Source: Candidatus Melainabacteria bacterium
GTDB lineage: Bacteria; Cyanobacteriota; Vampirovibrionia; Obscuribacterales; Obscuribacteraceae
Direction of reading: 5' to 3'
Assembly (NCBI GenBank): GCA_003963305.1
Contig: RXJR01000031.1
Location: 62,001 to 126,000 of the forward strand
Length of the DNA stretch: 64,000 nucleotides
The position numbers were made by a program, and so were the translations under genes. Each line of letters starts with the position of its first letter. Positions within the stretch are counted from its first letter, which is position 1. The notes under the pieces were generated by a model. The model saw nothing but the letters and a program-made list of their open reading frames with translations. It was not told the origin of the DNA and ran no database searches. This document shows, one piece after another, positions 1 through 64,000 of this stretch.

Positions 1-773
1 GATTCTTCCAGCGCCTCCGCCATTTGATGAAAGACGTGATCCAGGTTTGCGATTTCGTCACCGCCACTCATTGGTGCATTCAGAGGTACACCCAGTGCTA
101 ATTTCTGACTGTTCTCAGTCACAATTCGCAGTCGGCGTATGATGCCCCTGATGAATAGAGATGCAAGGCACAGTGCGAGCACGATGTTGAATACGAGAAC
201 AGTCCCGAGGGCTTTTTGAAGATTAGCTCTGGATTCTCCCTCGTAGCGCGAAGCATCTTGCTCCAAATTTCTGTAGTGATCGAGAATAACCTGAGTTAAT
301 TGGCTTGCCGAATTAGCCATTCGATTCAGCTTCATTACATGGAAATCATCATTCTGCTTGGTTACATACAGATCGCGCTCAAGCCGCATCTCCTGAACAC
401 CCTCCAGCAGTAAGCGTTGGAGATTTTTCGCATTGGCAGAAACTTCAGCATCGTCCTGAACGAGATCAACGACCGTCCTCATCTCAGCAGGAATTTCTTC
501 CAGATACCGGCCAAAAGTCTCTCTAAATCGACGAGAATTCGGGTCATCCTTCAAAAACATCTGCTGCAGCAGAAGCCCGCTGGTGGCTTTCTCTCGCAGC
601 ATAGAAAGCCGCTCCAGATGATCAATCGTCCTCAGAACCTCTCGCTCATGGTCGATCTGCGCTTCGGCATTTTTTAACAGCGAACCGAGCCAGCCAAGCA
701 AGCCCACCTCACAGGCGAGCAATACACAGATCACCAAAAGCACTTGCGCTGTTAAATTCATTCGCGAGTTCAC
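1..773 (-). CDS. Sensor histidine kinase, N-terminal part (truncated by window edge)
   Basis: Open frame on the minus strand that runs off the left edge. It starts at GTG (773-771), with AAGG about 7 nt upstream; an in-frame ATG lies at 761. The visible 250 or so residues have a first membrane segment right after the start (LTAQVLLVICVLLACEVG), a long helical extracytoplasmic region rich in Leu, Glu and Arg, a second membrane segment (VLVFNIVLALCLASLFI) and the beginning of a HAMP linker (GDEIANLDHVFHQMAEAL). This is the same layout as the two histidine kinases at 6162 and 8024, whose HAMP regions also read KDEIxKLxxxxxxL. The kinase core itself lies outside the window, so histidine kinase is an inference from layout; a methyl-accepting or cyclase output would also fit. 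It is divergent from the TPR gene at 918. Confidence 0.7.
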   Translation of the reverse strand, partial: MNSRMNLTAQVLLVICVLLACEVGLLGWLGSLLKNAEAQIDHEREVLRTIDHLERLSMLREKATSGLLLQQMFLKDDPNSRRFRETFGRYLEEIPAEMRTVVDLVQDDAEVSANAKNLQRLLLEGVQEMRLERDLYVTKQNDDFHVMKLNRMANSASQLTQVILDHYRNLEQDASRYEGESRANLQKALGTVLVFNIVLALCLASLFIRGIIRRLRIVTENSQKLALGVPLNAPMSGGDEIANLDHVFHQMAEALEE

Positions 774-917
774 GGTGATGCCTTATGCAAAAGCTACTAA
801 CGTCGCTGTCGACCAAATCAGACGCAACAGGAACTGAAACGAATATACAACATGATTCTACCTCGGGTATGTCAAACTGGGATACGATGGTTGGCGCCTA
901 TGGCAAGGAGAATGTCC

Positions 918-1655
918 ATGCTACGCAAAAAGGTATTCTTAGCCGCTCTCGTGCTCAACGCAATAAGCGCCGTAAGCACCAGCAGCACCTTGAGTTGCCT
1001 GGCAGAGTCGACCAGGCGCTATGAAGACATCGCGGCAAAGCTGCCGTCTCTTTACATGATCGATGAGCAGATAAAGCTCAGCCCTAAAGAAACGACACTG
1101 TACGTGCAGCGCGCCGCAGTTCACCAATTCAGAAAGGATTACCCCGAAGCCATCGCCGATTTCACAAAAGCGATCGAAATGAAATACAAATCGCCGGAAG
1201 ATGCGAGCGACAAAGGACAAATGATTTATGGAATGCGTGCAATTTGCTACATGCAAATGAAAAATTTCGATGCTGCTATCGCTGACTCGACCAGGGCGAT
1301 AGCGATTGCACCTGGCGACGCTACAGCAGTAACATACAGGGGAGTCGCATACCTGGAGAAAAAACAGTACGCTTTAGCAATGAACGATTACACGAGAGCG
1401 TTGCAGCTCGATCCAAAACTGCCTGCTGCGTATGAGGGAATCGGCGAAACTTGCTACAAAACTGGGCAGTATGCCCGCGCGATCGAGTATTTGACGCGTG
1501 CACTTTCAGCGGACAGCAAAATACCCGATGCCTACTACTATCGCGGCGCCGCTTACAAAGCAATGGGCAATAAAACCGAGGCCGATAAAGATTTTCAACG
1601 TGCAAGCGCGCTTGGATTTAAGCCTGGGCAGCCATCAATCTATGCAGTGAAATGA
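918..1655 (+). CDS. Secreted TPR-repeat protein
   Basis: 245 residues. I choose ATG 918 because AAGGAG (905-910) sits 7 nt upstream; the longer frame from 852 has no such site. The N-terminus is a signal peptide (MLRKKVFLAALVLNAISAVS, cleavage near SCLA-ES), so the protein is probably exported. The rest is about five tetratricopeptide repeats of 34 residues, recognisable from Gly/Ala-Tyr spacing and DYTRALQLDPKLPAAYEGIG-type units ending in Pro. TPRs are protein-protein scaffolds; no catalytic motif is present. Its stop codon overlaps the start of the next gene by 4 nt (ATGA), so the two are probably translated together. The partner is unknown. Confidence 0.85.
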   Translation: MLRKKVFLAALVLNAISAVSTSSTLSCLAESTRRYEDIAAKLPSLYMIDEQIKLSPKETTLYVQRAAVHQFRKDYPEAIADFTKAIEMKYKSPEDASDKGQMIYGMRAICYMQMKNFDAAIADSTRAIAIAPGDATAVTYRGVAYLEKKQYALAMNDYTRALQLDPKLPAAYEGIGETCYKTGQYARAIEYLTRALSADSKIPDAYYYRGAAYKAMGNKTEADKDFQRASALGFKPGQPSIYAVK

Positions 1656-2188
1656 AGACGCCAGCCAAATCGCTTTTCCTAATCTGGATCATTTTCGTCG
1701 TTGTGCTGTTTCCGATTAGCCCGATTCAATTCGCAGATCCACGATTGGAGTTCTTTCGAGCCTGGCTATATGAGTGGCTGCCAGTTATGCTGCTCGTGCT
1801 TATAACGAGGTCCAATCTCATTACAGATCAGACAATAAAGGTACCTGTTTTAGTCGTACTGGTGCCGCTGACAATCGGTAGCCTTTTGATAGCAAGCTTC
1901 TATGGAACAGAAGGCATTGCAGAAGCAGTGGATAAAAACGAGAATATTTTTTCCAAACCAAAGCAGATCATAAGAACTGCATCCAGTACCATAACCAGTT
2001 CCCAAACTTGCTACTTAGTAGACTGTTACTTGGAGATTCGCCAGGAGTGGACAATAATCCCTGGCATTAAGTTCGTCCGATACATAGATAGGTTGGTTGA
2101 TCCACCGTGGCTTGATATGCAAATTTTAGCCGACAAACAAATCCGTTACCAGTTCGGTTTCCTGACTCGGGACGCTAAGATTTGGTGA
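1652..2188 (+). CDS. Hypothetical membrane protein coupled to TPR protein
   Basis: 178 residues, starting in an ATGA overlap with the TPR gene, which supports both the start and co-translation. Three hydrophobic segments near residues 6-26, 38-54 and 66-86 suggest a small inner-membrane protein; the remaining C-terminal half (about 90 residues) is soluble with two Cys close together (CYLVDCYLEI) that could form a disulfide if extracytoplasmic. I do not recognise a family. The pairing with a secreted TPR protein suggests a membrane anchor and partner arrangement, but this is only context. Confidence 0.7.
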   Translation: MKTPAKSLFLIWIIFVVVLFPISPIQFADPRLEFFRAWLYEWLPVMLLVLITRSNLITDQTIKVPVLVVLVPLTIGSLLIASFYGTEGIAEAVDKNENIFSKPKQIIRTASSTITSSQTCYLVDCYLEIRQEWTIIPGIKFVRYIDRLVDPPWLDMQILADKQIRYQFGFLTRDAKIW

Positions 2189-2234
2189 AGTTCAATCAAA
2201 TCTGTGCGCAAGCTAGTGACGAACGCAACAACAG

Positions 2235-3659
2235 TCATAAAGGTGATCTGGAAAGGCGCTCGCAGTCACAATCACAATCGAAAAGTATTGATTCGAGCTG
2301 CTCTGAGGACGCATTAACAATCTGTTGAACAAATATAGATGAACCGCTTTCCGTATCAGAGCTGAACCTATTAATCGTTACCATCATTGACTGATCTGTG
2401 TCTGACTCCGTGGGTTTCAGATAAATGTTCAATGACTCACGGATCTCAGCCACCTTATCGAGGTTCTCGCTGCGATTAATATGCTCGGCAGTATCCTTAT
2501 GACTCAACCAATTCAAGCTGCCATCCCAGCTGACTTTTTCATCAACTAATATGATCTTCTGATGAATCTTAGGAACTGTAATTACTTCAATACCTAGGTC
2601 CAGCAAATTTTCCATCACGAGCGCAGACTGATCGGCCATATGCTCCTTCAGCAATCCTGAAGGCAAAGTAATAACGCGCACCGCAACATTTCTCGCCACA
2701 AGTTCCTCGAATATCTCTGTGTATGCACGAGTACGTCTCACTGTAAGGTACGGGCATACAACGACTAATGTTCTTTCTGCCGATAGCAGGTCCGCTTTCA
2801 AAGTCTCCCAATAATTCAAATCGGTGAACACGGTTCGGCGTCTGGCAGCATTCTTTGGTAACTCTGAAACTGGTGGGCTAAAGTCAGTCGCATCCAAGTC
2901 AGTCGCATCTGAGTCAGTCGCATCTGAGTCAGTCGCATCTGAGTCAGTCGCATCTGAGTCAGTCGCATCTGAGGCAGTCGCATCAACATCGGTCGCATCT
3001 TTGCCAGTTAAATCCTGCTCAGTGGCATTCATATCAAATGCATTCATGTCAATTACATGCATGTCACTCACATCAATATCACTAACTTCGAACGAATCAG
3101 CTTCGAAATGACTTCCTTCCTCAGTTCGCATAAGCCTGTTAATTATCTCGGCTCGTTCGTCTTCCAGCGTACAAATTTCTTCGTGATTGCGGTCGGGCGA
3201 AATTCCTTCCTGGATGGATCTATTGAGACTGTTGACTAGATTTTGATACTCCTCGTCTAACGTCTTATTTCCACTAAGTCGCAGCTTTAATTTCAGCCGC
3301 TCAACCCTGGCCGAATGTGCCCATACGATATCCTCAAGCTCTGCAATGCTTTCAATCAAATCCAAGGAACTCAATAAATCCCTGAACCAGGAACGATTTG
3401 CGCGAGCATAATATAATCGCCGGATTGCATCGCCGAGAGCCGAAATTGCCCTCTCATATTTCGAAAACTCCGACGATGAATCTGGCGCCTGTAAATGCTT
3501 TTCGAGCGCCCAAATCCGTTGGTACAATTCAGAACACGTTCGGCGTCGCGAAATTTCCTGCTCGACACGGTGGAGACGCGCTTCGAGAAAAGACTGCTCA
3601 TCCTCGAAATACTGAGGGCAGTCAGCAAACGTAATTGAATGCGTTGGGTTTGAAGACAT
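2235..3659 (-). CDS. Phospholipase-D-like (single HKD) protein with coiled coil and pentapeptide array
   Basis: 474 residues. The N-terminal ~180 residues are charged and helical (coiled-coil character). Next comes an array of Thr-Asp-Ser-Asp-Ala pentapeptides (about 14 units, the first ones degenerate) encoded by a 15-bp tandem repeat. The C-terminal part has one phospholipase-D-type motif: HQKIILVD (HxKxxxxD) followed by the GSLNW segment, preceded by a beta-alpha-beta stretch (TLVVVCPYLTVRR...VRVITLP). PLD-family nucleases and phospholipases need two HKD motifs, so a single-motif protein would have to dimerise, as Nuc-type nucleases do. There is no signal peptide or membrane segment, so it is probably cytoplasmic. 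Substrate (nucleic acid or lipid) cannot be told from sequence. It is divergent from the Ser/Thr kinase at 3842. Confidence 0.8.
   Translation of the reverse strand: MSSNPTHSITFADCPQYFEDEQSFLEARLHRVEQEISRRRTCSELYQRIWALEKHLQAPDSSSEFSKYERAISALGDAIRRLYYARANRSWFRDLLSSLDLIESIAELEDIVWAHSARVERLKLKLRLSGNKTLDEEYQNLVNSLNRSIQEGISPDRNHEEICTLEDERAEIINRLMRTEEGSHFEADSFEVSDIDVSDMHVIDMNAFDMNATEQDLTGKDATDVDATASDATDSDATDSDATDSDATDSDATDLDATDFSPPVSELPKNAARRRTVFTDLNYWETLKADLLSAERTLVVVCPYLTVRRTRAYTEIFEELVARNVAVRVITLPSGLLKEHMADQSALVMENLLDLGIEVITVPKIHQKIILVDEKVSWDGSLNWLSHKDTAEHINRSENLDKVAEIRESLNIYLKPTESDTDQSMMVTINRFSSDTESGSSIFVQQIVNASSEQLESILFDCDCDCERLSRSPL
2883..3092. repeat. 15-bp tandem array inside the PLD-like gene
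   Basis: About fourteen 15-bp units. The middle five or six are nearly identical (GTCAGTCGCATCTGA on the plus strand), and the units decay towards 3092. The array is a multiple of three, so it keeps the minus-strand frame open and codes TDSDA pentapeptides; the first encoded units (SDIDV, SDMHV, IDMNA) are diverged members of the same series. The gradient of identity suggests an array expanding at its 3-prime-coding end. Confidence 0.9.
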
Positions 3660-3841
3660 TGAAATCTCATCAGCGAACCTTCAGCAAGGACATTACCAGT
3701 CAAAACTGGCAAAGTTTTGGCACGACGTACGCAGCGCCATGTTCCCACTTAGAACAATCTCCGAACCGTCATACATCCGTCACATTGAAAGTGTAAGCTG
3801 CATAAAACAGGCACCCGTCCATTTAATCCGATTCTAGGGCT

Positions 3842-5950
3842 ATGCCGATTTACTACCAGGAACGCAGCGAGTCAGACACAACAGGCAATCAGGAGTTATT
3901 TGCTCCTGGCTCGATAGTGGACGGTCGGTACAAGATTCTGTCGCTGATCGGGCAGGGGGGAATGGGGACTGTATACCTGTGCGAGCATATTTACCTCGGT
4001 ACACGCCTGGCGCTGAAAGTACTGGATGCAGAGAACATCTCGAGTACAGGTATCCGCCGTTTCCAACAAGAGGCGAAGCTCATCGTCTCGATTGAGCACG
4101 AAAACATCGTCACAGTGCACGATTTTGGAGTAATCGCAGACCGCTATCCATTTTTCACAATGGACTACCTCGAAGGAGAGTCACTCGCTGCAGTGCTAGC
4201 GAAGAAAGGCACATTCACAACCACTGAAGCATTGCCGATCGTCAAAGGGATTTGCGCAGGTCTGTCGCATGCCCATGCCCATGGCGTCGTGCATCGAGAT
4301 ATCAAACCAAGCAACATAATGATCATCGACGACACAGACAATAGCGATAACAAGCGCGTCTGCCTGGTTGATTTCGGAATCGCAAAGCTTTCGACCACGA
4401 ACCATACAGAAGAGCAATCGCTTACTAGAACAGGTGAGGTATTTGGCAGTCCACTCTACATGAGCCCGGAACAGTGCGCAGGAGAACCAGTTGACGAGCG
4501 CGCCGACATTTACTCGCTGGGCTGCGTCTTATTTGAAATGCTTAGCGGCACACCACCGTTTCTTGGTGCCACTGCATTCACCACCATGGTTCAGCACTAT
4601 ACTCGTGAAAAGCCCCCGACACTAAAGGAAGCAACGCTCGGGCAAGAATTTCCCCAGGAAATTGAAAACATCGTCGCCAAAATGCTGAGCAAAGAGGTAA
4701 ACCATCGCTATCAGAACCTCACTTCCGTCATCCAGGATCTCGGCGATATGGAGCATGGCAGGCAGCCACGGCACGTAGGAACAACTTTTCGCGAAAGAAA
4801 TCAAAAGTCTTCTCAAGACAAAGTTCCCATCGTCTTTGGCGCTCTTACTGCTGTTGTTTTAGTCGCGGCAATCCTTTTGTTCTGGCAAACGAATCAGCCC
4901 CCAGGCGCTCAGTCTGTCGAGCCACCTGAAACTGCGAATCGCTCGGCGACATCGACCCTAACACCGACTTCGACCTCCACTTACTCGGCGACAGCCTTAG
5001 CGACTTCCTCAGCTACATCCATATCCACAGCCACATCCACGTCAACATCCAAGTCAACATCGAATCCCGCATCCACAGCAACATCTGCATCAATACAGAC
5101 CTCGATACTGAAACCGCTAACTGCTCCTTACGACGGCAGCAAGTTGCCCTCGATCGATGCCATACTTATTCCCGAGCATCCAGAAATGCTCAGCCGCATT
5201 GCACAGCCAATCTCCTCGGCTGATTTAGACAAGCTACTTTCGCATCCTGATCCAGATTCCAGACTAGATTTAAGAATGCGAATCCTGACCAGCGACGACT
5301 TGATAAAGATTGGCAAAACTGCCTGGGTGGAACATTTCTCGGCGAAAGGAGCCAAGATCAGCAATCAAGCGCTGTCAAATCTGACAAGACTAAAACTCTG
5401 GAACCTCAATCTAAACAGCAGTAATTTCAACGACCGGGGCGCGAGGGCCATATCTAAATTCAACAAGCTAAGAATATTGAACCTGGGAAATACAGAAGTT
5501 TCCGATGACGGCATCAAAGAAATTTCCGGCATGAAAATCCTTGAAAAACTCGAACTGGACGGAACCGAAATTACAGTCGACAGCTTGAATTCATTGAGAC
5601 ACTGTAGATCCTTGAATTGGCTCAGTCTGCGAAGCATCAAAAGTCTCAACGACGGAGATGTGAAGCCTCTTCAATCCTCGAAACTTCAATTCCTCAACAT
5701 CGAAGACACTGCCATAGGCGATAAATCCGTCGAATCAATTACAGCCATGCAAGAATTGCGGACCATCTGCATCGGAGAATCCAAGATCTCAATCAGGGGT
5801 ACAGAAGCACTTCTCAACATGAAAAGTTTGAAGAACATACACTACACGGTCAATGAAAACATCAATGCCGAGAATTGGAAACAATTACAGGCGAAATATC
5901 CAAAGATAAACTTTCGGCGCGGAATGCATCAGGGAGATTCGTACAACTAG
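3842..5950 (+). CDS. Ser/Thr protein kinase with transmembrane helix and leucine-rich repeats
   Basis: 702 residues. The N-terminal kinase domain has every key element: glycine loop (GQGGMGTVY), catalytic loop HRDIKPSN with Asp near residue 153, DFG, and the activation/APE-equivalent MSPEQ. It is of the bacterial Hanks type (PknB-like) and should phosphorylate Ser/Thr of unknown cytoplasmic substrates. A single membrane helix spans about residues 328-349, followed by an extended Ser/Thr/Ala-rich linker of ~85 residues. The C-terminal ~220 residues are leucine-rich repeats (LxxLxLNSSNFND, LRILNLGNTEVSDDGIKEIS and so on), likely outside the cell and acting as a ligand-binding sensor. The linker probably spans the envelope. 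The gene stands alone; the next gene begins 210 nt downstream after a repeat region. Confidence 0.93.
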   Translation: MPIYYQERSESDTTGNQELFAPGSIVDGRYKILSLIGQGGMGTVYLCEHIYLGTRLALKVLDAENISSTGIRRFQQEAKLIVSIEHENIVTVHDFGVIADRYPFFTMDYLEGESLAAVLAKKGTFTTTEALPIVKGICAGLSHAHAHGVVHRDIKPSNIMIIDDTDNSDNKRVCLVDFGIAKLSTTNHTEEQSLTRTGEVFGSPLYMSPEQCAGEPVDERADIYSLGCVLFEMLSGTPPFLGATAFTTMVQHYTREKPPTLKEATLGQEFPQEIENIVAKMLSKEVNHRYQNLTSVIQDLGDMEHGRQPRHVGTTFRERNQKSSQDKVPIVFGALTAVVLVAAILLFWQTNQPPGAQSVEPPETANRSATSTLTPTSTSTYSATALATSSATSISTATSTSTSKSTSNPASTATSASIQTSILKPLTAPYDGSKLPSIDAILIPEHPEMLSRIAQPISSADLDKLLSHPDPDSRLDLRMRILTSDDLIKIGKTAWVEHFSAKGAKISNQALSNLTRLKLWNLNLNSSNFNDRGARAISKFNKLRILNLGNTEVSDDGIKEISGMKILEKLELDGTEITVDSLNSLRHCRSLNWLSLRSIKSLNDGDVKPLQSSKLQFLNIEDTAIGDKSVESITAMQELRTICIGESKISIRGTEALLNMKSLKNIHYTVNENINAENWKQLQAKYPKINFRRGMHQGDSYN

Positions 5951-6053
5951 TTCCATAACGCCATGACTGCGCCAAAACAATTTCCATAACGTCCATTACC
6001 AGTTCCATATAAGACCATTACCAGTTCCAAACTCCATCACCAGTTCCATAACG
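5949..6053. repeat. Degenerate tandem repeat starting at the kinase stop codon
   Basis: About five copies of a ~20-nt unit built on CCATTACCAGTTCCATAACG. The first AGTTCCATAACG overlaps the TAG stop of the preceding kinase gene. It is non-coding in the gene's frame after the stop. It has no spacer structure and is not a CRISPR. Confidence 0.75.
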
Positions 6054-6161
6054 TTGTCGCATTACGAATGCCCCAAAGCGCCCGCGCGTTTGTTATCATC
6101 GTGAGCAGCTGTAGCTTTGTGCCTACATCGACAACGTGAATTCAAGGGGATTAAAGGAGCG

Positions 6162-8006
6162 ATGAGCCTTGCGAAAAAAGGAGCGCTCTTGCTCCTCATT
6201 CCAGTCATCATCCAATTTTTCCTTCTAGTCGGGCTAATTTTGCTCGACCTGGAAACTGAATATTATCCATTACGAGCTAGTCAAGACACAGAACTCACTG
6301 ATGAATGGACAAAATACGTCCTGGACGAATTCGCGGTAATACAGAGTGTAAAACGCTCGATAGCGCACGCAAAACAACTGGAACCTGCTTGCGAACAACA
6401 TCTCCAGGATCTCAAACACGACACTGAACATTCCGCCAAGTCCTATCAAGAGTTCGACGAACGCCGCCGTAAACTGGTTATCTTCGATACCGAACCGCAA
6501 GCTTCCAAAGACTTGCGCGCACAAACGTCGAAGATGCTCGAGATGTGCACAATCAATGCCGAACAGCTAGTTAATGCCGCTAAGCAAGCCAGTCTCAGCA
6601 ACAATCGAGTGCAGTCATATCGACAAATAACGCAATTCTTGCCGCGCCCATTGCAAGAGCTGACGCACCTGACAGCATTCGACAGTAAAAGTGCATCCGC
6701 ACCTGAAAAGCAAGCAGAGATGCGCAACTCCTATCGACTGCTGCTGCTCACGTGCTCGATTATCAATCTTGCAGTCGTACTCGCGATCGGCGTCTTTTTT
6801 ATAGCTGACATTTTCAAACGACTGAACACTATCTTGACGAACGTCGAGCGAATTCAGAGCGACCAGATCTTAGAGGCTCGGGTTCCTGGCAAAGACGAGA
6901 TTGCAAAACTGGACGAAAGTTTCCACGAATTATCGCGAATCATGAATCAAACCATTTATCCGTACAAGACGATGTTGGAAAACGCACAGGACCTGATTTG
7001 CTCCATCGACAGAAATGGGCGGCTCCTCGACGTCAGCAGAGCGTCTGTATCGTTACTCGGCTACGCCCCGGAAGAGCTAAAGGGGACATGGATAAACGAC
7101 ATAATCGAACCATCAAACCAGAAGCTATTTACAGAGAAATTGGTAGACGTCGCCAACGGGAACTCTGAATCCCCCTTCGAAATCCGCATGATTGGTCAGG
7201 ACAATTCGCTAGTGGATGTTCTCTGGTCCTTAACCTGGTCAGCTCAAGATAGAACCATATTCGGTGTCGGTCACGACATCACCGAGATGAAATCTGCGGA
7301 ACGTTTTCAGCAAGACGTAATTCAGATGGTCAGTCATGATCTAAAAAGTCCTTTGACGGCCATATCGAATTTTCACGAGCTCTTGGAATCAGGAATGTAT
7401 GGGCAGCTCGAAGACAAATACCTGGAACAAGTCGGCGTCGCCAAACGAAGCGCAGATAGAATGCTGATCTTGGTAAATGATCTGTTAGCAGTCGAGCGCA
7501 TGCGCTCAGGCTCAATGCAACTTGAGCGCGATGAAGTAAGCCTGTCCAGTATTTTCGAACAAGCAATAGAATCGGTGATCGGATTAGCCAACGAACACGG
7601 CATACACTTCAACGTGGTACCGACCGCGGTAACTGCCTTTATCGACGAGAGAAGAATGATTCAAGTCTTGATTAACCTGCTTTCAAACGCCATCAAATTT
7701 GCGCCCGAGAATAGCGAAGTTACGCTCGCGGCACGGCAGCTGAAAGATTTCGTCGAAGTCAGTGTGACCGATCAGGGGCGCGGCATTCCCCAGCATCTGC
7801 TCGGCTCAATTTTCGATCGATTCAGCCAGGTGCAAGCTTCCGATGCAACAAAAAAAGGCGGTTCCGGTCTTGGTCTGGCTATTTGCAAGGCGCTCGTCGA
7901 GCAGCATGGCGGCTCGATTAGTGTAATAAGTGAATCGGGGAAAGGATGCACATTCTCCTTTCGCATTCCAAAGCAACAACAACAACAACAACAACAATCG
8001 TTCTAA
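6162..8006 (+). CDS. PAS-domain sensor histidine kinase (first of tandem pair)
   Basis: 614 residues from ATG 6162, which has AAAGGAG just upstream (6153-6159, tight spacing); a longer frame opens at 6117. Layout: membrane helix at residues 8-28, helical extracytoplasmic sensor, second membrane helix at about 193-217, HAMP linker, PAS domain (about 270-390; ILENAQDLICSID-type start and GVGHDITEMK-type end), HisKA with phospho-acceptor His near residue 392 (MVSHDLKSPL), and HATPase with N-box NLLSNAIKF, DQGRGIP and GGSGLGLAI. It therefore should autophosphorylate and pass phosphate to a response regulator not encoded nearby. The C-terminus carries an uninterrupted run of glutamines from a CAA array. 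It lies 17 nt ahead of a paralogue, so the two probably form an operon. Confidence 0.93.
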   Translation: MSLAKKGALLLLIPVIIQFFLLVGLILLDLETEYYPLRASQDTELTDEWTKYVLDEFAVIQSVKRSIAHAKQLEPACEQHLQDLKHDTEHSAKSYQEFDERRRKLVIFDTEPQASKDLRAQTSKMLEMCTINAEQLVNAAKQASLSNNRVQSYRQITQFLPRPLQELTHLTAFDSKSASAPEKQAEMRNSYRLLLLTCSIINLAVVLAIGVFFIADIFKRLNTILTNVERIQSDQILEARVPGKDEIAKLDESFHELSRIMNQTIYPYKTMLENAQDLICSIDRNGRLLDVSRASVSLLGYAPEELKGTWINDIIEPSNQKLFTEKLVDVANGNSESPFEIRMIGQDNSLVDVLWSLTWSAQDRTIFGVGHDITEMKSAERFQQDVIQMVSHDLKSPLTAISNFHELLESGMYGQLEDKYLEQVGVAKRSADRMLILVNDLLAVERMRSGSMQLERDEVSLSSIFEQAIESVIGLANEHGIHFNVVPTAVTAFIDERRMIQVLINLLSNAIKFAPENSEVTLAARQLKDFVEVSVTDQGRGIPQHLLGSIFDRFSQVQASDATKKGGSGLGLAICKALVEQHGGSISVISESGKGCTFSFRIPKQQQQQQQQSF

Positions 8007-8023
8007 GGAAAAGTCAAAGTTAA

Positions 8024-9892
8024 ATGGCTTCGCTTCACAAAACACGATCAAGTCTAGCGCAGAGAGGAATGCTGCTCTTCATTGCATCGGTACTGATACA
8101 GCTCTTTCTGATTGCAACTTTTTTCTTCCAAACGGCAAATAATAAAGATGCAGTATCGTCCGGAGAGCTCCGAGACCTTAGCGTTGATATGCGCAGCATG
8201 GTGCAAAGCGAGATTGCCACCATTCTCGCAGTGGACCTCTCACTCAGCGGCAATCAGTCATCCTCACGCATACAAGCCAATCTCGAGCGGTCACGATTCT
8301 GGAGCAACCGACTTAGCAAACACTATTCTTCATCAAAAAACCAGCTCCTGATCGACGACATCGACAAGAAGACTGCAGATCTAGTGGCGACCTGCTACGA
8401 AACACTTGCCATACCCTGGAGTCAAACAGACGAGAAGGCGAACGCAGGAAATCGACAACTGTCGGAGAAACTGAGGTCAAAACTCGAGAATACAGAAGTT
8501 GAGTTAGAAAAATTGCTGTTCGACCTGGTCGCACTAGAACGCCCCCAACCTCCATCGGACAATAAAAACTCAGACCATCATTTCTGGATCGTTGCCGCAA
8601 TTGCCGGCAGCTTACTCAACATTACCTTGCTGATCACGATGTCAATTTTCCTGAGCAAATCAATAACCAGGCGCGTAGCCAATCTGAACGATAAATGCCT
8701 GGCATTCATGCAAAGCCGACGAAGCACCACCTGGAGTGTTACAAAACTGCCCGTGAAAGACGAAATTGGAAAATTGGAACAGACCGTGGAAGACATGTTT
8801 CATGCCATCACCGAAACAATCCGAAAGCAACAGGCGCTGTTCGAAAATGTCCACGACGTATTGTGCTCAATTGATGATAAGAACTTCTGTTTCACAGTGG
8901 TTAATCAATCAGCAGCAAACATTTTTGGATTTACAACTAAGCAGCTAATTCAGTCTCCCGTGGCGACACTTTTTTCAGATCCGGAGAAAAAAGCCATAGG
9001 CAATTTTAAAAACATTGTCAAACAACGTGCGCAGCCACCACTGCACATGGCAATAGTGAATGGTGCTCCGTTTGAAACAGAAATAAGAAAAGGTGACGGC
9101 ACGAATGCGTTCACACTGTGGTCTGTAAAATACGTGCCAGCCGAAAGCAGCTTACTCTGTGTCGTACATGACATAACCGAGAGAAAGGCTGCAGAGAATT
9201 TACGAAAGGAAGTTGTACAGATGGTCAATCACGACTTGCGCAGTCCTCTCGCGGCCATACATATCATCTACACTCTCCTGCAAGACTATGGAAACCTCAA
9301 TGAATTGGGAATGAAAAACCTGCTTATGGCTATTGCAAATACAGACCGCATGCGCAGGTTAATCAACGACTTATTAGACATCGGCAAACTGGATGCAGGT
9401 ATGTTGCAGCTCGAATTAGCCGACACTTCTTTGAAGCGCGTCATCGAACAATCGCTCCAAAGCGTGCAAACGTTAGCACGAGTAAAAGACATTGCTCTCG
9501 TAGATAAATGCGCATCAGAATTTACACTTTATGCAGATGCACATCGCCTGGAACAAATACTCATCAATTTACTTTCAAACGCCATAAAATTCTCGCCCAA
9601 AGGTCAATCCATTGAAGTGTCGGCAACTGAAACAAATGGAACTATTGAGGTCAGCGTGCGAGATTTCGGACGAGGCGTTCCGGCGCACATGACCAGGACC
9701 ATTTTCGATCGTTTCAGTCAAGTCTATGCCTCGGATGCATCACAAAAAGGTGGATCCGGTCTCGGTTTGGCGATATGCAAAGCACTGGTTCAATTGCACA
9801 AAGGAGAGATTGGAGTAGACAGCACTGAAGGCATCGGTAGCAGATTCTACTTTCGAATACCCCTGATGCCGGCTGACCGCACTCGCCGGTGA
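8024..9892 (+). CDS. PAS-domain sensor histidine kinase (second of tandem pair)
   Basis: 622 residues. Same architecture as the preceding gene: membrane helix at about 17-38, extracytoplasmic helical region, second membrane helix near residue 195, HAMP, PAS (LFENVHDVLCSID), HisKA with phospho-acceptor His near residue 403 (MVNHDLRSPLAAIH), then NLLSNAIKF, FGRGVP and GGSGLGLAI. The C-terminal 230 residues align residue by residue by eye with those of the upstream kinase, so this is a local duplication with diverged sensor regions. The start ATG has only a distant AAGG about 14 nt upstream, so its translation may depend on coupling with the upstream gene. Cognate response regulator not seen here. 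Confidence 0.93.
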   Translation: MASLHKTRSSLAQRGMLLFIASVLIQLFLIATFFFQTANNKDAVSSGELRDLSVDMRSMVQSEIATILAVDLSLSGNQSSSRIQANLERSRFWSNRLSKHYSSSKNQLLIDDIDKKTADLVATCYETLAIPWSQTDEKANAGNRQLSEKLRSKLENTEVELEKLLFDLVALERPQPPSDNKNSDHHFWIVAAIAGSLLNITLLITMSIFLSKSITRRVANLNDKCLAFMQSRRSTTWSVTKLPVKDEIGKLEQTVEDMFHAITETIRKQQALFENVHDVLCSIDDKNFCFTVVNQSAANIFGFTTKQLIQSPVATLFSDPEKKAIGNFKNIVKQRAQPPLHMAIVNGAPFETEIRKGDGTNAFTLWSVKYVPAESSLLCVVHDITERKAAENLRKEVVQMVNHDLRSPLAAIHIIYTLLQDYGNLNELGMKNLLMAIANTDRMRRLINDLLDIGKLDAGMLQLELADTSLKRVIEQSLQSVQTLARVKDIALVDKCASEFTLYADAHRLEQILINLLSNAIKFSPKGQSIEVSATETNGTIEVSVRDFGRGVPAHMTRTIFDRFSQVYASDASQKGGSGLGLAICKALVQLHKGEIGVDSTEGIGSRFYFRIPLMPADRTRR

Positions 9893-9996
9893 AAAGCAGA
9901 CAGGATTTACGCATCTCACCGACCACAAAAATGATTTCGCTATACACTATATAAACAACCATCCAGGAAAAACTTACAAAAGAGATCACCTTCAGA

Positions 9997-10716
9997 ATGC
10001 AGATAATCAGCAAAATTCAAACACTCGTGAGCTTGATCACTCTGTGCAGCATGTACAACGCTGCTGCCTTTGCTCAAGGTTCGGCAAGTGAACCCGGGGG
10101 ATCAGGTTCGGTTCAAGGCTCGGCCCCGGACTCGGCAAATCAACCCGGAGTGTCGGGATCGTCCCCAGGGTCTGAAGGTATGCCGGATACTGACGCCATT
10201 TACCAGGCCGCCGTCGCCAAAAGTGCAAAGAAGGGAAAAACCAGCACCGGCTATATCAATAGTTTGATTGGTCTGGGCATGCATTACAACCGGGCCAACC
10301 GCTTTTCCGATGCCGCAAGAGTCTTGAGGCAAGCGCTTCAAATTATTGACGCAGGAGCCATGAAACCGGCACCAAATTCAGTGCGCAAACCTGAAAAGGT
10401 AATTGAAACTCACGAGTCGAACGGCACGGTAAGCGCGACTGTCGAACGGACGCCTTATCCTTATGAAGAGACGATGCAAGAGCTTTTGCCCCAATTGGCT
10501 TCAGCTGAATTGTCATCAAATCAACTCGACTTTGCTGAACAACATCTGAACCGATTGATAAAAATCAAAGGACCAAATGGAGTTGCAGACAAAGTCACTC
10601 TCATGTCGGCATACTCAACTTATGCGGAACTGATGCGACGCAAACACAGACCCAAAGATGCTGCAATGTATCAACGCAAAGCAGACGAAATCAATGCGTC
10701 TTTCAAACCACTTTAG
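9997..10716 (+). CDS. Secreted hypothetical protein with TPR-like helices
   Basis: 239 residues. Signal peptide MQIISKIQTLVSLITLCSMY...AFAQG, then a Gly/Ser/Pro-rich low-complexity stretch (about residues 27-65), then helical segments that look like degenerate TPRs (GLGMHYNRANRFSDAARVLR; LASAELSSNQLDFAEQHLNR; YAELMRRKHRPKDAAMYQRK). No catalytic motif is visible. It probably acts in the periplasm or outside as an interaction protein. It ends 4 nt before the convergent SOUL gene, so the two share a 3-prime border without an obvious terminator. Confidence 0.75.
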   Translation: MQIISKIQTLVSLITLCSMYNAAAFAQGSASEPGGSGSVQGSAPDSANQPGVSGSSPGSEGMPDTDAIYQAAVAKSAKKGKTSTGYINSLIGLGMHYNRANRFSDAARVLRQALQIIDAGAMKPAPNSVRKPEKVIETHESNGTVSATVERTPYPYEETMQELLPQLASAELSSNQLDFAEQHLNRLIKIKGPNGVADKVTLMSAYSTYAELMRRKHRPKDAAMYQRKADEINASFKPL

Positions 10717-10720
10717 TTGC

Positions 10721-11359
10721 TCAGGATCCTTCTATCGGCAACCAGACTTCGTTGCGACGAAGAAACGGCAGAGTCCACGGTGGATTGTAAAACGCGCGAA
10801 CTGCTTTTCCCTGCGCCGTCAGATTCTTTTCTTTCAAATAGTCACGAAGTTTCTCTTCGTGATGAGAAATATTGTCTTCCCCAGCGAAACCAGAAAATGT
10901 GATCACAGCGTAACGCACTGGAGGCAACGTGATGAACTTTATGCTTTTATCAATCGGTGCAGGTAAAGTATCCAGCGTGAACTTAGACGGCATGTAGAAA
11001 CGCATCGTCATCTTTCCTTCTGCGCTTGTCTCAGTTACGGGAACGGTCATGGCGATCTTTTCAGATGATGTGGTCTCCGTCACGGGCACAGTCATCGCAA
11101 TTTTGTCTCGCGACACATTCTTGCCGAATATGTATCCTGCCAGAATCCTGAAAGCCTGATTGGCCGCCTTGTCCTTCGTTCCTTCAACAGTCACCTCAGC
11201 AGCAATGACCGACGGATATTGTCGAATTTCGATATTCTCCGACTTTTGTACTACTTCGTATTTGGGCTCTTCATATTTAGCCAAGGCTTCACGTCCGACT
11301 GTCAATCCCAGGGCACCTGCTCCCAACGCAATCAATATCAACAAATTTCTGGTGCGCAT
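10721..11359 (-). CDS. SOUL family heme-binding protein
   Basis: 212 residues; AAGGAG lies 5 nt before the ATG. N-terminal hydrophobic segment (LLILIALGAGALGLTVG) is a signal peptide or anchor ending near REALA-KY. The mature part has the SOUL family hallmarks: the opening PKYEVVQKSENIEIRQYPS, an FRILAGYIFG segment, the doubled KIAMTVPVTE motif, and the C-terminal AFYNPPWTLPFLRRNEVWL. SOUL proteins bind heme or tetrapyrroles in the animal and plant members, while the function of bacterial members is not settled. Probably exported. It is divergent from the fasciclin gene at 11655. Confidence 0.9.
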   Translation of the reverse strand: MRTRNLLILIALGAGALGLTVGREALAKYEEPKYEVVQKSENIEIRQYPSVIAAEVTVEGTKDKAANQAFRILAGYIFGKNVSRDKIAMTVPVTETTSSEKIAMTVPVTETSAEGKMTMRFYMPSKFTLDTLPAPIDKSIKFITLPPVRYAVITFSGFAGEDNISHHEEKLRDYLKEKNLTAQGKAVRAFYNPPWTLPFLRRNEVWLPIEGS

Positions 11360-11654
11360 TAGAACTCCTTCGGCGCATCGGCTGGCAGCGCATTCGTCTT
11401 CGGGAAATTAACGCACCACGAAAACGGTAACGCTATTACTACATTATCAAAAACCATTTTATATGAATACCAGCGAAAACGTGAACAACGCGTGAACGCG
11501 CTTAAAATCTGCGTTTCAGAGGAAATGATTAAACTTCAAAATCAGAATTGCTTCGTTCACATCCAGTTCACTCTCAGATTGATATCGTCTCACTGGTCAC
11601 AAGATGCCATGTCAACTTTGGAAAGAATCGCGAAAGTGTTTATGGAGAATCAAT

Positions 11655-12053
11655 ATGAATATCGTCGAAACCGCTGTAAAAAATGGAAACTTCAAGACCC
11701 TGGTTGCCGCTGTAACTGCTGCTGAGCTGGTCGATACGCTCTCAGGCGAAGGACCCTTCACTGTGTTTGCACCTTCAGATGAAGCCTTCGCGAAACTGCC
11801 GGAGGGAACTGTCGAGTCCCTGCTCAAAGACAAAGAAAAATTGTCTGCCATTCTCACCTATCACGTTGTCGCTGGTAAACATCTTGCAGCTGAAGTGAGC
11901 AAGAAAGGTTCAATAAAAACGGTTCAAGGCCAAGATCTGACAATCAAAAATGGTGATGGAGTTACCGTCGATAATGCAAAAGTCGTTTCGGCAGACATTG
12001 TCACCGATAATGGTGTCATACATGTGATTGACAGTGTAGTCCTTCCCAAGTAA
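11655..12053 (+). CDS. Fasciclin-domain protein without signal peptide
   Basis: 132 residues from ATG 11655, which has GGAG (11644-11647) 7 nt upstream; the longer frame from 11604 gives a non-homologous N-terminus. Nearly the entire protein is one fasciclin (FAS1) domain: [45 protein letters not shown], and the terminal [17 protein letters not shown]1 domains mediate adhesion in secreted proteins. This copy has no export signal, although short FAS1-only proteins of this size are common in cyanobacteria. It is followed by a hairpin (12073-12100) and a second FAS1 gene that does have a signal peptide. Confidence 0.92.
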
Positions 12054-12072
12054 ACCAACAGCAGGCGAAGCC

Positions 12073-12100
12073 AAGAAGAGCTCCATCAGGGGCTCTTCTT
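12073..12100 (+). terminator. Hairpin downstream of fasciclin gene
   Basis: Perfect 9-bp stem (AAGAAGAGC ... GCTCTTCTT) with a 10-nt loop, starting 19 nt after the stop codon. The T-rich right arm replaces a separate U-tract, so termination strength is uncertain. Confidence 0.55.
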
Positions 12101-12269
12101 GCCGTTTATAGAGTTGTGTGTCGCGCATAGCACCCAACTGAAAGCTACTTAACTCCACACGGATTTCACGCCCGGCTTTTAGAGTGAAAGTAGTCAAAGT
12201 TTGACGAGCCGTTTTCTCGTCAAAACAAAATTAAAACCAATCTGCAATTATTCAACCTAGGAGGAAACA

Positions 12270-12998
12270 ATGCAAAAGATTGAGTTGGCAGCCGCACTGG
12301 TAGCCGTTCTGGGCATATCTTCGAACAGCGCAGTATTCGCGACGGGTACTGGTGACATGACAGTATCCGAGCAACAGGTTCAGATTGCACATGCAGGTGC
12401 GGAAAGCGCTTGCAAAGGCAAAGATGCCGCATGCAAGGGAAAAGACGCTTCATGCAAAGGCAAAGACGCTTCGTGCAAAGGCAAAGACGCTTCGTGCAAA
12501 GGCAAAGACAGTAATGTAAATGTATCTAAAGTCGGCGGTGCTGAGATGTACTCGAACAAAGATATCATCGACAATGCCGTCAATTCGCCAATTCACAAGA
12601 CTCTGGTGACTGCAGTCAAAGCAGCAGATCTGGTCACAACGCTGAAGGGTCCCGGACCGTTCACACTTTTTGCTCCGACAGATGAAGCTTTCAAGGCGCT
12701 TCCAGCCGGAACCGTCGAAGGATTGCTAAAACCTGAAAGCAAGGCAACTCTTGTCGGCATACTTACGTACCATGTAGTGCCCGGTTCTGTTTCTGCTACT
12801 GAATTGATCAAACTGATAAAGGACGGAAATGGCACTGCGACAGTCAAGACCGTACAAGGCGAATCATTGAAAGCAAGCCTGAAAGGCAAGAAAGTTCAAA
12901 TAACTGACAGCAAAGGCAATGTTGCAACTGTGACCCAGGCAGACGTAAAACAATCAAACGGCGTAATCCACGTCATTGATAAAGTGCTGATGCCATAA
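12270..12998 (+). CDS. Secreted fasciclin-domain protein with Cys-containing heptad array
   Basis: 242 residues, with a strong AGGAGG site before the ATG. Signal peptide [18 protein letters not shown]...VFA, cleavage near residue 24. Residues 48-82 are five tandem heptads of the form CKGKDAS, giving five evenly spaced cysteines in a highly basic-acidic, Gly-rich stretch. The rest is a FAS1 domain ([57 protein letters not shown]). The domain aligns throughout with that of the gene at 11655, so these are paralogues, one exported and one not. The Cys array could form intermolecular disulfides, bind metal or carry a lipid; none of these can be decided from sequence. Confidence 0.93.
12411..12515 (+). 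repeat. 21-bp tandem array in fasciclin gene (CKGKDAS heptads)
   Basis: Five 21-bp units beginning TGCAAAGGCAAAGACGCTTC. Units 3 and 4 are virtually identical, the first and last have diverged. The array is in frame and adds one cysteine per unit. Confidence 0.9.
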
Positions 12999-13036
12999 AA
13001 GCGCTCATGCATTGCATACGATTTGGTTGAGATAAG

Positions 13037-13065
13037 TTCGGGGGAGCCCTCAAGGGTCCTCCGAA
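13037..13065 (+). terminator. Hairpin between fasciclin gene and ychF
   Basis: Long imperfect stem-loop: TTCGGGGGAGCCCT pairs with AGGGTCCTCCGAA with two G-T pairs and a tiny loop, starting 39 nt after the fasciclin stop. There is no U-tract, so it may be a terminator or an RNA stability element. Confidence 0.45.
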
Positions 13066-13206
13066 TGTATCTAGAATCCTTTAGAAAAACGCCAAATTTG
13101 GCGTAGTTTCGCTGCAAACATGCGAAACTACATGCTCGCGGCGCACAAATCAGTCTCACGGCTGCCTCTTGCGTCAGATACTGTCTATCAGAAGGAAATT
13201 ATTGTC

Positions 13207-14307
13207 GTGCTCAAAGCTGGAATTGTTGGACTTCCAAACGTTGGTAAATCAACTCTGTTTAATGCCCTGACCGGCACCTATCAAGCTGAGAGTGCGAACT
13301 ATCCATTCTGCACGATTGACCCTAACGTCGGCATCGTGAAAGTCGCCGATGCGCGCCTCGAGCAGCTCGCGACGATGGTCAAGCCGCAGCAAATCATTCC
13401 CGCGGCTTTCGAATTTGTTGACATCGCTGGACTTGTCAGAGGCGCCAGCAAAGGCGAGGGGCTTGGCAACCAATTCCTTGCACACATCAGAGAAGTGGAC
13501 GCAATCGTTCACGTGGTTCGATGTTTCGAAGACGAAAATGTGGTGCACGTCGACGGTGCCGTTGATCCAATTCGCGATGTGGAGACGATTCACATCGAGT
13601 TAGCCATGGCAGACTCGGCGTCGATTGAGAAACGATTGGAACGCCTGGCCAAGCAGAAAAAACATGGCGATAAGCGTTCGGCACTCGAACATGATTTGCT
13701 CAGCAAGCTGCTTCCGTCCATCCAAAACGTAGAACCACCGCCAATCGATCAACTGACAGCTGAAGAGAAAGAAATATTGCCACAGATGCAATTATTGTCT
13801 ACAAAACCGTTGATTTACGTCGCTAACGTTGCAGAATCCGATCTCGCAAATAGTGACGGCAATAAATACGTCGCAAAGTTGAAGGAGCACGCTGCCTCGG
13901 AAAATAGAAAAGTGGCAGTCATTTCGGCATCTATTGAAGCCGAACTTGCAACGCTCAGCCCTGAAGACCGAAAAGACTATCTAGATAGCCTCGGCGTCGG
14001 CGATTCTGGCGTCAATGCCTTGATCAAACTGGCATTCGACCAGTTGGGATTGAAAACATATTTCACCGCAGGCGAGAAGGAACTGCGTGCCTGGCCGTTC
14101 GAAGCCGGCATGACCGCACCACAATGCGCAGGCATTATCCACACTGATTTCGAACGCGGTTTCATTCGCGCCGAAGTGATTGGGTATGACGACTATGTCA
14201 CAGCCGGTTCTGAAAAGGTAGCGAAAGAAAAGGGCACTATGAGGCTTGAAGGCAAAGAGTATTCAATGAACGATGGTGACATTGTGCATTTCCGGTTCAA
14301 CGTTTGA
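13207..14307 (+). CDS. ychF: Redox/ribosome-associated ATPase-GTPase YchF
   Basis: 366 residues from GTG 13207, the usual family length; AAGGA lies about 10 nt upstream and the family consistently starts a few residues before [12 protein letters not shown]. The 29 extra residues of the longer frame (from 13120) are not family-like. G1 is [10 protein letters not shown]3 is [20 protein letters not shown], and the G4 position is NVAESD in place of NKxD, which in YchF goes with ATP preference. The C-terminal TGS domain ends with [15 protein letters not shown]. YchF is a universally conserved cytosolic protein that binds ribosomes and is involved in translation and oxidative stress response. Single gene. 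Confidence 0.97.
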
Positions 14308-14353
14308 TAAAGTTGCAGACCCAACACGGCAGCACCGCATATAGTGCGCGGTT

Positions 14354-14553
14354 TGACTCACTCACATTGAATCCACTCACATTGAATACACTCATATCAA
14401 CGCCAGGAATCTTGACTCCATATTGACTCCAGACACATTGACTCCACTCATATCGACTCCAGACATGTTGATTCCCTACTGACTCCAGACATGTTGATTC
14501 CCTACTGACTCCAGGCATTTTGACTCCATATTGACGCCACGCATATTGACTCC
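14354..14553. repeat. Degenerate 11-15-bp tandem repeat upstream of enoyl-CoA hydratase gene
   Basis: About a dozen units built on TTGACTCCAGACATA, in lengths of 15, 14 and 11-12 nt, fill most of the gap between ychF and the hydratase gene. A minus-strand open frame across it (14297-14683) is low-complexity and overlaps the hydratase gene, so I treat the region as non-coding repeat. Confidence 0.8.
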
Positions 14554-14576
14554 GTACCACCGTGATGAGGCTATAC

Positions 14577-15401
14577 ATGACAAGCACCGGGCAGACAAAT
14601 ACGATGGAAGATACCGCCAACATACTGACTGAACGGCATGGCAGAGTGGAGCTGATTACGCTCAACCGGGCTAAGTCGCGCAACAGCCTTTCTGAAAGTA
14701 TGATCGATCACTTGTCTACAGAACTGGAACGCATAGCACAAACAAAAACCTTACGCGCTGTGGTTTTAGCATCGACAGGAACGGTCTTTTCAGCCGGGCA
14801 TGATCTGAAGGAATTGGAGTCGCATAGACAAGATTCAGATGGCGGTCGCGAGTTCTATGCACGAATTTTCGCAAAATGCGGCGCTTTGATGCAGTCCATC
14901 AAGAATCTACCTCAGCCTGTGATTGCTTGCGTTCAGGGCGTGGCGACCGCGGCGGGGTGCCAGCTTGTCGCTACATGCGATCTAGCCGTAGCCGCGAGCA
15001 CGAGCAGATTTGCTACGCCGGGAGTAGACATTGGACTGTTCTGCTCCACTCCGATGGTGGCACTGAGCCGTAATCTAACGCCCAAACACGCAATGGAACT
15101 GCTGTTGACCGGAGAATTGATATCCGCGGAGCATGCGTTTCGCATCGGGCTGGTAAATAAAGTGGTGGAGGCGGGCAAAGAACTCGAAACCAGCCTGGCG
15201 CTGGCTGAGAAAATTGCTCAGAAGTCGGGACGAGCCCTCCGAACCGGCAAGAAGGCTTTCTACGAACAGGCTCTTATGCCTCTCGACGAAGCATATGATT
15301 TCGCAGGCAAAATAATGGTCGAAAACCTGCTGGATTTGGACGCGAAAGAAGGAATTTGTGCTTTTCTGGAAAAACGGCAGCCAAACTGGCAAAATGATTA
15401 G
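14577..15401 (+). CDS. Enoyl-CoA hydratase/isomerase family protein (ECHDC3-like)
   Basis: 274 residues from ATG 14577 (TGAGG at 14566-14570, spacing 6); another ATG at 14562 is in frame. Crotonase fold: first oxyanion-hole segment FSAGHDLKEL, second segment TAAGCQLVATCDLAVAAS. The segment FATPGVDIGLFCSTPMVALS matches the ECHDC3 branch and lacks the catalytic Glu seen in classical hydratases (PEVxLGL). It therefore may not be a standard beta-oxidation hydratase. A role in acyl-CoA metabolism fits the acyl-CoA dehydrogenase downstream at 16099, but the genes are not in one operon with it. Confidence 0.88.
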   Translation: MTSTGQTNTMEDTANILTERHGRVELITLNRAKSRNSLSESMIDHLSTELERIAQTKTLRAVVLASTGTVFSAGHDLKELESHRQDSDGGREFYARIFAKCGALMQSIKNLPQPVIACVQGVATAAGCQLVATCDLAVAASTSRFATPGVDIGLFCSTPMVALSRNLTPKHAMELLLTGELISAEHAFRIGLVNKVVEAGKELETSLALAEKIAQKSGRALRTGKKAFYEQALMPLDEAYDFAGKIMVENLLDLDAKEGICAFLEKRQPNWQND

Positions 15402-15488
15402 GCAAAGGGGCCCGAACATATCCTTTCGTGACGTGCCAGTCGCGCCCCATGTCAAGCACAACTAGTCAAGATTAACGAGATCCATCAG

Positions 15489-16079
15489 GTGCCACTGCTC
15501 AATCACTCAAAGCGCGAAATCAACTGCAAGGTTGTCTATTACGGACCCGGTCTGTCCGGCAAGACGTCTAATTTACTGTGGATTCACAGTCAGATTGCGC
15601 CGGACAAGCGCAGCGAGATGGTCAGCATGGCGACACAGACTGACAGAACGCTGTTCTTCGACATGCTTCCGCTTGACCTGGGCGATGTAAATGGCTGGAA
15701 GTTGAGATTGTCGCTATACACAGTGCCTGGTCAAGTTGAATACAACGCGAGCCGCAAGCTTATTTTGAATGGCGCAGACGCAATCGTCTTCGTAGCCGAT
15801 TCGGGAATTGAACGCGGCCCCGACAACATCGAATCCCTGAGGAATATGGAGAGCAATTTATCCTCGTTAAATCTGACGCTTGAAGACATTCCATTAATCT
15901 TGCAATTCAACAAGCGAGATCTTGCACATACGTTGTCGCTTGAACAATTGGAACGTGATTTGAACGAGCGCCAGGTTCCAACGTTCGAGTCAGTTGCTAA
16001 CCAGGGCGTCGGAGTGTTTCAGACGCTGCGTGAGGCATCCAAACTTGTTCTGGCTAACATATCCAAGTTGGTTCCCTGA
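15489..16079 (+). CDS. MglA-like small GTPase
   Basis: 196 residues from GTG 15489, a start supported by the family pattern: MglA proteins start a few residues before REINCKVVYYGPGLSGKTSN. G1 GPGLSGKTS, the MglA-specific G3 region (LYTVPGQVEYNASRKLIL, with no DxxG Gln), and G4 NKRD. MglA-type GTPases set cell polarity or control gliding and type IV pilus switching in Myxococcus and related bacteria. No MglB (roadblock) gene is next to it. The upstream segment has no clear Shine-Dalgarno sequence. Confidence 0.92.
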   Translation: MPLLNHSKREINCKVVYYGPGLSGKTSNLLWIHSQIAPDKRSEMVSMATQTDRTLFFDMLPLDLGDVNGWKLRLSLYTVPGQVEYNASRKLILNGADAIVFVADSGIERGPDNIESLRNMESNLSSLNLTLEDIPLILQFNKRDLAHTLSLEQLERDLNERQVPTFESVANQGVGVFQTLREASKLVLANISKLVP

Positions 16080-16098
16080 GGGCTGCCATTTCACTGAC

Positions 16099-17256
16099 TC
16101 AGGACCGCTTCTTGGCGAAACCCGCAGTCAGTTGTCTTGAAATAATCAAGCGCTGAATCTGACTCGTGCCCTCGTAGATTTGGAAAATCTTGGCGTCGCG
16201 CATCAGCTTTTCGACTGGATACTCTCGTGAATATCCATATCCTCCAAAAACTTGCACCGCATCGACTGCTGTTTGCATTGCAGTATCAGCGGCAAAAGCT
16301 TTAGCGATTGCCGCCTCACGAGTGTTGCGCTTTCCAGCATCAATCAGCCAGGCGGCTTTCCACGCAAGCAACCGCGCCGCTTCCACATTTTTATCCATAT
16401 CAGCGAGCATAAATCCGATTGCTTGATAGTTGGCAATTTGCTGGCCGAAGGCTTCGCGCTCGCACGCATAGGCAACTGCGTATTGCATAGCTGAGCGTGC
16501 TAAACCAACAGCGGCAGCCGCCACCAACGGGCGAGTATGATCGAACGCAGCCATCGAGATCTTGAATCCATCGCCCTCATTGCCGAGCCGATTTTTAGCA
16601 CTTACTTTTACGTCAGTAAAAGTCACCGCTCTGGTGTCACTGGCGCGCTGCCCCATGTTGTTTTCTTTCTTGCCGACGACGATACCATCGCTATCTCGTC
16701 TTACGATAAATGCACTCATGCCTTTACTACCCTGGGTTGGGTCGGTAGCAGCCAGGACATAGTACCAATCTGCGACACCGGCGTTGGTAATCCACATCTT
16801 CTGACCGTTTAGCACATAGTCGTCTCCGACTTTCTTTGCCGTTGTTTTTATTCCTGCCACATCAGAGCCAGCTTGAGGCTCAGTCACGCAATAAGCTGCG
16901 AACTTAAATTCGTCAGCCATCGGCGCAAGAAATTCTTTCTTCTGCGCCTCATTACCTGCCACTATAAGTGGTGCCTCAGCGAGATTGTTTGCTTCCATGG
17001 CAGTACCTATGCCGGTGCATGCGGCACCAATTTCTTCCGCAATCAAACAACCTTCAAGCACGCCCAAACCTGCACCACCAAATTCAGCCGGTATGTGCGT
17101 GTTCATCAACCCCGATTGCCACGCCTTTTCACATATCGCCCGGGGAAATTCTCCGGTTTCGTCATGATGAGCACTCTTAGGTACGATCTCTTTCTCGGCA
17201 AACTCCTTTGCCAGGCGTCTGATCTGTTCTTGTTCGTCGGAAAGATTGAAATCCAT
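16099..17256 (-). CDS. Acyl-CoA dehydrogenase
   Basis: 385 residues from ATG 17256 (GGAG 6 nt upstream); the frame is open 7 codons further. Typical short-chain acyl-CoA dehydrogenase: MDFNLSDEQEQIRRLAKEFA start, FAD segment CVTEPQAGSD, WITNAG, and the QVFGGYGYSREYPVEKLMRD region. The catalytic base is Glu near residue 362 in IYEGTSQIQR. It oxidises an acyl-CoA to trans-2-enoyl-CoA with FAD, passing electrons to an ETF that is not encoded here. It is convergent with the GTPase gene and divergent from the HxlR gene. Confidence 0.96.
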   Translation of the reverse strand: MDFNLSDEQEQIRRLAKEFAEKEIVPKSAHHDETGEFPRAICEKAWQSGLMNTHIPAEFGGAGLGVLEGCLIAEEIGAACTGIGTAMEANNLAEAPLIVAGNEAQKKEFLAPMADEFKFAAYCVTEPQAGSDVAGIKTTAKKVGDDYVLNGQKMWITNAGVADWYYVLAATDPTQGSKGMSAFIVRRDSDGIVVGKKENNMGQRASDTRAVTFTDVKVSAKNRLGNEGDGFKISMAAFDHTRPLVAAAAVGLARSAMQYAVAYACEREAFGQQIANYQAIGFMLADMDKNVEAARLLAWKAAWLIDAGKRNTREAAIAKAFAADTAMQTAVDAVQVFGGYGYSREYPVEKLMRDAKIFQIYEGTSQIQRLIISRQLTAGFAKKRS

Positions 17257-17449
17257 GGGAAACTCCTGAGCGCTCACGAGTAATGCAGAATTTTCACGGT
17301 ACCGTGTTGCATCTGATGAAGTATCGTACTTGCGAATGATGCGTCGCTGTATTGTGGAAAAAGTGCCGAAAATCTGCTTGAAACGCTAATCATTTAGGAT
17401 GAGGGAGCGCCTGATTAAAATTGATATATTTGCGCTGGAGATCCACTAT

Positions 17450-18157
17450 TTGGCGACATCTATGCAATATCAAACACCAGAATCACATACCGCGAATGCA
17501 ACTCCAAATGGAGATGGAACTCCAAATGAAACTGCAAACACAAACGCGAATACAAGCCCTGGCTTAAATCTACTAGCTCCATGTCCAATAACCCAGGTGC
17601 TGGAGATTATTGCGGCAAAATGGACAGTTGAAATTTTGAGGGAAGTTGCAGTAACTCCGACGCGCACACGCAAGTTTTTGCGTGTCATCCCGGGGTTGAG
17701 CATGAAAAGCTTGCAAGTACGGCTCAAAGAGCTTGAAAAATACGGACTGATCGAGCGGAAGGAATACGATGTTTTACCTCGGCACGTGGATCATCTGATT
17801 ACAGAGCGCGGCGAGAAGGTCCTAGACATCTATATGCAGATCAAGTCACTGGCAGATGAGATGTTTCACGTCAATTGCATCTGCCCTATGGATCGCACAA
17901 GAACAACGAACGGTTGCAACAGCGACACGAACGGTTGCAACAGCGACACGAACGGTTGTACCAGCGACACGAACGGTTGTACCAGCGACACAAACGGTTG
18001 TACCAGCGACACAAACGGTTGTACCAGCGACACAAACGCTTGCACCAGCGACACAAACGCTTGCACCAGCGACACAAACGGCACCCCTGAAAGCACAACC
18101 GAATCACACGGATGCAGCGCAAACACCTGCCCGCATCGTCCGCAAGGACGAGATTAA
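17450..18157 (+). CDS. HxlR-family transcriptional regulator with Cys heptad tail
   Basis: About 235 residues. The start is unsettled: ATG 17399 has no proper site, TTG 17450 has GGAG 9 nt upstream, and ATG 17462 follows. The core is an HxlR winged helix: CPITQVLEIIAAKWTVEILR, SMKSLQVRLKELEKYGLIER, and DHLITERGEKVLDIY, with the N-terminal Cys typical of the family's redox or aldehyde sensors. The C-terminal ~90 residues are an unusual tail of eight TNGC(N/T)SD heptads, encoded by a 21-bp array, and end with a further Cys cluster. The tail is not part of any HxlR domain that I know. It is convergent with the PfaD-like gene, which may be a target, as in other HxlR pairs; the sequence does not prove this. 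Confidence 0.87.
   Translation: MATSMQYQTPESHTANATPNGDGTPNETANTNANTSPGLNLLAPCPITQVLEIIAAKWTVEILREVAVTPTRTRKFLRVIPGLSMKSLQVRLKELEKYGLIERKEYDVLPRHVDHLITERGEKVLDIYMQIKSLADEMFHVNCICPMDRTRTTNGCNSDTNGCNSDTNGCTSDTNGCTSDTNGCTSDTNGCTSDTNACTSDTNACTSDTNGTPESTTESHGCSANTCPHRPQGRD
17906..18073 (+). repeat. 21-bp tandem array in HxlR gene (TNGCxSD heptads)
   Basis: Eight 21-bp units of the form ACGAACGGTTGCAACAGCGAC, with point changes that are shared by neighbouring units (units 1-2, 3-4, 5-6 and 7-8 form near-identical pairs). This suggests growth by duplication of one- and two-unit blocks. All frames remain open, which creates long shadow ORFs. Confidence 0.93.
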
Positions 18158-18174
18158 CTGAGCTAAAATTCTCT

Positions 18175-19614
18175 TCAAACAGCGTGCGGAACTTTTTCGC
18201 GTTCGAAGAGGAAATTTAGAACGTCTTGCACAGTATATGAATCTCTGCTTTCGCCAACTATCTTGGCGATCTCACCAAGATAGTCACCGGCTGTCACGAG
18301 CGGTGGTTCAACGTATCCGTCGTGCTGAACCTGAGGAAGGCCAACCGTCGACATGAGCGCATTACACAAGCACTTCTTGCCACAAGTATCTTCAACAGCT
18401 CCACCTTTCCGCACATAGGTACCGACAGGCTCACCCGAACACCTGAACGCGACCGAGCCGTCCTCTTTCTTATAGGCTTCTCGCAAGTAGCCCAGATCGC
18501 AAACCCGCTCTCTGCTCAAATAGATTTGCTCGTCCGAAAAAGATGACTCCACAGGCACGACCTTGAACGGATAACGTGACGCCGAAGCCAACGGATCTGT
18601 AAACACGCTTGGATCGCCTTCCTTAACCAGTTTAATCACCGTCTTTTTGATTTCGGCTGTAATACCCGACTCGTCGCAAAACGCAAATAAACTACCTACT
18701 TGCACGCCCTGGGCTCCCGCATCAAGCGCTTTTTGAAGCCCCTCACTTGTGCCATATCCGCCTGCAAGCCAGAATGGCAATCCTAACTTTCGAAAGCTCT
18801 CAGGATCTATTTCGTCTTTTGGACCGTAAATCGGCTCGCCCTTTTCGTCCAGTTTGATACCACCACGCGGTGGTGCGTTATGCCCTCCGGCGCAATGATG
18901 TTCGACGACGAAGCCATCCACCTTACCGCTCGACTTTTTCGACAAAGACTGCGCCAATACTGACGAAGAGACGATTGCCAAAAACTTAGGTCGCTTCAAA
19001 CTCGCCTGTTCGATGGGGAAATGAGCAGGATCAAACTCAAGAACATAGCTTTCATCCGTGCTGGATCCTTGCACATCGATCTTCAAACTCACCGGTTTCT
19101 TTTCACTCAAGCAATCAAGAATGCCCGGAATTGCTTTGGGAATGCCTGCTCCCATCAAAACATAATCAACACCCGCCAGCATTGCACCAAACAATGACGG
19201 CAGAGTGGGAAGCTCAATCTTGGTTAGATAGTTGATTCCCACAACACCACCATGTCCTTCCTTAGCCAGAAAAACTTCTACAAAATTGGCGAGTATCGTC
19301 AGCTCGACAAGACTCCTCGATGACTTCATGGAGTGCATCGGAACCGGCTTATAAGAAGCACTTTTTTCCTTGCCGCCTTCGATAAAATAATCTCTTAGCA
19401 CACGCTCTGATATGTCATTTATCGGAAAAGCAGATATTGCTCTCCGCATTGATCCATCAGGGTCGCCGTCTTGCAACCGCCTTGCCAGCACGGTATCCAG
19501 CATTGTCCCTGAGACAACACCGAGTTGCCCACTTTTAGAAACCGCTCGCGCCAGCCTGTAGTTTGATACAGCGACACCCATTCCGCCTTGAATAAGTGTG
19601 GGATAAGTAATCAT
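18175..19614 (-). CDS. PfaD / nitronate-monooxygenase-like flavoprotein
   Basis: 479 residues. N-terminus TLIQGGMGVAVSNYRLARAV is the FMN-binding start of the 2-nitropropane dioxygenase/PfaD superfamily. Other family segments are VEHHCAGGHNAPPRGG (with the His used as the catalytic base in nitronate monooxygenases), WLAGGYGTSEGLQKALDAGA and VQVGSLFAFCDESG. The C-terminal third has a Cys-rich stretch (DTCGKKCLCNALMS) that is typical of the longer PfaD-like branch. PfaD members act as enoyl reductases in polyunsaturated fatty acid and polyketide synthesis; stand-alone homologues are less clear. No PKS genes are nearby. A GGGGG site precedes the ATG. Confidence 0.87.
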   Translation of the reverse strand: MITYPTLIQGGMGVAVSNYRLARAVSKSGQLGVVSGTMLDTVLARRLQDGDPDGSMRRAISAFPINDISERVLRDYFIEGGKEKSASYKPVPMHSMKSSRSLVELTILANFVEVFLAKEGHGGVVGINYLTKIELPTLPSLFGAMLAGVDYVLMGAGIPKAIPGILDCLSEKKPVSLKIDVQGSSTDESYVLEFDPAHFPIEQASLKRPKFLAIVSSSVLAQSLSKKSSGKVDGFVVEHHCAGGHNAPPRGGIKLDEKGEPIYGPKDEIDPESFRKLGLPFWLAGGYGTSEGLQKALDAGAQGVQVGSLFAFCDESGITAEIKKTVIKLVKEGDPSVFTDPLASASRYPFKVVPVESSFSDEQIYLSRERVCDLGYLREAYKKEDGSVAFRCSGEPVGTYVRKGGAVEDTCGKKCLCNALMSTVGLPQVQHDGYVEPPLVTAGDYLGEIAKIVGESRDSYTVQDVLNFLFEREKVPHAV

Positions 19615-19959
19615 TCAGCCCCCTTGAATCTGCTCTCCTCTTAAAAGAGGTTGGGATGCTTCTATCCCACTCGTTTTCAACGATTGCCCGAAATGCTAAC
19701 AAATGAGAGATGCTCGCACCATGGTTACAAATAAGTATCCACCTGCACGATTACCCTCTTAGCAAACACTCGCGAGGCTTGACGCTTTGTATCGAAGAAG
19801 TTAACAGCACCGCAGCCCAAAAGTCTGATGTTGACTGGATCCGCGCGGGGTAGTTACCTGAAAGAATCCACACGCGGAATGATTTTTCTTTTCTTTATGC
19901 CGCGAGAAACTTATCGCTTAATCAAGCGATACATTTACTTTCGTAATCAGGAGTCGATC
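19615..19959. other. Intergenic region between PfaD-like gene and tpl
   Basis: 345 nt with divergent genes at both ends, so it must hold both promoters. Near the PfaD-like gene are two small perfect hairpins: CCTCTT-AA-AAGAGG (19637-19650) and TGGGAT-gcttct-ATCCCA (19652-19669), in the position of that gene's leader. I see a weak TTGACG with TAACAG 17 nt further on at about 19779-19807 for tpl. An open frame upstream of the tpl start is not family-like. Confidence 0.4.
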
Positions 19960-21486
19960 ATGTTGAACAAGAAAATGCCGGTTGCTGAGCCCTACAAAAT
20001 CAAGATGGTTGAGCCCTTGATGATGAGTACAAGGGAGTATCGCTCACAAGCCATTAAGAATGCGCACTACAATACATTTCTTCTGCAATCTCGCGATGTA
20101 TACATCGATCTTCTCACTGACAGCGGCACCGCTGCGATGAGCGAATATCAATGGGCTGGAATGATGCTCGGCGACGAAGCATATGCTGGATCAAAGAACT
20201 TCTATGTACTCGAATCAGCAGTGCAAAAATATTATGGATATGAATTTGTATTGCCCACTCACCAGGGTCGTGGTGCCGAGCACATCATTTCAAAACTTCT
20301 GATCAAACCAGGAGATTACGTTCCTGGCAACATGTACTTTACGACAACGCGCGCACACCAGGAACTGGCTGGTGGCACTTTCGTAGACGTCATCATTGAT
20401 GAAGCCCATGATCCAAAATCAGTGCATCCGTTCAAAGGAAACGTCGATCTGGACAAACTGAAAAACTTAGTCAGCCTCGTTGGACGCGAACGCATCCCTT
20501 ATCTGAATTTTCAAGCCTGTGTCAACATGGCAGGAGGGCAGCCATTCTCGCTGGCAAATTTCAAGATCGTATCTGAATATTGTCACTCACAGGGAATAAA
20601 AGTTGTCCTCGATGCAACGAGATGTTTGGAAAACGCCTGGTTTATCAAAAAGAAGGAACCGGGTTACAGCGATAAATCAATTGCCCAAATCCTGATGGAA
20701 ATTTGCAGTCTGACCGACGCCTGCACAATGTCAGGCAAAAAGGATTTGCTCGTAAACATAGGCGGGTTCCTGGGGCTGCGTGACGCAAAGCTGTATGAAA
20801 AGGCATCTGAGCTTGGAACACTGTTCGAGGGTCTGCATACCTATGGTGGCATGGCAGGACGCGACATGGAAGCCATGGCGCGTGGTATTGAAGAAGCTGT
20901 AAAAGAAGACCACCTCGACCAGCGCATCGGACAAGTTCATTACCTGGGTGAAAAAATTCAGGAATATGGTGTGCCGATTGTTCTTCCCATAGGTGGACAC
21001 GCTGTCTACATAGATGCTGCGGCAATGCTTCCGCACTTGAGCCAAGATCAATTCCCTGCGCAGAGCCTCGCAGCAGCACTATATTTGGAGACTGGCGTGC
21101 GCGCAATGGAAAGAGGGGTTGTGTCAGCCGGCCGTGACAAAGTCTCGGGACAGCACAATTATCCGAAATTAGAACTTGTGCGATTGACTGTACCCAGACG
21201 CGTCTATACCAACTCACACATGGACGTAGTGGCATATGGCGTCGGCTTATGTCAGGAACAGTGCAACCAAATCAAAGGATTGGAAATGACCTACGAACCG
21301 GAGAATATGAGGTTCTTCCAGGCGCGCTTCGCATTACCGTCAAGCGCACAAAAAACGACAGCACCATTAACGGTGACGGGTGCGACGAATGGTGCGACAA
21401 GCGCAGCGGCAAATGCAGCGGCAAGCGCAGCGACGACTGTAGCGACAAATCCTGCGACCAGTGCGATGACTGCTTCCCGTCCTTAA
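19960..21486 (+). CDS. tpl: Tyrosine phenol-lyase with C-terminal Ala/Thr-rich extension
   Basis: 508 residues from ATG 19960 (AGGAG 6 nt upstream). It splits L-tyrosine to phenol, pyruvate and ammonia with PLP in the cytoplasm. The choice over tryptophanase rests on specific positions that keep a constant offset of 4 from the well-studied Citrobacter freundii enzyme: Thr128 (Thr124, NMYFTTTR), Lys260-Lys261 (Lys256-257, CTMSGKKDLLVNIGGF; Lys261 holds PLP), Met383 and Arg385 (Met379, Arg381, AMERG), Phe452-453 (Phe448-449). Tryptophanases have other residues in these motifs (for example SAKKDAMV). Where the usual enzyme ends (MRFFQARF), this one goes on for about 45 residues of Ala/Thr/Asn low complexity. 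No tyrosine permease or TyrR-type regulator is adjacent. A strong hairpin follows. Confidence 0.95.
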   Translation: MLNKKMPVAEPYKIKMVEPLMMSTREYRSQAIKNAHYNTFLLQSRDVYIDLLTDSGTAAMSEYQWAGMMLGDEAYAGSKNFYVLESAVQKYYGYEFVLPTHQGRGAEHIISKLLIKPGDYVPGNMYFTTTRAHQELAGGTFVDVIIDEAHDPKSVHPFKGNVDLDKLKNLVSLVGRERIPYLNFQACVNMAGGQPFSLANFKIVSEYCHSQGIKVVLDATRCLENAWFIKKKEPGYSDKSIAQILMEICSLTDACTMSGKKDLLVNIGGFLGLRDAKLYEKASELGTLFEGLHTYGGMAGRDMEAMARGIEEAVKEDHLDQRIGQVHYLGEKIQEYGVPIVLPIGGHAVYIDAAAMLPHLSQDQFPAQSLAAALYLETGVRAMERGVVSAGRDKVSGQHNYPKLELVRLTVPRRVYTNSHMDVVAYGVGLCQEQCNQIKGLEMTYEPENMRFFQARFALPSSAQKTTAPLTVTGATNGATSAAANAAASAATTVATNPATSAMTASRP

Positions 21487-21511
21487 CAGATAGAGCAACT
21501 CTCGGTTAGCC

Positions 21512-21538
21512 GCGGAACGGAACTATGTTTCGTTCCGC
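21512..21538 (+). terminator. 12-bp stem hairpin after tpl
   Basis: GCGGAACGGAAC-TAT-GTTTCGTTCCGC forms a 12-bp stem (one G-T pair) with a 3-nt loop, 26 nt after the tpl stop. It is followed by CCTTACTCC, not a U-run, so it is either a weak terminator or the first part of the structured region downstream. Confidence 0.6.
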
Positions 21539-21573
21539 CCTTACTCCGTGCTGCCTCATCTAAAAATCTACCC

Positions 21574-21661
21574 CTTACAACTCGAATGTAATTAATTCCA
21601 TGCCTAGAGACTCCCATGGAACGACTTGTCAACAGCATCTCTTTAATTACATCGGAGTAAG
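21574..21661. repeat. 88-nt palindromic element, copy A
   Basis: Imperfect palindrome with ends CTTAC and GTAAG. The inner arms ATGTAATTAA and TTAATTACAT, and TTCCATG with CATGGAA, are complementary. The right arm read on the minus strand (21661-21645) is CTTACTCCGATGTAATT, identical over 17 nt to the left end of copy B at 59618. The left arm 21586-21603 matches copy B 59627-59644 in 17 of 18 positions. It has no open frame. Nearby are another hairpin (21665-21683, GCGGAT ... ATCCGC) and two more CTTACTCC words (21539, 21723). Confidence 0.75.
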
Positions 21662-21761
21662 AGGGCGGATCTATAATATCCGCTGAACGATAGTACTGGG
21701 AATGCTTTCGGGCAAAAACTCACTTACTCCCTAATTTTTCACAAGCTCGCGTCTATCTGAC

Positions 21762-22268
21762 ATGCAAGAACTACACGAAAACGAGCAGTATTTTTTCACG
21801 GATCAAACGCTCAAGCAATTTTCTTCATTGCTAGCGACGTTTGAAAATCCATGCATCCTTTGCGCTCCAACTCTGGCGCAGACTCTTCAATCGCATCAAG
21901 AAACCATTGGACAGAAAAGGAAAATTTCCGCGCTGGATATCGACACCCGATTTGAAAAATTGCTGCCTGGATTCCGATTTTGGAACATCTACAAACCAAC
22001 GAATATTGAAGAAAAGTACGACGTCATCTTTTGCGATCCGCCTTTTTTCAACTGTTCTTTATCCCAGCTTTTCAGTGCTATCCGCTTGCTATCGCATTTC
22101 GATTATTCGCAACCAATCATGATCTGCTATCTCAAGCGCAGAGAACAAGCTCTTTTAGGAACGTTCGCAAAATTTTCTATCAAGCCAACCGGCATCTTCG
22201 CTTCGTACAATACCGTACAGCACTGCGAAAAGAATGAAATACAGCTTTACTCAAATATCGACTTCTAG
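21762..22268 (+). CDS. EFM5/EEF1AKMT1-like methyltransferase (N6-adenine MTase-like fold)
   Basis: 168 residues. The diagnostic stretch is YDVIFCDPPFFN (DPPF at residues 92-95), which is the catalytic motif IV of the family annotated as probable N6-adenine methyltransferase, whose eukaryotic members (EFM5, EEF1AKMT1) methylate a lysine of elongation factor 1A. Other family-like parts are the opening YFFTDQTLKQFSSLL, the early Cys-containing PCILCAPTLAQTL, and the RFWNIYKPT segment before motif IV. No DNA target-recognition domain or restriction gene is present. Substrate here could be a protein lysine, and EF-Tu is the obvious candidate to test; this is inference. No clear ribosome-binding site precedes the ATG. 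Confidence 0.75.
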   Translation: MQELHENEQYFFTDQTLKQFSSLLATFENPCILCAPTLAQTLQSHQETIGQKRKISALDIDTRFEKLLPGFRFWNIYKPTNIEEKYDVIFCDPPFFNCSLSQLFSAIRLLSHFDYSQPIMICYLKRREQALLGTFAKFSIKPTGIFASYNTVQHCEKNEIQLYSNIDF

Positions 22269-22332
22269 CAAACTTCCTTCAGAATTTATGCTCAAGGATT
22301 TAGAGTCAAGGATTTAGGGTCCGAGATGAATG

Positions 22333-22878
22333 TCACTTCGACTCTTTAAGAGACAGCGTGATCATCGAGCGGTAGTCTCGCGAATTGCTCGGTGTGATTC
22401 GCACCGAAAATGTCTTCGGACCTTTCGCCGCCGCCACCAAATTCGATTCAGACGCATTGCGAATATCCCAACCATATTTCTTTAAGGCATCTTTATACCA
22501 GTCGACAACTTGCGATTCCGGCTCCATGACACCATATGTGATGCCGACACGCTCGCCTGTTTTGTCGTTGGGATATCTGAAACCACTCAAAAAAATCTTC
22601 TTACCGGAGTACGGTGGAACAGAGGGCAAATCAATGTCTTGAGTGAGACGATCAGCCTTGAATTCACTGTCAGCTGCAGGAGGACGATCTCGATGCGGAT
22701 ACTTGGGTAATCTACTTAGGGCTGGGCTCTGCTGCTGAGCGCAACCCGGAGTTACTGTTAGTGGAATTAGTACCACCAACAGTGCCACTGCAATTCGTGC
22801 CATCGTTAGCAGCAACAACATCGAACTCGGCAGACGATTCTTACAATCGCTCTTCTTTCTCAGCATGGTGCGTGCCAC
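22333..22878 (-). CDS. Probable lipoprotein, partner of TadG-like gene
   Basis: 181 residues from GTG 22878, which has AAGGA 5 nt upstream and overlaps the end of the TadG-like gene by 19 nt; ATG codons at 22866 and 22821 are possible alternatives. A hydrophobic segment ends in TVTPGC, a plausible but weak lipobox (Cys then QQQ). The C-terminal ~100 residues contain a small alpha-beta domain: YGVMEPESQVVDWYKDALKKYGWDI, followed by KTFSVRITPSN. I do not know a function. Position and overlap place it in the same transcript as the TadG-like gene, so it may be an accessory factor at the cell envelope. Confidence 0.75.
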   Translation of the reverse strand: MARTMLRKKSDCKNRLPSSMLLLLTMARIAVALLVVLIPLTVTPGCAQQQSPALSRLPKYPHRDRPPAADSEFKADRLTQDIDLPSVPPYSGKKIFLSGFRYPNDKTGERVGITYGVMEPESQVVDWYKDALKKYGWDIRNASESNLVAAAKGPKTFSVRITPSNSRDYRSMITLSLKESK

Positions 22879-24971
22879 GGTTTTCCTTCATCAGTTGCAC
22901 AATTCATGAATCGCAGCACTCCCTGCAGGCAGTTAAATCCAGACGATCTGGTCCAGATCTCTTTGTCCTGGACGGTTGATGCGCCGGGAGCATCCCAGGG
23001 ACTGGGGAAGCCTTGCTCATTGAACAAGTTGACGAAGACTCTATTTGGATCGCGCAGTCCAGTATCCGCAACCGTTGTTGTGCCGTCGGGCAGAACTTTT
23101 GATGGCTTAATCCACGATGGCAGGCTAGCACTGTCGGTGAACTGAAGGGCGCCTTTGCTATCCATCCAGACGTACCGAACGGATCCCATCGGAAGGGGGT
23201 TTGCCATGAGTGCATCAATATCCGCCTGGGTTGACTGCGGACGAATTTGCCTGACTTTGGTGACGAACTGATTGTAGATCGCACCACCGGCGTTTGAAGT
23301 CGGAGCATATTGACGAAAAGCTTTCATTAGATCGCCCAGCGTCGCTGGCTTTCCGAATTGAATTGGATCAGCGGCAGTTATTCCGTCTAACGGGTAGACT
23401 TTCAGCCCGGTGCATTTGTTGACACCGGTCACGACAGCTGGTCCTCCAGATGGTCGCGGGTTTATGACCTGCGCTTTCTCTTTCTCGATCGTCATAAGCC
23501 CCAGTAGCTTACTGCCGCTACCACTGTCGGGCAGGCTCGATCCGTAAACAGATGCCATCGACGACAAATTATTCATACAGGTGCTGTTGGCACTGGGTCC
23601 CGGAGCCGAGTTGAAGTTATCGCAAGCAGCAGCCGTTTCCGTTGCACTGATTCCATCAGCGTATGTTTGTTTTGGAGATGGACCGTCGAGCGCATCCGCC
23701 AGATTTGAAGGCACTGGAGTGTCAGGCAGACCTTGCGCCTGCTGCTGTTGTTTCCACTTCTGAATGGCGGTAATAGCCCCCAAACTCGAAGCGATGGCGC
23801 CGTTCTGAGTAACGAACACTTGCTGGTTCATCAGTACGTCTGAGAAGATATCTCGTCCTGAACCTGCGTAAGCGTTGTCTTCCAGTCCAACCGCATCGCC
23901 GTCAGTGGTGACTGTGCCCTCGGTCTTGCCGGTCGGCGTGGAGCCATTTCCATTCGCAATAACGAGATAACCGCACGGAATCGAAGCCGTATACTCACCC
24001 TGATCATTGATAGATGAAGTTTGAGCGCAGGCTACTGATTGCGCCGTAGCCCCCGACTTTGCTTCAAGCGTATTGCCACCAGTCTTGAAGGCATTGGGCG
24101 GAACGCGGCTGCCTACACCACTCGGCAGAGGCGAAGTTGCCTGATTCAGAAAATCACTATAAGACACAAGGTGAGGTTTCTCTCCAGGTCTCAATGCAAC
24201 ACCCATTAACTGAAGATTAGCGCCATCGGTGATCGATGGAATTCCTAACAGCGAATAGCCCTTTAAATATGTCTTGGAGTTCTTCTTAACGGTGGCATTT
24301 CCCAGAAATCCCGGCGCGAGGCCTAACGAAAATTCCAGAGGAATAGATGCCGATGCGACCTGCAAATTGGTTGCAGTCTCTCGAGTCATATAAGCAACGT
24401 TCTTCTCTGCCGCAGCGGCATCCACAGAACGTCCTGAATTAAGCATTCGCATACTCTGCATGCCAGCCAACTTAGTGAAACTCTGATCCATTGCCGAATC
24501 GACCATGAGCTTCTTGGACAGCAAAGTGCCGATTCCATCGTCTGGGTTTGTCAGAACGTTCAGAAGGCTTTTCGCATTGGCTATGCCGTCAGGCGAAGGC
24601 TTACCAGGTAAGTTGTCTGACGCCGCATTCATCGCCACCAGCATCGCCTGCCCAACCAACCGGTTGTAGACGATCAGGCTTACCTCGCCGGTCGTCGGGT
24701 CGCGCAACTCACTGAAATTCTGTCGAGCAATGTCCAGTGCTTGGCCGGACAGGTCATACGGTCCGGATGCCCCGAAAAGATTAACTGTTGGCGTTCTCAG
24801 GCTTTGCTTCGCAACGTTCAGCACGCCGGAGTCGACGGCATTCTGCAGTTCGCGCTGACCGCCGAGGATTTTAATCAGGAAGAAAATTCCCAGACCTAGA
24901 ACTACCAGAACTATCGTAACCACCGCCACCAAACCCAAGGTGGCTCCGCGCCTGCGCTTCTTCGGATGCAT
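22860..24971 (-). CDS. TadG/TadE-like pilus-associated protein
   Basis: 703 residues from ATG 24971 (GAGG 7 nt upstream), not the longer frame at 25025. The N-terminus is basic (HPKKRRRGATLG) and followed by one membrane helix (LVAVVTIVLVVLGLGIFFLI) and the segment QRELQNAVDSGVLNVAKQ, which is the Tad-like (putative Flp pilus assembly TadE/G) N-terminal pattern where an RGA-type start precedes the helix and a D(A/S)xxLxAA-type segment follows it. The remaining ~640 residues are a large, mostly extracytoplasmic domain rich in Gly, Ser, Pro and Asn with few charged residues. No TadA, TadB or Flp genes are in the window. Overlapped at its 3-prime end by a lipoprotein gene. Confidence 0.78.
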   Translation of the reverse strand: MHPKKRRRGATLGLVAVVTIVLVVLGLGIFFLIKILGGQRELQNAVDSGVLNVAKQSLRTPTVNLFGASGPYDLSGQALDIARQNFSELRDPTTGEVSLIVYNRLVGQAMLVAMNAASDNLPGKPSPDGIANAKSLLNVLTNPDDGIGTLLSKKLMVDSAMDQSFTKLAGMQSMRMLNSGRSVDAAAAEKNVAYMTRETATNLQVASASIPLEFSLGLAPGFLGNATVKKNSKTYLKGYSLLGIPSITDGANLQLMGVALRPGEKPHLVSYSDFLNQATSPLPSGVGSRVPPNAFKTGGNTLEAKSGATAQSVACAQTSSINDQGEYTASIPCGYLVIANGNGSTPTGKTEGTVTTDGDAVGLEDNAYAGSGRDIFSDVLMNQQVFVTQNGAIASSLGAITAIQKWKQQQQAQGLPDTPVPSNLADALDGPSPKQTYADGISATETAAACDNFNSAPGPSANSTCMNNLSSMASVYGSSLPDSGSGSKLLGLMTIEKEKAQVINPRPSGGPAVVTGVNKCTGLKVYPLDGITAADPIQFGKPATLGDLMKAFRQYAPTSNAGGAIYNQFVTKVRQIRPQSTQADIDALMANPLPMGSVRYVWMDSKGALQFTDSASLPSWIKPSKVLPDGTTTVADTGLRDPNRVFVNLFNEQGFPSPWDAPGASTVQDKEIWTRSSGFNCLQGVLRFMNCATDEGKPWHAPC

Positions 24972-25086
24972 TAGAAATCCTCGCGAATAGACTCGATAAA
25001 GAAGAATGCCGGGATTCCGCTGCACATGGTTTTAACTGCGACCGAATCAAATCTACGTTAAACGACTTGACTGATGAGCCAAAAAC

Positions 25087-25115
25087 ATTATACCAAGCTA
25101 ATAATTCTTTAAATG
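25087..25115 (-). promoter_or_regulatory. Possible promoter of TadG-like operon
   Basis: On the minus strand a perfect TATAAT lies at 25092-25087, about 116 nt before the TadG-like start. The -35 position 17 nt upstream reads CATTTA, a poor match. Assignment rests mainly on the -10. Confidence 0.35.
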
Positions 25116-25230
25116 TCCCCCATTAGGGTGTTGTCGCAGACCGAATCACAACCTGGGAGGGCTTCAGGCGTGTCGTCGCAATGAACAAGTGGCTACAGCA
25201 GGGAGGACAAACGGCTACAAAGCGAATCGA

Positions 25231-25285
25231 CTATCTAGCAACAGTTGTATCTATCTAGCAACAGTTGTATCTAGCAACAGTTTTA
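25231..25285. repeat. 20-bp tandem repeat adjoining the stop codon of the GGDEF gene
   Basis: Two exact copies of CTATCTAGCAACAGTTGTAT and a third partial copy that runs into the stop codon of the minus-strand gene at 25283. A related word (CTATCTATCTAGCAATAG) occurs at about 32749 upstream of the SDR gene. Most of the wider gap 24972-25282 outside this array shows no other feature besides the putative promoter. Confidence 0.85.
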
Positions 25286-26722
25286 ATAGCAGTAGTACTG
25301 ATTGCCACCATTTTGCATAGCAAGATCGGCTCCGACATCTGCTTCAGCAAGCAGAGTCTCGATGTCCGTAACTTGATCTGATGACACGGCTATGCCGATG
25401 CTGACCGACAGCGGAATATCGTGCCATTCATGTTTCACTTTTGTTGCGGAACATGCCGCGCGCAATGTTTCCGCTAGTTCCTGTGACGAATCAACAGTGA
25501 TTTCCGGACATAGAATAAAAAATCGTTCCTCGGCGAATCGTCCTACCAAATCCACAGGGCGAACCGAATTTATAAGACTGAGCGACACCGCTTGAAGGAC
25601 CCTATCCTTCTCCTTCTGACCCCAGGTTGATGGAACGGCTTGTAGTATGTCGATGGCGACCACAAAAACGGCGGCTTGACGCTGAAAGTACTGTGAACGA
25701 ATCAGCTCCTGCTGAATCCTGCTCACCATATATTTGAAGCTATAGGTCTGAGTCTGAGCATCGAAGACGCCTGTCGAATCCAATGAATCTGAACTCTGAA
25801 CGGATGAATGACCGGAATTACCTGACTCAGGAGCCGGTATCGTCGGAGATGTCGTGTTCGTGTTCGGTGTTGCCGGCATTACCGGTGTCGCCTGCGTTGC
25901 GGGACGTGTTGGGTTCGTCGCCGTTATTGGAATCGGTATTGGTGCCAGGGATGCGTGCGTTCGTGTCGACGGTTCCGGTTGGTGGAATGCCGGGCCTTGC
26001 TCGTAGCTTCGGGACGGCGAAGGAAACGGTGCTTGCGCCGCATACGGTTCTTGCGGCTCTTGATACGTTGCTAGCGGCGGTTGGTGCGGTTGCGAAGCTG
26101 GATATGGTGCCTGCGCAGGTTGATACGGTGCCTGCGCTGATTGATACGGTGCTTGCGCTGGTTGATACGGTGCCTGCGCTGGTTGATACGGTGTTTGCGC
26201 TGGTTGGTGCGGTGCCTGCGCTGGTTGATACGGTGCTTGCGCTGGTTGGTGCGGTGCTTGCGCTGGTTGGTGCGGTGCCTGCCCTGGTTGATACGGTGTT
26301 TGCGCTGGTTGGTGCGATGCCTGCGCTGGTTGATACGGTGCTTGCGCCTGATATGGAGCTTGCGCCGGTTGGTTCGTCACCGGTGCTGGTTTATAAGGTC
26401 CCTGAGCAGCGGTGTACTCAGGCGCCAACTCATACGGTGAAGAAACAGGCTGCGCAGGAAGATTGAAGTGGGACCTATTGGCGTTGTTAGGGATGATCGG
26501 AAAAGATTGAGAAGATGATGTGGATGGTTTCTTGCTCGGCTCATCCAGAGTGCGCGCAGTGAAAACGCCAGAATTCCATTCTCGAACTTGACCACCAGCG
26601 GCAGGCAAGCCAGTCTGCGTTGATCTGACACGATCTAGTTTTCTACTGAACGCGCCGTCTGCCTTTTTAAATCCGTCAGCCCATGGCTTTTCTTCCGCCA
26701 ACTGAGACTCCAAATGCGTCAA
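25283..26722 (-). CDS. Degenerate GGDEF-domain protein with Pro/Gln heptad array
   Basis: 479 residues; the frame starts at a TTG (26722) with no clear ribosome-binding site, and no ATG is available nearby, so the true start is uncertain. Residues ~105-215 are a run of PAQAPYQ / PAQAPHQ heptads encoded by 21-bp repeats. A Thr/Pro/Ser-rich linker follows. The C-terminal ~160 residues have the diguanylate cyclase fold (AVFVVAIDILQAVPSTWGQ, VLQAVSLSLINSVRPVDLVGRF, PLSVSIGIAVS, LLAEADVGADLAMQNGGNQY). The GG(D/E)EF signature is replaced by FAEERF, so synthesis of c-di-GMP is unlikely; a binding or regulatory role is more plausible. No signal peptide or membrane segment is seen. Confidence 0.82.
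   Translation of the reverse strand: MTHLESQLAEEKPWADGFKKADGAFSRKLDRVRSTQTGLPAAGGQVREWNSGVFTARTLDEPSKKPSTSSSQSFPIIPNNANRSHFNLPAQPVSSPYELAPEYTAAQGPYKPAPVTNQPAQAPYQAQAPYQPAQASHQPAQTPYQPGQAPHQPAQAPHQPAQAPYQPAQAPHQPAQTPYQPAQAPYQPAQAPYQSAQAPYQPAQAPYPASQPHQPPLATYQEPQEPYAAQAPFPSPSRSYEQGPAFHQPEPSTRTHASLAPIPIPITATNPTRPATQATPVMPATPNTNTTSPTIPAPESGNSGHSSVQSSDSLDSTGVFDAQTQTYSFKYMVSRIQQELIRSQYFQRQAAVFVVAIDILQAVPSTWGQKEKDRVLQAVSLSLINSVRPVDLVGRFAEERFFILCPEITVDSSQELAETLRAACSATKVKHEWHDIPLSVSIGIAVSSDQVTDIETLLAEADVGADLAMQNGGNQYYCY
26099..26373. repeat. 21-bp tandem array (PAQAPYQ heptads)
   Basis: About thirteen units of ~21 bp alternating between Tyr and His versions (GGTTGATACGGTGCCTGCGCT and GGTTGGTGCGGTGCCTGCGCT on the plus strand). 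It gives long shadow frames on the plus strand. Borders are approximate because the end units are degenerate. Confidence 0.85.
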
Positions 26723-26875
26723 TAAGTCGCGTCGACTATATATTATGCCCGGACATTAAAAATATAAATCGGCGCTGTTTCATTTGTCTTTCTTTCGACC
26801 GCAGCGCAATTGGCTGCCTGTAGTACTTATAACGCATAAAATCCAGATTGGCGCATAGGTTATCCAACTCTGGGT

Positions 26876-28558
26876 TCAGCTAATTTTCTTCTTGTCAGTC
26901 TTGCCGGCGAGCGTTTTCGGCAAGCTCTTATGCGAGTCTAAAAACTCCCACCTCATAGGGCGCTGGTAGCGCGACAAGTGTTGTCTGCAAAACTCCTTAA
27001 AACGGCGCTCCAAAACACGCTGCGTCTCAAGCCTTTCCATCGAATTCGTCGAATTCAGCTTTTCACCAATCTTATCGTCGACAAGAACGACGGAGGCTTT
27101 GACCAGTTGTCCCAGCCGTCTATTGTGAACCGCAGTCACCGCCACATCTTTAACTTCGGGATTATTTCGGAGAGCTTCCTCCACCACGCCAACTCTAACA
27201 ACAACGCCGCCCACAATTACAACGTCATTTTTACGCCCAACGACGAACAAATGTCCGTCCTCAAACCGTCCAATATCACCGGTGTAATAGAACCCATTGC
27301 GCAAAACCTTGCGGCTCTCCTCCTCGTTATCAAGGTAGCCATCCATCAACATCGAGCCGGCGATTCGCACCTCGCCAAGCTTACCTTCCGGCAGCACCTC
27401 GTCCTGTTCGTTGACGATGTCGATCTTGATGGCACCAACTGGAGTTCCCACGGACAGCGGTGGACCATTATCCCGATTGAATGCCACAAGTTTGCATTCA
27501 GTAGAACCATAGCCGTTGTTCAACCTTTTACCAAAAGTCTCTTCGAACTTATCCGCCAATGATACCGTGAGCGGTGCACCGCCACAAAGTAACAATCTGG
27601 CATTTTCCAACTTAATGAATCCATGCGGCGCGGAAAGCAAGGCACCGTAGTACTGAGGCAGAGCAGCAATCCACTCGGGCTTGTGACGATGAACAGCTTT
27701 GACAAATCCAACAGGTTCGAGTTCAGTCAGAACGGTCTTAGCGCCAAGCACCTGTGCAATCAAAAAAACTGTCAGTCCGAAAACATGACTGATCGGAAGC
27801 GGCGTCAGAGCGGTAATTTCCCCTTGCTCGTGCGCAGCTTCAGCAAGATCAATTATGTTGTCGATCAGCGAACGGAGAGTATGCACAGAGGTTTTGGGAG
27901 CCCCCGTAGTTCCTGAAGTAAGAATCGTGAATGCAGGTCTGTCAATATCAATAGAACTGAAATCCAATCGCGAATCAAAAGCCTTATCCTTCCGGTCAAT
28001 CAGTACAGACACATCCACTACTTGAATCCCGGCGTCGGCAAAGAGCTTAGTTTCGAATGAATAATCCGTGTAGAGTTTTTTAGATGTGAGCAACACACTT
28101 GCATTCAACTTTTTTGCTATTGCCAGCACATCCGCGCGGTCGGCTCGATAGTCAACTAGAACTGCCATGGCATTCATCGACCAGCACGCCAAAATCGTTG
28201 AAGTATACTCAGGACTGTTCTCACTGTAGAACAGGACTTTATCGCCCGCACGCACGCCTCGTGCCGTCAATTCTTCGACACCGTGCAAGACAAGATTCTC
28301 GATATGCGCGTGCGTTACAGCCCGCTCAGTTTCGCCAGCCGTGACAACAACAATGGCTTTGTCCTGGCGAGGTTCCGGTAAATGGTTAGCGGGCGAAAAC
28401 AACCTCCGAATAACTTCTGCATGCGAGAGTCTGCCATCCGACTCCGCCAAAAAACTGGAGAAATCTTGGCTCTGTGAAGGGATCGTATCCGGGTTTGATT
28501 GCGCTAATGGCTCAGTCATCATAAAGCTCGCTGGTTTTAAAAGTCGTACCCTGTTCAT
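26876..28558 (-). CDS. AMP-forming acyl-CoA synthetase/ligase
   Basis: 560 residues (ATG 28558; ATGs at 28522/28519 are equally possible since none has a strong site). ANL-superfamily motifs in order: TILTSGTTGAPKT (P-loop A3), GYGSTE (A5), YYTGDIGRFEDGHLFVVGRKND (A7-A8 region), and near the C-terminus the catalytic Lys in PKTLAGKTDKKK. It activates a carboxylic acid with ATP to the acyl-adenylate and then CoA thioester. Chain length is not predictable. It is divergent from the Fe-S/SCP2 gene, and the intergenic region carries two operator-like palindromes overlapping its TATAAT box (28703-28698). This makes it a probable member of the TetR regulon. Confidence 0.93.
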   Translation of the reverse strand: MNRVRLLKPASFMMTEPLAQSNPDTIPSQSQDFSSFLAESDGRLSHAEVIRRLFSPANHLPEPRQDKAIVVVTAGETERAVTHAHIENLVLHGVEELTARGVRAGDKVLFYSENSPEYTSTILACWSMNAMAVLVDYRADRADVLAIAKKLNASVLLTSKKLYTDYSFETKLFADAGIQVVDVSVLIDRKDKAFDSRLDFSSIDIDRPAFTILTSGTTGAPKTSVHTLRSLIDNIIDLAEAAHEQGEITALTPLPISHVFGLTVFLIAQVLGAKTVLTELEPVGFVKAVHRHKPEWIAALPQYYGALLSAPHGFIKLENARLLLCGGAPLTVSLADKFEETFGKRLNNGYGSTECKLVAFNRDNGPPLSVGTPVGAIKIDIVNEQDEVLPEGKLGEVRIAGSMLMDGYLDNEEESRKVLRNGFYYTGDIGRFEDGHLFVVGRKNDVVIVGGVVVRVGVVEEALRNNPEVKDVAVTAVHNRRLGQLVKASVVLVDDKIGEKLNSTNSMERLETQRVLERRFKEFCRQHLSRYQRPMRWEFLDSHKSLPKTLAGKTDKKKIS

Positions 28559-28665
28559 GCACCGTACAGCTGAGGTGGACGGGTCTCGCGCTCCGTTAGT
28601 TCCAAAACATGAGTATCCACATACTGCCTTTTCGGCTCGAGAGGTTCACAAACTCAAAATAATTA

Positions 28666-28683
28666 TTGACCGAATGGTTCCAA
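28666..28683. promoter_or_regulatory. Candidate TetR operator 1
   Basis: TTGACCGAATGGTTCCAA: half-sites GACC and GGTT around a 4-nt centre. It overlaps the -35 box of the plus-strand promoter, a position where binding would repress. Confidence 0.65.
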
Positions 28684-28694
28684 ACTGATATTCT
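28666..28694 (+). promoter_or_regulatory. Sigma-70-type promoter of Fe-S/SCP2 gene
   Basis: TTGACC (28666-28671), 17-nt spacer, TATTCT (28689-28694). Each hexamer differs from consensus at one or two positions and the spacer is ideal. It lies 54 nt before the ATG at 28748. The first operator copy covers the -35. Confidence 0.65.
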
Positions 28695-28697
28695 GAG

Positions 28698-28720
28698 ATT
28701 ATAGACCAATCGGTTCCCAA
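28698..28720. promoter_or_regulatory. Candidate TetR operator 2 and minus-strand -10 box
   Basis: TAGACCAATCGGTTCCCAA at 28702-28720, 36 bp from operator 1. On the minus strand a perfect TATAAT (28703-28698) abuts it, so the operator covers the spacer of the acyl-CoA ligase promoter; on the plus strand it falls just after the -10, near the expected transcript start of the Fe-S gene. Confidence 0.65.
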
Positions 28721-28747
28721 TAAAAACGAATGCGAGGAGAGTCGACA

Positions 28748-30091
28748 ATGACACATGTCGAAAGTCCGCTAGATCATCATGCGGAGATGCTACCGCAGAC
28801 AAACAAAGCGCTGCTCAATGCGGAAGGAAGTCTTGACTATGATGCACTCAAGGAATTGGTGATCAGTCTTGGTGCGGATGACGCAGGATTTGTCGACATT
28901 GACAGACAGTCCATGGTTCAACAGAAGCTGGAATTAGCAAATGTATTTCCTGAGGCTAAGTCCTTTATCAGCATAGTTGTCCGCATGAACCGAGAACCGA
29001 TAAGAAGTCCAGCAAGATCAGTCGCGAATCTCGAATTCCACAATCAAGGCGAAGAGGTAAACGCGATCGCCAGACAAATAGTCGCGAAGCTGGAAAAAAT
29101 CAGCGTCAGAGCTCTAAACCCTTCTATGGGATTTCCAATGGAGATGCAAAAATTTCCTGGAAAAGTGTGGGTGATATCACATAAACCCATAGCAGAAGCT
29201 GCGGGTCTCGGGAAAATGGGAATCAACAGAAACGTTATACATCCACGATTCGGCAACTTCATATTGCTGGGCACTATTGTCACTGACACTCCCATCAGCC
29301 GGTATGACAAGCCCATTGATTACAATCCATGCATTGACTGTAAGCTTTGCGTCGCAGTCTGTCCTGTAGGAGCGATAGCACCAACCGGAGAATTCGACTT
29401 TTCTGCGTGCTATACCCACAACTATCGCGAGTTCATGGGTGGCTTCAACGATTGGGTAGGAACAGTCGCCGACAGTCGTGGACGCAAAGACTATGAGTCT
29501 AAAGTAACTGCCGCAGAGTCAGTTTCAATGTGGCAGAGCCTGTCGTTCGGACCGAATTACAAAGCAGCGTACTGTATGTCGGTGTGCCCAGCTGGTGATG
29601 ATGTTATCGGGCAGTTTCTAAACAGCCGAAAAGAGTTTCTTGGAGATGTAGTTAAACCACTGCAGAAAAAGGAAGAACCCATCTATGTGGTTCGTGATAC
29701 CGATGCAGAAGAACACGTGAAGAAACGCTTTCCACACAAAACAGTTCGATTTGTCAACAACAGTCTGGTACCAAATTCGATTGAAACCTTCATCAGCGGC
29801 TTAAGATCGGTTTTTCAGAGAAAACGTGCCGGCGACATTGATATCAATTTGCATTTCACTTTCACTGGAAAGGAACCTGCCTGCGCTGGAATCAGGATTA
29901 ACAAAGGGAAACTAACGGTAACTAAGATCCACGAAGGAACTGCTGATTTGAAAGTAACAGCTGATTCTAGTTTCTGGATTGACTTTTTGAATCATCGTCG
30001 TACCATCCCGATCGGCTTGCTCACAGGAAAGATTCGCATGACAGGTAATCCCATACATCTATTGAAGTTTCAAAAGTGTTTCCCCGTCTAA
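28748..30091 (+). CDS. 4Fe-4S reductase-like protein fused to SCP2 lipid-binding domain
   Basis: 447 residues from ATG 28748 (GAGGAG with about 8 nt spacing). The N-terminal ~330 residues resemble the QueG/reductive-dehalogenase-like 4Fe-4S group: Cys195, Cys198, Cys201 and Cys205 in CIDCKLCVAVCPVG, plus Cys221, Cys276 and Cys280 (YCMSVCPAG), giving ligands for two clusters. The C-terminal ~100 residues (INLHFTFTGKEPACAGIRIN ... GLLTGKIRMTGNPIHLLKF) form an SCP2-type sterol/lipid carrier domain. This suggests a redox enzyme acting on a bound hydrophobic or acyl substrate; the reaction is unknown. True QueG acts on tRNA and has no SCP2 domain. Operon context: TetR regulator next, acyl-CoA ligase divergent. 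Confidence 0.85.
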   Translation: MTHVESPLDHHAEMLPQTNKALLNAEGSLDYDALKELVISLGADDAGFVDIDRQSMVQQKLELANVFPEAKSFISIVVRMNREPIRSPARSVANLEFHNQGEEVNAIARQIVAKLEKISVRALNPSMGFPMEMQKFPGKVWVISHKPIAEAAGLGKMGINRNVIHPRFGNFILLGTIVTDTPISRYDKPIDYNPCIDCKLCVAVCPVGAIAPTGEFDFSACYTHNYREFMGGFNDWVGTVADSRGRKDYESKVTAAESVSMWQSLSFGPNYKAAYCMSVCPAGDDVIGQFLNSRKEFLGDVVKPLQKKEEPIYVVRDTDAEEHVKKRFPHKTVRFVNNSLVPNSIETFISGLRSVFQRKRAGDIDINLHFTFTGKEPACAGIRINKGKLTVTKIHEGTADLKVTADSSFWIDFLNHRRTIPIGLLTGKIRMTGNPIHLLKFQKCFPV

Positions 30092-30103
30092 ACTTTTTGA
30101 TTG

Positions 30104-30122
30104 TTGACCAGGTGGTCCCCAA
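30104..30122. promoter_or_regulatory. Candidate TetR operator 3 (autoregulatory)
   Basis: TTGACCAGGTGGTCCCCAA with perfect GACC-N4-GGTC dyad, in the gap before the TetR gene. TTGACC can serve as a -35, with TATCCT 18 nt downstream (30128-30133) as a possible -10 and the ATG at 30158. It has the same layout as operator 1. Confidence 0.65.
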
Positions 30123-30157
30123 CGCGTTATCCTCGAAGTCTGGTAAAGGAAGAGAAT

Positions 30158-30745
30158 ATGGCCAGACCTAGAGAATTTGATATGCACGAGGCGATGGAAG
30201 CTGCCATTTCCACATTCTGGGAGCGCGGCTACGAAGCCACCTCTATGGACGACCTTCTCAATGCCATGGGATTAACAAAAGGCAGTCTTTACAAGGCTTT
30301 TGGAGACAAGCACAATCTGTTTCTTCTGTCGCTCGAAGATTATCTTGATAGCCTTTTCGAAAAAATGAAAATTGCAGTGGAGTCTGATCGCAATCCAGAA
30401 CGGGCGCTGATCTCCTTACTGGGCTTAATGGAAATTCTCTGTTGCAAACAAGACACACCTAAAGGTTGCTTCGCAGTTAACACCGTGGTAGAGCTTAGCC
30501 AGCGTGATGCAAAAGCAAGCGAAGTACTCAAGAAACATTTGATTAGAGTGGAAAAGCTTTTGTCCAAGCTGATCTCAAATGGTCAGTTAAGTGGTGTATT
30601 CAGATCAGACCTGTCCTCGGAACATCTGGCGGAAGCGCTTTTTGTTTACATCTTCGGTATGCTCGCTCAGTCGAGAGGAATTGTAAACCAGGCGAGAACA
30701 AAGCGACTATGTGCTTTCGCTCTAACCATGCTTAAATCGCATTGA
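30158..30745 (+). CDS. TetR/AcrR-family transcriptional regulator
   Basis: 195 residues from ATG 30158 (AAGGAAGAG upstream); the longer frame at 30101 overlaps the operator. N-terminal helix-turn-helix: FDMHEAMEAAISTFWERGYEATSMDDLLNAMGLTKGSLYKAFGDKHNLFL, split here as a typical TetR HTH (residues 8-55), followed by an all-helical ligand-binding domain with two Cys (EILCCKQDTPKGCFAV). It probably represses the flanking acyl-CoA ligase and Fe-S/SCP2 genes and itself through the three GACC-N4-GGT sites; the ligand could be an acyl-CoA or a reactive electrophile sensed by the Cys residues. The target assignment is inference from position and repeated operators. Confidence 0.92.
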   Translation: MARPREFDMHEAMEAAISTFWERGYEATSMDDLLNAMGLTKGSLYKAFGDKHNLFLLSLEDYLDSLFEKMKIAVESDRNPERALISLLGLMEILCCKQDTPKGCFAVNTVVELSQRDAKASEVLKKHLIRVEKLLSKLISNGQLSGVFRSDLSSEHLAEALFVYIFGMLAQSRGIVNQARTKRLCAFALTMLKSH

Positions 30746-30923
30746 ACTCTCGAAAAGCCTGATCAAAAACTGTTGGCTGCTCCGTCCGCAATCCGAAAAG
30801 AAATATCCTGAATTGAAAACAGGGAATAGTTTAAGCATCAAAAAATGCTACAAATAACTAAACGGGAACCGAACGGCCGAGTTTGGAGTCTTCTGAAGCA
30901 CCTTCTCATTCGCGGAACACAAA

Positions 30924-31847
30924 ATGACTGACCTAGTTGTGCCAGAGCCCACCAAACAAACTCCAGAGAGTCGTTTCTTCAAACGCTACGAAGACGACGT
31001 AGACGAATTCGGTTTCCATCCGGCGAAATATAGAAACGTAGAGCGTTTTACGCACTTCCTTTACAAAAGCTGGTTCCAGGTGCAAGTTGCAGGGCTCGAA
31101 AACATCCCCGCAAAAGGCAACGCGGTGCTCTTCGGAAACCATTCCGGCGGACTTCCGCTAGACGGCTTTCTCCTTTATGACGGCATCATCAATTACCATC
31201 CTGAGCCACGCCGATTGCGTTTTCTGGTCTCTAAATTTCTGTTGAAGAATCCCGCCGTCGGCGATATTTTGCGCTCATTTGGATGTACTCCTGCTGACTA
31301 TGAAGTCTCAACCAAGCTGTTGAAGAAGGAAGAACTTGTATTCTTTTATCCTGAAGCTGAAAAAGGGACCGGCAAACTGTACAAAAACAGGTACAAGTTA
31401 GAAGAATTCCACTCGGGTTTCGTTCGAGCCGCCATCGCTACGAGCTCGCCCTTAATTCCTGTAGTCACTATAGGCGGTGACGAAATATATCCAATTCTCG
31501 TTAACTGCAAACCGGTAGCAAAGTTGCTGAAGTGGCCATACTATCCCGTAACGCCGTTCTTTCCGTGGCTGCCGTTTCCTTTTGGATCAATTCCGCTGCC
31601 GGTAAAAATTATGGTGACCGTCTGGCCGTCATTTAAGCTCAAATACGCCCCCGAAGAATCGGAAAACGCGAACTTGATGACAGCCATCACCAACGATATC
31701 CGCAATGATCTTCAAAGCAAAGTGACTGACTTGCTCGACATGAGGGTTTCTCCATTCGCGAAATGGGACATAAACGAAGTAAACGCCTACATGAAGCAGG
31801 CGAAGACTTACTGGCCGCGAAGCGAAAAGCACTTTCAGCAACTATAA
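30924..31847 (+). CDS. PlsC-type glycerolipid acyltransferase family protein
   Basis: 307 residues. The acyltransferase motif I is NHSGGLPLD (NHxxxxxD variant of HX4D), motif II-like stretch is FYPEAEKGTGK, and the segment PLIPVVTIGGDE matches motif IV. In the family, His and Asp of motif I transfer an acyl group from acyl-CoA or acyl-ACP to a lipid hydroxyl, such as lysophosphatidate. The one-residue-longer motif I and the missing FPEGTRS version of motif II place this in a divergent branch, like the large soluble acyltransferases beside SDR genes in lipid-storage loci. No obvious membrane helix apart from hydrophobic patches (ATSSPLIPVVTI). It is convergent with the SDR gene, 11 nt apart. 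Confidence 0.85.
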   Translation: MTDLVVPEPTKQTPESRFFKRYEDDVDEFGFHPAKYRNVERFTHFLYKSWFQVQVAGLENIPAKGNAVLFGNHSGGLPLDGFLLYDGIINYHPEPRRLRFLVSKFLLKNPAVGDILRSFGCTPADYEVSTKLLKKEELVFFYPEAEKGTGKLYKNRYKLEEFHSGFVRAAIATSSPLIPVVTIGGDEIYPILVNCKPVAKLLKWPYYPVTPFFPWLPFPFGSIPLPVKIMVTVWPSFKLKYAPEESENANLMTAITNDIRNDLQSKVTDLLDMRVSPFAKWDINEVNAYMKQAKTYWPRSEKHFQQL

Positions 31848-31858
31848 ATCGCTGAGCT

Positions 31859-32620
31859 CTAGACGTTTACCATGCCACCATCGACGGCAATGATTTGACC
31901 GGTAACATACGACGCAGTAGGAGACGCTAGCCAGAGAACAAGGCTTGCAACTTCATCACACGTACCAACCCTTCCGGTCGGCACCATCTGTATAACCATT
32001 TGCTCTGTGCCTGGCTGACTATCAGCGTATCTTGTCCACATCTCTGTTTGAATCGGTCCCGGTGCCACAGCATTGATGCGAATTTTGTTGGCCGCGAATT
32101 CAGAGGCAAGAGACTTTGTCAAACCGTTAACGGCGTGCTTGCTGGCGACATAGCTGGAGGCAAGCGGAAATCCCATCTGACCAGCGACAGAAGACATATT
32201 GATGATTGCACCCTCGGATTTCTGGCTGAGCATCTGACGAATTTCACCCTGTAAACAGAGCCACATGCCGCGCACATTAATATCGAATATTTGATCGAAT
32301 TTATCGACCTTTTGCTCGAGGAATGGAGTCATTGCTTCTTCGACACCGGCATTATTTACCGCAATATCAATGCGTCCAAACTTTTGAACAACAGCGTTAA
32401 TAGATTTCTCTACGTCCGTCGCTTCCTTCACATCTGATTTTATGAAGATTGCAGTGCCACCCTGATCTTTTATTTTCGCCGCGACTCGTTCACCTTCTTC
32501 CGTCCTTCTTCCGGTAAAGGCGACGCTGGCACCATGCTTGGCAAACTGCACGGCAATCTCTTCTCCGATGCCTGATGTCGCCCCAGTAACAAAAACAACT
32601 TTGCCTTCAAACTCGTGCAT
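31859..32620 (-). CDS. Short-chain dehydrogenase/reductase
   Basis: 253 residues; AAGGAG before the ATG. Classical SDR: TGATSGIG nucleotide loop near the N-terminus, NNAG, active-site Ser in INMSSVAGQ, YVASK catalytic Tyr-Lys, and VAPGPIQTEM. The terminal YVTGQIIAVDGG is also standard. It should oxidise or reduce a hydroxyl/keto group with NAD(P). The residue after the second beta strand (FTGRRTEEGE) has Arg-Arg, which favours NADPH. Substrate unknown; genomic context suggests lipid metabolism. Confidence 0.95.
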   Translation of the reverse strand: MHEFEGKVVFVTGATSGIGEEIAVQFAKHGASVAFTGRRTEEGERVAAKIKDQGGTAIFIKSDVKEATDVEKSINAVVQKFGRIDIAVNNAGVEEAMTPFLEQKVDKFDQIFDINVRGMWLCLQGEIRQMLSQKSEGAIINMSSVAGQMGFPLASSYVASKHAVNGLTKSLASEFAANKIRINAVAPGPIQTEMWTRYADSQPGTEQMVIQMVPTGRVGTCDEVASLVLWLASPTASYVTGQIIAVDGGMVNV

Positions 32621-32882
32621 ACTGTCTCCTTATGTTACCTGATTACAAATTCCAAACTACCTGAGCAGCTCCACACCTCAGATCTGCACTCACATGCATG
32701 AAGTGCCAGGAATTATAGTCCAGAACCACTCTAATAACCAACCAGCCTATCTATCTAGCAATAGCTGAGGAGTAGTTCCACGCTTGAGGTTGAACCAACC
32801 ATGTTGAGGAATTCACCATTTAGCAACGATTTTATGTGGGGCGCAGATACTGATTACAGGTTCCACATTTACTAAAACAACA

Positions 32883-34814
32883 ATGAAAGATATTTCGCAA
32901 GAAAAAATGACAGCCTCGCGGCTGCCGGTTTCGCGCTTTGCGCATTCGTTTTTGCTAGCACTTCTGATTGCCCTTTTCTATGGAATCTCCGCTCACGGGG
33001 GGGCACTTGACTCCCCCACTTTGGGCGAGACCAAGAATGCTGCAACTCAAAGCGCAACAACACAAAATACAGCAAACCCGAGCCCGGCTACTCTGGTTGC
33101 TAGCGACGAATCTAAGGTCACCTCTTCAAAGACAGCTCAAGCTCCATTAACACCCCAACCTAACAGTATCGAAAGTCCGAAGCCGCAACGAAAGGATTCC
33201 CCTGACAGTCAATACACCGTGTACACGTACATCGTGGGGGGCCCGGGGCATTACTCAACACGCATTACCATTTTGGAAAAGCTCACGGAACAGAGCTTTC
33301 AGACAGTACCTTTCCCGGGTGGAATTTCCGAGGTGCAATGGTTGCCGAAATCAGCAAGCGTCGTGTACATGGCGCGTGCTCGTGCCGACTCACCAGTGCA
33401 CTTGTATCTCGCCGACGCAAAGAGTCATCTAACTCGCGACTTAACGCCCTTCGCTGGTACCACCGTTCAACGTTACACGGTATCAACCACATCGCCCTCA
33501 GTTATTGCATATCTGGACTTAGAAAAAAGGGGGACATATCAACCAGTTCTGATTGACACCGCCAATGGTGCAACAGAACCTCTAAGCACTTCTAAATTAC
33601 TCAACCAGGCGCTCGCCCGCATGAAACAGGTTACTACGGTGGAGTCAGCGCCGGAGCGGCAACAAAGGAATGTGGCGAGTTTCTCAGGAACCTCAGATCG
33701 AAGGGGTACACAAAAATTTTCTTCATACGGGTACTTTAATCCGGCACAAGATGGAATCCCTAGATTTACCGTTAGTGGTCAGGACAAATATAAAGACCGC
33801 TTGAAGGGACAGGCTGAGCAAAGAATTCTATTCCTGACTCCAACAGACAGACCCGGCGAACATCTTAAATCATTTACTGAAGAGGAGAAGAAAATCGTTG
33901 TTAGAACTTGGCAATGGGTTTGCGACACAGTGCCGGGATTAGCGCTTAGAGCGAGCCGTAATGACAGACTATGCCTAGCAAGAATTGATAAGGATGAGTT
34001 TTACAGCTCACTAGACGAGAAGAAAGAAGAATCTGCAGCGCAAGCACGCTTCAATGAAATAGTGCTGACTGACATATTTTTTTCTGCGACAGCGTTCAAT
34101 CGCTGCCGAACGCTGGTGCACGAAGTAACACATGAGGCTGATGTCGGTTCACATCTTTCGCTTTCGCAACAATGGCTCACCTTTATTGACGAGAAAGTGC
34201 CAGAATTACAGGCAGCCTTGAAATTCAGCCGCAAGCATGGAATTGTTGCTCTGGATGATTATGGCGCAAAATATTTCGGTTTACCAAGTTTGTACGCAGC
34301 AGAGCAACCAGAGGAGTCTCTTGCTGAATGGACCACCGCCTACATATTCGGTTCAGTCACAACTCCACCGAACATTCGTCAATTTCTCGAACAAAAGATT
34401 CTCGACCCTGATTGCCAGGAAGCGAAATTCGAGGAAAAATTCATTCGTGCGGTCTACGATCAGGACATAGACAAGCTAAAGGAAGTAATCAGGGCAGACT
34501 CGGACTTCCTACAGGCCAGGTTTTACCTCGTCCGAACTTATCGAAATAAAAAAGATTACAAACAAGCCCTAGCAGTTTCAGATGAGCTGCTCAAAAAAAT
34601 TGATAGTAGAAAGATTTACAGAATTAGCACAAATGCTAGAGCTTTTGCCTATTTCCAACATGGTGACACATTGTGCGGACTGAATCGGTATGGCGAAGCG
34701 CAGGTCTTTCTGAACAAAGCGATCGCGCTGGAGCCGCATAACGAGGAGTTCTTATCAGCGCAGAGATGGATGGACAATCATAGAAAGAACCCCGAGTCTC
34801 GGAAGAAAGCATGA
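32883..34814 (+). CDS. Secreted zincin-like protein with beta-propeller start and TPR end
   Basis: 643 residues. N-terminal signal/anchor (FLLALLIALFYGISAHGG) followed by Thr/Ala/Gln-rich linker. Residues ~105-230 look like TolB/WD-type propeller strands (ISEVQWLPKSASVVYMARA, SPVHLYLADAKSHLTRDLTP). The middle holds HEVTHEAD (His413, Glu414, His417), an HExxH zinc site, with PEESLAEW about 80 residues on as a possible third ligand, similar to gluzincin-like architecture. The C-terminal ~110 residues are TPR-like (FYLVRTYRNKKDYKQALAVS; DTLCGLNRYGEAQVFLNKAI). It is probably an exported metallopeptidase or a zinc-binding protein; I cannot name the family. Confidence 0.75.
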   Translation: MKDISQEKMTASRLPVSRFAHSFLLALLIALFYGISAHGGALDSPTLGETKNAATQSATTQNTANPSPATLVASDESKVTSSKTAQAPLTPQPNSIESPKPQRKDSPDSQYTVYTYIVGGPGHYSTRITILEKLTEQSFQTVPFPGGISEVQWLPKSASVVYMARARADSPVHLYLADAKSHLTRDLTPFAGTTVQRYTVSTTSPSVIAYLDLEKRGTYQPVLIDTANGATEPLSTSKLLNQALARMKQVTTVESAPERQQRNVASFSGTSDRRGTQKFSSYGYFNPAQDGIPRFTVSGQDKYKDRLKGQAEQRILFLTPTDRPGEHLKSFTEEEKKIVVRTWQWVCDTVPGLALRASRNDRLCLARIDKDEFYSSLDEKKEESAAQARFNEIVLTDIFFSATAFNRCRTLVHEVTHEADVGSHLSLSQQWLTFIDEKVPELQAALKFSRKHGIVALDDYGAKYFGLPSLYAAEQPEESLAEWTTAYIFGSVTTPPNIRQFLEQKILDPDCQEAKFEEKFIRAVYDQDIDKLKEVIRADSDFLQARFYLVRTYRNKKDYKQALAVSDELLKKIDSRKIYRISTNARAFAYFQHGDTLCGLNRYGEAQVFLNKAIALEPHNEEFLSAQRWMDNHRKNPESRKKA

Positions 34815-35102
34815 ACGTTCAGGCGAGGAAATAACAAGGATTGATCGGACTGCAACTAGAAGTACAAAGTAGAGGAGCAAGGGCACGCCCCTCATGACTA
34901 CACTGTAGTCCAAATTTAGCCGCAGACCGCACAATGGCGTTGCAATTTTTCTTTCCTAGAAATTACACAAAAAATAAATTGGTTGGGACCAAATAGATAG
35001 CTTCAACGTCATATGCTGAGTAAGCTAATGCGAGCCGAAATTATCAAGCGGAGCGTCAATTGGCTGTCCCCACGCTTCCACTGGCAAAAGATTGGAGAGA
35101 TC

Positions 35103-36527
35103 ATGGTCACCATAACAACGAAAATGCGCCTGACGATGTGCGCACTGGGTATCTCGTTGGTCGCGGCAACGCAACCGTCTAACGCAAATCAATGGACGGA
35201 TATGTTCAAAAATATGCTGATACCTCCATCCGCAAACACAACTACAACGAGCCCGTCAACCGACTCAATCACTGCGCGCGAAACACAATTAGCCAACCGA
35301 ATCGTCGACGCAATCAATAACAATAAGCTCAGTCCCAGTGACACGCAAAACCTGAAAGTCCAATTAGACCAGCTCAAAGCGCTGGAAGCCAACTATCGAG
35401 CCCGCGGTCCTCTAGGCACAGTCGAAACCGCATCTATAAATGCAGAACTGACTAAAGTAGAAAACTCATTCAATCAAATGCTTAGCACTACTCCTGGTGC
35501 CAGCGTCCCAGTCTCGTCGGGTTCACGCCCGGGCGATGACTACCGCGGCGGTTATCCGAACAATGACTTCCGTAGCGGCGGACCAGGCAATAACTATCCA
35601 GGCAGCGGTTACTCAGGCAATGGTTACAATGGAGGCTATTCAGGCAGCGGTTACAACGGTGGTTTCTCGGGCAACGGCAGCTGGAACAAAGACGGCGATA
35701 GAAATGACGGCAGAAATTTTGATATCAGACAAGCAAACGTGCTGAAGCGCATTGATGAAAGAGCTGCCAACGGCAGACTAACCAGCGCTGAAGCTGAAGA
35801 TTTGCGTTCTGACTATCGAAGATTGGAACAGCTTGAAGCCTCATATCGTGCCGACGGAAATTTAAGCCCTTACGAAATTGATGTATTACAACGCGGACTC
35901 GATTCAATCGTGCGCGAGCTGAAAGACAAATCAGATCCAATTGCCAGTCAGTATCCAGAAATCGATAGAAAACAAGCGGACCTCAAAAAGAGAATCGACG
36001 ACGGCGTGGCAAAACGCTTGATCAAAGGTGGCGACGCACAACGACTGAACGATAACCTCAACTGGATCGCCTCGATCGAAGCGGGATTCCGTCAGTCCGG
36101 TGGACGCCTCGATAAAAACGAAGCAGACCGAATACTCGCCGATCTAGATCGTCTCAGTGCAAAGATCGACAGAGTCTCAATCAATCCGCTTCAGGATCTC
36201 GTAACTCGAAAAACCGATTTGCAGAAACGCATAAATGACAGCGCGTCGAGCGGCAAACTTTCACCCCGAGCATCGCGTGAACTGCTGCGAGATTTAGACA
36301 GAGTCAGCTATCCGCTGCAAAGTGCGACAACTGCTTTGCCACCAGATCTGGTTAATCGCATCTCAGCAGATCTCGATCGAATCAACACGCAACTTAACTC
36401 CTCCCTATCTTACAGCGGCAGCGGTATCGGCGGCAGCAACGGCAATGGGGTAGGCAACGGTTACGGAGGCAACAACGGCGGAGATTGGCACGGTCATGGT
36501 GGCCCAAGAGATTGGGGCAACCACTGA
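35103..36527 (+). CDS. Secreted protein with four ~70-residue helical repeats and Gly-rich linkers
   Basis: 474 residues from ATG 35103 (GGAGAG just upstream). Signal peptide MRLTMCALGISLVAATQPSNA. Four homologous helical units are visible, each with the pattern RIDxxxxxGKLSPxExxxLxxxLxxLxxLEAxYRxxG...D.L..L: about residues 60-135, 205-275, 280-350 and 360-430. Units 1 and 2 are separated by a Gly/Asn/Tyr/Ser-rich linker of ~55 residues (for example NGYNGGYSGSGYNGGFSG), and another Gly/Asn/His-rich tail ends the protein. The repeat is a recurring secreted helical module that I do not recognise by name. Structural or matrix role is a guess. Confidence 0.8.
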   Translation: MVTITTKMRLTMCALGISLVAATQPSNANQWTDMFKNMLIPPSANTTTTSPSTDSITARETQLANRIVDAINNNKLSPSDTQNLKVQLDQLKALEANYRARGPLGTVETASINAELTKVENSFNQMLSTTPGASVPVSSGSRPGDDYRGGYPNNDFRSGGPGNNYPGSGYSGNGYNGGYSGSGYNGGFSGNGSWNKDGDRNDGRNFDIRQANVLKRIDERAANGRLTSAEAEDLRSDYRRLEQLEASYRADGNLSPYEIDVLQRGLDSIVRELKDKSDPIASQYPEIDRKQADLKKRIDDGVAKRLIKGGDAQRLNDNLNWIASIEAGFRQSGGRLDKNEADRILADLDRLSAKIDRVSINPLQDLVTRKTDLQKRINDSASSGKLSPRASRELLRDLDRVSYPLQSATTALPPDLVNRISADLDRINTQLNSSLSYSGSGIGGSNGNGVGNGYGGNNGGDWHGHGGPRDWGNH

Positions 36528-36566
36528 GAATCACTTGAAAGAAGTGAGAGTTAACGGCGTGGAACT

Positions 36567-37193
36567 CTACAACTGCGCTCGATCTTTTTCGCGCCTTTGA
36601 AAAAGTCCACACCATGCCAGCGGTACAATTTCCATCCCGTTAACTCTAATGCCGTGAAAAACAGTTTGTCGTAGCTCTATCAGATCGAAATTTGCGGCCT
36701 CGATTTCGGAAACAATTTCACTACCTCGCACGATAGGAGGCCCCTGTTCGGGGGGCGCGAGAGTATTAGCGTTTCCAGCTAGCACAAGGTAGTATCCTCC
36801 TTTAGCAACTGCACTTTCGAGCATTTTCTGGAAACCGGCAAGATTCACCTTCCGAATCACGTGATACGTTCCCCGGTCAAAGACGAATGGAAATGGCTGC
36901 CCAATATCACCGAGATTAGTAGCATCTGCCTCAATGAACCTTACATTAACACCGACTGCCTCAGATTTTTGCCGAGCGCGTTCGATTGCAGTCTTTGAAA
37001 GGTCAACTCCCGTCACGTCAAAGCCGTTCTGCGCCAGGTAGATTGCGTTCGTGCCCGTTCCGCACCCCAGCTCGAGGACTCGTCCGGGACTGATACCATT
37101 ATCCGACAAAAAGTCTTTCAGGTGCTCAGACGGAACACCGCTATCCCACGGCGTATTCGACTCGACATACCGTTGTTCCCAATCACTTTCCAT
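36567..37193 (-). CDS. Class I SAM-dependent methyltransferase
   Basis: 208 residues. Motif I VLELGCGTGTNAIYLAQNGF, motif II VTGVDLS, followed by RFIEADATNLG and FVFDRGTYHVI. The start WEQRYVESNTPWDSGVPS resembles the TehB/thiopurine-methyltransferase-type group (small-molecule methyltransferases acting on sulfur, selenium or tellurium compounds and drugs). It is cytoplasmic. The substrate is not predictable. Its 5-prime end lies inside a long plus-strand open frame whose true start I place further downstream (37488), so there is no real overlap. Confidence 0.9.
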   Translation of the reverse strand: MESDWEQRYVESNTPWDSGVPSEHLKDFLSDNGISPGRVLELGCGTGTNAIYLAQNGFDVTGVDLSKTAIERARQKSEAVGVNVRFIEADATNLGDIGQPFPFVFDRGTYHVIRKVNLAGFQKMLESAVAKGGYYLVLAGNANTLAPPEQGPPIVRGSEIVSEIEAANFDLIELRQTVFHGIRVNGMEIVPLAWCGLFQRREKDRAQL

Positions 37194-37487
37194 TACAAAT
37201 CGTCGCCCCCAGTTAGATGCACTTCATCGGAATCACGGCAAAGAAGTGTACATTGTAATCTACAACCGGTGGAATCGGAACTTTCAAATCAGACGTTTAT
37301 GAAAGAGCCAATCCTGGTTCCCTTTGACCAATGCTTAATTCGCAGATTCACTTTGAGGTTGTATTTCGTCGTCAACAGGGCAGATAATGTCAGGCAGACC
37401 TACATCCTCAGGCACCCAGCAAGATCCGACTCAGAGTTTCTGCTAAATCTTCATGCTGGTGCTAATAGATCGCAATCTGGAGCGCCC

Positions 37488-39062
37488 GTGCTTAACAACA
37501 GCTTCTCAAAGTTATCAGAGTTCTCAAAGTTATCACTGCTAACTTTCATCGTCGTTCTTACCGCAATCTCAGCAAACGCACCTGCGGTCACTATAGCAGC
37601 GCCGGCAAAATCAAAAGCAGACAAACAATCCACCACGCAAAGCGCGAACGTGGCAAAGTTTCGCCAACTAATCAATGACACCAGCCCAGAAAAAGCGGAA
37701 GAACAGATAGCAGCCTTCCTCAAAACAAGCGACGATGCAGCAGTACGCGAATTGCATGCGGACGTCCTGTACAAACTGGCGCGATATCACTATGCGATGG
37801 ACGAATTGAAGCGAGCTATGCAGACAACTGGTGAGACCCCGGAAGATTCGCTTTTGATGGGAAAAATATGTCAGAACATGCATAAATCAAAGGAAGCAAT
37901 TGAATGGTACAAAAAATTCATTGCTTCCAGTCCCAGCGATGAACGCACCGGGCAGTACGAAGCTTTGCAGCAGGCACTACAAAGTTCAGTGGCGGCCGAG
38001 GCAGAAAAGCACAGAAAAGTACAAGCTGAGGTCGGCAACTATTTGGCAGCAGTTACTCAAAACGCAATGATGCGATGGCCTTCGCCAGAAAACATCAAAG
38101 TGTACATAAAAGATGGAGCCGGGTTAGAAGGTTACAGACCTGAGCTTGAAGAAGCTCTGCGCCAGGCTTTCGATGAATGGTCTGAAGCAAGCAACGGAAA
38201 AGTCAATTTCTCATTCTTACAGTCACCTGAGAATGCCGACATGACAGTTACATGGACCAGCGACCTGCACGCTCCAGCCCTGAAGGCCGAGGCAGGTCTG
38301 GCTACGACATCTTACGGTCCTAATGGGTTGTCTAAGGCGGATATTCAATTGCTGACAGTCGACCCACTGAAAGATGGTCCTGTCGGAAAAAATATGCTGT
38401 ACAACGTATGTCTTCACGAGATCGGGCATGCGCTTGGGCTGGAAGGGCACAGCCCCACCGAAGGTGACATCATGTATTCAACACTAATAGTGCAGCAGGG
38501 TCTATCCGATCGGGATATAAATACCCTACTGGCGCTCTACAACAGCGATCTCAAATCATCTACTGCACTATCAGACAAAGACGAATACGGACGCCCTCTG
38601 CCACCGTCCGTAATAGCAGAAAGACTGACGAACGTTGGCTCAGCAGCGGCAATGAGTGGCGATTTCGAAAAGGCGATTGAAAAATTGCAAGCAGCCCTGG
38701 CGATAAATCCCGATCAGGAATTGGCAAGAAAAAATCTCTCCGTAGCTGCAAACAATCTAGCAATAGCAAATAACACCGAGCCCGAAAAGGCTCTATCACT
38801 TCTCCGCCTGGCACTTTACTGGGATCCTAAAAATGATGCATCGCGAAGTAACTTGAACGCCGCTCTGCAAAATCAAGGCAAAGATCCAAAGTCGTTCAAG
38901 ACTCGCGTAGAGTGTGCTGAATCATGTCAATCACACAAAGATTTCAAAGGCGCGATTGTCGAATACAGCGAGGCACTGTCCATAAAGTCAGACGAGATTG
39001 TAGCAAGCAAACTGAAACAGCTAAAAGCATCTGAAGGTAAACCAAAAACAAAATCCATCTAA
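37488..39062 (+). CDS. Secreted matrixin-like (M10) metallopeptidase with TPRs
   Basis: 524 residues from GTG 37488, which has GGAG 5 nt upstream and places a signal peptide (LSLLTFIVVLTAISANA) at the N-terminus; the 122-residue extension in the open frame from 37122 overlaps the methyltransferase and looks non-coding. Residues ~50-170 are TPR-like. The catalytic site is HEIGHALGLEGHS (His310, Glu311, His314, His321) with a Met-turn DIMYS downstream, the metzincin pattern in the GxxGH variant common in bacterial M10-like peptidases. The C-terminal third is again TPR (FEKAIEKLQAALAINPDQEL; DFKGAIVEYSEAL). It is predicted to cleave proteins outside the cell; substrate unknown. Confidence 0.87.
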   Translation: MLNNSFSKLSEFSKLSLLTFIVVLTAISANAPAVTIAAPAKSKADKQSTTQSANVAKFRQLINDTSPEKAEEQIAAFLKTSDDAAVRELHADVLYKLARYHYAMDELKRAMQTTGETPEDSLLMGKICQNMHKSKEAIEWYKKFIASSPSDERTGQYEALQQALQSSVAAEAEKHRKVQAEVGNYLAAVTQNAMMRWPSPENIKVYIKDGAGLEGYRPELEEALRQAFDEWSEASNGKVNFSFLQSPENADMTVTWTSDLHAPALKAEAGLATTSYGPNGLSKADIQLLTVDPLKDGPVGKNMLYNVCLHEIGHALGLEGHSPTEGDIMYSTLIVQQGLSDRDINTLLALYNSDLKSSTALSDKDEYGRPLPPSVIAERLTNVGSAAAMSGDFEKAIEKLQAALAINPDQELARKNLSVAANNLAIANNTEPEKALSLLRLALYWDPKNDASRSNLNAALQNQGKDPKSFKTRVECAESCQSHKDFKGAIVEYSEALSIKSDEIVASKLKQLKASEGKPKTKSI

Positions 39063-39279
39063 ATCGCCGTTAAATAGATCGGAGCAAACAGCCCAGGTCA
39101 ATGACCGGAATTCTTGTTCATAGCCACCTATTCCAAAAGTCCGACACGATCTTAAATGCCTCTGAAAACTCGCCGGGCGAGTTTACCAAAGCGAAGAAAT
39201 AAGATAAGCTCAGCATTAAGAATCCAGAAACGCCTCCCGCCTCCGGGTCGTTGGCGCACGTCGACAAAGGAAAACCTAC

Positions 39280-40779
39280 ATGAGCATGAGAATTTCAACG
39301 ACCAGAAGCAGATTCGGCTATCTTTGGGCGTTCGCCATCTTTGCCCTGGTCGCCTGTTCTTGCGCACCAGCGCACGCTACAACGGTCACGAACGTGAAAT
39401 TCTATGGAGCCGTCGGTGACGGAGTTCATGACGATTCAGACGCCATATACACAGCCTGTCGCTACATTCAAACTCTAACCTATAAGAACCATGATGCTGC
39501 AAATGCCGTCTACTTTCCCAAGGGGAAATACAGAATCGGAAAGGGGCATCCAAAAATCGCAATCGATAGCTATACCTTGAAAGGCGAAAAAGATGCAGAA
39601 ATTAATCTCGAAGATCCAAATGCTGAAATTGACATCAACGGTAGAAACGCTCAGCTCCTAAATGTCACGATTAACAACACTGGCACCCAGAAAATATCCG
39701 GAGTTAATTTCACGGCTACGATAAATGCATTGATATCCGGCATCACATTGAATGGCTGGGACACTGCTCTCAACGTAACTTCCAGCACCGGACTGGGAAT
39801 CCAATATATAACCGTAAATATTCCAAGTGGAAGCATGGCAGTCCAAGTTCGAAATCAATCATCAGTAAATTTCTCATTCTGCAACTTTAATGGCTCCGGC
39901 TCGGGCTGGGCGATCAGATATAACCCGCTAAAAAATACAATCACGGCCGACCAATGTTCATTCAATAATGTCTACTATGGCGCGTTGGGATACAACAACT
40001 CGGGTATCACTCCTAAGCCCGGAAGCCTGACGATGACGAACAGCAAATTCGATCACTGTTACGCTAGTGCAGAAGGCGACTACCTGAACACCTTTGTGTT
40101 CAACAACAATGTAGTGACCAACACGTTATATGGCACATGGGTGCACAACACAAAGACATCGACTATCCAAAACAATCAGATTGTTGCACCAGCGTATTAC
40201 GGCATCTATATAGAAAGGTCAGGCGGTTACACGATCGCCGGTTCAAGCTCAACCATCTCGGGCAACTCGATCACAAATGTCGGCTCCGGCTACTATGGAA
40301 TCTACGTTCAAGGTTCGAATGTAACTATCAGCGACAACACGCTGACCGGCAACAACGCGATGTATGGAATCTTTGCCTACAATCTGGCTCTTAACGGAAA
40401 CAACATTGTTTTCAAAAACAATAAAATCAGCAACTTCAGCTACGGCATCTCGAGCGAGTACTGTCACGATACGCAAAGCATCAACAACACGATAAGCGGC
40501 ATGCAAAATAATGCCATCTACTCGTATCACGATACGCAACTGACTGCGGATGGAAATAAGCTTAGCAATTGCGGACTCGCGTCTGGCGCTTATTCAGTCA
40601 TCTATGTCATCGGCGCAGACAGCACCACGAGCGGTCAGAATTACACAGTCAAGAACAACTCATATACTGCTGCTGATACATCCAATCTCAACTACTATAT
40701 TTACGTCGATGCAGCCAACAATGCTGACGTACACTACTCAAACAATACGACAAACACGCTGCTCTCAAACTATCCTTAG
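39280..40779 (+). CDS. Secreted right-handed beta-helix protein (pectate-lyase-3-like)
   Basis: 499 residues; AAGGA upstream of the ATG. N-terminal signal with FALVAC, a possible lipobox, or cleavage at APAHA-TT. The first part, VKFYGAVGDGVHDDSDAIYTAC, is the typical start of the pectate lyase superfamily 3 fold, found in polysaccharide lyases, phage tailspikes and hydrolases. After it come about ten parallel beta-helix turns rich in Asn, Gly and Thr (STISGNSITNVGSGYYGIYV, VTISDNTLTGNNAMYGIF and so on). Catalytic residues cannot be assigned. It probably acts on or binds a polysaccharide at the surface. Confidence 0.85.
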   Translation: MSMRISTTRSRFGYLWAFAIFALVACSCAPAHATTVTNVKFYGAVGDGVHDDSDAIYTACRYIQTLTYKNHDAANAVYFPKGKYRIGKGHPKIAIDSYTLKGEKDAEINLEDPNAEIDINGRNAQLLNVTINNTGTQKISGVNFTATINALISGITLNGWDTALNVTSSTGLGIQYITVNIPSGSMAVQVRNQSSVNFSFCNFNGSGSGWAIRYNPLKNTITADQCSFNNVYYGALGYNNSGITPKPGSLTMTNSKFDHCYASAEGDYLNTFVFNNNVVTNTLYGTWVHNTKTSTIQNNQIVAPAYYGIYIERSGGYTIAGSSSTISGNSITNVGSGYYGIYVQGSNVTISDNTLTGNNAMYGIFAYNLALNGNNIVFKNNKISNFSYGISSEYCHDTQSINNTISGMQNNAIYSYHDTQLTADGNKLSNCGLASGAYSVIYVIGADSTTSGQNYTVKNNSYTAADTSNLNYYIYVDAANNADVHYSNNTTNTLLSNYP

Positions 40780-41131
40780 TCACAGGATCTAACTCAAACA
40801 AGAAAAGAAATACCAGGTTTTCAATTATCCGCAGCGTATTCCTCAGTGCACAAGGCCTCAGTGCACAAGGAATATAGAGCAAGGATATATCCGGTCTTCG
40901 GTAACTAAATTGAAAACACAACCAGGTAAGGTGTTTGACTGCAAAATTTGCAGCTGATACTATTGTAATAACGCATGCGGAATTGCGAAATTGCGAAAGT
41001 ACGCAATTAGCTCCCAGATACAGTGCTAATGCCTCTTTCTGCTTTGCGCAATTCTGCTGCATCAATGGAATCCGCACTGGCGCCTGCCAAAACACTGGCA
41101 GAAGAATTAACACGAAGATTGAGGAACGAGA
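40780..41131. other. Intergenic region with tandem 15-mer and ATTGCG repeats
   Basis: 352 nt with two visible signals. At 40841-40870 CCTCAGTGCACAAGG is repeated exactly twice in tandem. At 40981-41008 AATTGCGAAATTGCGAAAG...CGCAATT forms direct and inverted repeats, upstream of the DUF2934 gene; the word TTGCGAAATTGCG recurs in front of the RRM gene (41654). No gene is supported here, although a short open frame (40935-41135) runs into the next gene. Confidence 0.6.
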
Positions 41132-41320
41132 ATGAACAACACAAAAAAGAAGGCAAAAGTTGTAAAAATTGCCCCGAAGCCGAGCACATTAACAGTTGAG
41201 AAACCGCAGCCTACATCCGTAGCGGCCCTCGCATACCAGTACTGGGTAGAAGCAGGATACCAGGGCGACGACCTAACTCATTGGCTCCGAGCGGAACAAC
41301 AGCTCAACAATCAAAATTAA
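41132..41320 (+). CDS. DUF2934-family small protein
   Basis: 62 residues; GAGGAACGAG precedes the ATG. N-terminal half is Lys-rich and disordered. The C-terminal half has the DUF2934 pattern: AALAYQYWVEAGYQGDDLTHWLRAE (split: YQYWVEAG and DLTHWLRAEQQL), a short helical motif seen in many plant-associated and soil bacteria. Function unknown. It is convergent with the RRM gene 29 nt downstream and shares an upstream repeat word with it, which hints at common control. Confidence 0.85.
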   Translation: MNNTKKKAKVVKIAPKPSTLTVEKPQPTSVAALAYQYWVEAGYQGDDLTHWLRAEQQLNNQN

Positions 41321-41348
41321 GATGGTGTATAACGGGAAACCACTGCCC

Positions 41349-41630
41349 TTATTTAGCACCAAATAGTTTTGAGAAAAAGCCTGCTGGTTTCGAGCGCGCC
41401 GGTCTGTCAGAGACACTGACGCTCAGGATACGTCCCTTAAAAGGTCGTTTGTCCAAAACAGGAATTAAGTCTTCCCGTTTAGCCGGATCGACCATAGTGA
41501 CAAAGGCAAATCCCTTGCATCGGCCGCTCTTATCAGCAAGCAGCTCTACATTACTGACTTTTCCAACCGCTTCAAAGAAAGAAACAAGCTCTTCTTCGGT
41601 TGTATCTAAAGGCAAATTTCCTACCAGCAT
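41349..41630 (-). CDS. RRM-domain RNA-binding protein (cyanobacterial Rbp-like)
   Basis: 93 residues from ATG 41630; the longer frame to 41840 would overlap the opposite gene and adds unrelated sequence, whereas RRM proteins of this type begin MLVGNLPLDTTEEELVSFF as here. RNP2 is MLVGNL, RNP1 is KGFAFVTM, and the domain ends GRILSVSVSDRPAR. The tail (KPAGFFSKLFGAK) is short. Single-RRM proteins of ~90 residues are typical of cyanobacteria, where they bind RNA in cold response or mRNA localisation. Its upstream region contains a palindromic operator-like sequence. Confidence 0.93.
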   Translation of the reverse strand: MLVGNLPLDTTEEELVSFFEAVGKVSNVELLADKSGRCKGFAFVTMVDPAKREDLIPVLDKRPFKGRILSVSVSDRPARSKPAGFFSKLFGAK

Positions 41631-41643
41631 CCTTCCAGCCTCA

Positions 41644-41677
41644 CGTTTGCATAGTTGCGAAATTGCGCAACTTGCAT
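41644..41677 (-). promoter_or_regulatory. Palindrome upstream of RRM gene
   Basis: GTTGCG-aaattg-CGCAAC (41654-41671), flanked on both sides by TTGCATA words. It lies ~25-45 nt upstream of the RRM start, a position for a leader or operator site. The core TTGCGAAATTGCG is shared with 40981-41008. Confidence 0.5.
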
Positions 41678-41777
41678 ACAAGTATAAATTCTCCCCCCCA
41701 ATATCGTCAATAAGTTGGAAAGGCAGCCTGCAACACAAAGCAACAGCGACTAAGCCGGCCAACAAGGAATCTACCCC

Positions 41778-42404
41778 ATGAAGCATAATCTCGAAAAGCC
41801 GGAATCCTCGTTTGTTGATGTTGAAGCGCTTGCCCAACACTCTTCCAGCCGAATTCGAACGATATTAGCTTCAAGCTCAACTACACCGCCCGCAGTACTA
41901 CGCCTCCTCGCAACAGACAAAAACAGCAGCGTTATGTTAGCGGTGGCGCTGAACCCAGCATGCCCGTTAGATGTGCTTGAAATGCTGTCCAGAAGTTCAG
42001 ACAGATCGACCAGGTTGGGTTTAGCGAATCAGCTAGACGTCTGTGATGAAATACTGAGTGCTCTAGTTACCCATCGAAATCCTTACCTGGCAAGTCAATC
42101 AAAACAGGCCCTCGAAGCGCGGGCATTCGAGCAAAAACTGCGAAACGGCAATGTGCGTTGCGTAAAGGGCAACAAATATAAGTTGGGAGAACTGCTTGTC
42201 GGAGCTCGGCAGTTAAGTTCTGAAGATCTTGAGATTGCGCTCAAGCTGAGTCAAGAGCATAAACTATTACTTGGTCGGGTGCTTATGCAAACAGGAATGG
42301 TGTCGCCGACAGTGCTACACAATGCACTGAAATTCCAAATGCTTCTGCGCACCGGCGAGATAGAATTTTCGGGCTCGTACGAAATGATTGAAGGCGACGA
42401 ATAA
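41778..42404 (+). CDS. HEAT/LRV-like repeat protein with MshEN-like C-terminal domain
   Basis: 208 residues, cytoplasmic. The N-terminal ~110 residues are leucine-rich-variant/HEAT-like helices (LAQHSSSRIRTILASSSTTP, LLATDKNSSVMLAVALNPAC, LSRSSDRSTRLGLANQLD). The C-terminal ~70 residues (YKLGELLVGARQLSSEDLEI ... LLGRVLMQTGMVSPTVLHNAL) are like the N-terminal domain of type II secretion/type IV pilus ATPases (MshEN), some of which bind c-di-GMP. No ATPase domain follows. Possibly a signalling adaptor; role unknown. A textbook terminator follows. Confidence 0.75.
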   Translation: MKHNLEKPESSFVDVEALAQHSSSRIRTILASSSTTPPAVLRLLATDKNSSVMLAVALNPACPLDVLEMLSRSSDRSTRLGLANQLDVCDEILSALVTHRNPYLASQSKQALEARAFEQKLRNGNVRCVKGNKYKLGELLVGARQLSSEDLEIALKLSQEHKLLLGRVLMQTGMVSPTVLHNALKFQMLLRTGEIEFSGSYEMIEGDE

Positions 42405-42423
42405 AGCGCCAGAGATTTTGAAT

Positions 42424-42457
42424 AAAAGGGACCGAACTTCCATTCGGTCCCTTTTTT
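42424..42457. terminator. Rho-independent terminator (bidirectional)
   Basis: Stem GGGACCGAA ... TTCGGTCCC (9 bp, 6-nt loop) followed by six T, and preceded by AAAA, so it can serve both the plus gene ending at 42404 and the minus gene ending at 42478. Confidence 0.93.
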
Positions 42458-42477
42458 GACGAACTGAGCTGTCGCGA

Positions 42478-43287
42478 TTACTTCATCTGCGCGGCGCCAG
42501 CTGCCTGAGCAGCGGCTTGCACAGCAGCGTTGGTTGCGACCGCGTTGCAGTTAACAGTTGTACCCGAAGGGTTGACGTTGAACTGCCCAGTCGATACAGC
42601 AAAAGGTCCTTGATTAACATTAAGCGCGAAGCCGCTTGTAAAAGTTTGAGCGATACCAGCGTTCGAATTCAAGTTAACCAATAATGGTGCAATTGCCTTT
42701 AACTGAAAGTTTGAAGACTGAGTGTTTGGAAACGCAGGCTGGTTAGCAAGATTGCCAATCAGGTTGATCAAGCTACCGCGCTGCGCAAACAAGTCTGTGT
42801 TTACATATGCAGTCAAATTGAGCTGTTTGCCTTTGACCAATTTATTGTTGAACAAAAGCGAGCCGTCGAGAGCACTCAGAGGCAAAATGCTCAAACCTGT
42901 TCTCGTAACATTTGGAGTGGCATTTCGAACAAATGTGTATTCAACAGCGACAAAGCCAAATGGAATTCCTGGCTGTGGATTCAACGTGATGTTGAATCGT
43001 GCATTCCCCTGAGGCAAGCTGGTCAACCCAGGTATATCGAGCAAATCAACAAAACCAGGTTGAACAATGATACCACCTGCAACACCAACTTCGGCCGAAG
43101 AAAGCAGTGGCAGACCTGGTGTTGAAACGAATCCAGACTTAGTTTCGTCATCACCGCAGTATGCAGGCAAAAGGATCGGACTGTTTTGAACGACCACGCC
43201 CTGATGTGCAGCGAATGCACCACTGCTAGCGCCGGCGAACGATAGCAGCAGCGCTAAGAATAATGCAAAGTACTTTGACAATTTCAT
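42478..43287 (-). CDS. Secreted hypothetical protein
   Basis: 269 residues with AAGGGAG before the ATG. Clear signal peptide MKLSKYFALFLALLLSFAGA...AFA-AH. The mature protein is rich in Val, Leu, Asn and beta-structure, with few charges and two Cys (YCGDD near the start, VNCNAV near the end) that may pair. The C-terminus is an Ala/Gln helix (AAVQAAAQAAGAAQ). I do not recognise the family. Surface or periplasmic location is likely. Confidence 0.75.
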   Translation of the reverse strand: MKLSKYFALFLALLLSFAGASSGAFAAHQGVVVQNSPILLPAYCGDDETKSGFVSTPGLPLLSSAEVGVAGGIIVQPGFVDLLDIPGLTSLPQGNARFNITLNPQPGIPFGFVAVEYTFVRNATPNVTRTGLSILPLSALDGSLLFNNKLVKGKQLNLTAYVNTDLFAQRGSLINLIGNLANQPAFPNTQSSNFQLKAIAPLLVNLNSNAGIAQTFTSGFALNVNQGPFAVSTGQFNVNPSGTTVNCNAVATNAAVQAAAQAAGAAQMK

Positions 43288-43437
43288 GTATTTCTCCCTT
43301 ATACAACGTAACGCGGATCCGCATAACGAATTTGTCAGCAGGTAAGACTCCCGTCAATTAAGCCAAGTGATTGTAGCAGCAAAATCTACAGCCAGCAGAA
43401 TGAAAGAATTCTGAAAGCTTGATGAAACGCGCAGCTC

Positions 43438-43500
43438 CAATGTCGGCTATATTCAACTCGAACCCAATAAAATTAAAGAACAATGTCGGCTATATTCGAC
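43438..43500. repeat. 20-bp direct repeat with hairpin
   Basis: CAATGTCGGCTATATTCAAC (43438-43457) is repeated at 43481-43500 with one change. From the second copy GTCGGC (43485) pairs with GCCGAC (43509-43514). It lies between two minus-strand genes, after the stop codon of the one at 43562. Confidence 0.75.
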
Positions 43501-43561
43501 ACAAGCAAGCCGACTATATCAGGAGAAATTTGAAATTCGCATCAACAAATTTCCAGTTGGA

Positions 43562-44179
43562 TTACGAAAGACACTGCGATCCATCGCGACTAAATACCGC
43601 CTGTCCTGCTCTCGAAACGCTAGTCACTTCGCCGCAATTTCCTTTGTCAATTCTCACGCCTTCAGGAGTCGTGTAAGAACTAGTGCCGTCCGGTTTACCA
43701 TCGGGACCCATGTTGGGCACAAATTTGTCTTTAAGTTCATCACCCGATTCATGCGAAGTCGGCCGTCCATCATTTTTCAAAACGCCGATACCTTTGAGCT
43801 GCCCATCCGGACCGATCTCAACATCTGTCACACTGCCGAAATCTGCCACTGTCGCCCTCGCGCTACCATCAGGGAAATCAGTACGCTGCCCGCTGAATTT
43901 CGAACCTTCTCTGGTACTGTCAGTTGTCACACCATCATTTCTCTGCGCAAAGTCTGAACCGGTTTTAGTACCCGCAAAAGTAATGAAGTCTGCGCCTATC
44001 GTGGCATCAGAGGTACCGCCAATGCCAGCTGAAAAGCTGGCGAATTCACGCGACGCCGCGGTAATTCCACCCGGAGCATTTTGAACGCTGATTTCAGCCC
44101 AGACATTCCGCTGTGCACCATCTGAGACGCTGGACACACCACCGTCAAAATTACCCGACTCTGCGTGCTCTGCAGTCAT
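43562..44179 (-). CDS. Hypothetical hydrophilic protein
   Basis: 205 residues; GGAG lies 5 nt before the ATG. No signal peptide or membrane segment. The sequence is rich in Gly, Asp, Ser and Thr with repeated DGxxxx turns (DVEIGPDGQLKGIGVLKNDG, NMGPDGKPDGTSSYTTPEG), suggesting beta-strand repeats, and ends with two Cys. No family recognised. The opposite strand also has an open frame here but without a ribosome-binding site. Confidence 0.6.
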   Translation of the reverse strand: MTAEHAESGNFDGGVSSVSDGAQRNVWAEISVQNAPGGITAASREFASFSAGIGGTSDATIGADFITFAGTKTGSDFAQRNDGVTTDSTREGSKFSGQRTDFPDGSARATVADFGSVTDVEIGPDGQLKGIGVLKNDGRPTSHESGDELKDKFVPNMGPDGKPDGTSSYTTPEGVRIDKGNCGEVTSVSRAGQAVFSRDGSQCLS

Positions 44180-44247
44180 ATAAGCTCCAGTTGATGGCGA
44201 CAGAGGAATCTTATACTTGTAAAGTGACAGCTGGGTTACAGGAGCAA

Positions 44248-44904
44248 TTACTTCTGAGATCCATAAACCAGAAATGTTCGGTCTTTGATATCTCCCGATG
44301 AAAGGAAAAATCGTAAAGTACCTGGAGATTCCAGCGCATCATCATTAGTCTTATAGAATTTGAAAAGACTTAGCTGATCGCATATTTGACGTTCTAGCTG
44401 CGGCTCGGCAAAAACAACGACCAGATTGCACTTCTTCAAATTGACATCCAACAATAATCTCGCGATTGCGTTGGCGATAGCGCCCGCACTCTTGTTTGCA
44501 TCATCCGATGGTGGCACAACAATCGCGCCCTGCCAACCGGGTCCGATTTCCAGCTTTGAAAACATGCGGCAACCAATCGGTGTTGCGCCGTGATACCAGA
44601 GATCTTCGTAATGCATCTGCTCTAACGATTTAGGATTAAACCTGGCGGCAACTCTGTATTTGACAGTCATGTTCAGACCAGGGGAAAGTCCTGAAGTCGG
44701 ATAGTTCAAAAAATTCGGAATACTCTTCGGATAAAGATAAATCGCCCAATCGTAGCGTGAGCTTATCCAACCATCGTCCACGAAGTTGAGGCTTTGTTCC
44801 GCAAATGCTGACCTACCGCACAACAACGTGCAAGTGACGGCTGAAACTAGCGCACACAGCAACGAGCGCGAGAATCCGATTCGTTTTGGCAGCTTGAGAT
44901 TCAC
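44248..44904 (-). CDS. Secreted hypothetical protein
   Basis: 218 residues from GTG 44904; the upstream site is weak. Signal peptide SLLCALVSAVTCTLLCGRSAFA. The mature part has aromatic-rich segments (YDWAIYLYPKSIPNFLNYP, HYEDLWYHGATPIGCRMF) and an alpha-beta segment (LLLDVNLKKCNLVVVFAEP). No recognised family. It lies just downstream of the TPR/membrane gene and may be in the same transcript. Confidence 0.7.
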   Translation of the reverse strand: MNLKLPKRIGFSRSLLCALVSAVTCTLLCGRSAFAEQSLNFVDDGWISSRYDWAIYLYPKSIPNFLNYPTSGLSPGLNMTVKYRVAARFNPKSLEQMHYEDLWYHGATPIGCRMFSKLEIGPGWQGAIVVPPSDDANKSAGAIANAIARLLLDVNLKKCNLVVVFAEPQLERQICDQLSLFKFYKTNDDALESPGTLRFFLSSGDIKDRTFLVYGSQK

Positions 44905-44934
44905 CTTAGGCCCAGACAGTTAACAACAACACAA

Positions 44935-46278
44935 TTATCGCTGATGCCGGGGAAATTTCGACATTAGAACGACCACTCTGCCTGCGAGCGCCTCAAACCA
45001 GAAGGCGCATATGGACAAACCAATGGAGGCGGTTATTGCTGAAGCCCAAACATGGATAATCAATTCGCCACTGCCCTTGAAAGTTCGATCAAGGAAATCC
45101 AGGGCAAACAACAAACTTGAACCAGCCAGAGCACAAAGAAAGTTTACAGCCAGATACACGTAGAGAAACTTCCGAAACTTGCCTGGCTGAAAGGAAAAAA
45201 TGATCACGGTCGGCGCCAGCAACAATCCGAACATTGCCAGCGGGAAATACCAGAGAACACTGCTAAAGGCAACTAGTGGAACGATTGAAGCGACAATAAG
45301 CAGGTTAATAGCGAGCAATTTTGCAGCGAGAACTTCATCAGCCGTGAGGCTCCACCGAGTTTCAGGATCAAGCCAGATAATCAGATTGAAAATTGGATTT
45401 GCCAGGAAAAATGCAAACAGCGCAAAGAGTGTAAACAACACAACAGGCATGATCAACGCCAGGCTCAAGGCCTGGCAAACAGGGTTCGGAATTTTATGCA
45501 AATATGCCACTGCAAATGGTGCGCCGCCAATCAAAAAAAGCGGCACCAGGTTTACAGAACCATCAGCGCTCATAAACTTGAGAAGAAATCGATAGATGGC
45601 ATGCTTAGCCCGCATTGCCGCCAGAAGACCGCTGCGAGCACTGGCCGAACCGGGATCAAGGCGCAAAGCTTCTGCGTAAAACGCTCGTGCCTCCTGAGAC
45701 TTGCCGCCCTCCAGCGCAAACCACGCGCGCATTTCGTGTGATTCGGAGTCGTTTGGATCAAGTGCCAGAGCTTCACCCAATGCGGCAAAAGCCTCCGCTT
45801 TACAGTTCAGGGCGAGCAAGACACGCACCTTCATCTGCATACACTGTGCATCTGCAGGATCGCACTTGAGACCATTTTCTGCACAGTCAAGCGCAGACTG
45901 CGCATGGTTGGGCAAAATCTTAGAGGCCAGGCACAGATGCAAATACGCTTTGAACCCCCAGTACTCAGGAGCATCGGGGTCAAGTCGCAAGGCTTCTGTG
46001 ATAGCCGGCATAGCAAGCCACGTGCGATGAGATTTGGCGTAACAGATTGCCAGGACATAGTGCCCATACGACAGTTCGGGATCTAATTCCAACGCTTTGA
46101 CAGCGAACTGCAGCGCGTCTTTATGCTTCCCCATGCTGATTTTGCACATGGCTATCATTGTGTGCGCCAGAGCATTATCAGGATTCTCTTTCAGTTCCGA
46201 AAAAAATTCCTGCTCAGCACGCGCAAACATGCGCAACTGGAAAAGAACTAATCCGCGCTCTAAAAATGATGCTGACAA
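44935..46278 (-). CDS. TPR protein with C-terminal multi-pass membrane domain
   Basis: 447 residues. Starts with TTG (46278) one base after the stop codon of the upstream gene, so translation is likely coupled. The N-terminal ~230 residues are about six TPRs (AEQEFFSELKENPDNALAHT, LQFAVKALELDPELSYGHY, ALALDPNDSESHEMRAW). The C-terminal half has five to six membrane helices (PLFLIGGAPFAVAYL, LALIMPVVLFTLFALFAFFL, LLAINLLIVASIVPLVAFSS, FGLLLAPTVIIFSF, FLCALAGSSLLFALDFL). It is likely a membrane scaffold with cytoplasmic TPRs. No enzyme motif. Confidence 0.8.
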   Translation of the reverse strand: MSASFLERGLVLFQLRMFARAEQEFFSELKENPDNALAHTMIAMCKISMGKHKDALQFAVKALELDPELSYGHYVLAICYAKSHRTWLAMPAITEALRLDPDAPEYWGFKAYLHLCLASKILPNHAQSALDCAENGLKCDPADAQCMQMKVRVLLALNCKAEAFAALGEALALDPNDSESHEMRAWFALEGGKSQEARAFYAEALRLDPGSASARSGLLAAMRAKHAIYRFLLKFMSADGSVNLVPLFLIGGAPFAVAYLHKIPNPVCQALSLALIMPVVLFTLFALFAFFLANPIFNLIIWLDPETRWSLTADEVLAAKLLAINLLIVASIVPLVAFSSVLWYFPLAMFGLLLAPTVIIFSFQPGKFRKFLYVYLAVNFLCALAGSSLLFALDFLDRTFKGSGELIIHVWASAITASIGLSICAFWFEALAGRVVVLMSKFPRHQR

Positions 46279-46279
46279 T

Positions 46280-47311
46280 TTATTCTGTTGCCGGTTCCTT
46301 TTGCTCCTGACTCGAATCCGGGATGTGTCCAGAACGCAAATATGTCATCAAGGCGCCCGGTGAGCTAAAGACGCCTTCTCTATAAAAATGCGGTTGTGGG
46401 TTAGTCGAATAGAAATTAGCGTCCCAGTAGCCTTCAGCCTGCAAACTTTCCTTTGATGCATCGATGGCGTGAGCTCGAGTCCAGCTACCGTGTGCGTATA
46501 GAGGAGTGCTATCGAGAGTCAAATCGCCGTCCATGATTTGCGTGTCCTGAAGCAGCGGATTATCGTGAATCTTTACCAGATGAATCTTGTTAGGTGGGCT
46601 CAACTTACCGACCAATTCGAAGTCTCCGAATTCATCAGTTCCTCTTCCGTGAAGATCGAAATAATGCTGTTGCACGTTAGTAAAACGAATATTATGCGGA
46701 CCACCCGGTGAGTCACTGACATCGTTAACAACCCAGTCACCGGCTAACTGCGGCGGATTCAAAGGCGAAAACTGCAGCTGATCGCTCACACTGAATAGTG
46801 GCGCACAAATTTGCGTAAAAACTACTAGACCAAGAAAAACGGAAGAAACAAGAAACATAAGTCGGTTCTGATTCTGACGACCAGTTTCGAACAACTGCGC
46901 CGTGCGGCGAAGAAACGATTTGCCGCCAGCTTTGTCGGCAAATTCCGAGACTGGAACTAATTTGGGAAAGATCTCGAGCCCGGCTCGGATACTATTAGCC
47001 TCTGAATCCGGGTTCAAATTGGGAACGATTTCCAACCCGGCTCGCACACAATTCGCGTCTGAGCCAGAGTTCAAACCAGGAACCCTGTTCGAAATAGGTA
47101 CGACGTTCAGGCTCGGAGTCGTATTTGAGATGGATACAGCAGCGTTCAGGCTCGGACTCGTATTTGAGATGGATACAGCAGCGTTCAGGCTCGGAGTTTT
47201 ATTCGAGACATATACAGCAGCTTTCAGGCTCGGACGGCAAGCGTCGGAAACCCCAGACTCTGGTCTTAGAGTCTGCTCAATGCGAGCGAACAATTTCGCT
47301 ACCTTCTCCAA
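46280..47311 (-). CDS. Single-pass membrane protein with 13- and 19-residue tandem repeats
   Basis: 343 residues from TTG 47311, which has GGAG 7 nt upstream. The N-terminal cytoplasmic part carries four PSLNAAVSISNTT-type 13-residue repeats followed by three 19-residue repeats (PGLNSGSDANCVRAGLEIV and relatives), each starting with P-x-L. One membrane helix (LMFLVSSVFLGLVVFTQI) follows, then ~170 extracytoplasmic residues of beta character (LAGDWVVNDVSDSPGGPHNI, FELVGKLSPPNKIHLVKIHD). Function unknown. Coupled to the TPR membrane gene. Confidence 0.75.
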   Translation of the reverse strand: MEKVAKLFARIEQTLRPESGVSDACRPSLKAAVYVSNKTPSLNAAVSISNTSPSLNAAVSISNTTPSLNVVPISNRVPGLNSGSDANCVRAGLEIVPNLNPDSEANSIRAGLEIFPKLVPVSEFADKAGGKSFLRRTAQLFETGRQNQNRLMFLVSSVFLGLVVFTQICAPLFSVSDQLQFSPLNPPQLAGDWVVNDVSDSPGGPHNIRFTNVQQHYFDLHGRGTDEFGDFELVGKLSPPNKIHLVKIHDNPLLQDTQIMDGDLTLDSTPLYAHGSWTRAHAIDASKESLQAEGYWDANFYSTNPQPHFYREGVFSSPGALMTYLRSGHIPDSSQEQKEPATE

Positions 47312-47494
47312 CAGGGAACTCCGACTAGTAAATTAGTTCTAGATCAACGGATTTACCTTGACCTGTCAGTTACGCTTGCGCGAGGCGGTTTTAAGTGCAG
47401 GCGGCTAAGCGTAACGCTTCCAGATTAGCTCTGTAGCGCCCGCTTGTCAAGAGAAACGGCGAGCACAAAGCCTCAAAATGGTGCGCTGGTGGAG

Positions 47495-48115
47495 CTAACA
47501 GGCTATTCCAAAAAGATCCATTTTTGTCTCGCGAACGGAATCCAGAGTCTCCATAAACGCTTGTAGAGTATCAACCAGATTGCCGTCAAAATCTTGCTCA
47601 TTCATGGCACCACTATCGATAATCTCTGCCACTACTACGTAGACTTTGTCCAGACCGGAATGAAGTTCAACGACCTCTGAGTTGGTCAAATACCAGTAAA
47701 ATCCAGCGTCGCTATCAAACTCTTTTCCAATGTATGGTCTGCCTTCCACACAATAATTGAACAAAATTCTTGTTCGTTCATCAAATCTCTTCTGAAATTG
47801 CACATTCATATCATTCAGAGACTGCCAGGGCCACTCGTTTTCGCAATCGCCTTCTATCGGTGAGGCAGAATTTGCGACAAGAAAATTTATCGCAGAGACC
47901 TCGGCAACCGTCTCGGTGGATTCTTTTGCCCCGCTCAAAATCAAGTCATTGATGCGAACTTTTCCATCATCGATCAGATCTTCGTCCAGGTCGACTTCCT
48001 CAGCGAATTCTTCAAAAGCCTCAATCGCATCTTCTGCAAGCTGCTTATTCTTGCTTTTAAGCTGTTTCCCGAGGTCGCTCAAATTGAAGGCGCTGATTAC
48101 TATTTGAATTGACAT
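47495..48115 (-). CDS. Hypothetical cytoplasmic protein
   Basis: 206 residues; GGAG before the ATG. Acidic, no signal or membrane segment. It opens MSIQIVISAFNLSDLGKQL and has an acidic helical stretch (AFEEFAEEVDLDEDLIDDGK), then an alpha-beta part (GFYWYLTNSEVVELHSGL, VYVVVAEIIDSGAM). I recognise no domain; proteins like this sometimes serve as immunity or structural partners, but nothing nearby supports it. Confidence 0.7.
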   Translation of the reverse strand: MSIQIVISAFNLSDLGKQLKSKNKQLAEDAIEAFEEFAEEVDLDEDLIDDGKVRINDLILSGAKESTETVAEVSAINFLVANSASPIEGDCENEWPWQSLNDMNVQFQKRFDERTRILFNYCVEGRPYIGKEFDSDAGFYWYLTNSEVVELHSGLDKVYVVVAEIIDSGAMNEQDFDGNLVDTLQAFMETLDSVRETKMDLFGIAC

Positions 48116-48256
48116 AATCTACTCCACTGGCAAACAGAACAATAGCTGCATTTCCGGCCAAGATCATCCGCGGAAAACATAAGATACCAAATGCGGCACC
48201 GCGACACAACGACGTCGTTCAATACAGGAATGCAACTGCGAACAAATCTAAGAACT

Positions 48257-49278
48257 TCATTGAACAGGCTCAGTCAGCAGATACTTCCAAGCATTCACGT
48301 AGCGCTGATCGCGAATCGGTGCGCCATGTGCATTGGTTTGGGGGAAAGAACCAGTGAGAAGACGACTGTGCTTGTATGGATATGGCACTTGATCCGCGTC
48401 AACAACGCTGTATTGCGGCATCAGCCTCATCGCCTGATAAATCTGCAACTGCTGCTGGTAAGTGCAACCGTTGTGATCATCGCCCTCGTGCACAAAGCTG
48501 AAGAAACGATTTCCCGGCGTAATACTTGGTTCGAAGAACCATGCACCAGGCTTGTTGTAATAGACATTGAAATCTTTGGGCGCGCCGAACATCAAGACGC
48601 GAGCCACTCTATGCATCTTCATCGCAATAAAACAGGCATGACCACCGCCTTGTGACTGACCAGTGAGAATCAATTTTTCCCAATCTACATCGTTGCTGCG
48701 ATCGAGAAATTGTGCCCAGTTTTCGTTCGGATAACTACGCGCAAGATAACGCAGCGCCATAACCAGCCGGTGCTCATCGAATTAAATTCATTGATGTTCA
48801 GATTGCCAAATTGCACTTTACCAGTGATTACGTTGGTACGTGCCTTGGCAAAGGCACCTTGATCATCACTGTTATTGAAGGTGGACATGCTGATGTCGTC
48901 CGGATAGGCAAGACAAAGCACATGGAATCCGAGGCTTGCGGCCGTTAGATTGAACGGCGCTGAGCCGTTGCCCTTGCCGCCAGTGCCGGGCAGGAAAACT
49001 ACGAGCTGCCCTGTATCACGAACAGACGGGTAGAACCAGCTCCAGTGCGCGAACCCCTGACCACTGAAGGTATTGATTCGAGAATCAGTATCGGAAGGCA
49101 AGATCTGATGGGTTGAAATTCCAGCTATTTGAGCGGCGGAGCCATCGCCAGCAATCACGACTCCAGGCAAACAAAAGGATGCGACCAGGGCAAAGAAAAT
49201 GATTAACGAAACTCTGAAACATATCATTAGCAGCGGGGTATACGCAAATTTCGTTCGAGCTATGCGCTTTAAAATCAT
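48257..49278 (-). pseudogene. Frameshifted secreted alpha/beta hydrolase (BPSS1187-like)
   Basis: Two frames together make one protein. The first (49278 to ~48780) has a signal peptide (LIIFFALVASFCLPGVVIAG) and an oxyanion-hole type strand (LVVFLPGTGGKG, VLCLAYPDDISM). The second (~48780 to 48257) has the nucleophile elbow GQSQGGGHA and ends HGAPIRDQRYVNAWKYLL. At the junction the DNA (minus strand) reads GAATTTAATTCGATGAGCAC. Removing five bases (an AATTT-type duplication) gives NINEFDEHRLVMALRYL and joins the halves in frame. So it is a +5 duplication, a recent inactivation or an assembly error. The active-site motifs on both sides remain intact. The family resembles the uncharacterised alpha/beta hydrolases of Burkholderia. 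Confidence 0.8.
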
Positions 49279-49311
49279 TCCTACCCGCCAAAGCAGCCCA
49301 CTGCTATAGTT

Positions 49312-50571
49312 TCAAGTCTCCACAAAATCAAGATCTTTTGCAAACGTTTCTTCCATGAAGAACAAGCAGACAAATGCCAGCAAGTAGCTGACACCTCCTA
49401 AAATCATAACCGATGCAGAGGTATTAATAGATTGCGATATCGCAGCAAAGGCAATGTTGATTGGTATGTGACAGGCACGCATCAAATTTGGTACCAGCGT
49501 TGTCACAGTCGAACGCACATTGGTACCAAATTGTTCAGCAGTCGTGGTGATAGCAATCGCCCAATAGCCAACAAAAAATCCGAGAGGCAAACAGAGCAGC
49601 GTATAAGTCTCAATATCGCTGCGAATCACCCACAGCGTGAGCAAGAACGCACAGAATTGGAACAAAAGAATAACCTTCTTCCGACTCCGCCAGACCTGAC
49701 TGAGAACCCCACAAACAGCCTCGCCAATCGCTTCACCCAGTGAATAAAAGGCTGCAATCTTTGCCACCATAACAGCACTATCGTTACCGGCGTGATTTAT
49801 CTCCGGCGCGAAGGTAACCAGAACGCCGAACACGTAAAACAACGGCAGCGCGATGCAAACGCATCTAATAATTTTCAAAATCTTTGCAGGGCTCTTCAAG
49901 AGAGCAAACGGATTTTGACGCTCAGAGATTCCTTCAGCCTTAACCTTCTCAAAAAGCGCGGTCTCTTTCATCGACACACGAATCAACAAAAGCAACAGCC
50001 CCGCCACTCCGGCAGCAAAAAATGCAGCGCGCCAGGGGACAGTAGCGCCGACATAACTGGAAAGAAGAGAGCCGAACACACCCATCAATGAAACAGTTGC
50101 TGTGCCGAATGTTCTATATCTTGCGGGTGTAATCTCAGCCGCTATCGTCATCGCAGCACCGACCTCGCCTGCCAGACCAAATCCGGTAAGAAAACGCAGC
50201 AGACCGTACAACGGCACCGAATCGACAAAGCTGTTTGCAATTGACGCAATCGAGTAACAGATAATCGAACCGACTAGCGCGGCGCGCCGCCCCTTCTTAT
50301 CGCCAATCCAACCCCAAATAATTCCGCCAAGCACCAGCCCGACCATTTGCGCATTCAAAAGGTTTACGCCAACGGATAAAGTGTTTTCAGCAGATACACC
50401 CAAATCACGCAAGCTGGGAACGCGCAAAATCGCAAATAGCAGCACGTCATACACATCAACTAGAAAACCCAGACCAGCAAGCAAAATCGCGGGTACGTAT
50501 GAACCCCACGAGAACGGAATACCGTCGATAATTGCTGGCTCGCTGGATGTTTTGATTGATGATTCAGTCAT
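49312..50571 (-). CDS. MFS transporter (metabolite:proton symporter type)
   Basis: 419 residues, twelve predicted membrane helices. The loop 2-3 motif is GWIGDKKGRRAALVG, and the segment RFLTGFGLAGEVGAAMTIAAE is typical of the sugar/aromatic-acid/dicarboxylate proton symporter branch. The start ATG has GGAA upstream. It probably takes up an organic acid or similar. The next gene downstream is the frameshifted hydrolase, 34 nt away, so they may be cotranscribed; the RraA-like gene (50763) is divergent. Confidence 0.92.
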   Translation of the reverse strand: MTESSIKTSSEPAIIDGIPFSWGSYVPAILLAGLGFLVDVYDVLLFAILRVPSLRDLGVSAENTLSVGVNLLNAQMVGLVLGGIIWGWIGDKKGRRAALVGSIICYSIASIANSFVDSVPLYGLLRFLTGFGLAGEVGAAMTIAAEITPARYRTFGTATVSLMGVFGSLLSSYVGATVPWRAAFFAAGVAGLLLLLIRVSMKETALFEKVKAEGISERQNPFALLKSPAKILKIIRCVCIALPLFYVFGVLVTFAPEINHAGNDSAVMVAKIAAFYSLGEAIGEAVCGVLSQVWRSRKKVILLFQFCAFLLTLWVIRSDIETYTLLCLPLGFFVGYWAIAITTTAEQFGTNVRSTVTTLVPNLMRACHIPINIAFAAISQSINTSASVMILGGVSYLLAFVCLFFMEETFAKDLDFVET

Positions 50572-50762
50572 AGGGGTTCCGCTAGCTCAATGGCTTAAGA
50601 CCACTGACACGTAGACTTTAGCAGCGAACTGCTTGAAGTTACAACTATTTCTTACCCTCGAAATCAGCCAAGCCTGGTCCTGTGAAAAGCCCAACGGCTG
50701 TATCTTTCTCACTCAGGCGCACCAGTGCAGTAGAATAACGCAGGTGACTCGCCGAGGTGCAT

Positions 50763-51470
50763 ATGACTACCACATCGCAAACTGACTACGCCATAGCAAC
50801 AGCTCAGATAGTTGACGCTTGTATGCGACTGAAGCTGGCATATCGGATAGCTCCGGCTGGAATCAAACCGATCACAAGAATGGGAGCGATGATCTGGGGA
50901 GAAGTCGTACCATCACGACATTATGGGAGCGTCGACATCTTTTTAGAAGCGCTGGAAACCAGCGACACGCAGGAAAAAATTCTGGTCATCGACAACCAGG
51001 CGCGCCAGGACGAAGCATGCATTGGTGATTTAATCGTACTCGAGGCAAAAAATGCCGGCATAAAATCAATAATCGTCCGTGGATTGCATCGCGACACAAG
51101 CGATCTTATCGATATAGGACTGCCGATCTTCTCATACGGAGCATATCCCTCAGGTCCAGCACGACTAGATGCAAGGGAGCCGGATGCTTTAGCGAGTGCA
51201 AAATTTGAAGGATTTATCGTCACCGCCGACGATACCGCTTTCGTGGACGATGATGGAGTCGTCTTTGTAAATTCAATGGACGTTGAGCAGATTCTAGAAG
51301 TCGCCAAATCAATAAGAGTGAAAGAACGAAATCAATCGAACGTCGCCGCTCACGGAGTGACTCTGAGAGAGCAGTTCCAATTTACTGAATACTTGAAAAA
51401 ACGAAAGGACTCGCAAGATTACACTTTTAGAGCGCATCTCAATTCTCTAGCGAAATCGATTGAAGAATGA
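50763..51470 (+). CDS. RraA-like family protein
   Basis: 235 residues from ATG 50763 (GAGG 5 nt upstream); a GTG two codons earlier is possible. The core has the RraA/HMG-aldolase pattern: ACIGDLIVLEAKNAGIKSII, followed by VRGLHRDT (equivalent to the GxxRD Mg-binding site) and FSYGAYPSG. Members with complete metal sites are 4-hydroxy-4-methyl-2-oxoglutarate or related aldolases/decarboxylases, while RraA itself inhibits RNase E. The divergent MFS gene may supply its substrate, which would favour the enzyme reading. It is convergent with the EF-hand kinase gene. Confidence 0.85.
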   Translation: MTTTSQTDYAIATAQIVDACMRLKLAYRIAPAGIKPITRMGAMIWGEVVPSRHYGSVDIFLEALETSDTQEKILVIDNQARQDEACIGDLIVLEAKNAGIKSIIVRGLHRDTSDLIDIGLPIFSYGAYPSGPARLDAREPDALASAKFEGFIVTADDTAFVDDDGVVFVNSMDVEQILEVAKSIRVKERNQSNVAAHGVTLREQFQFTEYLKKRKDSQDYTFRAHLNSLAKSIEE

Positions 51471-51478
51471 CTATCCGC

Positions 51479-53164
51479 TTAGTGCAGTTCTTGCTCGGTA
51501 CGTTCGAGATGCAAGAAATATTCTGAAAGATCCTGGCGTCGAACACCTTTATCGGGACTTTCTCCACTGTTCACGACGTTCTGAATATCCTCCATATTTG
51601 TAATCAGAAAAGATAACAGAGCGTAGGCTCTAAGATACGGCTTCGAACGCGCCCGCGCATCGTTCAACTCAGCTTTACTAATGAAGCCATCCTTATCAGT
51701 ATCGAGCTTATCGAAAGATTCCATTACGAAAGTTTTCACTTCTGACCAGGCGTCGCGTTGTGCTGCAACAAGTCGAGTTCGCATAGCGCTCACTTCTGAA
51801 TCTTTGATGTTGTACTGCGCGATTTGATTGGAATAGATATTCCTCCAGGCTACCCCGTCTCGAGACTCCACAGCCAGAAAATAAATCGCGCCTTCCCGAG
51901 ATGAATCATCACCGGTTGGCTTCGGTACAGTAATGAGACGACGTTCCGGTTCAGAACGAATGACAGGAGCATCGAGATTGTTAAAGAGTGAATTCCATCC
52001 GATAGCAAGAAAACAAATTATGGAGACAGGGAAGAACAATCCTGAATTGATAGATGTAAAGGCAAATATTCCCCACAGAACCAGGATCACCAAATTAACA
52101 GCTATCTTTGGAGACAACCCAGAATCTGACTCAGTTATCGTCACCCTTTCTAGCAACTCTTGTGGCACGGAACGATTGACGGATTCAGGCTTTTTCTCTG
52201 GAACAACCTCGGCCGGAGTGCTAGAGGGAGATTCATCCCCACGCGTATCATCCAATTTGGCTAGTATCGCGGACAGTGCAGTCTGAAATTCACCGATTGT
52301 TTGATATCGGTCTTTGGCATCTTTTGCCATAGCGATGCGCAAGACGACATCAAACCGATCGTTGAATTGACGATCGGGGCGAACTTTTGAAAGCTTCTCC
52401 GGCATTTGAGTCAAATGCTTATTCATAGTTTCAAATGCGGTGCGTCCGATCAGGGGAGGTTTGCCTGTCAACGTCTCATACAAAACACAACCCACCGAGT
52501 AGACATCGCATCTCTCATCAAGAACCTGCTCAAGGCATTGTTCAGGGCTCATGTAGAGCAGCGTACCGAGCATTTCACCAGTCTGAGTTTTAGTTTGGAA
52601 AGTGTCTCCCTGAACCAACAATTTGGCGACACCAAAATCCAAAATTTTCACCTGCTCTTCACCATCAGAATTCTTCATCAACATGATGTTTGCAGGCTTC
52701 ATGTCGCGATGAACAATGCCTTTCTCATGAGCAGCCGCCAGCGCCGCGCAAATCTGAATAAATATCTTTAGCGTGCGCGCAAAATCAACGCAGTCATCAG
52801 CGTCAATCAACTCCTTTAGACTTATACCATCGACGTATTCCATCACCAGGAAAGGTTGATCCGCGTCGTTGACACCACTGTCATACAGTTGAACAATATT
52901 CCTGTGCTTCAAAAGCCCAAGAGTCTTGCATTCTTGCTCGAATCGGCGAATCAACTGTTCGTTGAATATCGAATCAGTGCGCAGAATTTTGACCGCGACG
53001 AATCGATTCTTGACCTTATCGTTCGCCTTGTAGACGCTTGTGGTCGCACCACGCCCCAACAAAGAGACCAGTTCATAGCGAGCCGCTATTTCGGTTCCGA
53101 TCAGCGGGTCGCGCTTCCTGGACTGTGTGGTGCTTTGATCAGTGGATTGGTCCGGAACCGTCAT
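51479..53164 (-). CDS. Ser/Thr protein kinase with membrane hairpin and EF-hand
   Basis: 561 residues. Hanks-type kinase domain (about 25-295): GRGATTSVY loop, HRDMKPAN with Asp near 154, DFGVAK and MSPEQ. Two membrane helices follow at roughly 352-390 (LVILVLWGIFAFTSINSG and PVSIICFLAIGW), so both ends are likely cytoplasmic. The C-terminal region has a single complete EF-hand loop, DTDKDGFISKAE (residues ~488-499), with Asp1, Asp3, Asp5, Gly6, Ile8, Ser9 and Glu12 as expected for calcium. This links kinase activity to calcium, which is unusual in bacteria. A second EF-hand is not evident. It is divergent from the small secreted protein at 53325. Confidence 0.92.
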   Translation of the reverse strand: MTVPDQSTDQSTTQSRKRDPLIGTEIAARYELVSLLGRGATTSVYKANDKVKNRFVAVKILRTDSIFNEQLIRRFEQECKTLGLLKHRNIVQLYDSGVNDADQPFLVMEYVDGISLKELIDADDCVDFARTLKIFIQICAALAAAHEKGIVHRDMKPANIMLMKNSDGEEQVKILDFGVAKLLVQGDTFQTKTQTGEMLGTLLYMSPEQCLEQVLDERCDVYSVGCVLYETLTGKPPLIGRTAFETMNKHLTQMPEKLSKVRPDRQFNDRFDVVLRIAMAKDAKDRYQTIGEFQTALSAILAKLDDTRGDESPSSTPAEVVPEKKPESVNRSVPQELLERVTITESDSGLSPKIAVNLVILVLWGIFAFTSINSGLFFPVSIICFLAIGWNSLFNNLDAPVIRSEPERRLITVPKPTGDDSSREGAIYFLAVESRDGVAWRNIYSNQIAQYNIKDSEVSAMRTRLVAAQRDAWSEVKTFVMESFDKLDTDKDGFISKAELNDARARSKPYLRAYALLSFLITNMEDIQNVVNSGESPDKGVRRQDLSEYFLHLERTEQELH

Positions 53165-53324
53165 ATTTTATCTCTGAGACCAGGACTAAATTACTTGTGC
53201 CCATTTATTGATGTCTTGGCTGCAACATTAAAACAGCGACTAGCCCTCCAAACCATGCCAGTGAAACTTTCTGGTAACACCGTTCTGTTATCACATAAAA
53301 GTCAACTCTATATGAGGACTTCAG

Positions 53325-53747
53325 ATGAAAGAGAACGCGCCCAGATTTTTCAGGGAGTGGCTGAAAAGTTTCGCCCGCCCGACCTTTGCCGTGGCGTCCC
53401 TTGGTTTACTAGCTACATGGTTATTGTCCGTCTGTGGGATGCCGGCTTCTGCCAATCCGTCTCAGAGTGCGTCGGAACAGCGCTATTCCGACGGAGTCAC
53501 TGTCAGGAAGAACCCCGATGGAACAGTGGAAACATTCGATTCAAGCTCGTCGCCTGAGCCGCTCGGGCAACAATCGAACCAGGTGTACAGAAGACCGATT
53601 GTCTCGCGGTCTTACTCCAAAGTCATCGGTGGCGTGCACGTACGAAGAAATTCGGACGGAACCGTGGAAACGTACGAGCCCATGAGTCGGCCCGTGCCAC
53701 TTTACCCGACTGCGCACTCGACGAAGTCTAAACGGCACGCCCATTAG
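53325..53747 (+). CDS. Small secreted protein with two DGTVET repeats
   Basis: 140 residues; GAGG lies 7 nt before the ATG. Signal peptide FAVASLGLLATWLLSVCGMPASA. The mature part has two related units: GVTVRKNPDGTVETFDSSSS and GVHVRRNSDGTVETYEPMSR, each followed by Pro-Leu, forming small beta-hairpin-like repeats. It ends with a His/Lys-rich tail. No known family. It is divergent from the EF-hand kinase. Confidence 0.78.
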   Translation: MKENAPRFFREWLKSFARPTFAVASLGLLATWLLSVCGMPASANPSQSASEQRYSDGVTVRKNPDGTVETFDSSSSPEPLGQQSNQVYRRPIVSRSYSKVIGGVHVRRNSDGTVETYEPMSRPVPLYPTAHSTKSKRHAH

Positions 53748-53838
53748 GAAAATCGCGCATTAGGGAAATCGCGCATTAGGGAAATCGCGCACTAGGGAAA
53801 TCGCCCATTCGGGAGGTCGACATCAGAGAAATCGACTA
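53743..53838. repeat. 16-bp tandem array starting at the stop codon
   Basis: Six units based on ATTAGGGAAATCGCGC; units 2 and 3 are identical, the later ones decay. The first unit contains the TAG stop of the secreted-protein gene, and the array ends six bases before the stop of the ABC gene on the other strand. Confidence 0.88.
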
Positions 53839-53843
53839 TCCGG

Positions 53844-54608
53844 TCAAGCCAACGCTTTCGCATTACGATAGGCGTCCAGAACTCTGGACGTTTCGCCGAA
53901 TTCAACGACCTGGCCTCGGTCGAGCCAGATAACCTTGTCACACAACTTTTCCAGCGATTCCAGCTGATGGCTGACGAGCAGCACAGTTCGCCCGCTGCCG
54001 GCAAGGTCATGCATCTTTTTCATGCATTTTTCTTTGAAATCCTGGTCACCAACTGCAAGTACTTCATCCAGAATCAAAATTTCTTGCTCCAGATGCGCCA
54101 GCACGGAAAATCCGAGTCGGACATGTTGACCGCTGCTGTAAAACTTGACCTGCATGTCGATCTGGGATCCGACTCCAGAGAATTCAACTATGTCGTCGAA
54201 CCGCCGATCGATTTCGCTGCGGCTCATTCCCAAGATGGAGCCTGACAGGTAAACATTCTCTCGCCCAGTTAGCTCCGGATGAAAGCCCGTGCCAACCTCC
54301 AACAGGCTGGCGACCCGACCTGTTATCTCTCCAAATCCGCTGGTAGGCTTAGTTATGCGCGACAATATTTTGAGCAGTGTGCTCTTACCCGCACCGTTGG
54401 ATCCAACGAAACCTATTACCTCGCCCTGCTCGATTTCGAAAGAAACATCTTTCAGAGCCCAGATTTGTTCAACTGATTTCGCGGCGCTATCGCTTTTCGC
54501 GCTTACTTTCTTGATTATCTTTCCAGTCAAGAAATCGCGCAGGGGTTTTCGCTTCGGACCATCGTAGCGTTTGCAGATATTTTCAAATCTAACAGCAATT
54601 TTTTTCAT
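53844..54608 (-). CDS. Polysaccharide ABC exporter, ATP-binding subunit (Wzt/TagH-like)
   Basis: 254 residues. Walker A GSNGAGKST, signature YSSGQHVRLGFSVL (the YSSGM/Q form typical of polysaccharide exporters in place of LSGGQ), Walker B ILILDEVLAVGD, and H-loop SHQLESLEKLC. Length shows that it lacks the C-terminal carbohydrate-binding domain of long Wzt proteins. It energises export of a surface polysaccharide with the permease encoded just upstream. The ATG shares its A with the permease stop (TGATG), so they are translationally coupled. No glycosyltransferases are adjacent. Confidence 0.95.
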   Translation of the reverse strand: MKKIAVRFENICKRYDGPKRKPLRDFLTGKIIKKVSAKSDSAAKSVEQIWALKDVSFEIEQGEVIGFVGSNGAGKSTLLKILSRITKPTSGFGEITGRVASLLEVGTGFHPELTGRENVYLSGSILGMSRSEIDRRFDDIVEFSGVGSQIDMQVKFYSSGQHVRLGFSVLAHLEQEILILDEVLAVGDQDFKEKCMKKMHDLAGSGRTVLLVSHQLESLEKLCDKVIWLDRGQVVEFGETSRVLDAYRNAKALA

Positions 54609-55615
54609 CAGAGATAATCAGCGAATAAGTCTTCAACAGATCGGAAGTAAGCGAAGCCAGAGAGCAGGAGCAGAAGGGAAACCGAAGCGGAAAATACGGT
54701 TGGCCAGACGATATCACCAACGGTGCCCAAAACACTCCATCGAAAACCTTCAAGTATTCCGACGAGCGGATTAAAGCTTGATAGCGGCTTCAAATAAGAT
54801 GGTATCTGGGCGCTCGAATAAATTACGGGGGAAGCGAACATCCATAGCTGCAACCCGAACGGCACAATATGATGGACATCTCGATATCTTACGTGCAATG
54901 CGCCGGCCCACAAGCCGAGTCCCAGCGACGTAGTTATCGCCAGGGCGATGAACACAGGCAGGAAAACCACATGCCAGGAAGGCACCATTCCGTAGAATGC
55001 CATCAGCACTGTCAGTGATACCAGACCAATTGAGAAATCAATGAGCGCCGGGATAACACTTGCAATCGGCACACACAGGCGAGGGAAATAGACTTTTTTG
55101 ATCAAACTGCCGGCATCAAGCACACTATTTGAACACTTAGTCAAGGAAGTGGAAATGTATTGCCAGACGAGGAGAGCGGTGTATACAAACACGGGATAGG
55201 GGCAATTGTCGGTCGGCGCGTGCACAAAACGTCCGAGAAATAGCGTGAAGACAAGCATCATGCAAACAGGTTGAACGATAGCCCAGCCGACGCCGAGAAT
55301 AGTCTGCCGATAGCGGGTGGTCAAATCTCGTCGCACAAAACTAAAGATTAGCTCACGATAATCCCACAGCTCTTCAAGTTCGGAAATCAGCGACCTTTTC
55401 TCGGAGGAAATCAGAACGCACTTCAACTTGTCAGATTTAGCCCGAGGGTTCCGCTGATTAACCTTTCGCCGGTTTTGCTGATGCGCGATGCGGTCGGAGT
55501 CGCGCAACAAAGCATCCAGCTGCTCCACCGCTGTTCTGCCAGTGTCAGGACCGAGGTTCAAGGAAGTAGCGTCGTTGTCAGGCGCAGACTCTGGCGCTGC
55601 CATGAAAATGCTCAC
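54608..55615 (-). CDS. Polysaccharide ABC exporter, permease subunit (Wzm/TagG-like)
   Basis: 335 residues from GTG 55615, or 331 from the ATG at 55603; neither has a strong site. The first ~70 residues are a hydrophilic extension beyond the family. The ABC-2 region begins ELEELWDYRELIFSFVRRDL, followed by TRYRQTILGVGWAIVQPV, the Wzm/TagG signature, then six membrane helices (VCMMLVFTLFLGRF and others). Together with the ATPase downstream it should export O-antigen-like or teichoic-type polysaccharide over the inner membrane. Confidence 0.94.
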   Translation of the reverse strand: MSIFMAAPESAPDNDATSLNLGPDTGRTAVEQLDALLRDSDRIAHQQNRRKVNQRNPRAKSDKLKCVLISSEKRSLISELEELWDYRELIFSFVRRDLTTRYRQTILGVGWAIVQPVCMMLVFTLFLGRFVHAPTDNCPYPVFVYTALLVWQYISTSLTKCSNSVLDAGSLIKKVYFPRLCVPIASVIPALIDFSIGLVSLTVLMAFYGMVPSWHVVFLPVFIALAITTSLGLGLWAGALHVRYRDVHHIVPFGLQLWMFASPVIYSSAQIPSYLKPLSSFNPLVGILEGFRWSVLGTVGDIVWPTVFSASVSLLLLLSGFAYFRSVEDLFADYL

Positions 55616-55872
55616 GGTTGGGGTCTAAACGGGTTTTCTAAAGACGTGATTTTAGCAAATCCGCTTAGCAACCAGCACCGCCATTGCGTGATAGATGTTT
55701 AACTGAGCCACGTTTCCCTGGGATAGCTTCCGGCAGTTTGTTCTCAGCTTCACACAATCGTTCGGAGCTTCCCACAGGCAGTTCTATGTTTCCGGAAGAT
55801 AGTTCTGAGCGTTTTTTGGGCACCAAATAGTCATGAGCGCCTGGATAAACTTGTGCAACCGAGGTTATTCCT

Positions 55873-56334
55873 TTGACACAGCAAAACGAAATCGCAAAGC
55901 TAGAGTCGAGCCAGAACGGCGCGATATTGAAGTATCAAATAGTGCAAGCCTTTTCGTACTGCGGGCCATTTATGCTCGTAGATCTGGGAGTCAAACCCCT
56001 TATATGCGGCGTGATAACTATCATCTGTTGCGCCATTCTGCCGCCACTAACAATGATTCTGCTGAAAAAACCATGGAAGGAAACTATCATGATTGGGGTA
56101 TCATCGACTTTTTTCGGTGCATTTTTTGCAGCGATGATGTGCGCGATGCTCCGACCGGATCAATTCATTTACGGCGGAATGCTGAAACACCACATTCCCG
56201 TAACATTACCCATAATCTTGTTTGAGATGGTTGCGGTCGGTATTCCCGCGCTGGTTCAGCTGCTGTGGGACTTTAATGCCAGACCCAAGCCACTAACGAC
56301 GTCCTACGAGTTTTTGGAAGACAAACAACAGTAG
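55873..56334 (+). CDS. Hypothetical small membrane protein
   Basis: 153 residues from TTG 55873, with GAGG 8 nt upstream. Four hydrophobic segments (FSYCGPFMLVDLGVKPLI, VITIICCAILPPLTMILL, IMIGVSSTFFGAFFAAMM, VTLPIILFEMVAVGIPAL) suggest a four-helix membrane protein. No recognised family. An overlapping frame on the same strand (55833-56225) lacks hydrophobic pattern and I take it as a shadow. Confidence 0.65.
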   Translation: MTQQNEIAKLESSQNGAILKYQIVQAFSYCGPFMLVDLGVKPLICGVITIICCAILPPLTMILLKKPWKETIMIGVSSTFFGAFFAAMMCAMLRPDQFIYGGMLKHHIPVTLPIILFEMVAVGIPALVQLLWDFNARPKPLTTSYEFLEDKQQ

Positions 56335-56443
56335 CAAAGAAACTCGAAACCATCCTTCTTCATTGGAATGGCTAAACTGATCAACCACCGTCAGCGACGA
56401 TGATGTATCATCGAACGCTGGAGTCAAACAAGGTGGTTGCACA

Positions 56444-57448
56444 ATGTACGTAAGAAGCTCAATCAGACCATCGATAATCCTCTGGTTTTGCTGGAGGCAT
56501 CTCGTCTTCTTCACGTTGTATAGCGCAACTGCAGTGTATGCATTCGAAGTCCTCCACTGGAAATTCGCGGCAATACCGTTTCTGCCTGTCGGCACGATCG
56601 GAACAGCGGTGGCATTTTATGTTGGTTTCAAAAACAATGCATCGTACGAACGACTCTGGGAAGGTCGCAAAATCTGGGGTTCAATTACAAACTTGTCCCG
56701 CGCATTTGGAGCGTTGGTGCTCGCTCTTGGTGCTCACAAACCAATTGAATCAAAACTCCAGGACCGACTGATCCACAGGCAAATCGCGTGGTGCAACACT
56801 CTAAAACTCAGCTTGCGAAGTCATCCAGCCCATAGGAATGCGCACAAAACCTCTTCAGAAGCAACGTTGATCGAATCTATCTTTAAAGAAAAATACGACC
56901 GTGAGACCCTGCAGCAGTATTTAGAAAGATCCATTACTGCCGAAGATAAACTGCATATGAATGGCTCCTCAAATCCGGCGCTATCCCTGTTGCAGTTGCA
57001 GCTCAGAGACATCGAGGAACTGGCAAATCTCAGCGACACTCATAGCAGTGTTTGCGAAAAAATGACAGACACCATAATCGAATGCATCAAAGAGCAAGGT
57101 GCATGCGAACGTCTGAAAAGCTTCCCGTTCCCACGCCAATATGCCTACTTCAGCGAAGTTTTCGTCTGGATATTTTTGCTCCTCTTGCCTTTTGGTTTGA
57201 TTGACGAGCTGGCAAAAGCAACTACTGCCGGTCTCACATTGCTGGTAGTACCTTTTAGCGTGTTGATTTCCTGGATGTTCATCACAATGGAGCAAGTAGG
57301 AGACAGCAGCGAAGATCCATTCGAACTTGCGCTCAACGATGTGCCACTATCAGCGATATGCAGAACGATCGAGATAGAACTTCTGCAGATGATAGGCGAA
57401 ACGAACCTTCCTGAGCCAATCTTGCCCGTCGCAGACATTCTGCTGTAA
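56444..57448 (+). CDS. Bestrophin-family anion channel
   Basis: 334 residues; AAGGTGG before the ATG. Matches the bestrophin/UPF0187 pattern: early hydrophobic region, the FKNNASYERLWEGRKIWG signature, the RQIAWCNTLKLSLR segment, and the C-terminal pair of helices preceding PFEL.LNDVPLSAI (here EDPFELALNDVPLSAICR). Bacterial bestrophins form pentameric channels for chloride or other anions in the inner membrane. Length is close to the usual 290-310 with an insert around 115-170. Single gene. Confidence 0.92.
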   Translation: MYVRSSIRPSIILWFCWRHLVFFTLYSATAVYAFEVLHWKFAAIPFLPVGTIGTAVAFYVGFKNNASYERLWEGRKIWGSITNLSRAFGALVLALGAHKPIESKLQDRLIHRQIAWCNTLKLSLRSHPAHRNAHKTSSEATLIESIFKEKYDRETLQQYLERSITAEDKLHMNGSSNPALSLLQLQLRDIEELANLSDTHSSVCEKMTDTIIECIKEQGACERLKSFPFPRQYAYFSEVFVWIFLLLLPFGLIDELAKATTAGLTLLVVPFSVLISWMFITMEQVGDSSEDPFELALNDVPLSAICRTIEIELLQMIGETNLPEPILPVADILL

Positions 57449-57483
57449 AAGAGCGAGCCAGCGCGGAATGTTACGGTCCAATA

Positions 57484-58035
57484 TCAGACAATTGGCTTGA
57501 CGATTTTGATGAAGTGCAGACCGTCTACGAGGTGCACTACGCCCTCGGGATTGAAAGGCGCAGTTTCACCAGTCGGGTTGTAACCCATACGCTGATACCA
57601 TGCCATCAGTTCAGGGCGGCCAGAGACAACTTCCCCGACTATAGCTTTAGCGTGATAGTGCTCTCTGGCGTATTCCTCACTCCAGTTCATCAAAAACTTT
57701 CCAGCACCAGTACTTTGACTGTCTGGATCGACTGCGAGCATACCGATGTGTCCGTGTTCGCCTTCTCTCTTCAAGTGGATGCAGCCAACTAATTTCCGCT
57801 CGCCACCATCAACCAACTCAGCAAGCAATATGACCTGATCTACTCCATTGAGAATGTCATGGAGCCCATCGATTGTGATTCTCGGACCGCGAACTAAATG
57901 CTCTTCCCCAGTCCAGGATTTGCTTGCCTTTCCACCTCGAAAAGCATACTGAACCAGACGTTCCAGCGGCTCGACATCCTTGAGCTCTGCAATGCGCCCT
58001 TCCAGCTGAGATTTTAGTTCGGTAGTCTGACTCAT
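57484..58035 (-). CDS. GNAT-family N-acetyltransferase
   Basis: 183 residues from ATG 58035, preceded by AGGAGG; the frame is open 18 codons further without a site. GNAT motif A is GMLAVDPDSQSTGAGKFLMN (acetyl-CoA binding, Q-x-x-G-x-G/A), motif B region MAWYQRMGYNPTGETAPF. It transfers an acetyl group from acetyl-CoA to an amine; the substrate is unknown. The C-terminal VDGLHFIKIVKPIV agrees with family members that act on small molecules. Confidence 0.92.
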   Translation of the reverse strand: MSQTTELKSQLEGRIAELKDVEPLERLVQYAFRGGKASKSWTGEEHLVRGPRITIDGLHDILNGVDQVILLAELVDGGERKLVGCIHLKREGEHGHIGMLAVDPDSQSTGAGKFLMNWSEEYAREHYHAKAIVGEVVSGRPELMAWYQRMGYNPTGETAPFNPEGVVHLVDGLHFIKIVKPIV

Positions 58036-58535
58036 AACACCTCCTGCGGAGTAGCTTATGATCCTACCAGTCTTACACGTCATCAACATTCAGTAACAAA
58101 GAAATTAGCCTTAACCGGTCGTTAACCGCTTGCAGATAGCCTTTACATCATAGTCATCAATGGTTTATCGCTAACGGAAAGTCGAGTTTTATGGATAATT
58201 CCTTTACCTGCATAATTGTAGTTTGGTCGGGAATGATGCTGACCCTGCTGTACATCTTTAGATATTTGCACGATTAGGTGCGCCACGAAGTCTACTTGCG
58301 CAACAATGCTGCCTTGTGCAAGAACATTGCTGCCCCTGCCTGCTCTTCTTAGCGCAACAACTTCTCGAAAGTACTTGCACATAACACATCCCGCACTTTA
58401 TGAATCCGGAGCACCTGAGGTCCGAAAAAGTCACATTTGCCAGTTTTAATTGATTCATAGCGACGCAACCCAAATTTACTAGCAGTCGCCTTTGAATCAA
58501 TTACTACTACGCAATGCTCACTGCGGGGTGCATCT
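58036..58535. other. 500-nt intergenic region
   Basis: Apart from the small membrane-peptide frame at 58191-58277, I see no supported gene. Two minus-strand frames (58143-58382, 58258-58500) have no ribosome-binding site and non-protein-like composition. The region must contain promoters for the divergent GNAT gene and for the gene at 58536. Confidence 0.5.
58191..58277 (+). CDS. Possible 28-residue membrane peptide
   Basis: ATG at 58191 and TAG at 58275-58277 enclose a peptide with a polar start (MDNSFT), one hydrophobic helix of ~19 residues (CIIVVWSGMMLTLLYIF) and a basic end (RYLHD). A GAG word lies 5 nt upstream. It is too short for automated calling. The amphipathic design and charge asymmetry fit small membrane proteins, but without conservation data it might be chance. 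Confidence 0.35.
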   Translation: MDNSFTCIIVVWSGMMLTLLYIFRYLHD

Positions 58536-59489
58536 ATGTTTGGCTTTCATAAAAGAGAAGAATTCAAACGTCGCGGTTCATTCAAAAGACAGAAGATGAG
58601 CGGGAGAGCCGATGCCGTTTTAGCGCCAGCAGCAGAAATGTCTGAAGGAAAAACCATCGTTTCGCAAAACTTCAATCAGCACGCAGTTTTCTACTCTCTG
58701 GCAGCGAACCGCAGCACATGCTGCATCCGAATATCGTGTAGCAAACAAAAGTCACGCGCAACTCTGATCATATTCAGAGGCAGAATATTATCCTGCGTTT
58801 ACGGAAAGCGCGGGCAGCAGCACTATACGTTTGGTACAGAAGCTTTCTCGCGTGCTCAAATCGATTTATTGAACCAACAAGCTGAACTCGCCATACACGC
58901 CCTTACAGAAGAGTCAGCTCTCTCAGCCGCGGCTTTCTTCGAAGGACACCAACAAGTTCAACCGATGAACAAAAGCACACACGATTTCTTTGCCGGCGTC
59001 AGTAACGAAATCAATTCGCGCAAGGTTCCTGGTTGCTTTGTTATGCGAGACGATGACAACAATGCCAGCGCTGTCGTGTATTTCCATGGCGGAAAGATCA
59101 CAGGCATCTATTCCTACGAGAACGGCTGGCTGAAAGACAAAAAGCACGAATCAGCCATAAAGCTGTTCACTAACAAGAAAGGGTTCACGTCTGCCGCGTA
59201 CATGCTGAATGCAATGTCAATGGAGCAGATCTACAATCTCACCTTCAGCTTAAGTGGCGTAGATGACAACGAAATCGATAAGGCAGAATGGATTATCGGA
59301 ACAGAAAGCTGTAGCGAAGTCATTCCGCTTTTGCGCCACTCGAACAAACCATCGGGATTACGACACACGTTTTCTCAAGATTCCAAAAGCGCATATGAAT
59401 CGGCTCTTAACGAAATCAATAAACTGTCGCTTCGTCAGGTTAGACAGCACGGACACTCTATAGATCCTAGCCATGGCAAAGCAAGCTAA
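58536..59489 (+). CDS. Hypothetical protein with duplicated domain (DUF4388/Frz-like guess)
   Basis: 317 residues; GGGGTG precedes the ATG. Basic N-terminus (KREEFKRRGSFKRQK). Two halves share the same strand-turn pattern: SRATLIIFRGRILSCVYGKR in the first and SAVVYFHGGKITGIYSYENG in the second, resembling DUF4388-type domains where a short beta-hairpin reads xxxVxFxxGxIxxA. This is a weak resemblance. Both are followed by helices. Cytoplasmic; role unknown. Confidence 0.65.
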   Translation: MFGFHKREEFKRRGSFKRQKMSGRADAVLAPAAEMSEGKTIVSQNFNQHAVFYSLAANRSTCCIRISCSKQKSRATLIIFRGRILSCVYGKRGQQHYTFGTEAFSRAQIDLLNQQAELAIHALTEESALSAAAFFEGHQQVQPMNKSTHDFFAGVSNEINSRKVPGCFVMRDDDNNASAVVYFHGGKITGIYSYENGWLKDKKHESAIKLFTNKKGFTSAAYMLNAMSMEQIYNLTFSLSGVDDNEIDKAEWIIGTESCSEVIPLLRHSNKPSGLRHTFSQDSKSAYESALNEINKLSLRQVRQHGHSIDPSHGKAS

Positions 59490-59490
59490 A

Positions 59491-59521
59491 ACAGGCTAAA
59501 GCCAGAAAAGCCTGAGCCTGT
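59491..59521 (+). terminator. Possible hairpin after gene at 58536
   Basis: ACAGGCT (59491-59497) pairs with AGCCTGT (59515-59521), starting 1 nt after the stop codon. No U-tract; weak candidate. Confidence 0.3.
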
Positions 59522-59617
59522 GGACCGCAACACGATCGCCAGAGCAGTTACAACCCTCTTCGATATATTAAGACGCTTATGAACAGCGGATTCCGACCAA
59601 AGTATTTTTGTCCGGGC

Positions 59618-59702
59618 CTTACTCCGATGTAATTGATTCCATGCGGCATGATGCCCACCAGTTGGCACTCGAGACGCATGTATTTAACTACCTTGAAGTA
59701 AG
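59618..59702. repeat. 85-nt palindromic element, copy B
   Basis: Left arm CTTACTCCGATGTAATTG + ATTCCATGC; right arm GCATGTATTTAACTACC + TTGAAGTAAG. The two arms are complementary at about 20 of 27 positions, and the ends are CTTAC/GTAAG as in copy A at 21574. Within it GGCATGATGCC is a further small palindrome. It lies in the 418-nt gap 59490-59907, which otherwise shows no gene; the CzcA-type gene starts 206 nt further on. Confidence 0.75.
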
Positions 59703-59907
59703 CATTGCCTCAAAGGTCTCCGTACCCTGACAAGTGTGTTGGCTTATCACTACGCTAGTAAAGAGGAATCCAATCAGTTCTCCAGCCTGCTTTTGGCAAT
59801 ACGCGACAGCGGCATGAAAGAAAACTGAAAGATCCGGCGTATACACTACGGTCCATGTTTCGATAGGGTACCTTCCATCTAGCCGGTGGCGCCGTTTTAC
59901 TGGCCAA

Positions 59908-62900
59908 ATGATCAACAAAATTATCAGTTTCTCGCTCAATCAGCGTATAGTCACGCTGGCCGCCGCCGTGGTGATGTCGGGGCTTGGCATTTGGTCTGTG
60001 CTGAATCTGTCTACCGACTCATTTCCCGACGTGAGCAACGTTCAGGTTCAGATAATCACCGAACCGCAGAGCATGGCGACGGAAGAAGTCGAAACATTGA
60101 TCACATATCCCATTGAGAATGCTCTCAATGGTTTGCCTTACATTGAAAAAATTCGCTCCAGCTCGAGTTTTGGGTTTTCAATCATCACAGCAATTTTCGA
60201 GGACAGTACGGACGTTTACTTTGCACGCCAACTAGTACAGCAGCGCCTTCTACAAATGTCTTCGTCGCTACCGGCAGACTGCCCGACACCTCAGTTGGGT
60301 CCGGTCGTTTCTAGCTTCAGCAACGTCTATATGTATTGTCTTGAAAGCGATAGAAGAAATTTCACTGAACTAAGAACAATTCAGGACTGGGAAGTAGCCC
60401 GAAAGCTACGGGCTGTGCCAGGCGTGGCGAACGTCTCGACTTATGGCGGGTTTGTAAAGCAATATCACATCATCGTCCGCCCTCAAGACCTGCACAGCTA
60501 TGGTCTTCGACTGACCGATTTGATCAGAGCAGTCAACGATAATAACGAAAACGCCGGAGGCAACTTCATTGAGAAAGCCGGGCAAGAAGTAATCATAAGA
60601 GGTATCGGTCGCATAGAAAGCATCGACGATATCAAGTCGATTGTGTTGAAAACGATCGATGGAACACCGGTTCGTATCTGGCAGGTCGCAGATGTCGTCA
60701 TTGGCGAAGGCTTCAGGCGCGGCTCAGCTACTAAAGATGGCAATGGCGAAGCAATCACTGCCATGGTGATGACCCGAAAAGGCGTAAATACAAAAGAAGT
60801 AGTAGCGAGAGTTCAAGAGCGCGTCAAAGAGATCCAAAGTGAGTTGCCGCCCGATGTAAAGATCGTGCCGTACTACGACCAGACAGAACTTGTAGACAAA
60901 ACCATTGAAACAGTGAAAGAAATTCTGTTCTTCAGCGGCGGACTTGTCATCGTCATTCTTACCGCGGTCTTGCTGCACATACCAAGTGCATTGATCGTCG
61001 CTGTGATCATTCCCCTTTCAATGCTCTTCAGTTTCATCTTGATGAAATTCACAGGGTTGAGCGCCAACTTAATGACTTTAGGTGCGGTTGATTTCGGCGT
61101 CATTGTAGATGCCGGAGTCGTCATGGTGGAAAACATCTTCAGAAATCTATCCCACCATCATCAACAACGAACAAAAAAAGAAGTTCTCGAGACAATAAGA
61201 TTTTCCGCGCAGGAAGTTGGACGACCGATCGTTTTTGCAATCAGCATCATTATGGTTGTCTACCTTCCATTGTTCACACTTGAAGGCGTGGAAGGAAAAA
61301 TGTTCCATCCGCTGGCGCTGACATTTATCTATGCCCTGCTTGGCTCGCTGGTTGTAGCGCTAACTGTGATTCCCGTTCTTTGCTATTTCTTCATGCAGAA
61401 GCCACTTCGTGAACGGGAAAACGTTGTCGTTAACTGGATTACCAAAGTCTATAAGCCGGCATTGGACAGAGCAATTCTCAACCCGAAGAAAACAATGCTT
61501 GTGGCTGTTGCAGCCCTGGTCGCCAGTTTCTGCCTGGTGCCATTTCTTGGTTCCGAGTTTATTCCATCGCTGGATGAAGGTCCAATCCTTCTTCGCACAA
61601 AGTTGCACGCGAGTTCAGCGCACACTGAAACATCTCGTATTTGCAATATTGTCGAAAAACTACTGCTCAAATTTCCTGAAGTGACGACAGTCGTCGGACG
61701 AACAGGTCGGTCCGGAACCGGTCCGGGGCTTGAAGGCGTCGAATCGACAGATCTGTATGTTGGGCTGAAGCCGAAAAGTGAGTGGACCACGACGAAAAGC
61801 AAGGAAAAGCTGGTCGATATGATGGCTGCGAAACTCGACGAAATTCCCGGGTTGATGTTCAGTTTTTCTCAACCGATCGCAGATATGATTGATGACCTGA
61901 TAGCGGGGATTCGCGCCGATCTCGGCATCAAAATATTCGGACCCGATATCAAAACTCTCGATTCAATCGCGGAAAACATTCTGCATGAAGTCGGTAAAGT
62001 TCGCGGCGCAGTGGACATGCAACGCGAACAATTGCTGGGACTACCGCAACTGAAAATCGAAATCGATCGCAGCAAAATTGCTCGGCTTGGTTTGGATGTT
62101 GCAGATGTACAGACGATTATTAGAGCGGCTCTGGCCGGTCAAGCCGTTACCGAAGTAATCGAAGGCACCATGCGCTTTGATGTATTGATTCGCTTCCACG
62201 AGGACTACCGTAGCACACCAGAGCAAATCGGAAACATCTTCATCATCGCCCCTACAGGAGCACGTATCAAGCTCTCGCAGATCGCTAACATCCATATGGA
62301 CAACGGTTTTGTCACCGTCAACAGAGAGAACGGACAACGCCGTACAGCGGTTCTGGTCAATGTAAGAGGTAGAGACCTGGGCTCATTTGTTGCGGATGCG
62401 CAAGAACGAGTTGCCAAGAACGTCAAAATCCCACGTGGCTACAAAGTTGTTTGGAGCGGACAATTCGAGAATCAACAACGTGCCATGGCAAAGCTTTCGC
62501 TTGTCGTGCCCTGCGTGCTACTGCTGATTTTCCTGCTGCTTTTCGCATCATTCCGCTCTCTGCGCAATGCCGGACTGATCATGTTGAACGTACCATTCGC
62601 GATGATTGGTGGCATCGTTGCGCTTTTTCTATCGCACGAAACGTTATCTGTACCAGCAATTATCGGCTTCATTGCACTGTTTGGCGTAGCGGTGCAAAAC
62701 GGGGTCATTTTGATCAGTTACATTATGCAGTTGCAAGAACGGGGCCAGTCATTGGATGATGCCGTTCGTGAAGGTGCTACAGTCAGACTCCGGCCGGTAA
62801 TGATGACAGCGCTTGTGGCAGCAGTCGGTCTTATTCCTAAGATTGTCAGCCCGGGAACAGGTGCCGAAGTTCAGCGTCCGCTCGCTCTTGTAGTACTCGG

Positions 62901-63138
62901 TGGTATCATTTCGGCCACTCTTCTAACCCTGCTGGTACTACCAGCGGTGTACAGACTGATCAATCAAAAAACGAAATTCGGTCCCAAAACCGATGAACCA
63001 TTGGGTCAAGAGGAAGAAGAAATAATCAGAGAAGCAAAAGCAGAACAAACAGAATTAGAAGAAGAAGCAAAAGCAGAAGCAAAACAATCAAATTCAGAAG
63101 AAGAAACAAACTCAGGTCTACCCGCAGCCAAGAACTAA
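59908..63138 (+). CDS. CzcA/CusA-type heavy-metal RND efflux pump
   Basis: 1076 residues. The heavy-metal RND subfamily shows in the N-terminus (INKIISFSLNQRIVTLAAAV, STDSFPDVSNVQVQI, EEVETLITYPIENALNGLPY) and in the proton relay of helix 4: VDFGVIVDAGVVMVEN with Asp395 and Asp401. Twelve membrane helices and two large periplasmic loops are in the expected places. It exports monovalent or divalent metal cations from the periplasm or cytoplasm across the envelope, usually with a membrane-fusion protein and an outer-membrane factor, neither of which is encoded in the window. A highly charged Glu/Lys/Ala tail of ~45 residues follows the last helix. No good ribosome-binding site precedes the ATG. 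The response regulator downstream may control it. Confidence 0.95.
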   Translation: MINKIISFSLNQRIVTLAAAVVMSGLGIWSVLNLSTDSFPDVSNVQVQIITEPQSMATEEVETLITYPIENALNGLPYIEKIRSSSSFGFSIITAIFEDSTDVYFARQLVQQRLLQMSSSLPADCPTPQLGPVVSSFSNVYMYCLESDRRNFTELRTIQDWEVARKLRAVPGVANVSTYGGFVKQYHIIVRPQDLHSYGLRLTDLIRAVNDNNENAGGNFIEKAGQEVIIRGIGRIESIDDIKSIVLKTIDGTPVRIWQVADVVIGEGFRRGSATKDGNGEAITAMVMTRKGVNTKEVVARVQERVKEIQSELPPDVKIVPYYDQTELVDKTIETVKEILFFSGGLVIVILTAVLLHIPSALIVAVIIPLSMLFSFILMKFTGLSANLMTLGAVDFGVIVDAGVVMVENIFRNLSHHHQQRTKKEVLETIRFSAQEVGRPIVFAISIIMVVYLPLFTLEGVEGKMFHPLALTFIYALLGSLVVALTVIPVLCYFFMQKPLRERENVVVNWITKVYKPALDRAILNPKKTMLVAVAALVASFCLVPFLGSEFIPSLDEGPILLRTKLHASSAHTETSRICNIVEKLLLKFPEVTTVVGRTGRSGTGPGLEGVESTDLYVGLKPKSEWTTTKSKEKLVDMMAAKLDEIPGLMFSFSQPIADMIDDLIAGIRADLGIKIFGPDIKTLDSIAENILHEVGKVRGAVDMQREQLLGLPQLKIEIDRSKIARLGLDVADVQTIIRAALAGQAVTEVIEGTMRFDVLIRFHEDYRSTPEQIGNIFIIAPTGARIKLSQIANIHMDNGFVTVNRENGQRRTAVLVNVRGRDLGSFVADAQERVAKNVKIPRGYKVVWSGQFENQQRAMAKLSLVVPCVLLLIFLLLFASFRSLRNAGLIMLNVPFAMIGGIVALFLSHETLSVPAIIGFIALFGVAVQNGVILISYIMQLQERGQSLDDAVREGATVRLRPVMMTALVAAVGLIPKIVSPGTGAEVQRPLALVVLGGIISATLLTLLVLPAVYRLINQKTKFGPKTDEPLGQEEEEIIREAKAEQTELEEEAKAEAKQSNSEEETNSGLPAAKN

Positions 63139-63242
63139 AAAAGTTCGCAAAAAATCAATCAGACTTAAAAGTAGCGGGAAACACCGCAGTACTTTTATGA
63201 TAAGTTTGTCGTGTCTACGCTCAAATTGACCAGATTGAAACA

Positions 63243-63920
63243 GTGGCAAAAATCCTTTTAGTTGAAGACGACAAAACCGGTGCAGAAATTGTAGTGCACT
63301 GGCTGGAAGCCGAGAGACACAACATCGATCACGTCGAAAACGGAGATGATGGGCTCGAATACCTCCTGATGCGACAGTACGATGTAGTCCTTCTTGACTG
63401 GGATCTTCCAGGCAAATCGGGATTTGACCTGTTGAGAGAATTTCGCTCAAAAGGTCACACGACCCCGGTAATCATGTTGACGGGCAAATCAAATGTGCAA
63501 GATAAAGAAGACGGGCTAGACGGCGGTGCCGATGACTATCTAACCAAGCCATATTCACTGAAAGAATTGTCGGCAAGAATTCGTGCACAGGTTCGCAGAT
63601 CGTCAAATCTCACTTCCAATCAACTGGAATTCAAAGGCATCGTACTGTCGCCAGAGCAGATGCGATTGACCCTCAACGGAAAAGATGTACCTCTGCTTCC
63701 AAAGGAATTTAGCCTCCTCGAGTTTTTCATGCGCAATCCAGATCGCGTCTTCACAGCAGAAGCAGTAATGATGCGAGTCTGGAGCACAGACTCTGAAACT
63801 TCGACAGACGCATTCAGAAGCACACTAAAGCGATTGCGTCAGAAACTCGAAGCAGCTGGCGCTGAAGGTTCCGTCGTTGAAACAGTACACGGCGCAGGAT
63901 ATAGATTCAACTCGAAATAA
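63243..63920 (+). CDS. OmpR/PhoB-family response regulator
   Basis: 225 residues from GTG 63243, giving the standard start AKILLVEDDKTGAEIVV. Receiver domain: acidic pair in VEDD, phospho-acceptor Asp52 (LLDWD), conserved Thr in MLTGKS, Lys in LTKPYS. C-terminal winged helix of the OmpR type: LPKEFSLLEFFMRNPDRVF, then STDAFRSTLKRLRQKLEAAG and VETVHGAGYRF. It binds DNA when phosphorylated. It lies 104 nt after the RND gene; a partner kinase could be beyond the right edge (nothing is seen in the last 80 nt). Confidence 0.96.
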   Translation: MAKILLVEDDKTGAEIVVHWLEAERHNIDHVENGDDGLEYLLMRQYDVVLLDWDLPGKSGFDLLREFRSKGHTTPVIMLTGKSNVQDKEDGLDGGADDYLTKPYSLKELSARIRAQVRRSSNLTSNQLEFKGIVLSPEQMRLTLNGKDVPLLPKEFSLLEFFMRNPDRVFTAEAVMMRVWSTDSETSTDAFRSTLKRLRQKLEAAGAEGSVVETVHGAGYRFNSK

Positions 63921-64000
63921 TTAGAGCCATTCGTCGCACGTTACAAAGTCATTTTACAGATGTGACACAGCCATGCCACATCGCTGACATTTCGGCGAAC

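Follow-up and report, generated by a model that had tools for sequence, protein, structure and literature searches.

A genome-specific family of dispersed intergenic palindromes in a melainabacterial genome and its counterpart in a congener

Introduction

REPINs are doublets of REP sequences that form hairpins; compensatory changes are common in them, and their singlets are remnants that are less well conserved (Bertels and Rainey, 2011, PMC3116915). Repeats tagged with CGTC are palindromic, occur mostly as inverted dimers that are often heterodimers, and have no known dedicated transposase (PMC3733652). Here we describe a family of palindromes that resembles both. Like REPINs, its members have conserved short inverted ends around a less conserved spacer, are of similar total size, lie outside genes, have a genome-specific sequence and occur as singlets and doublets. 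Unlike REPINs, they have no RAYT link, no GTAG/GGAG tag and no compensatory changes, the half-site forms no hairpin and solo halves are not more decayed. With the CGTC repeats they share the short palindromic form, the predominance of inverted (hetero)dimers and the absence of a dedicated transposase, but they lack both the CGTC tag and a stem-loop in each unit, and their 26-bp half-site contains a variable N6. Bacterial MITEs are likewise short, non-coding, bounded by inverted ends and dispersed between genes; unlike these, the palindromes show no target duplication, and the arm matches of the source genome, a draft, included no parent insertion sequence.

In integron attC and Xer-type sites, an outer box, a variable 6-nt spacer and an inner box are repeated in inverted orientation, and the spacers of the two arms often mismatch. 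The half-sites described here are similar in box-spacer-box layout and in their mismatching spacers. Unlike attC, their outer box is GTAAG(G) or a near variant rather than GTTRRRY, so that the R' core (GTTRRRY / RYYYAAC) is lacking, and there is no cassette array or integrase among the genes immediately flanking the elements.

Results

Two palindromes in the window and their relatives in the source genome

The window is a 64,000-nt stretch (C31:62001-126000) of the source genome (G000), a 7.48-Mb draft of 44 contigs. It contains two intergenic palindromes, copies A and B, both of which start with CTTAC and end with GTAAG:

59618-59702, plus strand: copy B, complete at 85 bp (family-model score 94.6 bits; 73-82% identical to other copies)
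59618-59643, plus strand: left half-site of copy B, CTTACTCCGATGTAATTGATTCCATG
59644-59676, no strand assigned: centre of copy B, family core GATGCCCACCAGTTGGCACTC, an imperfect inner palindrome
59677-59702, minus strand: right half-site of copy B, CTTACTTCAAGGTAGTTAAATACATG, read on the minus strand
21574-21661, plus strand: copy A, decayed 88-bp member (E 2.1e-4, 36 bits)
21574-21602, plus strand: left half-site of copy A, CTTACAACTCGAATGTAATTAATTCCATG
21636-21661, minus strand: right half-site of copy A, CTTACTCCGATGTAATTAAAGAGATG, read on the minus strand
21540-21573, plus strand: unit flanking copy A, CTTACTCCGTGCTGCCTCATCTAAAAATCTACCC, kin of 33-36-bp tandem repeats before the C9:155k and C24:140k copies

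The 16-mer TTACTCCGATGTAATT occurs exactly at 59619-59634 (plus strand) and 21645-21660 (minus strand), and becomes a 17-mer when the leading C is added; the word ATGTAATTxATTCCATGC agrees at 17 of 18 positions between the copies. When three mismatches are allowed, TTACTCCGATGTAATT has a mean of 0.41 matches in the shuffled window. Both the coordinates and the shared words that the initial annotation gave for this pair are therefore borne out, and the genome search that it proposed returned further copies, so that the lack of other copies in the genome, which it named among the refuting outcomes, did not occur. Across the source genome TTACTCCGATGTAATT has six exact matches (none for a reversed control pattern), and a two-arm pattern found 10 sites (again none for the control). 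A covariance model built on ten copies retrieved 12 at E < 0.001. A thirteenth, at C13:933-1012, scores weakly (E = 4.5), with the arm and the centre core both present by eye. All 13 copies are intergenic. Copy B is a typical member, and copy A is a decayed one, the most diverged of the 12 (36 bits, compared to 79-102 for the ten typical copies); a 3-nt insertion alters its outer left arm and its diverged centre cannot be aligned to the family core.

Homology between the loci ends at the element boundaries (BLASTN), and the copies at C31:256k and C34:24k are 96% alike despite lying on different contigs with unrelated flanks. The neighbouring genes are ordinary and functionally unrelated (SepF, Bax inhibitor/MutM, GroEL, acetyl-CoA hydrolase, hydrogenase small subunit, beta-eliminating lyase, AcrB and others). 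The element thus disperses as a whole unit. Solo arms are also present, at C8:181695, C18:22596 and C42:12659. We considered these as ends of a long autonomous element, and rejected the idea: there was no second end among the arm matches and no transposase was recognised by eye in the nearby ORFs.

The half-site is the conserved feature

A typical element of the source genome is 85 bp long. A 26-bp half-site, CTTAC-N6-GTAATTAATT-NN-ATG, stands at either end in opposite orientation, and the roughly 33 bp between the two contain the same core as copy B. Each half-site holds a TTAC-N6-GTAA dyad. Positions 7-9 and 11 are strongly variable, while the boxes on either side hardly vary. Most elements are heterodimers: position 11 is usually G in one arm and T in the other, and position 22 is often A in one and C in the other. 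In copy B and the C11:199k copy each arm type stands on the other side of the centre, suggesting that the arms were exchanged or a segment inverted; the centre itself is quasi-palindromic.

The element strand folds better than shuffled sequence (z about -3 to -10.6), as expected of any inverted repeat, and single half-sites show no such advantage (z from +0.78 to -0.84). The check for compensatory changes called for by the initial annotation was negative, pair counts giving fewer than in shuffles. Arms within an element match each other no better than randomly re-paired arms (P = 0.97 for the source genome; P = 0.34 for the congener described below), and mismatches at pairs 11/75 and 22/64 are kept in nine of ten copies. 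What is conserved is the half-site, not the pairing.

A congener carries a family on the same plan

Sequence searches, at the settings used, did not find the source-genome element in 49 other genomes of the family, and viral contigs gave no match. A pattern scan of GTDB produced a single hit, on an AT-rich Aquimarina contig, which we judged to be chance because only the searched positions agree. In one congener (G001), the gap orthologous to that between BaxI and mutM also contains a palindrome, but one of another sequence: 65 bp long and nearly perfect, CTTACAGAAATGTGCTTAATTTGATG...ATCAAATTAAGCACATTTTTGTAAG, it lies about as far from the mutM stop as the source-genome element does (23 versus 26 bp). 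The palindrome family of this genome has 18 sites by BLAST and at least 25 after local scans, arranged as inverted pairs or solo halves; nine lie in 387 kb of two contigs, and rough extrapolation from these contigs, which were chosen for their matches, gives about 100-150 genome-wide. The two families share spacing and skeleton, CTTAC-N6-GT-NN-TTAATT-NN-ATGC, in genome-specific spelling, the congener's half-site being CTTAC-N6-GTGCTTAATTTGATG. In its 387 kb the skeleton has seven matches with zero mismatches, and shuffles have none below three. Positions 12-25 are nearly invariant, with variation mainly at N6, and in the scanned contigs conservation is equal in solo and paired half-sites. By crude ORF calls, seven of the 11 doublets have convergent genes on their two sides, and divergent gene pairs flank none of them. 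The palindromes of the source genome are a genuine dispersed family, specific to that genome, and have a congeneric counterpart built on the same plan. In a second congener (G002), a de novo hairpin search of 330 kb found no such family in that sample.

A second half-site type, CTTACRAGCGGGTGCTTAAATTGATG, occurs in the first congener (L174 4956-5049; L175 5023-5174; C41:232325; C2:86328), and degenerate relatives sometimes lie in direct orientation downstream of the main type. Upstream of one of its palindromes (L131 5800-5940) are a hairpin resembling an intrinsic terminator, GGGAGGGCAAATGCCCTCCCTTTTT, and a direct repeat of AGCAGTCCGATATCGCTCCGCGTTTT.

Occupancy was compared in blocks syntenic between the source genome and the first congener. 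One of the two testable source-genome sites is shared (BaxI-mutM). C34:24032 has no counterpart in the congener, nor do the congener's C2:48730 and C41:68529 in the source genome; upstream of copy A synteny is broken. The comparison with empty sites suggested by the initial annotation gave sites occupied in one congener only; the empty counterparts are defined less than base-exactly because the intergenic DNA is too diverged. By rough estimate, given about 100 gaps and five congener sites in the blocks, a single shared site is only mildly surprising, and could reflect either independent insertion or ancestral retention with homogenisation.

Search for a mobilising enzyme

One Y1 transposase was found in the source genome, at C24:63319; it is RAYT-like by sequence and bracketed by GGAGCGCACGCGTCCCGCGTGC repeats, which are GGAG-tagged REPs. 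The protein is about 206 aa (L113 9683-10560, C24 ~63 kb) and the bracketing REPs are in tandem, inverted orientation. GGAG REPs akin to these are also present on C34 (23854, 77156-77236); C11 and C31 gave none over 352 kb. We ruled this RAYT out as the mobiliser since its flanking REPs differ from the palindrome family and are unrelated to it. No gene mobilising the palindromes was found in the source genome. Among the arm matches there was no longer element with the same ends, in a 44-contig draft from which a parent could be missed. No target-site duplication was found at the elements (P = 0.27 and 0.29).

Set against the definition of REPs, the palindromes occupy many extragenic sites and form inverted doublets with conserved ends and a variable spacer. 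Their ends are CTTAC/GTAAG(GCC) rather than GTAG/GGAG or CGTC (GGAG appears incidentally, in CCGATG arms), and the unit hairpin, the flanking of the source genome's Y1_Tnp gene and the compensatory changes are all lacking. The palindromes therefore do not qualify as REPs, for want of the tag, the unit hairpin and the RAYT link, or as MITEs, for want of a target duplication; the reading that survives is that they work like REPINs.

Discussion

The palindromes are most likely non-autonomous, mobile-type DNA with a putative mobiliser, and we regard a REPIN-like, genus-level family of dispersed repeats, moved in trans, as the probable explanation. Two inverted half-sites (CTTAC-N6-GT-NN-TTAATT-NN-ATG) would form a single unit, mostly 62-95 bp, that is copied into intergenic DNA, probably by an enzyme that acts in trans and recognises a hairpin or the termini, and the inserted copies would then decay. 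The enzyme, which we infer to drive mobility, would read CTTAC and GT..TTAATT..ATG and tolerate the variable N6. Against this reading stand the missing mobilising gene, target duplication and compensatory changes, the unrelated repeats around the one Y1 transposase found, empty sites that are not base-exact, and the solo halves of the congener, which are no more decayed than its pairs. The mobile REP/MITE-like palindrome of the initial annotation fits best among the three options that it raised: the copies are dispersed, intergenic, discrete at their 85-bp ends, present or absent between congeners, and found as inverted pairs and solo halves. They are not REPs by definition, however, nor demonstrated MITEs. 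The genome has a conventional RAYT/REP system, and the family adds to it a palindromic repeat that lacks the known tags and, it appears, a RAYT partner. Two congeners with a common skeleton but different sequences also offer a natural case for asking whether copying, or selection for a binding protein, keeps dispersed repeats alike within one genome.

The main alternative is that a dimeric DNA-binding protein, either a regulator or a chromosome-organising factor, uses each half-site as its operator, and that sites and protein co-evolve in each species. The conserved unit is indeed the half-site, nearly invariant over much of its length in the congener and carrying a dyad in the source genome; the congener's solo half-sites are fully conserved, and pairing between arms is not under selection. 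Regulators, however, would leave unexplained why elements of the source genome are copied as 85-bp units including the centre. Few sites are common to both congeners, the neighbouring genes have no common theme, and many sites lie at 3' ends rather than at promoters. We consider operators unlikely.

Somewhat less credible still is that an undescribed recombinase or single-strand nuclease has the half-site as its core site, recognising the boxes CTTAC and GT..TTAATT..ATG on either side of a free 6-nt core and using the inverted pair as a folded-strand substrate. If true, this would make the family a third kind of palindromic dispersed repeat, next to the GTAG and CGTC REPs, and one that keeps pace with its enzyme during species divergence. 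We give slightly less credence again to a MITE of a DDE-type insertion sequence, with 26-bp terminal inverted repeats around a short remnant. Size, inverted ends, dispersal and the absence of an ORF would suit it, as would two kinds of arm in opposite orientation, as in left and right IS ends; the absent target duplication, the failure to recover a longer element with these ends from the draft, and the frequency of solo ends in the congener argue against it.

An RNA hairpin (a 3'-end stabiliser, bidirectional terminator or small RNA) is very improbable: the element strand folds better than shuffles, and the convergent-gene placement of the congener's doublets could hint at a 3'-end role, but source-genome copies also sit in tandem and divergent gaps, solo half-sites have no stable fold, Rfam has no match for the window and ten loci, and arms without compensatory change leave the structured small RNA of the initial annotation unsupported. 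Promoter avoidance is common among such repeats.

Two further features adjoin source-genome sites. At C8:181.6-181.7 kb (L082 9935-10020) the solo half-site CTTACTCCGAGGTAATTAATT lies immediately next to an inverted repeat of unrelated sequence, GAATTCGCGAA...TTCGCGAATTC. Repeat units of 33-36 bp containing GCCTCATCTAAAATC precede copy A and the copies at C9:155k and C24:140k, with weak matches only elsewhere in the genome. These tandem units (GTTGCCTCATCTAAAATCTAACCCTTACAACC), which include CTTAC, stand directly before the palindromes (L070 9720-9820; L074 9880-10000; window 21540-21573), and unit and palindrome may be parts of a composite element.
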